Positions 1-38,470 of a DNA stretch of 38,470 nt are shown one piece after another. This DNA is from Ignavibacteriota bacterium (GTDB taxonomy: Bacteria > Bacteroidota > Ignavibacteria > UBA10030 > UBA6906), in the NCBI GenBank assembly GCA_016218065.1, contig JACRFA010000311.1, positions 1-38,470 of the forward strand. Direction: 5' to 3'. The notes below the pieces were generated by a model that was not told the DNA's origin, made no database searches, and saw only the letters and a program-made list of their open reading frames with translations. The translations under genes were made by a program, and so were the position numbers. The first letter of the stretch is position 1; every line of letters begins with the position of its first letter.

Positions 1-2477
1 ACTGCGGCCGTGCCTGTGCCTCCACTAATCCATGAATACTTTGCGGCGCGGTCAAGCGTCAGCGATGTGGTATTGAGCAGTCCACGAACGCCGGCAGCAC
101 TGTCGAGCGCGCGCATGCCTATGTACGGCCTCGCTGGAGCGCTTGCGTCCCATGCATACGCAAGACTTCTCGTTGCATCGTAGGCGGTTCGGTTCTGGGC
201 GTAGTCGGCGATATCCCAATCGTAGAACTGCCCGACATACAGCCCTGTGATTTCCGCGCCGGTCAGGTTTCGGACGTCGTAGCGAACGATCACGTAATCA
301 TCATGGGCCACATCGCCGAACTCATACGAATACTGATTCACCCGAATGCCGATGCGATTCGTTGTTGGAGCAGAGGAATCGCTGAAGACTGTTGCGCCAT
401 CCTGATTCGAGACAATGCCCGGCGTCGTCAACTGATAGATCTGACGCGAGAGCATGTCGTTGTCCTGCACGTTGCTGGGATTGCGAACGTTGTTGACAAG
501 CTTCGTCGTTGATGTTCCGATAATCACACCGCCTTCGAACAGATGATTGGTGTCGGATGTTGCCGGATAGATGAAGCCGCGACCTTGCGTATTGTTCGGG
601 AAGTCGGCAAACCCAATGCGTCCGTTGTTCGCCATCGTTACGATGACATTGTTGATGGTATGAGTTTGGAATGTTGGATTGATGAGAATCGTGAACCATT
701 GAAAGTCGCTGTATGTCCCATCCGACAAGATCATCTTCATTGTGGCTACATGCCCTGAAGGAACGCCGGCGGCAATGCCCACGCGGAATGGCGTTGCCGT
801 GTTACGGCGCGATGCAAGCGTTCCGAGCACGCCAACGGGATACGATCCTGTCGTGATCGTGAGATACGGACTCGACGTCGTGAGCGTTACGTTTGCGTTT
901 GTCGTCGGAGCAAGATAGTTCGTGAATGTCACGAACACGTCGATCGTCTCGTTCGGTTCAGGATTGCCGTTGTTGTTTCCTCCCGACGAATCACGAATGA
1001 CAATGTTGCTGCCGCGCAGCGAAGGCGGATTCTCCGTCAGCGCCCTCCACGCATTGACACGCCCTTTGCCCAGCAAGTCTGTGTACGACGGATTCGATGA
1101 GTTGATGTTGTCTGCGGTGACGCGGAGTCTCTCGCCAACCTGTTGCGGAGTGAACGAAGGATTCGCCGCTTTGATCAGTCCTGCAACGCCGGCCGCATTC
1201 GGACTTGAGAACGAGGTGCCGTACTGTCCGCCGTAGGTTTGCGAGTAAACAGTCGTGCGCACGTTTTCGCCGGGCGCGGCAACATCGACCGTCATGCCGT
1301 AGCTTGAGAAACTCGATTTCGTGTCGGTCGTTCCGGTAGACGCGACTGAGATTGTGTTCTGGTACGCGGCCGGATACTGCGGCGTACTCGTGCCCGCGTT
1401 CCCCGCCGCGACGACTACGAGCGAACCCTGTTGCGTTGCTGCGTTGATGAGATCTTGTTCGACTTGCGAGCCGCCCGATCCTCCCCAACTGCAGTTGATG
1501 ACATCAGCGCCCATGAGAGCGGCGTATGTAATTCCTTGATAGCCGGCAATGATGTACGCAAGCCCGTTGTCGCGCGTATCGTTGTCCGCGGCAGTCTTCA
1601 CGGCGAGGAGTCTGCACTTGAAGCCGATGCCGGCAACGCCAATGCTGTTATTCGTCGAAGCCGATGCGCAACCTGCAACCGACGTGCCGTGCGCGGTGTT
1701 CGATCCAAACGGATTCGGATTGTTGTCGCCAACCACGTTGTTGTAGTCGGCGCCGCCAAAGTCCCAGCCTTGCCAATCATCGACATAGCCGTTGCCATCA
1801 TCGTCAACGTTGTTCGTGCGCTTGTCGCGCCCGAGTCCGTCGGCGCCATTCTCGCCGGGATTGCGCCAGATGTTCGCGCTTAAATCCGTGTGTCCCGTCT
1901 CAACGCCTGAATCCACAATTCCGATCACGACACTTGTATCTCCCTGATTCACGTCCCACGCCTGAGGCACAAGCATCTTCGTCAACGCATACTGCTGCGA
2001 GTACTGTGGATCGTTGGGAGTGAAATCCGGATTCGCAGTCACCGAATAGATGAACCACGGCTCAGCGTACTGAACTTCCGCGAGATTCGAGAGCTGCTCT
2101 GACGCCGTGAACGCGTCAACCGGCGCTGAGTATCGCGCAACATAGAATCGATCAAGCCCGACATCTCCCTTCTCTTTGCTCGTCATCGTCGGCGGAAACA
2201 TTGCCTCGACAGAAGAAACACCAAGAGAGGACAAAGTCTCATCGACCGATTGCACACCGAGACTTCTCGCCGCTGACGATGCGCGAATGCCTGCGATCAA
2301 TTTGATGATCACTCTATCGGGCAGGTACCGGCTGCTCTCCCGAGTCTTCAGAACAGCATTCGGAACGGAATCGAGCGGACGTACCTTGGGGGTGATTGAC
2401 GATCTATGCTCGGACGCAAGCGCAGTCAGTGTGCAAAGCACAACGAGCGACAGACAAAGAGAAAACCAACGCGACAT
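1..2477 (-). CDS. S8 (subtilisin-like) serine protease, secreted, C-terminus beyond window
   Basis: Secreted endopeptidase of the subtilase family; 825 codons are visible and the gene runs off the left edge with no stop. The start at 2477 is followed by a signal peptide of about 21 residues ending near L-T-A-L-A. A propeptide-like segment (from Y-L-P-D-R-V-I-I-K-L, about residue 50) precedes the catalytic domain. The triad is intact and in one frame: Asp189 in IVDSG, His263 in AHGTSVAG, Ser422 in GTSFSSP. The oxyanion Asn lies in VVAAGNAG. A calcium-loop-like stretch rich in D, N and G precedes W-Q-G-W-D-F. After the catalytic domain comes a CARDB-like beta domain (about residues 470-530, with P-E-P-N-E-T-I-D) and then unassigned sequence. 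Given the NPFNP-type sorting domain on another protein here, a type IX sorting tail may lie outside the window (inference). Antisense ORFs across this gene are shadows. Confidence 0.93.
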   Translation of the reverse strand, partial: MSRWFSLCLSLVVLCTLTALASEHRSSITPKVRPLDSVPNAVLKTRESSRYLPDRVIIKLIAGIRASSAARSLGVQSVDETLSSLGVSSVEAMFPPTMTSKEKGDVGLDRFYVARYSAPVDAFTASEQLSNLAEVQYAEPWFIYSVTANPDFTPNDPQYSQQYALTKMLVPQAWDVNQGDTSVVIGIVDSGVETGHTDLSANIWRNPGENGADGLGRDKRTNNVDDDGNGYVDDWQGWDFGGADYNNVVGDNNPNPFGSNTAHGTSVAGCASASTNNSIGVAGIGFKCRLLAVKTAADNDTRDNGLAYIIAGYQGITYAALMGADVINCSWGGSGGSQVEQDLINAATQQGSLVVVAAGNAGTSTPQYPAAYQNTISVASTGTTDTKSSFSSYGMTVDVAAPGENVRTTVYSQTYGGQYGTSFSSPNAAGVAGLIKAANPSFTPQQVGERLRVTADNINSSNPSYTDLLGKGRVNAWRALTENPPSLRGSNIVIRDSSGGNNNGNPEPNETIDVFVTFTNYLAPTTNANVTLTTSSPYLTITTGSYPVGVLGTLASRRNTATPFRVGIAAGVPSGHVATMKMILSDGTYSDFQWFTILINPTFQTHTINNVIVTMANNGRIGFADFPNNTQGRGFIYPATSDTNHLFEGGVIIGTSTTKLVNNVRNPSNVQDNDMLSRQIYQLTTPGIVSNQDGATVFSDSSAPTTNRIGIRVNQYSYEFGDVAHDDYVIVRYDVRNLTGAEITGLYVGQFYDWDIADYAQNRTAYDATRSLAYAWDASAPARPYIGMRALDSAAGVRGLLNTTSLTLDRAAKYSWISGGTGTAA

Positions 2478-2597
2478 CGGCAAGCCTTTCGGTGTTTGTA
2501 TGAGTGATTCACGTGAGAAAAACTGCACACGTAGGTAAGAAAAAATCCGAGTCAATGCTACAAAAAAAGCTTATGGGCCACAGGCGCGGAATCCAGT

Positions 2598-2620
2598 AGG
2601 GACGGGCATGCCCCGTCCCT
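2598..2620. repeat. Short perfect hairpin (9-bp stem, 5-nt loop)
   Basis: Arms AGGGACGGG (2598-2606) and CCCGTCCCT (2612-2620) flank the loop CATGC. It sits between divergent gene starts, so it is not an obvious terminator. The G/C-rich arms resemble the short hairpins at 23.5-24.2 kb and 30.05 kb, so it may belong to the same class of intergenic elements. Confidence 0.7.
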
Positions 2621-2722
2621 CGTCGCTCAAGTTTTCCCCGGTCCGCGTCTTCCGTCGTGTATCGATGAAGATGTGCGTTGCCTTTGATATGTCCCTTTGG
2701 TATCTTACAAACGAAAAATTGT

Positions 2723-2737
2723 TCGGCATGATGCCGA
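2723..2737. promoter_or_regulatory. Operator-like dyad upstream of hisC
   Basis: TCGGCAT-g-ATGCCGA is a perfect 7+7 dyad with one central base, 45 nt upstream of the hisC start. The position fits a repressor site or part of a leader hairpin. No regulator can be named from sequence alone. Confidence 0.35.
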
Positions 2738-2781
2738 TTGATTCAAGATTATGAAACTAGGGAACCTGATCTGTAACCCGG

Positions 2782-3885
2782 ATGCCGCTCGTCCCACCAT
2801 ACATTGAGACCTTAGAGCCATACAAAGCAGGCAAGCCCATCGCGGAGCTTAAGCACGAACTGGGGCTGACCGACGTAATCAAGCTGGCTTCCAACGAAAA
2901 TCCGCTGGGCCCCGCGCCGTTAGCACTCGAGGAGATGAAGCGCGTGCTCGGCGACCTGCACTACTATCCGAACGGCGGACTTGATTTGCGCGAAGTGCTG
3001 GCGCGGCGATTCGATCTGAAAGTCGCGAACGTGATTGTCGATGCCGGCTCCGAGGGAATCATGTCGAGCATCATCAGAACGTTTTTGTGTGATGATGACG
3101 AGGTGTTGACTTCGGAAGGAACGTTCGTCGGGTTGTACGTGCTTGTCAATTCACGCGGCGTCAAACTCGTGACCGTGCCGCTCAAGGATTATTACTACGA
3201 CCTCAAAGCAATCGCGGCAGCAATCACGGCGCGCACGAAGATCATCTATCTCGCCAATCCCAACAACCCGACCGGCACGATTTTCACGAAGAGTGAGTTC
3301 GATGAGTTCATGAAGTCCGTGCCGCCGCATGTGTTGATCATTCTCGATGAGGCGTACTTCGAATACGCGAAGGATAATCCGAAGTACCCCGACTCGATGC
3401 ACTACCGGTACGACAATGTGATCACGCTGCGCACGTTCTCGAAAGTGTATGGTCTCGCCGGCATCCGTATCGGGTATGGCTTTGCGCACGATGTGCTTAT
3501 CTCGAATCTGATGAAAGTGAAGCTGCCGTTTGAGCCGAGCACTGTTGCACAGGCTGCCGGCATCGGGGCGCTGCGCGATACTGGCTTCCTGCATCGCTCG
3601 CTTGAGGTGAATGCTGAAGGAATGGCCTACGTAATACCGCGGCTTGAAGATCTCGGCTTCACCGTCGTCCCGTCCGACGCAAACTTTGTCATGTGTCCGC
3701 TCGAGAGTGAAGAAGCAGTCGCCACCGTCTTCACCGAGCTTCTGAAATTAGGCGTCATTATCCGTCCGCTCAAAGCGTTCCGGCTTCCGCATTGCATTCG
3801 CATTACGATCGGGACGCGCCATGAAAACGAGCGACTTATACGTTCTTTGGAAAAAGTCCACACGCTGGTAGAAACAGCAGGATAG
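2782..3885 (+). CDS. hisC: Histidinol-phosphate aminotransferase
   Basis: PLP-dependent class II (fold type I) aminotransferase converting imidazole-acetol phosphate and glutamate to L-histidinol phosphate in histidine synthesis; members of this family can also act on aromatic amino acids. At 367 aa it has the usual HisC length. Diagnostic pieces in order: SNENPLGP (about 37-44), the NPNNPTG stretch (159-165), DEAY (189-192) and the Schiff-base lysine Lys221 in TFSKVYGLAG, then RIGYG. It starts at ATG 2782 with no good ribosome-binding site visible. It is not next to other his genes. The tyrosine-degradation genes 1.5 kb downstream make a role as an aromatic aminotransferase conceivable (inference), but the sequence looks like ordinary HisC. 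Confidence 0.92.
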   Translation: MPLVPPYIETLEPYKAGKPIAELKHELGLTDVIKLASNENPLGPAPLALEEMKRVLGDLHYYPNGGLDLREVLARRFDLKVANVIVDAGSEGIMSSIIRTFLCDDDEVLTSEGTFVGLYVLVNSRGVKLVTVPLKDYYYDLKAIAAAITARTKIIYLANPNNPTGTIFTKSEFDEFMKSVPPHVLIILDEAYFEYAKDNPKYPDSMHYRYDNVITLRTFSKVYGLAGIRIGYGFAHDVLISNLMKVKLPFEPSTVAQAAGIGALRDTGFLHRSLEVNAEGMAYVIPRLEDLGFTVVPSDANFVMCPLESEEAVATVFTELLKLGVIIRPLKAFRLPHCIRITIGTRHENERLIRSLEKVHTLVETAG

Positions 3886-3940
3886 TGTTTCATAGGTTTC
3901 CGATTCATCACTATTCATCCACTAATTCGTGCTCGATGGT

Positions 3941-4552
3941 ATGAACAAGCTGCCTGTCATCGCCGTTGCTCTTGCGCTTTCGCTCTTCGGCATTTCCTGC
4001 TCAGCCCTGAAGGATTTTTCCAAGACGCTGACAAATCTCTCCCGCACCAAATTCAAACTTGATTCCGTCAATGGCTTTCAGCTCGCCGGCGTTCCGCTTG
4101 AGAACAAGACGAGTCTGAACATCATGGACGGTGCGAAGTTGCTCGCCGCGTTTTCGCGCAACGAGCTTCCCGCAACGTTCACGCTCAACGTCGCCGCGCT
4201 CAATCCGAACGACGGAACCGGCGGAACACAGCAAGCCTCCGCTACCCTCACCAGCCTTTCCTGGACGCTGATCCTTGACACCACGCTCACCATACGGGGC
4301 GATATTTCCCAGCCCATCGTCATTCCCGGCACGGGTCAGCAGACGTTCATCCCCTTGCAAATGAATCTTGATCTCATGAAATTCTTCCGCGACAAAGGAT
4401 ATGAGAGCATCGTGAACCTCGCGCTCGCAATCGGCGGGGCGAACAAATCGCCCAGCCGCATTACACTGCGCATCAAGCCGACGGTTCAGACAGACTTCGG
4501 ACCGATTTCGTATCCCAGCGAGATTGATGTGATTGATAAGGAGTTCAGATGA
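3941..4552 (+). CDS. Putative lipoprotein with LEA/WHy-like beta fold
   Basis: A 203-aa protein starting at ATG 3941; an in-frame GTG at 3929 would add four residues and is less likely. A hydrophobic N-terminus ends at Cys21 in F-G-I-S-C, giving a slightly atypical lipobox, so membrane anchoring is likely but not certain. The body (K-F-K-L-D-S-V-N-G-F-Q-L-A-G-V-P-L, then beta-rich repeats) resembles the LEA-type-2/WHy-like lipoproteins common in Bacteroidota. No enzymatic motif is visible. It follows hisC by 55 nt, and its stop overlaps the next start (ATGA, 4549-4552), so it is probably co-transcribed with the following pair. Confidence 0.7.
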   Translation: MNKLPVIAVALALSLFGISCSALKDFSKTLTNLSRTKFKLDSVNGFQLAGVPLENKTSLNIMDGAKLLAAFSRNELPATFTLNVAALNPNDGTGGTQQASATLTSLSWTLILDTTLTIRGDISQPIVIPGTGQQTFIPLQMNLDLMKFFRDKGYESIVNLALAIGGANKSPSRITLRIKPTVQTDFGPISYPSEIDVIDKEFR

Positions 4553-4812
4553 ACTACCCGCTACGACCGATAGACACTTCGCCGGAAGTGGAGAAACTTC
4601 AAATTGAGATCATTCGAAAGATGTCCGAGCAGGAACGGCAGATGAGGGCGGCGGAACTGATTCGTTCATGCAGGCAATTGCAGGAGCAGGGTGTTCGCCA
4701 CCGCCATCCTGACTACACGGACGAAGAGGTGAGAATCGCGGCTATTCGGATGCGAATTGGCGAGGATTTCTTTCGAAAAGCCTATCCCGAATTCATGAAC
4801 CTTCTGCCATGA
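4549..4812 (+). CDS. Small protein paired with a nucleotidyltransferase (possible antitoxin partner)
   Basis: An 87-aa, highly charged, mostly helical protein with no signal peptide. The pattern S-P-E-V-E-K-L-Q-I-E-I-I-R-K-M-S, then R-H-P-D-Y-T-D-E-E-V-R, then F-R-K-A-Y-P near the C-terminus is one I associate with small genes placed directly before a nucleotidyltransferase gene. It overlaps the upstream lipoprotein and the downstream nucleotidyltransferase, each by ATGA. AAGGAG lies upstream of its start. Tight coupling suggests balanced production and perhaps complex formation with the next protein. Function unknown; a toxin-antitoxin or MNT-like role is inference. Confidence 0.75.
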   Translation: MNYPLRPIDTSPEVEKLQIEIIRKMSEQERQMRAAELIRSCRQLQEQGVRHRHPDYTDEEVRIAAIRMRIGEDFFRKAYPEFMNLLP

Positions 4813-5369
4813 CACAGGAAGAAGTGCTTCAAGATTTTCTCAGTCGGCTGGAAAGATTCGACATACGATACATGGTTGCGGGCTCGTATGCGGCAAATCA
4901 ATACGCAATACCCCGAGCAACATACGATGCTGACATCGTAATCGAAGCGGACGAACATACACTGAGAACACTCATCCGATCATTGGATGTGGAATTCTAC
5001 GCTGATGAAATTGGAGCAATAGACGCGTTACGGCACTCTTCCATATCAAGCATCGTTCACAAGGAAAGCGGATTCAAGATCGATCTCGTGTTCCTCAAAG
5101 ATAGGAGATACAGTGATTATGAATTCAAGAGAAGGTCTCTCCGTTCGTTTCATGGAACTCAACGATGGATCGCATCTGCGGAAGATACTATTTTGACGAA
5201 GTTGGAATGGTCAAAAATGGGAAACTCAGAGCGCCAGTTCAACGATGCGCTGAACGTCGCAAAAGTTCAAGCAGATGCTCTTGACGTTAACTACCTGAAG
5301 ACATGGGCAGAAGATTTGGGAGTTACCGATTTGCTGGAGAGAATTCTCGCGCATCTCGCCGCTTCCTGA
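4809..5369 (+). CDS. Nucleotidyltransferase-fold protein (AbiEii/MNT/DUF6036-like)
   Basis: A 186-aa protein with a minimal nucleotidyltransferase signature: V-A-G-S-Y-A-A (about 22-28), then the metal-binding pair in Y-D-A-D-I-V-I-E (Asp40 and Asp42), and a third acidic position in K-I-D-L-V-F (about 93-98). A helical C-terminal half containing T-K-L-E-W-S-K-M-G-N-S-E-R-Q is typical of this family, in which several members are toxins or MNT components that transfer nucleotides to a target. The start overlaps the preceding 87-aa gene (ATGA, 4809-4812). Likely a two-gene module with it. Whether it is an active toxin cannot be told from sequence. Confidence 0.8.
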   Translation: MTQEEVLQDFLSRLERFDIRYMVAGSYAANQYAIPRATYDADIVIEADEHTLRTLIRSLDVEFYADEIGAIDALRHSSISSIVHKESGFKIDLVFLKDRRYSDYEFKRRSLRSFHGTQRWIASAEDTILTKLEWSKMGNSERQFNDALNVAKVQADALDVNYLKTWAEDLGVTDLLERILAHLAAS

Positions 5370-5401
5370 AGATCGATATCTTTCGTTCATTAGAGGGCAA
5401 A

Positions 5402-6529
5402 ATGCAGACACAAAAAGAAGTCATGGCCCCAAGACAAGCCGACTTTCTCCCGATCAACGGCACCGACCACGTCGAGTTCTACTGCGGCAACGCCAAACAG
5501 TCGGCTCACTTCTACCGCTCCGCGTTCGGGTTCAAGCTTGTCGCGTACTGCGGACCGGAAACCGGCGTCCGCGACCGGACATCGTATGTACTTCAGCAAG
5601 ACAAAATCCGCTTGCTGCTCACAACGGGACTTCATCCCGATCATCCTGTTTGCCAGCACGTGAAGATCCACGGCGACGGCGTTCGCGACATTGCGCTGTG
5701 GGTCGATGATGCTGAGTCGGCGTACCGCGAGACAACGAAGCGTGGCGCGCGAGGAGTCATGGAGCCGGCTATGTTCAGCGATGATTTCGGCGAGCTGAAG
5801 AAATCCGCAATCGCCATTTACGGAGACACGGTTCACACCTTCGTCGAGCGCAAGAATTATCGCGGCGTGTTCATGCCGGGATACAAGCCCGTTGAGACCG
5901 ACGACAAAGTCTCGCGCCCTGTTGGCTTGAAGTTCATCGATCACATGGTTGGCAATGTTGGTTGGGGACAGATGAATACGTGGGTAAAATTCTATGAAGA
6001 CGTCATGGGCTTCAAGATGTTCAAGCATTTCGACGACAAGGACATCAGCACAGAATATTCCGCGTTGATGTCGAAGGTAATGAGCAATGGCAACGAGCGC
6101 ATCAAGTTCCCCATCAACGAGCCTGCTGTTGGCAAGCGCAAGTCGCAGATCGAAGAGTATCTCGACTTCTACCACGGCGCGGGCGTACAACATATCGCGA
6201 TGGCGACCGAAAACATCATCGAGACTGTATCGCGACTGAAAGATCAGGGAGTGGATTTCCTTCGCGTCCCGACAACGTACTACGACGATTTACTTGAGCG
6301 AGTCGGGAAGATTGATGAACCGCTTGACGAGCTGGCGAAGCTCGGCATTCTTGTCGATCGTGACGACGAGGGTTACATGCTGCAACTGTTCACGAAGCCG
6401 GTCGAGGATCGTCCGACGTTGTTCTACGAAATCATCCAAAGGAAAGGAAGCCGAAGTTTCGGCAAGGGAAATTTCAAAGCGTTGTTTGAGGCAATCGAGC
6501 GCGAGCAGGAGCTCCGCGGCAATCTGTAG
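5402..6529 (+). CDS. hpd: 4-hydroxyphenylpyruvate dioxygenase
   Basis: Fe(II) dioxygenase converting 4-hydroxyphenylpyruvate to homogentisate in tyrosine degradation. The ATG at 5402 (GAGGGC upstream) gives 375 aa, the usual size; an in-frame start at 5303 would overlap the nucleotidyltransferase and is rejected. It has two vicinal-oxygen-chelate halves: N-terminal (about 20-150) and catalytic C-terminal (about 175-345). The iron triad is visible as His181 (FIDHMVGNV), His264 (GVQHIAMAT) and Glu343 (LFYEIIQRKG). The C-terminal helix with G-K-G-N-F-K-A-L-F is the family lid that closes the active site. hmgA, the next enzyme of the pathway, starts 29 nt downstream, so the two form an operon. 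Confidence 0.95.
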   Translation: MQTQKEVMAPRQADFLPINGTDHVEFYCGNAKQSAHFYRSAFGFKLVAYCGPETGVRDRTSYVLQQDKIRLLLTTGLHPDHPVCQHVKIHGDGVRDIALWVDDAESAYRETTKRGARGVMEPAMFSDDFGELKKSAIAIYGDTVHTFVERKNYRGVFMPGYKPVETDDKVSRPVGLKFIDHMVGNVGWGQMNTWVKFYEDVMGFKMFKHFDDKDISTEYSALMSKVMSNGNERIKFPINEPAVGKRKSQIEEYLDFYHGAGVQHIAMATENIIETVSRLKDQGVDFLRVPTTYYDDLLERVGKIDEPLDELAKLGILVDRDDEGYMLQLFTKPVEDRPTLFYEIIQRKGSRSFGKGNFKALFEAIEREQELRGNL

Positions 6530-6558
6530 ATCATCGTTCAACTACCAGGAGATCGTCT

Positions 6559-7659
6559 ATGTATCCGCTGAAGAAGGGACTCACCGCCAGCCAAGCCCAC
6601 GTCGGACTTCCGAAAGGAACGTTCGAAGAAGAGCACGGGCGCAAGGGCTTCTCGGGAAAGGCCGCGCATTTGTATCATGCCAACCCACCGACCGGCTGGA
6701 TTCGGTTTGAAGGAAAGCTGCGTCCGCATTGTATCGACTGCAACAAACTCACGCCGACCGATCAGCACGATCCGAAGGGCGCGCCGGCCGCGTTTCTCGG
6801 CAACAACGACGTCCGCTTGTACGTGTCGCGCCGAACCGAGCCGATGCCTTTCTACTACCGCAACGCCGACGGCGACGAACTGTACTTCGTGCATCGCGGC
6901 GAGGGCGTTGTCGAGACGGATTTTGGTCCGCTCAATTTTGAAAAGGGCGACTACCTCATTATTCCGCGGGCGGTGACCTATCGCGTGATTCCAAAAACGA
7001 AGGACAACTTCTTTCTCATCATCCAATCGAAAACAGAATTCGATCAGCCCGACAAAGGTCTGATCGGTCAGCATGCGCTCTACGATCCGGGAGTTATCGT
7101 CACGCCCGAACCGCAGCCCTATCTCGACGACAAACGCGAATGGGATGTCAGGATCAAAGTCGAGGATGAATTCACAACGGTCACGTATCCATTCAACCCG
7201 ATAGATGTTGTTGGATGGAAAGGCGATCTCACAGTCTGGAAGTTGAACATGCGCGACATCCGTCCGATCATGAGCCATCGCGCTCATCTTCCTCCCTCTG
7301 CACACACAACATTCGTGACGCAAGGCGCGATTGTGTGCAGTTTCCTGCCGCGGCCTCTTGAAGAGGACCCCGAAGCGCTCAAGGTGCCGTTCTTCCATCG
7401 CAACACAGACTACGATGAATTCATTTTCTATCACGACGGGAATTTCTTCAGCCGCGATAACATCAAGCCCGGCATGGTAACGCTGCACCCGCGAGGCATT
7501 CATCACGGCCCGCACCCGAAAGCGCTGAAAGGACAATCAACCAAAACTCACACCGATGAATTTGCCGTGATGCTCGACGGACTCAATCCGATTCACGTGC
7601 TGCCTGCCGGCGAAGACGCCGAATGGAAAGAGTACTGGGCGAGTTGGATCGAGAAGTAG
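6559..7659 (+). CDS. hmgA: Homogentisate 1,2-dioxygenase
   Basis: Ring-cleaving Fe(II) dioxygenase turning homogentisate into maleylacetoacetate, the step after Hpd. It has 366 aa, shorter than classical HmgA (about 430), matching the short bacterial branch. An AGGAG precedes ATG 6559. A cupin-type N-terminal half (F-V-H-R-G-E-G, about 110-116) is followed by the C-terminal catalytic cupin. Likely iron ligands, by comparison with the human enzyme, are His280 and Glu287 in F-F-H-R-N-T-D-Y-D-E and His316 in HPRGIHHGPHP, with His310 as a second active-site histidine. Fumarylacetoacetase and maleylacetoacetate isomerase genes are not seen in the window and must lie elsewhere if the pathway is complete. 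Confidence 0.93.
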   Translation: MYPLKKGLTASQAHVGLPKGTFEEEHGRKGFSGKAAHLYHANPPTGWIRFEGKLRPHCIDCNKLTPTDQHDPKGAPAAFLGNNDVRLYVSRRTEPMPFYYRNADGDELYFVHRGEGVVETDFGPLNFEKGDYLIIPRAVTYRVIPKTKDNFFLIIQSKTEFDQPDKGLIGQHALYDPGVIVTPEPQPYLDDKREWDVRIKVEDEFTTVTYPFNPIDVVGWKGDLTVWKLNMRDIRPIMSHRAHLPPSAHTTFVTQGAIVCSFLPRPLEEDPEALKVPFFHRNTDYDEFIFYHDGNFFSRDNIKPGMVTLHPRGIHHGPHPKALKGQSTKTHTDEFAVMLDGLNPIHVLPAGEDAEWKEYWASWIEK

Positions 7660-7671
7660 AACTGACGGAAA

Positions 7672-7706
7672 GTTTCAGGATTCAAGTTTCATGTTTCATG
7701 TTTCAG
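7672..7706. repeat. Heptamer repeat GTTTCAK between hmgA and the acyl-CoA synthetase
   Basis: GTTTCAT occurs head to tail at 7686-7692 and 7693-7699, followed by GTTTCAG at 7700-7706; a further GTTTCAG lies at 7672-7678. Simple-sequence-like; no function evident. Confidence 0.65.
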
Positions 7707-7746
7707 GGTTTAGGCAGTGTCCCGGCAACAGACGTTCATTGAAAGT

Positions 7747-9447
7747 ATGGCTGACTCTTCTCTCTCTCTGCAAGAGAAAATTCTTCAGGCACAATCCGTC
7801 GGCGGTGTGCCGCCAACTGAGTTGTTGGTCCCGTTCGGAAATATTGGCTCGCTGCTTCAAGCGCGGGCCGAGGAATTTGATGCCGCACCGTTCCTCATCT
7901 ACTACGCCGACGATGGCTCACGCAAGGAATATTCCTTCCGCGAATTGTACGAGGAAGCGTGCAAGACTGCCAATCTGCTTCACGCATCCGGCATCCGGCG
8001 CGGCGACCGGATCGCAACCGTTTCGCAGAATCACTCCGATACCGTCATTCACTATTTCGCCGCGTTCCTGCTCGGCGCAGTCGTCGTCCCCGTCAATGTC
8101 GGCGAAGAAGACGAACGCATCGCCTACATCCTACAAAATTCGGAGACGAAGCTTGCGTTCGTTCGTGATCAATACATCGACCGGATCAAATCCATTCAGC
8201 ACAAAGTCCCGACACTGAAAGAGATCTATCAGTGTGGCCGCATCGTGGACACATCTCTCCCCCACTTCGACTCTGCTGTGCGAGAACTCTCCACTCGCTT
8301 CAAGCCAACGACGACACCGGAGCCGACAGACGAGGCGCTGATTGTGTACACATCAGGCACAACGGGTTTGCCCAAAGGTGTTGTTCTCGTTCAATACAAT
8401 CTCCTCGTCGACGCGATGGCGATTGCCGAGTGGCACAGAATCGCCAGCGATCAGCGGATGATGTGCGTGCTGCCAATTCATCACGTCAACGGCACGGTCG
8501 TCACGCTCGTGACGCCGTTGTACGCGGGCTGCGGCGTTGTGCTCAACCAAAAATTCCATCCCGACAAATTCTTTGAGCGCATCGGCATCGAGCGAGTCAG
8601 CGTCGTCAGCGTTGTGCCGACGCTTCTTCAGTTTCTTCTTCACGCGAAAATAGATTTCGAAGCGTACAAGCTTCAGCATCTCCGTCATATTATTTGCGGT
8701 GCAGGCCCCCTCACGGTCGAGCTTGCGATGAAGTTCGAGCAGAAGTTCAAGATTCCGATCATTCACGGCTACGGACTCTCCGAGACGACCTGCTACTCAT
8801 GCTTCCTCCCCATCGACTTGAGTCCGCAGGAGCATCGCGTGTGGCTTTCGAAGTACGGCTATCCGTCCATCGGCGTCCCCATTCCCGTGAACGAGATGGC
8901 GATCCACGACGAGCAGGGCAACGAACTGCCCGAGGGCGAAAAAGGTGAGATCGTTATTCGCGGGCACAACGTGATGAAGCATTATTTTCAGAATGAAGAA
9001 TCGAACCAGAAGACGTTTGCGCACAATTGGTTCCGCAGCGGCGATGAAGGATTCTTTCGGTACGACGAGCAGTTGCGAAAATTCTTTTTCATCACCGGAC
9101 GCATCAAAGAGCTGATCATTCGCGGCGGCGTCAACATCTCGCCTTTCGAGATCGATGAAGTGCTGATGAACATGCCGGGCATTCATGCGGGCATCGCCGT
9201 CGGCTTCGAGAACGATTGGTACGGAGAAGAGGTGGGCGCCTACGTGACGATGAAGGACGGCTTTGAAGTTGCAGAGCAGGATGTAATTGCTTATTGCCGC
9301 AAGCATCTTCCCTTCTCAAAAACACCCAAGGCGGTGGTGTTTAGCAACCATCTCCCTGTGACCTCAACAGGGAAGTATCAACGAAGCAAATGCAAGCCAC
9401 TGTTCGAGCCGTGGAAGGAAGTGCAGTTTACCGAGAAGAGAAGTTAG
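7747..9447 (+). CDS. AMP-forming acyl-CoA synthetase
   Basis: ANL-superfamily ligase activating a carboxylic acid to its acyl-AMP and then to its CoA thioester. The ATG at 7747 gives 566 aa; a GTG at 7717 would add ten residues. Motifs in order: the phosphate-binding loop YTSGTTGLPKG (201-211), GYGLSETT, the Asp motif RSGDEGFF, the hinge GRIKELIIRGG, and the C-terminal catalytic Lys in TSTGKYQRSK. The substrate cannot be read off. The position 87 nt after hpd-hmgA suggests an aromatic or fatty acid linked to tyrosine catabolism, but a general fatty-acid ligase is equally possible. Confidence 0.87.
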   Translation: MADSSLSLQEKILQAQSVGGVPPTELLVPFGNIGSLLQARAEEFDAAPFLIYYADDGSRKEYSFRELYEEACKTANLLHASGIRRGDRIATVSQNHSDTVIHYFAAFLLGAVVVPVNVGEEDERIAYILQNSETKLAFVRDQYIDRIKSIQHKVPTLKEIYQCGRIVDTSLPHFDSAVRELSTRFKPTTTPEPTDEALIVYTSGTTGLPKGVVLVQYNLLVDAMAIAEWHRIASDQRMMCVLPIHHVNGTVVTLVTPLYAGCGVVLNQKFHPDKFFERIGIERVSVVSVVPTLLQFLLHAKIDFEAYKLQHLRHIICGAGPLTVELAMKFEQKFKIPIIHGYGLSETTCYSCFLPIDLSPQEHRVWLSKYGYPSIGVPIPVNEMAIHDEQGNELPEGEKGEIVIRGHNVMKHYFQNEESNQKTFAHNWFRSGDEGFFRYDEQLRKFFFITGRIKELIIRGGVNISPFEIDEVLMNMPGIHAGIAVGFENDWYGEEVGAYVTMKDGFEVAEQDVIAYCRKHLPFSKTPKAVVFSNHLPVTSTGKYQRSKCKPLFEPWKEVQFTEKRS

Positions 9448-9476
9448 GTTAAGCGGCTCGCATCGAGGAACAAGGA

Positions 9477-9701
9477 TTACACAACCTCCTTCTTACTTTT
9501 GCCAAGAGCATTTGCTATCGATCGAAGCGCATGATTGACTGCTACTGAGTTAGGAAAGAGTTTTACCAAATCAGGTTCGATGACTACAACATTGGTTTCT
9601 CGGGCATAGCGCTCAGCATATTTGTTCGGAATCGAACGCGCAAAATTGAACTCTTTGGGATGCGAGTTTTTGATTCTCTTTTTAGAATGCTGAGTTTTCA
9701 T
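9477..9701 (-). CDS. Antitoxin paired with BrnT-type toxin
   Basis: A 74-aa protein with a basic N-terminus and the pattern P-N-K-Y-A-E-R-Y-A-R-E-T-N-V-V-V-I-E-P-D followed by F-P-N-S-x-x-V-N-x-A-L-R. I recognise this from small antitoxins encoded next to RelE-like or BrnT-like toxins; it is not the classical BrnA sequence. AAAGGA precedes the start. Its start overlaps the end of the toxin gene by 20 nt, so the toxin is first in the operon, the usual BrnT order. It converges with the acyl-CoA synthetase gene (29 nt apart). Confidence 0.75.
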   Translation of the reverse strand: MKTQHSKKRIKNSHPKEFNFARSIPNKYAERYARETNVVVIEPDLVKLFPNSVAVNHALRSIANALGKSKKEVV

Positions 9702-9960
9702 AAATATTCCTTTCTTCGTTTGTTGCCCTGCGTGCCGTGATTATCCGAATCCCACCTTGCCTTTCCGTAAACGTAACCACGAGTAACCTGAACCTGTTAG
9801 AGAAACCGATTATCTCAGACCTCTCTTCCCCAAACGAGTGTTTGGCGTCCTCATCGATTCTCGCAAACGGATCGCCAAATACAGTTGTTGCCTCTCTAAA
9901 ATCGATTTTATGCTTCGCAAGATTCGAGGTGGCTTTCGCGGAATCCCATGCAAACTTCAT
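9682..9960 (-). CDS. brnT: BrnT-family toxin (DUF497, RelE-like ribonuclease)
   Basis: A 92-aa toxin of the BrnT/DUF497 family, a RelE-like fold whose characterised member is an RNase. Family signature: F-x-W-D-x-x-K-x-x-x-N-x-x-K-H at 3-17 (here F-A-W-D-S-A-K-A-T-S-N-L-A-K-H), then F-x-E-A-x-x-V-F-G-D-P, a central E-E-R-S-E-I-I-G-F, and the C-terminal R-I-I-T-A-R-R-A-T-N-E-E-R-N-I-Y. Candidate catalytic residues are the conserved Arg and Glu of the last strand and helix. A GAGGGA ribosome-binding site precedes the ATG at 9960. Type II toxin-antitoxin with the following gene. Confidence 0.9.
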   Translation of the reverse strand: MKFAWDSAKATSNLAKHKIDFREATTVFGDPFARIDEDAKHSFGEERSEIIGFSNRFRLLVVTFTERQGGIRIITARRATNEERNIYENSAF

Positions 9961-9971
9961 AGCGATCCCTC

Positions 9972-10724
9972 TTAGAACGTCCCAACAAACAACCCCGCGT
10001 TGACCATGAACCCCTTGCCGTGGATGTTGTCTGGCACGCCGAGCAGATCATAGTTGCCATCAACTCTCCATGTCGGCGAGAACATGCCCACGTAGCTTAC
10101 ACCGAGACGAACTCCAACCCAGCCGAGAATTCCGTATTCAAGATTGAGTGAAGGCACGTACACGTAGAACGAACCGTCGAACTTGCGCGTGATGTTGCTG
10201 ATCTTGCCGTTCAGATTGTAGTTTCCCGTTTCGTAGTTGCCCCATTCCTGGTTCCAGGTCAGGGCGCTGCCATCGTGCTGGCGCAGCGTGACTTCAAGTC
10301 CTCCGCCGCCGAGCATCGCGCCGACAGTGAAATCGAGTCGCTCAGCGATCGGGATGACATACTCGATCGTGACGCCGCCGAAACTCACCGCGAGTTCCGC
10401 GTCCCTGCGCACACCTGCAACAAGCGATGTGCTCGTGAGAGTGCCGTTCATTCCCAAGCCGCCAACGCGCAGATTCGGGACGAACATGATGAATGCCGCG
10501 CCGCCGATGCCGTTCATATACATGCCTTGATCTTTGAACGCTGCGCCTTTCGCGGCCAAAAGAAAATTGTTGATGGGAGCGACATCGAGAAAAAGCCAAC
10601 CGGGTGTGTAGCCAAAGAGTCCGCCGATTTTCGCGGCCTTTGAACGTTTGGGTGGAATGGGATCTTCCTGTGCTACTGCAATACACGAGACGAGCAACAA
10701 CATCATCACCAGTGCACGCTTCAT
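9972..10724 (-). CDS. Predicted outer-membrane beta-barrel protein, unknown
   Basis: 250 aa from ATG 10724, chosen over an upstream in-frame start because GGAGG sits 7-8 nt before it and a classical signal peptide (MKRALVMMLLLVSCIAVAQ) follows. The mature protein alternates glycine-rich and aromatic beta-strand segments, such as G-Y-T-P-G-W-L-F-L-D-V and V-G-V-R-L-G-V-S-Y-V-G-M-F-S, and ends in aromatic F-V-G-T-F, consistent with a small outer-membrane barrel. No named domain is recognised. It is divergent from the next outer-membrane protein. Confidence 0.75.
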   Translation of the reverse strand: MKRALVMMLLLVSCIAVAQEDPIPPKRSKAAKIGGLFGYTPGWLFLDVAPINNFLLAAKGAAFKDQGMYMNGIGGAAFIMFVPNLRVGGLGMNGTLTSTSLVAGVRRDAELAVSFGGVTIEYVIPIAERLDFTVGAMLGGGGLEVTLRQHDGSALTWNQEWGNYETGNYNLNGKISNITRKFDGSFYVYVPSLNLEYGILGWVGVRLGVSYVGMFSPTWRVDGNYDLLGVPDNIHGKGFMVNAGLFVGTF

Positions 10725-10800
10725 GGTGTTCCTCCGATGAATGAGAGATGTACAGCAAACCGGCAAAAAGTTACTCAAATACTCCGAGAGATTCAACGAA

Positions 10801-10829
10801 TTGATTGTCCTCGGTGAGTTGACTATATT
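10801..10829 (+). promoter_or_regulatory. Candidate promoter for the 10854 gene
   Basis: TTGATT (10801-10806), a 17-nt spacer, and TATATT (10824-10829) followed by TTG fit a primary sigma promoter. The TA-rich -10 followed by TTTG also loosely resembles the Bacteroidota -7 element. The predicted transcript would start about 18 nt before the ATG at 10854. Confidence 0.45.
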
Positions 10830-10853
10830 TTGCCACAACAATTTTCAGGACTG

Positions 10854-11720
10854 ATGCCGCTTCGATTTCTTTCGCTTCTTCTCGCTGTGTGTCTTGCAGC
10901 GACCGCATTATCTCAATCACAGTTCATTTTCATTCCGGGACAACTTGCGCTGCCTCCTCTGCGCGCATCGCTGCAAGAGCCGCGTGTCGGATTGCGGAAA
11001 GAGTTCGCAACGTCGCGTCTCAAAGTCGATATCGGCGCGTCGGTGGATATGCTTGAGTTCAGGCCGGGGCCGGACTCAACGGAACGCATGCGAGCCGGCA
11101 TCGACTTCTTCACCTACGCACTCTCGACAAACTCAGAAGGCTTGCGACTTCAAATCGATGCGGTGGACGGATATTTCGGCGGCCACATTTCGTACGTCAA
11201 TGACCTTGCTGACGACTCGCGGCTCGCCGTACGCCTCCGCCTGTTGCACGTGAGCGCCCACTTCCTCGACGGACACTACAATCTTGCGACGCAATCGTGG
11301 AAAGACGGACGAGAGCCAATTCCGTTTACGCGGGATTTTGGAGAGCTTGTTGGGGCATATACACTCGGCAGCGAGATCGAAGTGCAGTTCTATGGCGGCT
11401 TCAGCTACGCGACTCTCATCAGGCCTGTTGCGATCAAACGCGTTGAGTTTCTTGCGGGATTCGAGTTGCACTCAGACAAAATCACGGACAGCGTTTTTGA
11501 CAATCCGTTCAACATCTATCTCGCCGACCATCTCTCACTGCGCGGTATTCCGAGTTACATTGGCACGAACATCGTTGAAGCCGGTGTGAAGTTTGGAGAA
11601 TGGAACTCGACCGGGTTGCGAATCTTTCTGAGCTACTACAACGGACTCGACGTCTTCAGTCAGTATTATGACCAGCGACGCGAAAGCTGGGGCTGGGGTT
11701 TTGCGTTTGATTTTTGGTAA
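10854..11720 (+). CDS. DUF1207-like outer-membrane protein
   Basis: 288 aa from ATG 10854 (AGGA upstream; an in-frame TTG at 10830 is rejected). The signal peptide MPLRFLSLLLAVCLAATALSQ is followed by a beta-rich protein with E-P-R-V-G-L-R near the mature N-terminus and a C-terminal strand ending in G-W-G-F-A-F-D-F-W, an aromatic-terminated outer-membrane signature. The E-P-R...Y-Y-N-G...Q-Y-Y-D-Q-R-R-E layout resembles the DUF1207 family, whose function is unknown. It is probably expressed from the divergent promoter region shared with the 10724 gene. Confidence 0.75.
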   Translation: MPLRFLSLLLAVCLAATALSQSQFIFIPGQLALPPLRASLQEPRVGLRKEFATSRLKVDIGASVDMLEFRPGPDSTERMRAGIDFFTYALSTNSEGLRLQIDAVDGYFGGHISYVNDLADDSRLAVRLRLLHVSAHFLDGHYNLATQSWKDGREPIPFTRDFGELVGAYTLGSEIEVQFYGGFSYATLIRPVAIKRVEFLAGFELHSDKITDSVFDNPFNIYLADHLSLRGIPSYIGTNIVEAGVKFGEWNSTGLRIFLSYYNGLDVFSQYYDQRRESWGWGFAFDFW

Positions 11721-11818
11721 CGGAATCTTCTGGTCTGGCAGTTTCGTATTGATGGCTATTCAGCATGCTATGCACCGTGCCCCATTTCCTCAGCTATTGT
11801 GCGCAGACTTCAATTGGT

Positions 11819-12301
11819 CTACTGAAGCCGGCGTGAGATATAATGCGTCAATCTGCTATCAGGTCCATTTGGTCGCATAAGTGGATCGAAATTTTCTATT
11901 GGCTCGTAGTTGTACTGCATGATCGCCGGGTAATCAACGGCCAGGCCCACGATGAAAATTGGATAGACGATGGTTTTGCTGAAAGCGCCATTCCCAAAGT
12001 ACCTATTTGATGCCCCCGGATAGTACCATGCCTCATCCACCTTGATGCGCAGATGAGTAAGATTACCCAACGCCCAATCGGGAGTGAAAGGCTGATGTTT
12101 ACTTGTGAGAACGTATCTGTAAAAGTATTTGGTAGAAGGGTAAACAGAAATTGAATCGTCGGGTGGAAGAACTGCTACAAATTGTTGGTCACGCGAGTAC
12201 CCGCCGCCAAACGGATGCTGAGAGGTGCAACCAATGATAAGAAGAGGAATACCGACCATTACAGCAGATCGACAAGGCCAAAGTACCTGGGACATAGTCA
12301 T
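11819..12301 (-). CDS. Hypothetical lipoprotein
   Basis: About 160 aa if started at ATG 12301; a second ATG at 12295 and an upstream start at 12337 are also possible, and no ribosome-binding site decides. A hydrophobic segment ends in the lipobox I-I-G-C followed by T-S-Q, a good lipoprotein signal. The body is rich in Tyr, Trp and Pro with no family I recognise. It lies just downstream (minus orientation) of the attC-like structure at 12341-12502, so it could be the next cassette in an integron-like array, but no second attC was found after its stop. Convergent with the DUF1207-like gene. Confidence 0.55.
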   Translation of the reverse strand: MTMSQVLWPCRSAVMVGIPLLIIGCTSQHPFGGGYSRDQQFVAVLPPDDSISVYPSTKYFYRYVLTSKHQPFTPDWALGNLTHLRIKVDEAWYYPGASNRYFGNGAFSKTIVYPIFIVGLAVDYPAIMQYNYEPIENFDPLMRPNGPDSRLTHYISRRLQ

Positions 12302-12340
12302 GTTAGAGCACCCAATATCAAATACGCGAGCGGGCATGGC

Positions 12341-12502
12341 GACTAACGTTTACCGGCACCACGCAACGGCACGCTCTATTCTCTTTGGCTCAACGAGTAT
12401 AAAACAAGCGTGCCGCTGAGTGAACACTATTCATCGAGCAAAACCTCTGAGACACGAAAGCCTATTCAAATGACGTGAACGCCGTGGTGCCGGTTGTTAT
12501 AC
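12341..12502 (-). repeat. attC-like recombination site (nested inverted repeats)
   Basis: Read on the minus strand: R''-like GTATAAC (12502-12496), then the arm ACCGGCACCACG (12494-12483), then about 119 nt, the complementary arm CGTGGTGCCGGT (12363-12352), and R'-like GTTAGTC (12347-12341). The 12-bp arms are perfect. A second inverted repeat, CGGCACGC/GCGTGCCG (12367-12374 and 12408-12415), lies inside. R'' differs from RYYYAAC, and R' from GTTRRRY, by one base each. It sits immediately 3' of the 12527-13444 gene, where a cassette attC belongs. Unlike typical attC sites, the arms show no extrahelical bases. Confidence 0.5.
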
Positions 12503-12526
12503 GCCGTGGGCACCCATCCCTCGCCG

Positions 12527-13444
12527 TCATGATGGACGTCCAACATACAAGAAGACTCCCAGTTGATTGAGCCGCTGAAGGAATCGCTTCGTCGTTCCCA
12601 CACCATCAGTCATGTACGTATCGGCATTGTGGTCTGAATCAGCACGAAGGAGAAAGACCTGGATCGCGGCATCGTATGCTCCGGACAAGATGTGCGCAGC
12701 AGTCTTTCCGAGACTCACCTTGAGGTGTGATGTGTTTCTCTCGGCAGGCTGTCTGTCGTATTCAATCGCGCACCGGAATGGGGCAAGGATGGCAGCGTCG
12801 GGATGGCACCACGTTCCCAAGAGGGGATAGCTGTGAATCTGTTTTCCGTTCCTGGCGTTCCCCTCAAAGTCGCTACGGAAAAGGGTAGAAGAAAGCTGGA
12901 GCTCGTCAGCCATGACCGCTAGCAGCTTTTCAATAAGCCAATGCAACTCCTTTTGTGGTTCCAGGTCGGCTTGTGAAGAGACTCTCGCAATGGCCTGCTG
13001 GGAAGAGGAGTCTTCCTGAAGCATGGTGATGAAGCGACAAGCAAATTCTTTAGCCAGATCACGTGAGCCAAGTTTGCTCACAAGTTCAAGCAATTCTGTA
13101 GTGACATAACTGAAATCTGGAGGAAAGCCAGCACTTTCAGTATTGGGACAGAGGCCCGTGATTCCAAGATCCTCATCAAGGGCAACAACTCTCACTCTGA
13201 AGGGCTCGAAGTGCGAAAAAGTGAGTGTTCGGGTTTCCTTCTCCACTCTCGTGTCCTTTAACACCCCGATGTAAGCAAATCGCTTGTTTCCACTCTGGGA
13301 GTATACAAGAGCGTCTCCCGGGAGAGCGCTCACGGGAAGATGCTTGCTGAATGAGTATGGCTTTTCAGCAACCGATGGTAGTGGACGACCTTCCAGACAT
13401 TCCAGATTGTCACCGGCATACAACAGTAGCGGCTTCAATTCCAA
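12527..13444 (-). CDS. Unknown protein in a predicted integron-like cassette
   Basis: 305 aa from a TTG start at 13444, supported by AAGGAG seven bases upstream. No confident family. No signal peptide or membrane segment is evident. The N-terminal third (Y-A-G-D-N-L-E-C-L-E-G, then L-P-G-D-A-L-V-Y-S-Q-S) looks beta-rich. The C-terminal third has H-P-D-A-A-I-L-A-P-F-R-C-A-I-E-Y-D, a P-D...E-x-D layout that could be a diverged PD-(D/E)XK nuclease core, followed by K-T-A-A-H-I-L-S-G-A-Y-D-A-A-I-Q-V-F. That reading is weak. The gene is bracketed by GTTATAC (minus strand, 13511-13505) and the attC-like site at 12341-12502, which suggests acquisition as a cassette. Confidence 0.65.
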   Translation of the reverse strand: MELKPLLLYAGDNLECLEGRPLPSVAEKPYSFSKHLPVSALPGDALVYSQSGNKRFAYIGVLKDTRVEKETRTLTFSHFEPFRVRVVALDEDLGITGLCPNTESAGFPPDFSYVTTELLELVSKLGSRDLAKEFACRFITMLQEDSSSQQAIARVSSQADLEPQKELHWLIEKLLAVMADELQLSSTLFRSDFEGNARNGKQIHSYPLLGTWCHPDAAILAPFRCAIEYDRQPAERNTSHLKVSLGKTAAHILSGAYDAAIQVFLLRADSDHNADTYMTDGVGTTKRFLQRLNQLGVFLYVGRPS

Positions 13445-13738
13445 TGTGGTACTCCTTCTTGATCAGATGTTCGAGTGATATGCACCCTCTGTGGGCAACC
13501 ATGGGTATAACATCTCGCAATAACGCAATCCCAACTTTTTCCGGCTACAATAGTCCAATCTCGACGAATCAACGATGAATCTGAAGTCGTCGAGTAATTG
13601 ACCGTGGCAGCACGAAGTCATACAATGTACTGCGCCCGCTCCTGCGCAGCGATACAACAAGGCGCGCGATGTTCGCTTGCTTCGTCGGGCCGGAACGCGG
13701 CGTTCACTGCGTCCTTGTCGTCATGCCACAAACAACAA
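13445..13738. other. Intergenic region upstream of the cassette gene
   Basis: No convincing gene. It holds the minus-strand heptamer GTTATAC (13511-13505), the likely cassette boundary, and a hairpin with arms CTCGACGA (13560-13567) and TCGTCGAG (13587-13594). Short ORFs here have no recognisable features. Confidence 0.45.
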
Positions 13739-14290
13739 TCACCCCAGTCCAAGATCTGCCGCGATAGTCGCAAGCGCCGCAACAACGAACTGGATATGCT
13801 CATCCGCGCTCACACCCATCTCCTCAATCCCCAACTGAATATCCTCACGACTGACCGTCCTCGCGAACGCTTTGTCCTTGAGTTTCTTCTTCACCGATGA
13901 TGCGCCAAGACCTTCAAGCTTGTTCGGCCTGACTAACGCACAGGCAACGATAAGGCCGCACAGCTCGTCGCAGGCAAACAAGCACTTCGCCATACGCGAC
14001 TCACGCGGCACTTGCATCTGTGGCACGTGGCTGATGATAATCGTGCGAAGGTCTTCCGGCAATCCGCGCTCCCGCAGAATCTCCGATCCCTTCATCGGAT
14101 GGTCGGGGACTGTTGGATGCATCTCGTAGTCGAAGTCATGCAGCAAACCCACGACGCCCCACGTCTCCTCGTCCTCGCCGAACTTTCTTGCGTACGAGCG
14201 CATCGCCGCTTCTACTGCGTAGGCGTGCTTGCGAAGACTGTCGGACTTTGTGAATTCGTGCAAAAGGTTGAGAGCATCCTGTCGATTCAA
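13739..14290 (-). CDS. HD-domain phosphohydrolase
   Basis: A 183-aa HDIG-type protein. The start is TTG at 14290, supported by GGAG five bases upstream. Metal ligands follow the family order: His22 in LRKHAYAV, the His51-Asp52 pair in GLLHDFDYE, a histidine in I-I-I-S-H-V-P, and an Asp in F-A-C-D-E-L-C-G. Such stand-alone single-domain proteins are common and usually annotated as HD hydrolases of unknown substrate, perhaps nucleotides. It lies 199 nt downstream of hypE on the same strand, but the gap is long enough for it to be independent of the hyp operon. Confidence 0.88.
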   Translation of the reverse strand: MNRQDALNLLHEFTKSDSLRKHAYAVEAAMRSYARKFGEDEETWGVVGLLHDFDYEMHPTVPDHPMKGSEILRERGLPEDLRTIIISHVPQMQVPRESRMAKCLFACDELCGLIVACALVRPNKLEGLGASSVKKKLKDKAFARTVSREDIQLGIEEMGVSADEHIQFVVAALATIAADLGLG

Positions 14291-14489
14291 CGTTTCTCCG
14301 AGTGCGATATAATGAAACGGTGGGAATCAAAACTATCAACGGTTTGTTGCTCTTCGCTCTAAGCTCTCTGCTCACGACCAAACAGACCAATGACCATGCG
14401 CTTTTCCGCCTACAAAGAGATTTTGCGTCTTTGCGCCTTCGCGGTTCATCTTACAACTGAGCGCTTTCCGTTACGCTCTTCACAATCCA

Positions 14490-15557
14490 CTAACAAATCC
14501 TCGGAAGTTGCTCACCCGAGAGCATATCGACGACACGCGACCCGCCAATCTTGCTGTGCAGAAGTACTAAGCCTTTGTGATCGGCGGTGGCCTCGCCGAT
14601 GATTTGCGCGCCGACTCCCAGCGGATGGGCGCGCATCGCCGCAAGCACAGCGTCGGCATCTTCGGGTGGCACGATGGCGATCAGCTTCCCTTCGTTCGCG
14701 ACGTAAAGCGGATCGAAGCCGAGGATTTCGCACGCGCCCCGCACTTCATCGGTGAGCGGAATCTTCTCTTCAAGTAACTTCACGCCGACCTGACTGCTTT
14801 CCGCAAGCTCGTTGAGCACGCTGGCAACTCCGCCGCGCGTCGGGTCGCGCAGAACGCGAATGTTCTTCGTTGCTGCAAACATTGCAGCGGTCAGGCCGTT
14901 CAGCGCCGCGGTGTCGCTGATAATCTCAGTCTCAAACTCCAATCCTTCACGCACCGACATGATTGCGATGCCGTGCACGGCAATCGGCCCGTTGATGAGA
15001 ATCTTGTCGCCGGGCCTGATCGACTTCGGATCGATGTTGATGCCATCGGGAATGACGCCGATGCCCGAGGTATTGATGAAGATGCCGTCTCCCTTTCCGC
15101 GGTCAACAACTTTCGTATCGCCGGTAACGAGCTTCACTCCTCCGCGCTCCGCGGCTTTCTGCATCGACAGCACAACGCGCCAGAGATTCTCCATCGAGAA
15201 TCCTTCTTCAATGATCAAGCCCGACGAAAGATACAGCGGCGTCGCGCCGCACATGGCGAGATCGTTGATTGTGCCGTTGACGGCAAGCTCACCGATATCG
15301 CCGCCCGGAAAGAAGATCGGATTGATGACGTACGAATCCGTCGAGAAAGCAAGGCGCGAACCATTCACGTTGAGCAACGCTCCATCGTGCAGCGGCGCGA
15401 GAAACTCGTTGCCAAACTGCGACAGAAACATCTTCTGAATAAGTTGATGCGTCAGTTTGCCGCCGCCGCCGTGTGCGAGCAGGACGTTCTTGTAATCGCT
15501 GATCGGGATTGGACAAGAAAGCCCCGCCGACAAATCGGTGAATGGTTCGTTTGCCAT
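14490..15557 (-). CDS. hypE: Hydrogenase maturation protein HypE (carbamoyl dehydratase)
   Basis: HypE accepts a carbamoyl group from HypF on its C-terminal cysteine and dehydrates it with ATP to a thiocyanate, the source of the CN ligands of the [NiFe] site. At 355 aa it has the family length. It is an AIR-synthase-like fold: H-G-G-G-G near residue 30, D-T-K-V-V-D ATP region, D-P-T-R-G-G. It ends in the diagnostic P-R-I-C, with the catalytic Cys as the last residue (355). The start at 15557 lies two bases after the M1 peptidase stop, so it is translationally coupled to that gene rather than to hypD as usual. Confidence 0.96.
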   Translation of the reverse strand: MANEPFTDLSAGLSCPIPISDYKNVLLAHGGGGKLTHQLIQKMFLSQFGNEFLAPLHDGALLNVNGSRLAFSTDSYVINPIFFPGGDIGELAVNGTINDLAMCGATPLYLSSGLIIEEGFSMENLWRVVLSMQKAAERGGVKLVTGDTKVVDRGKGDGIFINTSGIGVIPDGINIDPKSIRPGDKILINGPIAVHGIAIMSVREGLEFETEIISDTAALNGLTAAMFAATKNIRVLRDPTRGGVASVLNELAESSQVGVKLLEEKIPLTDEVRGACEILGFDPLYVANEGKLIAIVPPEDADAVLAAMRAHPLGVGAQIIGEATADHKGLVLLHSKIGGSRVVDMLSGEQLPRIC

Positions 15558-15559
15558 GA

Positions 15560-17578
15560 TTACTTCACGAACATGAGTGATCGGGTCTGCACAAAGTTTC
15601 CGGCTTCAAGCCGATAGAAGTAGATGCCCGAGCTTAATCCCGATCCATCGAACTGCGCTGCATACTTGCCCGGAACAACATGTGCATTCACAAGATCCGC
15701 GACTTTCGCTCCGAGCACATTGTACACCGCGAGACGAACATCGGACTGCGTCGGAATCTCGTACTCGATGGTTGTCGTCGGGTTGAACGGATTGGGATAA
15801 TTCTGGCGCAACGCGAACTCCGTCGGCTTTCCGCCGACTTCGTCGATGCCCATCGTCGTAGAACCTTGTTTCAATACGATGTTGTTGTTTGGATCGAACG
15901 TGAGTGCAGTCGGCTGACGGTTGAACGTGAGCGTGATTGTTTGATTGTTCACGTCGTTCATCACCCTGACCAACGTATCCGATCCGGTTGCGAACGAGAG
16001 TTTCAGTTCGAGCGGCATCTTGAAGAAGGCAGGATTAGACTGTGTCTGCCTTGCGAGGAATGTCACTCGCCAGGTTCCTCCGCCAAGATTCGTAAAGTAG
16101 TAGCCATTCTGATACACAGGATGATTCGGCGCATACACCCACTGATTGAAGAACCATCCCATGTCCTGCCCGGAGACCTCATTCACCTTCGCAACAAAGT
16201 CTGCTGTTACAGAATTCTTGTGCTTGAAGCTCGTTGTGTCAGTCGCGTAATTTTTGAGCGATGCAAAGAAAAGAGTGTCGCCCAGATAATACCGAAGCAT
16301 GTGAAGAACACACGCACCTTTGTTGTATGTAATTGCCCCGTTGAACAATGTGCTGGTCGGCGGTGTTGTCACAGCCCACGCAGGATTGTAGATGGCCCAG
16401 CCGGGGTTGCTGCTGAGATATCCGCTCGCATCACTATTGATATCGCTCTTGTAGGATGAGTAGCCTCCGGTGTACTCGTACCAGATCGCTTCACAGTAGG
16501 TGGCAAATCCTTCGTTCAACCAGATGTCCGCCCACGTGCCTGGCGAGATCAAGTCACCAAACCATTGATGCCCGTACTCATGCGAGACAACATTCTCGCC
16601 CCAATAGTTTGGCGCGAGACTTGTCAGCGTCTGATTCTCCATCCCTCCCCATGTAAAGCCGGCGCCCGATGCGATAGTTGCGAAGCCGTTCTTCTCAAAC
16701 GGGTGCGGTCCGAACAACCGCGAGTACTCAGTCGTCATCGGGGCAATTTTGGTTTTGATGTTTGTGAGGCTGCTCTGATTCTCGCCTGCGTTCCAATAGA
16801 AGCGAATGGGAAACTTGTCGTTCGGGTTATTCGGATTAACCCACTCGACGATATCGAGATTGTAGTTCACCTTGCCCGTCATGACCATAAGATACGTGGC
16901 AATCGGGTCGCGGCTAATCCAGTTGTACCAGATCGTATCAGCGACGCGTGTGGAATCGGCGAGTCTGCCGTTCGATCCGAGCTTCACCGTCGCCGGAACT
17001 CTCACGCGCAAATCGAGCGTCGCCTTGTCGGAGGGTCGATCCCAACAGGGAAACCACTTGCGCGCGCCTTCCGGTTCGCAATCTGTGAATACCATGCCGT
17101 TGCTCGTGTAAAAGGCGCCATCGCTGGCGTTGTTGTGGCGATAGTAAATTTTCACTTGAACGACTTCACCCGGATTGTACGTTCGGTCGAGCGTGATCGT
17201 GAGCGCGTTCGAAACATGCGTGAACGACGTTCCCGCCAACCGAACGGAGTCGATAACGAGCGACGTGTTCACCGCATTCAGCGTGATGGATTGCAGAGCG
17301 GAATCGACTCTGAACGTGATTGTGTTGACGCCAACAAACGACTTTGGATAGGGAGTGATGAAGCACGAGTAGATATCCAGATCGAGCTTGTAGTTGAGTA
17401 CATTGAATGAATGAAGCGGCGAGCCGGGCGAAAGCAGCATGCTCTCCGGCGAGAAGCGGGCAGATTGTTTTTTCTGCGAGCAGACCACTGAACCTTTCTC
17501 GTTCAGATCCTGTGCAAACGCAAACTGCATGCTCAGGAGCAGCGTCAAGCCCAGTGTGCAGATGGTACGACTTATCAT
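15560..17578 (-). CDS. Secreted M1-family metallopeptidase with type IX sorting domain
   Basis: A 672-aa zinc aminopeptidase of the M1 family. GGAGGAAT precedes the ATG at 17578; the signal peptide is about residues 1-22 (ending F-A-F-A-Q). An N-terminal beta domain precedes the catalytic domain with GGMEN (311-315), the zinc motif HEYGH (333-337) and the third ligand Glu356 in NEGFA. The C-terminus (from about 590) is a Por secretion sorting domain: Q-N-Y-P-N-P-F-N-P-T-T-T-I-E-Y, then V-Y-N-V-L-G, and G-I-Y-F-Y-R-L at the end. So the protein should cross the outer membrane by type IX secretion. Its place between GS and hypE, with a 2-nt gap to hypE, is unexpected for a secreted enzyme. Confidence 0.93.
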   Translation of the reverse strand: MISRTICTLGLTLLLSMQFAFAQDLNEKGSVVCSQKKQSARFSPESMLLSPGSPLHSFNVLNYKLDLDIYSCFITPYPKSFVGVNTITFRVDSALQSITLNAVNTSLVIDSVRLAGTSFTHVSNALTITLDRTYNPGEVVQVKIYYRHNNASDGAFYTSNGMVFTDCEPEGARKWFPCWDRPSDKATLDLRVRVPATVKLGSNGRLADSTRVADTIWYNWISRDPIATYLMVMTGKVNYNLDIVEWVNPNNPNDKFPIRFYWNAGENQSSLTNIKTKIAPMTTEYSRLFGPHPFEKNGFATIASGAGFTWGGMENQTLTSLAPNYWGENVVSHEYGHQWFGDLISPGTWADIWLNEGFATYCEAIWYEYTGGYSSYKSDINSDASGYLSSNPGWAIYNPAWAVTTPPTSTLFNGAITYNKGACVLHMLRYYLGDTLFFASLKNYATDTTSFKHKNSVTADFVAKVNEVSGQDMGWFFNQWVYAPNHPVYQNGYYFTNLGGGTWRVTFLARQTQSNPAFFKMPLELKLSFATGSDTLVRVMNDVNNQTITLTFNRQPTALTFDPNNNIVLKQGSTTMGIDEVGGKPTEFALRQNYPNPFNPTTTIEYEIPTQSDVRLAVYNVLGAKVADLVNAHVVPGKYAAQFDGSGLSSGIYFYRLEAGNFVQTRSLMFVK

Positions 17579-17610
17579 TGTATTCCTCCTTCGGTGATAG
17601 TTAAACGCAT

Positions 17611-19149
17611 TTAGTGTCTGTGAATGTCGCGATGCATAATCTTTCGTGTTTCATGAAGACGATCATCCGCCGGCAAATCGATGAGACGGGCGTTCATGTT
17701 TTCATCCTGCTCAGCCTCCAGCAGGTTTGCGGTGTACTCGATGATGCTTGGCGGGAAAATGCCGTTCCGTTCATACAACGATCGCTTCTCCCGCAGAATT
17801 CTCGCCGACTCGACGCAGCTCTTCGGCAATGATGCGAGCGTGTTGAGCAACGCTTTGTCTTTGAAGATGTTCCCCGACGTGTAGAGGCGCTGTGCAGTTT
17901 CCATTGCCTGATCGTGAGTCAGCCCCCATTCCGCGGCCATCGCAATGCCGGCCAGAAGCAGGTGAACAATCGCGCTGCCGTCGGGACTTCGCAGCTCGAC
18001 CGTTTGCCTACCATCGCGCGCCACGTCCCGCGCTTCCTGTTGCGGGTTCAGCACTTTTGCCAAATCGTTGATGGCAGACCACCCGAGCGGCACGCGAATC
18101 ATCGCGCTGCGGTTCAGATCACTCCAACAAATTCGCGTGGGCGCTTCCTGATTCGGAACAAGTCGCAAGTACGCGGCCGAGACTGTATTGCCGAACGCGG
18201 TGAGCGTATCTGCATACTCGCAAAGTCCCCCGATGACTCTGCGCGCTTCGGGTGTGAGCGCGCCTGCGTCGTCGGTCATCGCGTTCTTGCCATTCTTCCG
18301 CAGTTCCGTATGCACATGCAATCCATTGCCCGCGACGCCTTCTTCCAGCTTCGGCGTAAACGTTGCGACGCAGTTGTTCTGGTATGCGACGTTCCGAATC
18401 AACCACTTCGCCAACACCAGGTAATCGCCCGCATCTTGAATCGGCGTCGGCACAAACTCAATCTCGACCTGCTCTGCTTGCTTGCCGACGATCTCGTCAA
18501 GATTGCTTCGGACACTTTCCACATAGCCAACTTCGCTGTGCGAGTACTTCACTGCGCCGGTGATCTGAGAGATGTGCTTCACCATCTCGTCGAGCACCAA
18601 TCCGCTTTTGATGAACGGCGCCGAGGCATGGTAGCCGCGTTGCTTTGCTGAGAGATAGATGCGTGACGTGTGTTCGCTCAACAAAAAGAATTCAAGCTCG
18701 CCCATCGCGTACAACTCCATCCCCGTTGACCGGGCAAAGAGTCTGCTCGCGTTGTGGAGAATTGTGTCGAGCGCAAACGGAGCGAGGATTCCATCTTTTG
18801 TCATGTACCGACAGATGAAGTCGAGACTGTTGTCATCGAACGGATTGAGGAATGCTGTCTTGTACACAGGCACAACATACAGATCGGAGAGCGCCGTATC
18901 GACCATGCCTTTGAAGAGCGACGATCCGTCGACGCGTTCGCCATCTGCAAGAATGCGTTCAGCTTGCTGCCTGTTGGCGATCGGCAGTTTCAGCTCTTTG
19001 AGTTTGCCATCGAGAGCCGTGTAGTGAAACGTGATCTTCTGGATTCCTTTCTGCTCGATCACATCGAGAAGATCTCCCCGCGTGAATTGATCAGTTGGTT
19101 TGTCGAGAATGAGAACAATGGGATTCGTGAGAGGGTACGGCGCAATCAT
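17611..19149 (-). CDS. Glutamine-synthetase-family enzyme in the hyp operon
   Basis: 512 aa, longer than GlnA (about 470). Glutamine synthetase fold: N-terminal beta-grasp domain with T-A-L-D-G-K-L-K-E-L (about 44-53), then G-E-L-E-F-F-L metal ligands, the ATP/ammonia-site stretch A-G-N-G-L-H-V-H-T-E-L (in place of NGSGMHVH), the glutamate-flap region R-L-V-P-N-Q-E-A-P, W-S-D-L-N-R-S-A and V-E-L-R-S-P-D. The key catalytic residues appear present, so an active ATP-dependent amide or gamma-glutamyl ligase is plausible; substitutions around the substrate site leave the substrate open. It starts 18 nt after the hypD stop, and the M1 gene starts 32 nt beyond its stop, so it is part of the same operon. 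Gamma-glutamyl-amine ligases are an alternative. Confidence 0.85.
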   Translation of the reverse strand: MIAPYPLTNPIVLILDKPTDQFTRGDLLDVIEQKGIQKITFHYTALDGKLKELKLPIANRQQAERILADGERVDGSSLFKGMVDTALSDLYVVPVYKTAFLNPFDDNSLDFICRYMTKDGILAPFALDTILHNASRLFARSTGMELYAMGELEFFLLSEHTSRIYLSAKQRGYHASAPFIKSGLVLDEMVKHISQITGAVKYSHSEVGYVESVRSNLDEIVGKQAEQVEIEFVPTPIQDAGDYLVLAKWLIRNVAYQNNCVATFTPKLEEGVAGNGLHVHTELRKNGKNAMTDDAGALTPEARRVIGGLCEYADTLTAFGNTVSAAYLRLVPNQEAPTRICWSDLNRSAMIRVPLGWSAINDLAKVLNPQQEARDVARDGRQTVELRSPDGSAIVHLLLAGIAMAAEWGLTHDQAMETAQRLYTSGNIFKDKALLNTLASLPKSCVESARILREKRSLYERNGIFPPSIIEYTANLLEAEQDENMNARLIDLPADDRLHETRKIMHRDIHRH

Positions 19150-19167
19150 AAAATGCAGTAATGATTT

Positions 19168-20274
19168 TCAGTTGATGATCTTCGCTAATGAATGTCTCGC
19201 AAAATGAAAATATGCCGCGCATGCGCCCTCCGAGGAAACCATCGGCGCCCCAAGCGGATGTTCGGGCGTGCATTCCTTGCTAAACGCCGGACAATCGTGC
19301 GGCTTCTTCACGCCTTGAAGCACCTGACCAGCGATACACAACGGCGATTCTTCCGCAGTGATGCCGTGAGTATCGAACACTTGCTCGGCATCGAACGCCG
19401 CGAGTTCGTCTCGCAGCCTGTAGCCGCTCAGGGGAATTTCTCCGATGCCACGCCATTTCCTGTTAGTAACAACGAAGACATCGCGCAGTAGCTTTTGCGC
19501 GGCAACATTTCCCGCCTCAGTCACTGCGCGAACATATTGGTTCTCGACCTCATGCCGATGCTCTTCGAGTTGCTTCACGGCCAGATAGACGCCCTGCAGA
19601 ATATCGACAGGTTCGAATCCCGTCACAACAATCGGAACGCGGAACCGCGATGCAAGCGAGAAGTACTCCGTGTAGCCCATCACTGCGCAGACGTGGCCTG
19701 CGGCGAGGAATCCTTGCACGGCATTGAGCGGCGACGAGAGAATCGCTTCGATTGCCGGCGGCACTAGCACATGCGAACAGAGAATGGAGTAGTTCTTCAG
19801 TCCTCGCATCTTCGCCTCCCAGACCGAGAGCGCATTGGCGGGCGCCGTTGTTTCAAACCCGACTGCGAAAAACACGACTTGCTTACCCGGATTCTGCTGC
19901 GCGATTTTCACCGCATCGAGCGGTGAATAGACCATCCGAACATCGCCGCCTTCCGCCTTCACCGTCAGCAGATCCTTCTCCGATCCCGGCACACGCAGCA
20001 TGTCGCCGAACGACGTGAAGATGACGTCCGGCTGCTCGGCGATGCGTACAGCCTTATCGATGATCTCCAACGGCGTGACGCACACGGGACAGCCCGGCCC
20101 ATGCACAAGATTCACATTCTCCGGCAGCAGCCCTTCGATCCCAAACTTCACAATCGAGTGCGTCTGTCCGCCGCAGATTTCCATGATCGTCCACGGCTGA
20201 GTGACTGTCGCGTGAATCAGATCAGCGTACTTCTGCGCGACGCCGGCGTCTCTGTACTCGTCGATAAACTTCAC
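19168..20274 (-). CDS. hypD: Hydrogenase maturation protein HypD
   Basis: A [4Fe-4S] scaffold that, with HypC, assembles the Fe(CN)2CO unit of [NiFe] hydrogenases. At 368 aa it has the family length. Conserved motifs: M-E-I-C-G-G-Q-T-H (about 32-40), [11 protein letters not shown] (about 59-69), [20 protein letters not shown], and C-terminal cysteines for the cluster ([14 protein letters not shown]). The start is GTG at 20274, overlapping the stop of the HypC-like gene as GTGA, a sign of translational coupling. Confidence 0.96.
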
Positions 20275-20498
20275 TGCGCTCTCCCCCCACGCAACTGCGT
20301 CTCTGATTGCGATGGCAATTCATCGGGCTTGAGCTTGGAGATGATCACGCCTCCTTCGATCAGCACAGAGTCGCCGACGCTCGCGTCGGGAACGAGGAAG
20401 AGCGACGAACGCATATAGGCGCCGCCAACTTTTATTCTTGCTTGCGCGGCAAAATCAGCCACGAAAATCTCCGTGATCTCTCCCGTCAGAAGTGTCAT
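20271..20498 (-). CDS. HypC-like protein lacking the N-terminal cysteine
   Basis: 75 aa from ATG 20498 (GAGGAG eight bases upstream; longer in-frame starts only read back through hypF). The sequence [12 protein letters not shown], then K-V-G-G-A-Y-M-R, then [16 protein letters not shown] is the HypC/HybG/HupF OB-like fold. Canonical HypC begins M-C and uses Cys2 to hold the iron unit; this protein has Thr2 and no cysteine at all. It overlaps hypF (ATGA) and hypD (GTGA), so it should be made with both. It is probably a structural or regulatory partner of HypD rather than an iron carrier (inference). Confidence 0.85.
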
Positions 20499-22840
20499 AC
20501 GCGTATCTCCTCTCGGTGCTGGTGAACTTGTAAAGTGGATTTGTGAGTTCGTAAAACAGCGTGAATCTGTCCGAGGGAAATGCCGCCGTCGTTCGGCGGT
20601 ACGCGTTGATGCCAGTATGGACGGAAGCCTGATGCCGTGAGCCGGCCGACAGTTCGTTCCGTCAGATATTTGTTTTGGAAACAACCGCCCGTGAGCACGA
20701 TCTTCTCCAACGCTGCTCGCCGGGCAATCTCGACGATGATCTCCACTAGCGTATTGTGGAATTTTGCCGCGATGACTGCCGGCGAGACATCGTGCGCCGC
20801 TTCGTCGAGCAGTTGATGGAATGCCGGCGCCCAGTCAACAATGTATTGCGCCGAGGATTGACCACTCCCGTTTCGTTGCGTGTTGTCGAGGATGTGAAAC
20901 TCGTAAGCGTCGTTCGTGGCGGTGCGTGCAATCGCGAACTCCAGCATCATCGCCGCCTGCCCTTCGAAGCTGACTTTCTGCCGCAGATTCAGGATTGACG
21001 CAACGGCATCGAAGAGGCGGCCAACGCTCGTCGTTGCCGGACAATTGATGTTCCTCTCCAGCATTTGTCTGATGAGTGCCAGCTCAGATTTCTCAAACGC
21101 AGAAACCGGATGAAGGTCACCGCGCTCAAACACATCATCACCAAATATCTCAAAGAGAACTCCGAGAGCAACTCTGCGCGGTTCCTTCACTGACTTGCTG
21201 CTTCCCGGCAACTTGAACGGGCGAAAAGTCGTCAGCCTTTCGAATGTGGAATTTTTTGGGATCAGAAACTCGCCGCCCCAGATGGTTCCGTCCAGACCGT
21301 AGCCCGTGCCATCCCATGACACGCCAAGTACCGAATCATCGATCTGATTCTCAGCCATGCACGAAAGCACATGCGCGTAGTGATGCTGAACCTGCTGCAA
21401 TTCCAGTCCCGTTCGCTTGGCAAACTGCGTCGATAAATAATCCGGATGTTCATCAGCAACGACGATTGTGGGAGTTGCATCGAACAACTTCGAGACGTTT
21501 TCTGCGACATTCAGAAACGCGTCGTACGCTTTTCCGGTTTCCAGATCGCCGATATGCTGGCTGACGAAGACGTTGGCTCCGTTCGCAATTGCAATCGCAT
21601 TCTTCTGATGAGCCCCGACTGCAAGAATGCAGCGCGACGTCGGCGGCGCGATATAATCAACCGGCAGCGGTGCGTAGCCTCGCGCCCGTCGCACAAGTTG
21701 TTCCCGTCCCAACATTACGCGCACAACCGAATCATCAACGTGACGGAGAATCGGACGATTGTGAACGAGAAAGATGTCGACGATGCCCTGCAGTCGTTGC
21801 AGCGCCTCCTCCTCATCGATGCAAATTGGCTCGTCGGTCAGATTGCCGCTCGTCGCAACAACAGGGAATTGCATCTCTCGCATCAGCACATAATGAATTC
21901 CCGTGTACGGAAGAAGGACGCCGAGATACGGATTTCCAGGCGCGACAGAATCGGCAATCATGTGGCCTGCGGAACATGATCGTTCGAGCAACACAATTGG
22001 CGATGCCGATGAGCGAAGCAACTGCTCTTCCAGTTCCGAAACGTCGCAGACGCTTCGTACTGAAGTCATGTCGGGGAACATCACAGCAAGCGGCTTCTCT
22101 TCACGATGCTTGCGTCTTCTCAGTTCGCGAACCGCTGCTTCGTTCCGCACATCGACCATCAAATGAAATCCGCCCAGCCCCTTGACCGCCGCGATCTTTC
22201 CCTCTCCGATCATGCGCGCAACAAGTTCGATTGCATCATGCCGCGAGGCAATCACCTTGCCCTCCCGATTCCAGCATTCAAGATGCGGCCCGCACTTCGG
22301 ACATGCATTCGGCTGCGCATGAAAGCGTCGGTCGGTCGGCAGTTCGTACTCGGCTCTGCAATCATCACACATCTCAAACAACTTCATCGAAGTCCGCGCT
22401 CTGTCGTACGGCAGCGAGTCGATGATGCTGTATCGCGGTCCGCAGTGAGTGCAGTTGGTAAAGGGATAGAGATAACGCCGATCTGTCGGGTTCAACATCT
22501 CCGCAAGACAATCCGGACACATGGCAAGATCGGGAAGTACAAACGCTGAGCGTTCTCCCTCCATTCTACTTTCGCGAATGACAAAGTCATGAGAGAATGC
22601 GGGATCAAGGAATGAAGACTCGATGCTTTGAATGTGTGAGTGGCGCGGACGCTCGGGTGCGAGTCGAAGGAGAAACATGTCGAGCGCGCTTCTCTCCCCT
22701 TCGGCTTCGATGACGAGACCGGTTGGCGTGTTCGCCACCCATCCGGCGAGGCGCAGTTCAGTAGCAAGCCTGTAAACGAACGGACGAAATCCGACTCCCT
22801 GCACTGCACCTTGAATCGCTATGTGCACGCGTTGAAGCAT
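20495..22840 (-). CDS. hypF: Hydrogenase maturation carbamoyltransferase HypF
   Basis: HypF converts carbamoyl phosphate and ATP to carbamoyl adenylate and passes the carbamoyl group to HypE. At 781 aa it is full length. Domains in order: acylphosphatase (about 1-90, G-A-V-Q-G-V-G-F-R-P-F-V-Y), zinc fingers (C-P-D-C, C-T-H-C, C-D-D-C, C-P-K-C, about 109-185), YrdC-like domain (K-G-L-G-G-F-H-L, about 215-390) and a Kae1-like C-terminal domain with H-H-Y-A-H. It follows hypC by 26 nt and overlaps the HypC-like gene by 4 nt. Confidence 0.96.
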   Translation of the reverse strand: MLQRVHIAIQGAVQGVGFRPFVYRLATELRLAGWVANTPTGLVIEAEGERSALDMFLLRLAPERPRHSHIQSIESSFLDPAFSHDFVIRESRMEGERSAFVLPDLAMCPDCLAEMLNPTDRRYLYPFTNCTHCGPRYSIIDSLPYDRARTSMKLFEMCDDCRAEYELPTDRRFHAQPNACPKCGPHLECWNREGKVIASRHDAIELVARMIGEGKIAAVKGLGGFHLMVDVRNEAAVRELRRRKHREEKPLAVMFPDMTSVRSVCDVSELEEQLLRSSASPIVLLERSCSAGHMIADSVAPGNPYLGVLLPYTGIHYVLMREMQFPVVATSGNLTDEPICIDEEEALQRLQGIVDIFLVHNRPILRHVDDSVVRVMLGREQLVRRARGYAPLPVDYIAPPTSRCILAVGAHQKNAIAIANGANVFVSQHIGDLETGKAYDAFLNVAENVSKLFDATPTIVVADEHPDYLSTQFAKRTGLELQQVQHHYAHVLSCMAENQIDDSVLGVSWDGTGYGLDGTIWGGEFLIPKNSTFERLTTFRPFKLPGSSKSVKEPRRVALGVLFEIFGDDVFERGDLHPVSAFEKSELALIRQMLERNINCPATTSVGRLFDAVASILNLRQKVSFEGQAAMMLEFAIARTATNDAYEFHILDNTQRNGSGQSSAQYIVDWAPAFHQLLDEAAHDVSPAVIAAKFHNTLVEIIVEIARRAALEKIVLTGGCFQNKYLTERTVGRLTASGFRPYWHQRVPPNDGGISLGQIHAVLRTHKSTLQVHQHREEIRV

Positions 22841-22866
22841 TCAGGCAAAAATCGCTTCGATGATGT

Positions 22867-23145
22867 CTAAGATGGTCGTTGCGGCGTAGAATCATCGTCG
22901 GGCTGTTGAAGACCTTCAAGCTCTCCCATCTCTTTGAGGTACTCGAAAACCTTCGCAGCTTCTTCTTCATCCACCTTACTGATTGCAAATCCGACATGAA
23001 CAAGCACGTAATCTCCCACCATCACTTCGGGCACGTACGCAAGACACACCTGTTTCAGGATGCCGCCGAAATTCACTTTCCCCATATTCATCCCCACGCT
23101 GCTTTCCTCGATTGAGACTACCCTGCCCGGGACGGCTAGACACAT
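22867..23145 (-). CDS. hypC: Hydrogenase assembly chaperone HypC
   Basis: Chaperone that carries the Fe(CN)2CO unit with HypD and binds the large-subunit precursor. 92 aa, with the defining MCLAVPGRV start (Cys2 present), then G-K-V-N-F-G-G and a D-Y-V-L-V-H-V-G-F-A-I-S-K-V core. A C-terminal tail of about 15 residues rich in Asp, Gln and Pro extends past the usual length. AGGAG precedes the ATG at 23145. It is the first gene of the maturation operon; its promoter should lie just upstream, beside the hairpin-rich region. Confidence 0.95.
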   Translation of the reverse strand: MCLAVPGRVVSIEESSVGMNMGKVNFGGILKQVCLAYVPEVMVGDYVLVHVGFAISKVDEEEAAKVFEYLKEMGELEGLQQPDDDSTPQRPS

Positions 23146-24308
23146 GGAAACTCCTGATATGAGAGTCTAAGTGTGATTGCGTACCTAAAGGTCAACTAAC
23201 ATGCCACGAAAATCCAACCAGAAGCTGAGGAAATTGCTCAACGAGACTAAGCTTTGTCGGAATTGGGAAAATTCAAAGCGGAGCGTTCTCACTTTTAAGA
23301 AGTGAGATGCTGCACCAACGATAAGAGAAAGATCGGAATGTGAGAGATGAGCGGCCGCGTAGAGAACCACTTCACACGGCACGCGGCATCACGAGGAAAC
23401 GTCACAACGTAATCTAACAAACTTTCAGACTGTTGCAAGGGGAGGAATGGTGGAGATTCCCCATCGAAACTGCCTAAGAACTGTCTTTCTGAGGGAATTG
23501 AAAGGCGTTGCCTTTATTGTTCATCGCCGTGACATCAGTGCTTCACGTTTCGTCTCGTCACTTCGTGACGATTGGGTGACCGGGCTATTGCGCAGACCAT
23601 AAGTGGTCTGCCTAATATCATGCCGTCCCTACGGGACAGCCGTGCATGCAAGCTTGCCACGTAGTGGCAAATCAAAATTAGCCCGACCTTTCAAGGTCGG
23701 GTTAGATTGATGTACACGACCCGTCCGTCGCGTAGCGACGGAACGAATAGTTGATACACGCATGAAGGATCATGTCAATAGCAGCCTCGCTTTGCAGAGG
23801 CGCCATGCCTGCCGGTCTACGACTCATAGAGCAGGCAGGAAGAATCCAGAAACCCGTACTGGATTCTCCCAAGGGGATGCCTGCGAAGCGGCATTCACTC
23901 CGTCCCGACTTGGGAAGCAGTCGGTCCCGACACCGTCGGGACAGAATGACAATCAAAAGATGTGGAGATGATTTTCAAGCGTTTTCGGGAATCTCCACGA
24001 GGAGTGAAGGGATTGGAGATTGGGGTTCGTCCTCGGTCGTCTGTCTTTTCTGGGCCACAAGCGGGTCTTCCTCGTCAGTGCGGAATTGCATGGCGCGTAG
24101 CGGATCAGTCAACCTCGGCGCAAAGAGTATCGCCCTGCCTCGCCGCAGTCCGGCCTTGTCCCGGCAGAGGATTCGGCTAAACTTAGAGCGACTCTGCGAG
24201 TCGCTCAACAGGTTAGGAATTCACAATTAGCAGTTCACCATTAAGAACTGCTTTTCAAAGGGAATGATCAATGGTGAATGCTGAATGGACAACGACAGCA
24301 TGACGCGC
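23146..24308. other. 1.16-kb non-coding spacer between the hydrogenase and hyp operons
   Basis: No convincing gene. Short ORFs here have no recognisable protein features and cross the hairpins. It holds a hairpin at 23287-23307 (TCTCACTT/AAGTGAGA, loop TTAAG), the hairpin array at 23501-24206, and AGCAGTTC/GAACTGCT at 24228-24252. Near 24220-24290 there are degenerate direct copies of a 'ttcaccatt/aatggtgaa' word. Confidence 0.75.
23501..24206. repeat. Array of at least ten short hairpins with unrelated stems
   Basis: Near-perfect stems with mostly 3-nt loops: 23501-23515 (AAAGGC, loop GTT), 23555-23571 (TCGTCAC, TTC), 23592-23611 (GCAGACCA, TAAG), 23625-23637 (GTCCC, TAC), 23654-23670 (TTGCCAC, GTA), 23682-23701 (CCCGACCT, TTCA), 23724-23742 (TCCGTCGC, GTA), 23784-23801 (GCCTC plus inner GC), 23841-23867 (AGAATCCAG, 9-nt loop), 23877-23894 (ATGCC plus inner GC), 23924-23942 (GTCCCGAC, ACC), 24186-24206 (GAGCGACTC, TGC). 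Stem sequences differ, so this is not one repeated unit; the form is what repeats. Confidence 0.8.
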
Positions 24309-24845
24309 CTACAGCCGAAGTCCGTGCGACTCAGATCCGAGCGTGAACACTTCGATGTCGTGCTCGATTCGATGAAGAAGATCGGGCACGCTTCGCACGA
24401 CTGACTCCGACAAGCCAACGCCTAGCTCGATGGATTCCGCTTCGATGCCGTACACCATCAGCGTTCGCGGAAGTTCATTCAGCTCGCGAGAAAGCTCAAT
24501 TGCCTCGCACACGCCGAAGAGATGACTCGACGAGCGGAGAAATCCTTTTTGCAATCGAGTCGTGTGGGCATTCACGCAATGCACCGTGCCGGGCTGGCAA
24601 CCTGACACAACAGCATCGATGACAAACACATGGTGAGCTGTGCGCCAGAGCGATATCAACGCAGTTCCTTCTCCGCTCTGCTCGGCAATGCGGACGCTGT
24701 TTGCGAGCCGGGCGCCGAGGTGGCGCACAACGTACAAACCAACACCGTCGTCTGTCCGCATTTCATTGCCGATGCCGATCACCAGCGGAACGGCCAACTC
24801 GCCGTTCCGCGGTTTCTTCTCAGAAAACTTCGTCCCCTCATTCAT
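24309..24845 (-). CDS. [NiFe] hydrogenase maturation endopeptidase
   Basis: HyaD/HycI-type protease that removes the large-subunit C-terminal peptide after nickel insertion. The ATG at 24845 (GGAGG nine bases upstream) gives 178 aa; an in-frame ATG at 24872 is less well placed. Motifs: G-I-G-N-E-M-R-T-D-D-G-V-G (about 24-36) with the metal-binding acidic residue, V-I-D-A-V (about 84-88), and H-L-F-G-V (about 118-122) with the histidine ligand. It lies 47 nt after hydA, its expected substrate. It is the last gene of the hydrogenase operon. Confidence 0.92.
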   Translation of the reverse strand: MNEGTKFSEKKPRNGELAVPLVIGIGNEMRTDDGVGLYVVRHLGARLANSVRIAEQSGEGTALISLWRTAHHVFVIDAVVSGCQPGTVHCVNAHTTRLQKGFLRSSSHLFGVCEAIELSRELNELPRTLMVYGIEAESIELGVGLSESVVRSVPDLLHRIEHDIEVFTLGSESHGLRL

Positions 24846-24892
24846 CGTAGTGATCCTCCAGATGTTGAACATCCGAGATCAGTTGCGCGCCA

Positions 24893-26176
24893 TCAGTCGA
24901 TCTCAAGTCGAACGAAGTGAGTTGCACAGGAAATACACGGATCGTAATTCCTGACTGCTTGTTCAACTTTCCACGTGAGCGCCTCGCGTGGCAAATCGAT
25001 GTTTGCAGTAACGAACTGACGGAGATCGTTCTCGATCGTCGGCTGGTTCTGCGCCGTCGGAGGCACGATCTTCGCGTCGAGAATTGTTCCGTCGCTTCCG
25101 AGTCTGTAGCGATGATAGAGCGTACCGCGTGGCGCCTCGCTCGCGCCGAACCCGATGCCGGCTTGTACCTCATAATGTACTGTCGGCGATTCAGGCTCTT
25201 CATACTGTTCGATGATCCGAATCGCTTCGTCGTACGCGTAGATGGTTTCGATCGCCCGCACCACGATGCTCTTGAACGGATTCTTCACCATCGGACGTAA
25301 GCCGATCTCGTTCGCCACCTGTTTTGCAATCGGCGAGAGAAAATCGAAGTTGAGATTGAACCGCGCCAGCGGCCCGACGTGGTAGGCGCCCTTCCCCTTC
25401 TCAATCGAATGCAACGCATGCGAGTGATGCACATGACGCTCCTCGAAGTGGAACTCGTACTCGCGGATGGCGATGTCGAGTCCGCTGTTGGAGACAAACC
25501 TTCCACCGATGATCGGGTATTCATCCGGCGAACGCAGCGACACGAATTCGTACTCAAGCTCGAAAGGCGGAAACTCAAACGTGTTGACGAGCTTCGCAGT
25601 TTCAATCGCCTGATCGCGTGCCCACTTCAGCCGGTCGAGCAGCGGCGTAAGCTCGCTCTTTGCCGGCACCCGGTAGAAGCCGCCGACCCTCACATTAATC
25701 GGGTGAATCTCGCGACCTCCAATAACAATCATGACATCGTTCCCGATCTTCTTCATTTGCAGCGCGGTCTTCACCAACTCGGGTTTGTCCTTCGCCAGCT
25801 GGAGCGCATCTTCGTATCCAAGAAAATCCGGCGCATGCAGCATGTACATGTGAAGCACGTGACTTTCAATCCACTCGCCGCAATAGATCAATCTGCGCAA
25901 TGCAGCAAGTTGGCCCGTCACTTCAACGCCGAACGCATCTTCCATCGCGGTCACGGAACTCATTTGATACGCGATGGGACAGATACCGCAAATACGCGCG
26001 GTGATGTCCGGCGCCTCGGCATAGCTGCGTCCGCGAAGGAACGCTTCGAAGAATCTCGGCGGCTCATAGATCTTCAGCTTCACGTCAGCAACTTTGCCGT
26101 CGGCGATCTTGACGAAGAGCGATCCTTCGCCCTCGACGCGGGCAAGCTGGTCAACCTTGATGATTCTATTTTTCAT
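24893..26176 (-). CDS. hydA: Group 3b [NiFe] hydrogenase large (alpha) subunit
   Basis: Catalytic subunit holding the NiFe(CN)2CO centre of a cytoplasmic, bidirectional NADP-linked hydrogenase (the sulfhydrogenase type). The ATG at 26176 gives 427 aa; GTG 26185 and ATG 26182 are nearby alternatives behind the same AAGGAG. The N-terminal nickel motif is R-I-C-G-I-C-P (Cys63, Cys66) and the C-terminal one D-P-C-I-S-C-A-T-H (Cys414, Cys417, His420). Seven residues follow His420 and should be cut off by the next gene's product. The form of these motifs places it in group 3b. The start overlaps the end of hydD by 11 nt. Confidence 0.95.
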
Positions 26177-26942
26177 GTGCATCACTCTCCTTGCGGAACG
26201 CCTCGGCGTACGCGTTGAATCCTCTGAACATCAGCATGATATCTTCCCTGTCTGCGCCAAGCTCGGCGAGTTGCTTGCTCAGCGATGACGGGTTCGGGTT
26301 TTCCATCGGGCCGAAGCATCCGTAGCAGCCGCGGTTGTACGACGGGCACAATGCGCCGCAACCAGTCTGCGTCACCGGACCGAGGCACGGAATTCCCTCC
26401 GCCACCATCACACAAATATTTCCCTTCTTCTTGCATTGCATGCAGAGACTGTGTGTCGGGACGTTGGGCTTGCGCTTGTTGAGATACGCGTTCACCACTT
26501 CGAGCAACTGGTATTTGTTGATCGGACATCCCCGCAGCTCGAAATCGACATGCACATACGAACCAACGGGCATGGAGCGATCCAACGTAGAGATGTGATC
26601 GGGAGACGCATACACGAGTCGCGTGAACTCTTTGACGTCCTTCCAATTGCGCAGCGCCTGAATACCGCCTGCGGTCGCACACGCGCCGATCGTGATGAGG
26701 AACTTGCATTCTTTTCTGATATGTCGGATCCGTTCAACGTCGTGCGGCGTGGTAATGCTTCCCTCCACGAGGCCGATGTCATAGGGTCCGCGCAGAATGC
26801 GGCGGCTTGCTTCAGGAAAATTCGCGATCTCCACGGCGCCGGCTACAAGAAGCAACTCGTCTTCGGCATCAAGCAGCGACAACTGGCATCCGTCACACGA
26901 GGCAAACTTGAACACAGCAATCTTGGGTCTCTTCGCGGCCAT
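26166..26942 (-). CDS. hydD: Group 3b [NiFe] hydrogenase small (delta) subunit
   Basis: Electron-transferring small subunit with FeS clusters. ATG 26942 with a perfect AAGGAG seven bases upstream gives 258 aa; no Tat signal is present, so it stays in the cytoplasm. Proximal-cluster cysteines begin at Cys16 and Cys19 ([10 protein letters not shown]), continue in I-G-A-C-A-T-A-G and R-G-C-P-I. The C-terminal third carries further cysteines (C-M-Q-C-K, C-L-G-P, G-C-G-A-L-C-P, G-C-Y-G-C-F) for additional clusters, as in group 3 enzymes. It starts one base after the hydG stop. Confidence 0.95.
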
Positions 26943-26943
26943 G

Positions 26944-27798
26944 CTATAGCTCCTTCCTGTCGAATAGTGAACGAATTCGAGGGAGCGGAAACACGGGGCC
27001 ATCTTTGCAGATGAATGTCGGTCCGTATTGGCAATGCCCACAGAATCCGACTGCACACTTCATGTTCCGCTCCATCGACAGGAAAACCTGGTCGGGGCCA
27101 AGGCCGCGACGCTCAAGCTCGTCGATTGTGTACTTCATCATAATTTCCGGTCCGCACACGTACGCGACCGTGTTCTGGGTGTCGAGTTTGATATACGAGA
27201 ACAACGACGTGACGACGCCGATGTGGCCTTTCCACGATGAGTCGCCGCGATCGACAGTCACGAGCACTTCCACATTCTTCTCATCTTCCCATCGTTCAAG
27301 CTCCACCCGATAGAGAAGGTCTAGCGGACTGCGGCCGCCGTAGAGAATAATGATGCGTCCGTATTCCTCACGCTGCTTCAACAGAGAGTAGATGACCGGA
27401 CGCAGCGGCGCAAGGCCGATCCCTCCCGTGACGATGCAGACATCTTTGCCTTGAGCAACATCGAGAGGCCAGCTCGACCCGAACGGCCCACGGATGCCGA
27501 TCACATCGCCGCGCTTCTTGTTCGATAGCGCCGTCGTAATCGTCCCGACGCGATGAATCGTATGTTCGAGCGTCGCTTTCTTTGTGGGATCGGAACTGAT
27601 GGAGATTGCAGCTTCGCCGACGCCATATACGTACAGCATGTTAAACTGTCCCGGCAGAAATGAAAATCCATCCGGCACACCATTCACATCGAGTGTCAGC
27701 GTAAACGTATCGTCGTTTTCCCAAATCACTTTTCGCACCGTTACCGGATGCGGAATCATCGCATCGGTGGCAACAGTTTGGAGATTCCCTTCGCTCAT
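26944..27798 (-). CDS. hydG: Hydrogenase/sulfur reductase gamma subunit, FAD/NAD(P)-binding
   Basis: Diaphorase subunit passing electrons between NAD(P)H and the hydrogenase FeS chain; ferredoxin-NADP reductase/PyrK-like. ATG 27798 gives 284 aa; the start overlaps the preceding gene's stop (ATGA). The FAD domain has S-F-L-P-G-Q-F-N and A-I-S-I-S-S-D (67-70 region), and the NAD(P) domain has [11 protein letters not shown] (124-134). The C-terminal [2Fe-2S] ligands are Cys248, Cys253, Cys256 and Cys264. This architecture is standard for HydG of group 3b hydrogenases. Confidence 0.94.
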
Positions 27799-28277
27799 GA
27801 GCCAACTCCGATGTTGGTCATGCCGTAGATATCGAAAAGCTGCAAGCGCGTTGCATCGAGTCGTCGTTCCATCACCGTGGCGAAGCGCTTGAGCATTTCG
27901 TACCCGAACCCTTTGTCGGTCTCGCACTTGTTGCGGAGACACTCGCCGTCGAGCGAAATCGCGCGCACATCCGTAACTGCAACGCCGCTGAAGTGCCAGC
28001 GGAACGGCGAAATGAGCCACGACCATCCGAGCACTTCTCCTGCGCCGACTGTCTGGATACGAATGTTGCCTCGCCCGCTGAATTCCGCTTCGAGCGCAAC
28101 GCGACCGGAGCGGATGAGAAAGAATTTGTTTGCAAGTTGACCTTCGGTTACCAATCGCTCGCCATCGTGAAAGCGAACGTTCATCGCACATCCAACCAAC
28201 AACTGCATGTGATCGTCCGGCAATTGGTGCAGAAACGGATGCTGCCGGAGTATCTCAACGAGATTTTCTTTTTCCAT
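27795..28277 (-). CDS. Stand-alone cyclic-nucleotide-binding-domain protein in the hydrogenase operon
   Basis: 160 aa. A single CRP/FNR-type cyclic-nucleotide-binding beta-roll: F-L-H-Q-L-P-D-D, then [11 protein letters not shown] (about 36-46), [11 protein letters not shown], and G-E-V-L-G-W-S-W (phosphate-binding-cassette position), ending in a C-helix. There is no helix-turn-helix, so it is not a transcription factor by itself. The phosphate-cassette Arg typical of cAMP binding is not obvious, so the ligand is uncertain. It lies 5 nt after hydB and overlaps hydG by ATGA, so it is made in step with the enzyme. A regulatory or accessory subunit is likely (inference). Confidence 0.88.
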
Positions 28278-28282
28278 AGGAG

Positions 28283-29410
28283 TTATCCTTCGAGAGTTGT
28301 TATCGGAACGCCAGTATCAGTAATTCGTGCGGCTTCGCGCGTAATATCGATGCCTGCGGGACACCAGGTGATGCAGCGACCGCAGCCTACGCAGCCGAGT
28401 GTGCCAAACTGTTCTTGCCAATGGGCAAACTTATGCATCAGCCATTGCCGGTAGCGAGTGCGTGTGGACATACGGGTGTTGCCGCCGGCAATCTTTGTAA
28501 AATCAGATGTGAAACATGAATCCCACCGCCGCCATCGTTCAGCATGTTCGCCGGTCAGATCCGTTACGTCTTCTACTGTTGAGCAGAAGCAGGTGGGACA
28601 GACCATGGTACAATTCGTGCACGAGAGACATCGTTTCGCGACATCGTCCCAATGAGCATGCTCGAAGTTGTCGTTCAGCTTCTGCCCGATGTTCGACACG
28701 TCGAGCGACTTGCCCATATTCTTTGCGGCTGAGTCGAGCATTCGCTTCGCGCAGTCGATCTCATCCTGAGTCGCATCCCGATGCGGCATGTCGCGCAGAA
28801 TCTCCTCGCCCGCAGGCGAGCCAGATTCGATCAGGAAATGATGCTTCTCATCGGTTGCGACTTCGGTGAGCACCAGATCATAACCTTGTGTCGCGGCCGG
28901 ACCGCTTTTCACCGAAACGCAGAAGCAGTTGCCGCCGGGATTTGTGCAGTTGATCGCAACAAGAAAAATGTTGTCGCGAATCTTTTGGTAACGATCGTCA
29001 ACATATTCTCCAGTGTGGAACACCTTGTCGTGAATGGCGATGGCCTGCAGCTCGCATGGGCGCACGCCAATAAACGCGTAGCGCTTGCCCTCGCCGTTCT
29101 TGTCGGGAATTACCTCGAAGCTTTTGCCATTCTTGCGCGCACTGAAGAGTCGCGTCCGCGGCTCGTACAGAAATTTCTTCCACGATTGCGGTCCCACAAC
29201 AAAATTGAAGAATGCCTTGTGCCCATTCTTGTGAAGCGTGTACGATCCGGGAGCTTGTTCGTCGGTGTAGTGTTGCGGAAGATCGGCGGCTGATTGCAGT
29301 GCGTCGAGGCCGATTGCGCCGTCGCGAACCTTCGGCCCTATGGTTGTGTAGCCTTTCGATTGAAGAGTTTTGAACAGATGATTTAACTTCTCTACCTCTA
29401 CGATATGCAT
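28283..29410 (-). CDS. hydB: Hydrogenase/sulfur reductase beta subunit, 4Fe-4S
   Basis: FeS subunit that links the hydrogenase to the flavin subunit and is implicated in sulfur reductase activity in sulfhydrogenases. ATG 29410 (AAGGA upstream) gives 375 aa; the in-frame upstream extension to 29512 is rejected. Two [4Fe-4S] motifs near the C-terminus: Cys261, Cys264, Cys267, Cys271 and Cys340, Cys343, Cys346, Cys350. The central [10 protein letters not shown] (115-124) and N-C-F-C (161-164) are family hallmarks. It is the first gene of the hydrogenase operon, divergent from the zinc-ribbon gene. Confidence 0.94.
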
Positions 29411-29572
29411 GAGTTCATCCTTAACGAGTGAAAAGAGAAACGAAGGAACAACAGAAGTCGCTATTCGTAGTTCAGTTTTTGTGCCACGACGGAGTTCATG
29501 TTCTTGATACATATAGCGCGAATTGCTCTGCTCTGTTTCCCACTTCTAAGACTTCAACTCTCAGATTTGAAA

Positions 29573-29908
29573 ATGGGAAGTGAAGCTGTATATTTGTTCT
29601 ACACAGAATTGAATCGCGAATCTCCTCGCGATCTCGCGCACAGTCCGACATCCGGAGTTCACGTGGCAGTCACAGTCCTTGCATCACTCTTTCTTCTGCT
29701 CATCCTCTTTGTCGCGGTTGTTGGATTCAAAGCGGTGATCAAACAAGGGAAGAGTCCCGAAGAAATGAATCTGGAGAAGTGTTCGCTCTGCGGTCAGAAG
29801 ATGAACAAGGCGAGCCTCGTCGAAAGACAGGTAGGCGATTACAAGCTGCTCTACTTTTGCGCGACGTGCATCAACAATCTTCACAATGAGTTGATCACGA
29901 AGAACTAG
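29573..29908 (+). CDS. Membrane-anchored zinc-ribbon-like protein
   Basis: 111 aa from ATG 29573; a longer form from 29498 reads through the divergent promoter region and is less likely. One transmembrane helix (about 30-55, V-A-V-T-V-L-A-S-L-F-L-L-L-I-L-F) separates a short N-terminal part from a domain with two CxxC pairs (Cys70/Cys73 and Cys96/Cys99), as in a small zinc ribbon or metal site. No family name recognised. It is divergent from hydB with about 160 nt between starts. Confidence 0.7.
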   Translation: MGSEAVYLFYTELNRESPRDLAHSPTSGVHVAVTVLASLFLLLILFVAVVGFKAVIKQGKSPEEMNLEKCSLCGQKMNKASLVERQVGDYKLLYFCATCINNLHNELITKN

Positions 29909-29910
29909 AG

Positions 29911-30002
29911 ACGTGGACGAAAAGTAGCAGCCCTAAAATTCACCTGCCGATTTTGTGCAAATACGATATCGAAATCTTGCACAACCTACTTCTCGTCCAC
30001 GT
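29911..30002. repeat. Long nested inverted repeat after the zinc-ribbon gene
   Basis: The 17-nt outer arms 29911-29927 (ACGTGGACGAAAAGTAG) and 29986-30002 pair with one mismatch. Inside, TTGTGCAA (29953-29960) and TTGCACAA (29977-29984) form a second stem around a CGATATCG palindrome. The left arm begins three bases after the zinc-ribbon stop. There is no T-run, so it is not a standard intrinsic terminator. The form recalls a small MITE-like element or a cruciform. Confidence 0.6.
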
Positions 30003-30045
30003 TTCTAGCTAGAGGTCTGGTCGAAAAGCCCTGATGAAAGAAAAC

Positions 30046-30112
30046 CCTGCCTGACGGCAGGCAGGCGCCAAGGCTCCTCCAAAGGAGTCCCTTCGGGACA
30101 GGACGCCAAGGC
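30046..30112. repeat. Cluster of three short hairpins flanked by a 9-nt direct repeat
   Basis: CCTGCCTG/CAGGCAGG with loop ACGG (30046-30065); GGCTCCT paired with AGGAGTC around CCAA (30072-30089, one G-U); GTCCC/GGGAC with loop TTC (30087-30099). The last two overlap. CGCCAAGGC occurs at 30066-30074 and 30104-30112. GTCCC...GGGAC and CCTGCC...GGCAGG words recur in the 23.5-24.2 kb array, so the two regions share an element type. Confidence 0.65.
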
Positions 30113-30147
30113 AAGGTAACTGTCTATTGCCGTTGGTCGTCGAGTGC

Positions 30148-30184
30148 AAAAAAAAAACCAGGGCGCTGCAAAAGCGTCCTGGTT
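30148..30184 (-). terminator. Rho-independent terminator of the chemoreceptor operon
   Basis: On the minus strand an 11-bp stem (AACCAGGACGC with GCGCCCTGGTT, one mismatch) and a 7-nt loop are followed by ten Ts (30157-30148). It ends about 30 nt after the chemoreceptor stop. Confidence 0.9.
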
Positions 30185-30213
30185 TGGACGAAACAAGAAA
30201 TTTGTTTCTTCGA

Positions 30214-31854
30214 TCAGGCTTTGACGAGCGAGCCGTTCTTCTGTACCGAAAGATTCGACCGTGGGCTTTGATATGTTGAGCTTCGATTCCGTGACTTCGG
30301 CGCAGCAGCGTCTGTCTCACCTTGCAGCTTAAACTTCACGACGAGTTCTTGAAGTTTCATCGTGAGGCTATTCAGATCGTCAGCGGCGCGGGCTATCTGC
30401 TGAATGCCGTTGGCTGTCTCGGCGGTGACTGTTGAGATCGCCTCAACGTTGCGCGTTATCTGCTCGCTTGTCTCCGTTTGCTGCTCACTCGCGGCCGCAA
30501 TGTTCGCGACCTTTTCGGTAACGGTCTGACTTACGCCGACAATGACTTTCAACGACTCACCGGCCTTATCGGCAAGCTGAATGCCGGCGTCCACCTGCTG
30601 TGTCCCCTCTTCCATCGAGGCAACCGCGTCTTTCGTGTCAACCTGAATCTTCTTGATCATGTTGGCGATTTCTTTTGTCGCCTTGGATGTTCGTTCGGCA
30701 AGCTTGCGCACCTCGTCGGCAACAACGGCAAAGCCGCGTCCCTGCTCGCCGGCTCGCGCCGCTTCGATGGCTGCGTTCAACGCCAGAAGGTTTGTCTGAT
30801 CGGCAATCTCATCGATCACGCTGATGATCTCGCCGATTTGATCACTGGATTTGCCAAGCTCTTTGACTGTTGTTGCCGAGCGGCGGACGACATCGGCGAT
30901 TTGCTTCATGCCGTTCACCGTTTCCTGCACAACGCGGCCGCCTTGCTCGGCGGCGGCTTTTGCCTCCTTCGCAGTCGCAGCCGTGTCGCTCGCGTTTCTG
31001 GAATTCTCCGCGATCGTGTTTGTCATTTCTTCGACGGCATTCGTGACAAGCGCGGACTGCTCCATCTGCTGACGCATGCCTTGGTCCATCGAGTTGGAAT
31101 CGGTCAGAATCTGCGACACCTGATTCGAGACGGCAACCGTTACGCCCTGCACTTCACCGACCGTCATGCGCAAACCGGCAACATGGTCGTTCAAACTCTT
31201 GATCAGCTTGCCCACTTCGTCTTGAGTCTTCTGTTCAAGCTCAATGGTCAGATCACCAGTGGCAACCAATTTGATTCCTGCAAGCAACGGCTGCAAGATG
31301 CGCATGATATAATTGACTGCAAGTACCGCAGTCAGCAAGAAGATCACGCAGAGCACAATCGACCAGAGGATTGTCTTGTGCATGTCTGCGCGAATACTCT
31401 CGGTGGAAATTGCCACCATGAGTTCCCCAATCGGGGTCGAATCTCCCTGGCGCGCGACCACCGGAGTCCGAAACACCGCGAGCGTATTGCCGCCGGCATC
31501 TTTGGCTTCGAGTTGCTCAACGCTGCCATCGGAGCTGACTTTTTCTGCCGAGGCAAGATCGACGTGTGTCCCCCGCTCAGCGATGGGGTTGCCGCCCTTG
31601 TCCGTGAACATGATTGCCTGGACTTCACTGTCAAGCATCGATGCATCCATGATGGCCGAAAGCTGCGACGAGTCACTCATCATCACGCCCAGGCGTCCGT
31701 TGCTGGCAAGACTGGTCGCCACAGAGATGCCGCGTTTGCCGAATTGTGTTTCTGTTGAAGCGCCCATCAGTACACCATAGACGATGCTGAGCGAAGTCGT
31801 CAGCAAAACGATGAGCGCGAGAATGGCGAGAAGAATCTGGGTCTTCAGTTTCAT
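30214..31854 (-). CDS. Methyl-accepting chemotaxis protein
   Basis: 546-aa transmembrane chemoreceptor. AGGAG precedes ATG 31854. TM1 is about 5-28 and TM2 about 161-184, enclosing a periplasmic domain of about 130 residues. A HAMP linker (about 181-235) and the cytoplasmic signalling coiled coil follow, with the conserved hairpin tip [16 protein letters not shown] (kinase-contact region). The periplasmic stretch [14 protein letters not shown] and [14 protein letters not shown] resembles the CHASE8-type sensor of YfiN-like proteins (my reading). It starts 9 nt after the stop of the preceding periplasmic protein gene, its probable partner. Confidence 0.95.
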
Positions 31855-31863
31855 GATGATCTC

Positions 31864-32421
31864 CTATTTTGCGACGAAGGCAATTCCTGAGGCAGGATCA
31901 CTCGGAGTGTTTGCGCCCAACAATCCTGCTACCTGGCTGTTGACGTACGCCGTGAGCTTACCGCCTTCGAGCTGAACGGTGCACAGCGCCCCTGATGCGA
32001 GCATTGAAGTGTTGGGAACAATCAGACCGATCTTGTCGGGCAACGCATTCGATCGCAGGAACTCGAATCCCACGCCCACCATGAGTTGATCGCTTGCGTC
32101 CGGAATCCAAATCAACTGAATGCTCTTCTCCGAAACCATCTTCTTATAGATAGATGAGATCTCTCTTGCATCCTTTGGTCTCCCGATCACGATCTGCACA
32201 CCCTGCCCCAAGCCGGCACGCGTGAGATCCTGAACATTCTTGTCCGTGAGGGCGCTCCCAAAGACTCCGACGGACTTCAGATTCGGATTCATCATTTTCA
32301 TGACAGCAATTTGTTGCCCGTAGTTCTGGGCGAAACCGGACGATTGCAGCAACACAGCTACAACGAGCACAGCAAATCCACAGCTTACAGTCTGTGTCCA
32401 GCTCGAATGTAGTTTCTTCAT
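31864..32421 (-). CDS. Periplasmic protein co-expressed with the chemoreceptor (TrpX-like lobe or YfiR-like)
   Basis: 185 aa from ATG 32421 with AGGAG upstream. N-terminal signal peptide (F-A-V-L-V-V-A-V-L-L-Q-S-S-G-F-A-Q, about 18-33). The mature part N-L-K-S-V-G-V-F-G, Q-I-V-I-G-R-P, I-Q-L-I-W-I-P-D, G-L-I-V-P-N-T-S, A-S-G-A-L-C-T-V, G-G-K-L-T-A-Y-V looks like one lobe of a periplasmic binding protein of the TrpX/ABC_sub_bind type; the last part also fits YfiR (DUF4154). It is too short for a full two-lobe receptor. It sits 9 nt upstream of the chemoreceptor. Likely a soluble ligand- or redox-sensing partner (inference). Confidence 0.8.
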   Translation of the reverse strand: MKKLHSSWTQTVSCGFAVLVVAVLLQSSGFAQNYGQQIAVMKMMNPNLKSVGVFGSALTDKNVQDLTRAGLGQGVQIVIGRPKDAREISSIYKKMVSEKSIQLIWIPDASDQLMVGVGFEFLRSNALPDKIGLIVPNTSMLASGALCTVQLEGGKLTAYVNSQVAGLLGANTPSDPASGIAFVAK

Positions 32422-32715
32422 ATTACTCTCCTGATAGTTCTCTCGATCGCACTGCGTGTGGAGGCTCTTGCGAGGGAGCGGCAGATTTGCGGAAGAATCC
32501 CTATGAATGCGCAACGCACACACATCTATGCGTGGTTATCGGACAAACCACATGCCATTTGTTCGTGCTTAGGTTTCAGCAGGCCAGCATGCGTGAGCCA
32601 GATTTGCACAGCTCGGGAGACTCTGCGAAAGGAGAATCGGGTGGAGATGTACAGTATTAGCCAGGTGAGCAATAGCTGAAATCACCGGCAGTCCACATCT
32701 ATGATGAGATCGAGA

Positions 32716-33408
32716 CTACGAACGTCGTTTCGTGGCGAGGAATTCTTCCGCTGAAGGGCAGAGTTGGTTCAGCACGCAGTCTTCACATTTGGGCGATCGG
32801 GCAGCGCACGTTTTTCGACCGTGCAGAATGAGAATCGAGCCAAGATCGATCCAGTATTTTTTCGGAAAGAGATTCATGAGATCGATTTCGATCTTCTCGG
32901 CGGTATCGGAGGAAGAAAACCCGAGTCGCTGCGACAATCGAAACACATGCGTGTCAACGACGACGCCCGACGCGATGCCGAACACTTGCCCCAACACAAC
33001 ATTCGCCGTCTTTCTTCCGACGCCGGGAAGCGTCACAAGATCGTCGATGGTCTGCGGAACTTCGCCTCCGAAATGCTCAAGCAACGCCTTGCTGCAGCCG
33101 ATGATGCTCTTCGATTTCATTCTGAAGAAACCTGTCGAGCGAATATCCTGTTCCAGCTCAGCCTGACTCGCATTCGCGAACGCCTTGACGGTTCGATACT
33201 TTTTGAATAGCCCCGGCACAACCATGTTGACGCGTTCGTCCGTGCACTGCGCCGAGAGAATAGTTGCGATGAGAAGCTGAAACGCATTCGCATGATGCAA
33301 CGCAGTCACAGCGTGCGGGAATTCCTTCTTCAGCAACTTCACGATATGAAATGATCTGGCTTTCTTCTCTTCTGTTGATTCGTGGTTGGACTGTTTTGAT
33401 TTGGACAT
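32716..33408 (-). CDS. nth: Endonuclease III (DNA glycosylase/AP lyase)
   Basis: Base-excision repair enzyme removing oxidised pyrimidines. The ATG at 33408 (GAGGA upstream) gives 230 aa. It has a helix-hairpin-helix L-P-G-V-G-R-K-T-A with catalytic Lys133, the catalytic Asp152 in V-V-D-T-H-V-F-R, and the [4Fe-4S] ligands Cys201, Cys208, Cys211 and Cys217 with C-x6-C-x2-C-x5-C spacing. Transcribed alone or after the ferredoxin genes; a palindrome lies 47 nt upstream. Confidence 0.96.
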   Translation of the reverse strand: MSKSKQSNHESTEEKKARSFHIVKLLKKEFPHAVTALHHANAFQLLIATILSAQCTDERVNMVVPGLFKKYRTVKAFANASQAELEQDIRSTGFFRMKSKSIIGCSKALLEHFGGEVPQTIDDLVTLPGVGRKTANVVLGQVFGIASGVVVDTHVFRLSQRLGFSSSDTAEKIEIDLMNLFPKKYWIDLGSILILHGRKTCAARSPKCEDCVLNQLCPSAEEFLATKRRS

Positions 33409-33454
33409 CAATGTTCCTCAGCAGGTTGTTGCATTGTCATTTCTTCCGTTTCAT

Positions 33455-33507
33455 TGTAGAGCGACGAGGCTCGTCGCTCTACACACCCGGCACGACGAGA
33501 GTCGTCG
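33455..33507. repeat. Long palindrome followed by a second, related hairpin
   Basis: TGTAGAGCGACGAG (33455-33468) and CTCGTCGCTCTACA (33470-33483) form a 14-nt perfect inverted repeat around one base. Directly after, CGACGA/TCGTCG (33493-33507, loop GAG) repeats the core, and TCGTCGCTCTAC occurs again at 33502-33513. It lies between the ferredoxin stop and the nth start, so it may act as a terminator for the ferredoxin, though no T-run is present. Confidence 0.7.
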
Positions 33508-33532
33508 CTCTACCCGTCGTCTGACGCCTGCC

Positions 33533-33892
33533 CTATAGCCTAAGCTTCGGAAATTGCAGTGCGTCTGGGGCGTAGCGACCGTTGGGAATCAGCAAGCGCT
33601 GAATCACTTCGCCGTTGATGATCGTGCGATCGATGATTTCCTCGATGTCCTCCTTCTTCACGCCGCCGTACCACACGCCATCAGGGTACACGACCATCGT
33701 AACGCCGTATTCACACGCGTCGAGACATCCGGCGTTGTTTGCGCGAACAACATGCGCGAGTCCTCGCTTCTTCAGCTCTTCCTTGAGTGCATCGCGAATT
33801 TCCGCCGAGCCTTTCGCATGACAACAGCCTTTCGGATGATCGGGCGGACGTTCGTTGATGCAAACAAACACATGACGTTGGTATCGGCTCAT
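33533..33892 (-). CDS. Thioredoxin-like [2Fe-2S] ferredoxin
   Basis: 119 aa of the NuoE/Shethna-like thioredoxin-fold ferredoxin family: H-V-F-V-C-I-N-E-R (Cys11), C-C-H-A-K-G (Cys23/24), N-A-G-C-L-D-A-C-E-Y-G (Cys56, Cys60), and V-V-Y-P-D-G-V-W-Y-G. Four cysteines are available for the [2Fe-2S] cluster. Cytoplasmic electron carrier. Downstream (31 nt) of the small membrane protein and near another ferredoxin and a ferredoxin-reductase-like enzyme; a shared redox pathway is possible but unproven. Confidence 0.93.
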   Translation of the reverse strand: MSRYQRHVFVCINERPPDHPKGCCHAKGSAEIRDALKEELKKRGLAHVVRANNAGCLDACEYGVTMVVYPDGVWYGGVKKEDIEEIIDRTIINGEVIQRLLIPNGRYAPDALQFPKLRL

Positions 33893-33923
33893 AGAGAATT
33901 GTTTGGAGTTCGATGAAATGATT

Positions 33924-34085
33924 TCACGTTCGTTTCCGTTTCAGGAGGATGGCAACTCCCACCAGTATGAACACAACAGGCCAGAATTTCTTGATGATGA
34001 CGCCAAACTCCATCACGCCCATACTATCGAGCAAAAACATTACGCCCATCGCGATGAAGAGTATTCCAATCCAGGAGTTTTTCAT
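33924..34085 (-). CDS. Small membrane protein, LiaI/LiaF N-terminal-like
   Basis: 53 aa from ATG 34085; the longer frame to 34160 overlaps the ferredoxin gene and is rejected. Two transmembrane helices, I-G-I-L-F-I-A-M-G-V-M-F-L and F-W-P-V-V-F-I-L-V-G-V-A-I-L, separated by I-I-K-K and ended by K-R-K-R. This two-helix layout with F-W-P-V matches the LiaI/LiaF-like (DUF5668-type) N-terminal domain found in envelope-stress proteins. Lies between two ferredoxin genes on the same strand. Confidence 0.7.
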   Translation of the reverse strand: MKNSWIGILFIAMGVMFLLDSMGVMEFGVIIKKFWPVVFILVGVAILLKRKRT

Positions 34086-34095
34086 ACCATTCTCA

Positions 34096-34383
34096 CTACC
34101 AGTAGGATGTCGTGATTTCGACATCGCCGTTGATGACGGCGAGACACGCTGCGCGTTCATTCGACGCGAAATTATACTGCGCCATCAACTTGCGTTCAAG
34201 CGCTATCGGCGGCGCGAGCGACTCGCCGCCGCGAAGCACACGCACCTTGCACCACCCGCAAATCCCGTCTCCGCTGCACGACTGCCCAATCGGGACGTCG
34301 CTTTGATTCGCCGCCGCGAGCAACGTTGCGCCTGCTTTGATGGTCTTCGATTTCTTGAGGGGAACGAAAACAACGTTTGGCAT
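34096..34383 (-). CDS. Plant-type [2Fe-2S] ferredoxin
   Basis: 95 aa. Beta-grasp ferredoxin with the cluster loop S-C-S-G-D-G-I-C-G-W-C-K (Cys36, Cys42, Cys45) and the distal A-A-C-L-A-V (Cys80). Cytoplasmic; could receive electrons from the ferredoxin-reductase-like enzyme encoded 1.8 kb upstream. It lies 7 nt after the polX stop on the same strand and is probably co-transcribed with it. Confidence 0.93.
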   Translation of the reverse strand: MPNVVFVPLKKSKTIKAGATLLAAANQSDVPIGQSCSGDGICGWCKVRVLRGGESLAPPIALERKLMAQYNFASNERAACLAVINGDVEITTSYW

Positions 34384-34390
34384 CGCTCGC

Positions 34391-36136
34391 CTACTTCAGT
34401 TTCAAATATTCAAGCACACCCGACACAGAACGCGTGTTCAAGACATCCTTTGGCCCCAACCAACCCTTGCGAGCGATGCCGACGCCGTAGAAGACATCGC
34501 CGAGTGAAGCAGTGTTGTGCGCGTCGGGATTGATTGCGAGCATCACGCCTTTTTCCTTCGCGTACTTCGCCAACCGCCAATCGAGATCGAGTCGCATCGC
34601 GTGCGCGTTGATCTCGATGATCTTCCCGTAGTCGGCGGCGCAGTTGATCACCTGAATCATGTCCACCGGATATCCGTCGCGGTTCAGCAGCAATCGTCCC
34701 GTCGGATGGCCGAGCATCGTTACATGTTTGTTCTTCAACGCCTTGATGATCCGCTTCGTCATCTCCTTCTCGTCATTCTTGAAGCTGCTATGCACCGACA
34801 CCACCACGTATTCGAATCGCTCAAGCATCTTCTCCGACCAATCCAGATCGCCGTTCGGAAGAATGTCGCACTCGGTTCCCTTGAAGATTCTGAAGTTCTT
34901 CAGCTTTGCGTTCAGTGCGTCGATCTCCTTGCACTGAGCCTTCACTTTCTCTTCACTCAATCCTCCGGCATACGCAGCGACTTTGCTATGATCGCCAATG
35001 CCGAGATACTCCCATCCAAGTTCTTGCGCAGCGGCGGCCATCTGCTCAACGGAGTTCACTCCATCGCTGTAGGTTGTGTGGCAATGAAATGTTCCGCGGA
35101 TGTCCTTCCCTTCGATCAATGTCGGCAGCGCTCCCTTTTCCGCCGCTTCGAACTCGCCCATGTTCTCGCGAAGCTCCGGCTCGATATACGCGAGATCAAG
35201 GGCCTTGTACAGATCGGCTTCATCCTTACACTTCACGATCTTTTTTGCCTTGCCGCGTTTTTCTTCCGCGCCGATTTCGGAGAAGCCATACTCATTCAAG
35301 CTCCAGCCGTACTTCTTGGCGCGTGAGCGCATCTCCACATTGTGATCTTTGTTCCCCGTGAAGTAGTTGAGCGCAAACGGAAATTCGTCGTCGTTGACGA
35401 TGCGTAGGTCGCAATTGATGCCGGCGCTCAGCACGACGCTCGATTTCGTTTCGCCTTGTCCCACAACTGCCTGCACATCGGAATGTCGGACAAAAGCATT
35501 CATGAGCGAAGGACGAACGGAATCTTTTGCGCTCACGAGAATGTCGATATCGCCAATCACTTCTTTTCGTCGTCGCAAGCTTCCGGCAATCTCCGCGCGG
35601 ATGACTCCCTTCTGATCTTTGAGATGCTGAAGAATTCTGCTCGCCGGTTCGAATGCCTGCGGATAGAGATGCTTGTCCGTGCGAACGCGTAAGGATTGAA
35701 TTCCCTTGAGAATGTTCTGCTCAGTCTTTTCACCAAAGCCGGAAATGTCGGCGAGCATATTCGCCTGTGCCGCAGCCTCCAGCTCGTCAACCGACGTAAT
35801 CTTGAGTTTCTCAAAAAGGATCTTTACTCGCTTCGGTCCGAGGCCGGCAATCTTGAGCATCCCTGGCACGCCGGGTGGAAACGCATGGCGCAGGTCGTCA
35901 TAATCTTTCGAGTGTTCCTTGACGACGAGATCAGAGATGATCTTTGCGATGCTCTCCCCTATTCCCTGCACTTCACGAAGTCGCGCTTCCTTGACGAGTA
36001 TGGCGAGGTCTTCGTTGACGCCTTCGAGCGCGCGGGAAGCGTTATGATACGCGCGCGATTTGAATGGATTCGCGCCCTGCAGCTCCAGCAGCGTTCCCAT
36101 CTCTTCAAGAATGGCTATGACTTGTCTTTTTTCCAC
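34391..36136 (-). CDS. polX: DNA polymerase X with PHP domain
   Basis: 581-aa repair polymerase with an added exonuclease-type domain. GTG start at 36136. Helix-hairpin-helix domains (about 50-145) precede the nucleotidyltransferase palm with G-D-I-D-I-L (Asp196, Asp198) and the third Asp at 243 (C-D-L-R-I). The PHP domain (about 348 to the end) has F-H-C-H-T-T-Y-S-D, I-G-D-H-S-K, G-T-E-C-D-I, V-V-S-V-H-S-S-F, G-H-P-T-G-R, E-I-N-A-H and N-P-D-A-H, a complete set of metal ligands, so 3'-5' exonuclease activity is expected. Upstream of the plant-type ferredoxin gene. Confidence 0.95.
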   Translation of the reverse strand: MEKRQVIAILEEMGTLLELQGANPFKSRAYHNASRALEGVNEDLAILVKEARLREVQGIGESIAKIISDLVVKEHSKDYDDLRHAFPPGVPGMLKIAGLGPKRVKILFEKLKITSVDELEAAAQANMLADISGFGEKTEQNILKGIQSLRVRTDKHLYPQAFEPASRILQHLKDQKGVIRAEIAGSLRRRKEVIGDIDILVSAKDSVRPSLMNAFVRHSDVQAVVGQGETKSSVVLSAGINCDLRIVNDDEFPFALNYFTGNKDHNVEMRSRAKKYGWSLNEYGFSEIGAEEKRGKAKKIVKCKDEADLYKALDLAYIEPELRENMGEFEAAEKGALPTLIEGKDIRGTFHCHTTYSDGVNSVEQMAAAAQELGWEYLGIGDHSKVAAYAGGLSEEKVKAQCKEIDALNAKLKNFRIFKGTECDILPNGDLDWSEKMLERFEYVVVSVHSSFKNDEKEMTKRIIKALKNKHVTMLGHPTGRLLLNRDGYPVDMIQVINCAADYGKIIEINAHAMRLDLDWRLAKYAKEKGVMLAINPDAHNTASLGDVFYGVGIARKGWLGPKDVLNTRSVSGVLEYLKLK

Positions 36137-36194
36137 GAGCGTAAGATTGGGGGATGATGTTTGCGTTGCGCGGAGTGAAGCTAACCAAAACTGC

Positions 36195-36231
36195 GTAGAG
36201 ATTCAAACGAGTTTGGAGGTGTAGAGATTCA
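36195..36231. repeat. 11-nt direct repeat
   Basis: GTAGAGATTCA occurs at 36195-36205 and 36221-36231, spanning the gap between polX and the next gene and entering that gene's stop region. A related GAGATTCAAAC word recurs at about 37490. No function evident. Confidence 0.4.
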
Positions 36232-37422
36232 GATCTTTCCTCTCAGGTTGGTCGGATGTTTGTACGTGTGTTTGGGATTGATGAGATGGCGCGCAGCATC
36301 GACTTTCTCCCACACGTTCCACAATAACACGCCGCGCAGTTTTCCTTGATCGAGATAGTACACGACACCTTCACGGAATTCTTCGCGCCAATCGGCGAAC
36401 GTCTCAAGCTTGGCGTCGATCTCGCCAACGGCCTCGAACCCAAGTTCGAACAAATCGGAATAGAAATACGGCAGGTAATCGTATGAATGCTTCGCGCCGG
36501 TCATGTTCTGACCTGCGTACTTTCCCTGCACCTGCGCATTGTTCCAGTGCTCAACGCGAATGCTCTTCTCCAACAACTTTGCCGGAAAGCAGGCAACGTC
36601 GCCCGCGGCATAGATGTTCGCGTCGGAGGTCTGTAACCAATTGTTCACGACAATGCCTTGGTCGATTCTGAGTCCGGCGCGCATCGCCATCTCGAGATGA
36701 AGATTGAGGCCGATAGCGGCAATCGCCATGTCGCCGGCAATCGTGTTTCCAGATTTCGTCGTGACACGCGTTGTGCCTTCAGAACGTTCGATGCTCGTCG
36801 GAAGATCTTCGCTCACCACCGACACGCCCTTCGTCATGTAGAGCTGCGTGACGTAGCCCGCGAGATCTTCGGGCAGTAGCTTCTGAAGAAGATAGCGATC
36901 CGGAAAGACGATCGAGACGTTCTTTCCTTGCATGTTCAACGCGGCGGCAAGCTCAGCGCCAATGAATCCGCCGCCAATGAGAATGAAGTGAGACAATCGA
37001 TCCGCTGCGTCACGAAGGAACTGGTAATCATCGCGCGTGCGGTAGTAGTGGACGTTGTTCCCTCCGAACGAAAGTGAACGCGGAGAACCGCCCGTTGCTA
37101 TCAGCAGCTTTTCATACCCGAAGCGAGTCGAATCGCTGTCGAGCACTTGCTTCTTTTGCCGATCGATGGAAACGATCTCGCGACCGAGATGGAGATGAAC
37201 GTTGTTGCGGGTGTAATACGATTCGTTGTGAACGGGAAGATCTTTGAGCTGCGACTTGCCGGTCCAAAGTCCTTTGGAAAGCGGAGGGCGGTCGTACGGC
37301 AGATGAGTTTCTTTGCCGAACAGTGCAATCGAGCCTTGGCCGTCGAGTTCGCGAATGCCCTCAACGGCGGACGCAGCGGCAAGTCCACCGCCGACGATCA
37401 CGTATTTGAAGTGGTTCGCCAT
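36229..37422 (-). CDS. FAD-dependent pyridine-nucleotide oxidoreductase (ferredoxin-reductase/AIF-like)
   Basis: 397 aa from ATG 37422 (AAGGGA upstream); an in-frame start at 37470 is rejected. FAD Rossmann motif V-I-V-G-G-G-L-A-A-A-S-A at the N-terminus, A-T-G-G-S-P-R, the NAD(P) motif L-I-G-G-G-F-I-G-A-E-L-A (about 165-176), and A-A-G-D-V-A-C-F. The C-terminal R-G-V-L-L-W-N-V-W-E-K-V-D-A-A-R belongs to the reductase/AIF-type C-terminal domain. Probably an NAD(P)H-dependent reductase of a ferredoxin or similar partner, possibly the plant-type ferredoxin nearby (inference). Confidence 0.9.
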   Translation of the reverse strand: MANHFKYVIVGGGLAAASAVEGIRELDGQGSIALFGKETHLPYDRPPLSKGLWTGKSQLKDLPVHNESYYTRNNVHLHLGREIVSIDRQKKQVLDSDSTRFGYEKLLIATGGSPRSLSFGGNNVHYYRTRDDYQFLRDAADRLSHFILIGGGFIGAELAAALNMQGKNVSIVFPDRYLLQKLLPEDLAGYVTQLYMTKGVSVVSEDLPTSIERSEGTTRVTTKSGNTIAGDMAIAAIGLNLHLEMAMRAGLRIDQGIVVNNWLQTSDANIYAAGDVACFPAKLLEKSIRVEHWNNAQVQGKYAGQNMTGAKHSYDYLPYFYSDLFELGFEAVGEIDAKLETFADWREEFREGVVYYLDQGKLRGVLLWNVWEKVDAARHLINPKHTYKHPTNLRGKI

Positions 37423-37653
37423 GAAATTCCCTTCTCGTTCCACATCACTCGTGCTTTCGGGTGTGCACAACTAACGAAAAAGGAGTCTGAGATTCAAACA
37501 GAACCTTATCTGTTCACGGCCGACGGACTTGTTAAATGCCCTGCCCGCGCTGAGGCCCAGAGATTTCCAGGATGATGATTTCGCGCGTGACCCACCATTC
37601 TCAAAGAGGAGTCTGTGCCTCTGCGGCTGCTGTCAATCGTTTTCAATTCTCTG
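37423..37653. other. 231-nt spacer
   Basis: Between the partial outer-membrane gene's stop and the oxidoreductase start. Nothing recognisable beyond a GAGATTCAAAC word. Confidence 0.4.
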
Positions 37654-38470
37654 TTAGAACGCGACTCCGATGCTTATCATAGAAACCGACATCGGAATTT
37701 CCCCCTTCATATGCACTGAACTCCCATAGGTCGAACCGGTGATTTCAAATTCCGGCCTTCCGCTCAAGTAGTTCACGCCAACATTTACGCGCCGACTGAA
37801 AACAATTCCGGCTCCAATCCCAAAAGCGAATGCCGTCCCGCCTGAGTATGAATAGCCGGAGCTAAGCGTAGGCAACGAGCCGAAGACTGCTCCGACTTGT
37901 CCGTGAAAGTACGCCACGACACTGCGCTGTCGATTTGCCGATATTTGAAAACCGGTCAGCGCATAGACTGCGGAGAATGGCGAGATGTCTGCGGACGAAG
38001 GTGCGTTTTTCACCGGATTGAAAGAGCCTGATACACTTGCCGTCCATGCAATCATATCATCGATTGGAACGCTCGCTTCGCCGCGAAATCCAAACCCCAT
38101 ATCTGCGCCATCGGCGTACTCGCCTACGGGTATGCCCATCGCTGCTGACGCGGAGAAGGTCGGTTTTCGCGGATTGAAATCTGCTTCTGGCACTTCTTCC
38201 AATCGCCTTTGCCCTACCTCTTGAATTTTCGATGCAGCGACTTGCGAAGGGATTTCCTTGCTTATGCTCTCGACCTCCGACATCTTACAGATGAACAAAC
38301 TCTTGTTGTCCGTTTCAATCTTGATAATGCTGTCCGGTATCAGTTCGATAACGCTGCCGCGAATAATGCTTCCATTCTTGAGACGAACAACATCACCCAC
38401 TGCCGACCGACTTGCTGTTGTCGGCAAAGATGTCGCGAGTGGTTTCGCGGACCCTTCACTGAGAAGTGCG
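37654..38470 (-). CDS. Predicted outer-membrane beta-barrel protein with N-terminal small beta domain, start beyond window
   Basis: The frame stays open to the window's right edge, so the true start and most of the signal peptide are outside; an apparent TTG start at 38427 is not convincing. The visible 272 codons begin A-L-L-S-E-G-S-A-K-P. A first domain (V-G-D-V-V-R-L-K-N-G-S-I-I-R-G-S-V-I-E) resembles a small SH3-like or Sm-like domain found before barrels in Bacteroidota. The rest alternates glycine- and aromatic-rich strands and ends I-S-I-G-V-A-F, a barrel-type C-terminus. Function unknown. Confidence 0.75.
   Translation of the reverse strand, partial: ALLSEGSAKPLATSLPTTASRSAVGDVVRLKNGSIIRGSVIELIPDSIIKIETDNKSLFICKMSEVESISKEIPSQVAASKIQEVGQRRLEEVPEADFNPRKPTFSASAAMGIPVGEYADGADMGFGFRGEASVPIDDMIAWTASVSGSFNPVKNAPSSADISPFSAVYALTGFQISANRQRSVVAYFHGQVGAVFGSLPTLSSGYSYSGGTAFAFGIGAGIVFSRRVNVGVNYLSGRPEFEITGSTYGSSVHMKGEIPMSVSMISIGVAF

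Follow-up and report, generated by a model that had tools for sequence, protein, structure and literature searches.

An ordered ladder of hairpins dispersed in an Ignavibacteriota genome, with relatives beside Y1 transposase genes

An intergenic region of an Ignavibacteriota genome carries an ordered ladder of hairpins that recurs at about 33 loci of the same genome, and relatives of this ladder in other genomes adjoin genes for Y1 HuH transposases. We consider it likely that the ladder is a dispersed, non-coding, REPIN-like element, non-autonomous and mobilised by a Y1 transposase of subclass 1.2. Observed in support of this reading are the dispersal, the conserved order and stems, the inverted symmetry, an empty site in a second repeat (family B), adjacency to Y1 genes, hairpin enrichment and a loop grammar; recognition and mobilisation by the enzyme are what we infer.

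The hairpin region and the family A repeat

The window, i.e., the whole stretch of DNA that was analysed, is 38,470 nt long and belongs to a genome assembly of 5.17 Mb in 319 contigs. Positions 23501-24206 hold 10, 8, 7 and 5 perfect stems of at least 5, 6, 7 and 8 bp, respectively, with loops of 3-4 nt (Table 1). Across 500 dinucleotide shuffles of the region the corresponding means were 1.42, 0.39, 0.10 and 0.03 and the maxima 6, 3, 2 and 2, and the region folded better than its shuffles both as DNA (z-score -5.6) and as RNA (z-score -6.1). Stem counts and folding scores together exclude chance, and the observation made in a preliminary description, of at least ten short stems, mostly with 3-nt loops, within about 700 nt, is therefore real. 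Its placement of the ladder between hydrogenase and hyp operons agrees with the flanking genes, which are HypC/HypF on one side (minus strand, 20495-23145) and, on the other, a hydrogenase maturation protease and NiFe hydrogenase genes (minus strand, from 24309). The closest matches of HypF, at 51-59% identity, come from Bacteroidota, Ignavibacteria, Calditrichota and other MAGs, and point to a probable Bacteroidota/Ignavibacteria-like bacterium as host. A density scan, as suggested in that description, gave values far above chance: over 692 kb of this genome, stems of at least 7 bp with a 3-4 nt loop occurred at 10.0 per kb in loci of family A (the ladder), 2.2 per kb in loci of family B and 0.25 per kb elsewhere, against about 0.12 per kb in shuffled sequence. 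Rfam gave nothing at gathering thresholds in 22900-24900, the best E-values (0.29 and 0.48) falling far short of the cut-offs.

Table 1. Features of the hairpin region, with window positions and perfect stems
Feature	Position	Strand	Perfect stem	Basis or remark
Family B, left part, beginning with terminal inverted repeat TGGAGATTCCC	23451-23493	+		Alignment to B copies without insert
Family A element (hairpin ladder), 291 bp	23494-23784	+		Inserted in B at TTCTGAG^CCTCGC; empty-site comparison with L019, L036, L037, L042; covariance-model loci
Hairpin AAAGGC-GTT-GCCTTT	23501-23515		6-9 bp	Near left end, young A copies only
H1, TCGTCAC-TTC-GTGACGA	23555-23571		6-9 bp	Family consensus loop TAC
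H2, GCAGACCA-TAAG-TGGTCTGC	23592-23611		6-9 bp	Family loop TAAA/TGAA
H3, GTCCC-TAC-GGGAC	23625-23637		5 bp	Hairpin of aligned A copies
H4, TTGCCAC-GTA-GTGGCAA	23654-23670		6-9 bp	Inverted counterpart of H3
H5, CCCGACCT-TTCA-AGGTCGGG	23680-23703		6-9 bp (23682-23701)	Inverted counterpart of H2; additional hairpins expand the loop elsewhere in the family
H6, TCCGTCGC-GTA-GCGACGGA	23724-23742		6-9 bp	Inverted counterpart of H1
Family B, right part, ending with terminal inverted repeat GGGAATCTCCA	23785-23997	+		60 genome matches; copy alignment
Hairpins CCTC../GAGG, CCTGCC..GGCAGG and ATGCC..GGCAT	within 23785-23997			In right B part
Hairpin GTCCCGAC-ACC-GTCGGGAC	23924-23942		6-9 bp	In right B part
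Block C	24046-24151			Third dispersed block, weakly conserved, outside the ladder; no fold or gene assigned
Single hairpin GAGCGACTC-TGC-GAGTCGCTC	24186-24206		6-9 bp	Outside A and B; no repeat assigned

The core of the 291-bp family A repeat is formed by six hairpins (H1-H6, 23555-23742), the order of which is fixed across 19 aligned copies. In a side-by-side comparison, H1-H2-H3 resembles the reverse complement of H4-H5-H6, and a family A profile matches most full copies on the opposite strand as well (E from 2e-16 to 1e-12). Because of these two observations, a family A copy is, on sequence grounds, an inverted pair of three-hairpin modules of which the second has diverged, a REPIN layout with a larger unit.

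Searching the region against its own genome gave 53 matches, and a covariance model built on three hairpins (H1-H3) gave 57, which merged into about 33 loci. Across 19 copies, stems are 94% identical, loops 89% and spacers 60%; the 8 most divergent copies give 90%, 85% and 55%. Old copies, including L021, L023, L024, L025, L026, L168 and L176, have unrelated flanks without B, which together with the stem identity indicates that the stems were kept while the remainder drifted. The preliminary description had argued from the differing stems that selection or a generating mechanism acts on form. Form is indeed kept, but the stems are not arbitrary, as the same ordered sequences stand at about 33 loci. 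It had also held that the region is neither a tandem repeat nor a CRISPR array. We ruled out both, since the hairpins differ within one copy and there are no identical repeats with unique spacers; the ladder is still a dispersed repeat, as its genome matches show.

Decay of the stems, a prospect raised in the same description, was not seen, and the compensatory changes it had looked to amount to one base pair, in H2, that changed from A-T to G-C in 3 copies (3 cells of 346). Shuffles reached this number of pairs in 208 of 500 trials; thus covariation adds little, the conservation is one of sequence, and we discarded the argument that compensatory changes prove an RNA. For old copies, a terminal inverted repeat of 16 bp (TAACTGATGTTACGCA) was not established either, with 18 matches against 9 in a reversed control. 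The exact signature pattern of the family had 0 matches in the GTDB species genomes, its own genome left out, and in viral contigs. Ladder copies lie between tandem genes in 12 cases, divergent genes in 8 and convergent genes in 2, and some family A copies stand at contig ends, those of C72, C154 and C194 among them.

Family B occupies 23451-23997 here and is about 190 bp long when uninterrupted. It is MITE-like, with 11-bp terminal inverted repeats (TGGAGATTCCC...GGGAATCTCCA), it has 60 genome matches, and it occurs at about 50 places besides the window. Copies also have an inner pair (GTCATTCTGA/CAGAATGAC) and optional small hairpin inserts. Four B copies (L019, L036, L037 and L042) show the empty site, reading TTCTGAG-CCTCGC (one with TCTCGC), and the window and L010 carry the 291-bp insert (23494-23784) at that junction, with at most a possible AG as target duplication. 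Because the two filled sites have the junction in common, they may represent one insertion of A that was later copied with B. Wherever the flank of a young A copy is recognisable, the copy occupies this junction within a B-like repeat, and some young copies may therefore have spread as passengers.

Several other hairpins and repeats were noted. The copy at L017 (G000:C150, 9746-9893) has about 147 bp extra inside the H5 loop. Two hairpins of the window had been likened to the ladder in the preliminary description: the one at 2598-2620 turned out to be single-copy apart from a 30-bp match, and that at 30046-30099 is no ladder, although 27 bp of it are also found, without any difference, in H5 of old copies. 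This piece (30074-30100), which equals the inner CTCCAAAGGAGTCCCTTCGGGACA piece of the enlarged H5 loop of old copies, may represent a small mobile hairpin unit of its own. A single perfect 13-bp hairpin, TGTAGAGCGACGA-GGC-TCGTCGCTCTACA, lies between genes at 33455-33483. Block C also occurs at about 10 other loci with 68-86% identity, and its reading frame is not consistent.

Relatives of the ladder and adjoining Y1 genes

Elsewhere, the H1-H3 covariance model gave 5 matches in a genome of the same genus and 12 in one that belongs to the order but to a different family, and in both genomes the ladder adjoins a Y1 gene. The model had no match in 18 genomes of the same family outside the genus. 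All model matches in other genomes were grouped into 29 loci, the positions of which we compared with the listed Y1 genes. A Y1 gene lies within about 1 kb of at least 11 of the 29 loci (G001:C31, G055:C16, G036:C74, G036:C105, G059:C162, G037:C42, G053:C47, G041:C51, G028:C49, G027:C17 and G021:C17), whereas random placement would give about 0.1 adjacent loci on the basis of about 5 Y1 genes per 3.4 Mb. Several of the 11 matches are individually weak (E 1e-4 to 0.05) and are credible because a Y1 gene adjoins them. A CRISPR reading of the weak multi-point matches at G028:C49 and G037:C42 was dropped, both contigs having a nearby Y1 gene. The ladder at G055:C16 (L162) flanks its Y1 gene (product MAHTYACLYFHIVFGTKYRRPW...) on both sides and that at G001:C31 (L163) lies directly upstream of its gene (product MANTYTSLHYHIVFSTKRREPY...), in both cases without B.

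The adjoining genes encode Y1 HuH transposases of the IS200 type (PF01797; NF033573 above cut-off), and their products match solved TnpA structures, including that of IS608 (2vhg). The proteins carry the motifs Y...Q..HH and WQ, a signature by which they are assigned to TnpA_Y1 subclass 1.2 as defined in Quentin 2018 (PMC6006769). That paper describes the subclass as proteins of about 150 aa from Bacteroidetes and cyanobacteria, with low copy number, no REPs listed and 'generally without typical terminal IS200 secondary structure features'; in the genomes studied here, hairpin ladders stand beside many such genes. Since relatives of the ladder adjoin a Y1 transposase gene, the ladder is probably what the enzyme recognises and moves.

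In the assembly of this genome, family A has no adjoining Y1 gene. Two Y1 genes are present, each with a different four-hairpin ladder that is confined to its own flanks, barring one 28-bp match, and the DNA around family A copies showed no Y1 gene remnants apart from these two genes. The cognate enzyme of family A may have been lost, or it may be hidden at a contig break. Dispersal varies between genomes: ladders in G025 are in tandem beside the gene only, and G055 and G047 have some copies elsewhere. One of the two Y1 genes of this genome (L178, G000:C106) lies between two direct copies of another four-hairpin ladder (1099-1230 and 1682-1809), which was found on that contig only, with a third, partial match of 33 bp (C106:463-495).

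Possible mechanism and alternative explanations

In the mechanism that we favour, the subclass-1.2 transposase would bind hairpins folded in single-stranded DNA, such as the lagging-strand template, and would cut and rejoin near the ladder ends. Ladder copies or modules could then spread or amplify in trans, as has been proposed for TnpA_REP and REPs, and stem sequences and loop types would be kept because the enzyme reads them. In the window, one copy either inserted into repeat B or arrived with it, between the hydrogenase and hyp genes; such an enzyme would be the presumptive mover of this copy, and the lagging strand its presumptive preference. A protein-binding platform, one of several options in the preliminary description, fits this explanation, in which binding is predicted.

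Template switching is expected to yield short, perfect inverted repeats with 3-nt loops, and a by-product of this process was another option in the preliminary description; such a by-product would be without function. One ordered set of stems is found at about 33 loci, with relatives in a second family of the order; together with the one double-sided pair, this recurrence means that sequence is kept besides form and that template switching is not the source, a reading we consider refuted. A different possibility is that the ladder travelled as a passenger of B, or of the B core (GTCATTCTGAG...CAGAATGAC), through the action of an unrelated transposase, with Y1 not involved in this copy. The common B-like junction of young A copies would fit, as would the 11-bp terminal inverted repeats of B, which are typical of MITEs; however, the old A copies have unrelated flanks without B, and the G001 and G055 ladders adjoin Y1 genes without B. 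We regard passenger transport as unlikely, and it can hold for the last move of the window copy without refuting a Y1-linked origin.

The mRNAs of IS200-type transposases are restrained by hairpins, and the ladders might likewise be cis-acting RNA, serving as attenuators or mRNA-stability hairpins for the transposase gene and, at other loci, for adjacent genes. Terminator-like scores were indeed obtained for H5 (minus strand) and for the hairpin at 23501-23515. Ladders nevertheless occur on both sides of the gene and are nearly symmetric between strands, in this genome they are mostly away from Y1 genes, the T tract is not consistent, convergent gene ends are not favoured, and Rfam had no match at its thresholds. 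Positive support was thus not found for the RNA structure or transcription barrier of the preliminary description, and we judge a cis-acting RNA to be quite improbable. Still less credible is a role in host architecture, in which the ladders would bind a host protein (as nucleoid, gyrase or replication barrier sites) and be kept for that. The strong stem conservation would be compatible with such a role, and in E. coli IHF, Pol I and gyrase are bound by REPs (PMC6006769). But neither the exact signature in other species genomes and viral contigs nor the model in the 18 same-family genomes outside the genus had a match, a restricted distribution that is unlike a host function, and the Y1 genes examined have their own ladder each.

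Hairpins beside subclass-1.2 genes and known systems

Flanks were sampled by gene motif, not by hairpins, from 42 subclass-1.2 genes of the order, with class-2 genes as control; the loci came mostly from the best-scoring Pfam matches, a possible bias to typical members. The 400-bp flanks of the 42 genes contained 5.44 perfect hairpins per kb (0.85 in shuffled sequence), and those of 15 class-2 Y1 genes 1.73 per kb (0.72 shuffled). At least four flank hairpins were found beside 20 of the 42 subclass-1.2 genes and none of the 15 class-2 genes, about half of the subclass-1.2 genes having fewer than four. A wider phylum sample (19 genes) gave 4.67 hairpins per kb against 1.18 shuffled. A direct repeat of at least 30 bp was common to both flanks in 23 of the 42, and every Y1 gene examined individually had its own ladder with its own stems.

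TNNA tetraloops or C(GNA)G / C(TNC)G triloops made up 123 of 202 flank hairpins (61%), compared with 8 of 147 in the background (5%), and all six family A consensus loops (TAC, TAAA, TAC, GTA, TTCA and GTA) fit this grammar. The wider phylum sample had a similar share of triloops and fewer TNNA loops, with 27 of 71 hairpins carrying grammar loops altogether. GNA minihairpins of the GCGAAGC type are unusually stable DNA hairpins; the GNA-type loops would therefore point to single-stranded DNA, and not RNA, as the form that matters. A GTAG/GTGG guide was not enriched 0-2 nt 5' of the foot (2 against 3.2 expected and 1 against 4.0, for 406 feet on both strands).

For the group as a whole, the balance tips slightly towards Y1 subclass 1.2 being a separate REPtron-like system, whose recognition element would be an ordered ladder of different hairpins with a T-N-N-A tetraloop / C-GNA-G triloop code, and in which each enzyme would have its own stem set and move modules in trans. 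If so, a large and poorly understood HuH group would gain a candidate DNA substrate, testable with oligonucleotides; many hairpin-rich intergenic regions of the phylum would be explained as likely footprints of single-strand transposition; and an element recognised through several hairpins would broaden the present view of IS200/REP recognition, in which one hairpin is read.

Compared with the REPs, BIMEs and REPINs and the REPtrons formed with TnpA_REP (RAYT), as portrayed in PMC6006769, PMC8266576 and PMC3116915, the ladders likewise consist of small palindromes scattered through intergenic regions. At G001:C31 and G055:C16, related ladders border a Y1 HuH transposase gene of low copy number, family A copies are dispersed away from the gene, the related palindromic units of family A are in inverted orientation, as in the inverted dimer of a REPIN, and element families are species-specific. 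The differences are that a REP unit is one palindrome of 20-40 nt, whereas here 3-4 different hairpins in a set order make up the unit, and six the inverted dimer; that REPs have GTAG/GTGG at the hairpin feet, which the ladders lack; that the REPtron transposase is of class 2 (Y...NP) and the enzymes beside ladders are of subclass 1.2 (Y...Q..HH); and that REP copies number hundreds, against about 33 loci of family A. The TnpAs of IS200/IS605 elements (subclass 1.1, IS608, ISDra2) are the closest solved transposases, NF033573 fits, and hairpins adjoin the gene. The A insertion, which may represent a single event, may also resemble theirs in lacking a long target duplication. Unlike the ladders, however, these elements have one subterminal hairpin per end and consist of the gene plus its ends, whereas family A in this genome is without a gene, and gene copies here are few while the ladder is dispersed or tandemly repeated. 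The 'atypical secondary structures' of TnpA_Y1 subclass 2.6 and class 3 in excerpts of PMC6006769 are likewise non-canonical gene-side hairpins with copies elsewhere, but those proteins (Y...NP and Y....Q) differ from the Y...Q..HH enzymes, and ordered multi-hairpin modules and the loop types found here are absent from the excerpted description.

In the full-text literature outside subscription journals, no description was found that couples ordered hairpin ladders to subclass 1.2, which does not prove priority.

Tandem arrangements were seen at two further loci. An array of the hairpin pair GGGCGATTCGCCGAATCGCCC / GGTCGAGACAGCGTCTCGACC, spaced at about 125-155 bp, occupies 9750-10100, 11430-11640 and 16160-16400 of L047 (G000:C1), a contig with no Y1 gene. 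At L198 (G012:C423), positions 1000-1450, about four three-hairpin units stand in tandem upstream of a Y1 subclass-1.2 gene.
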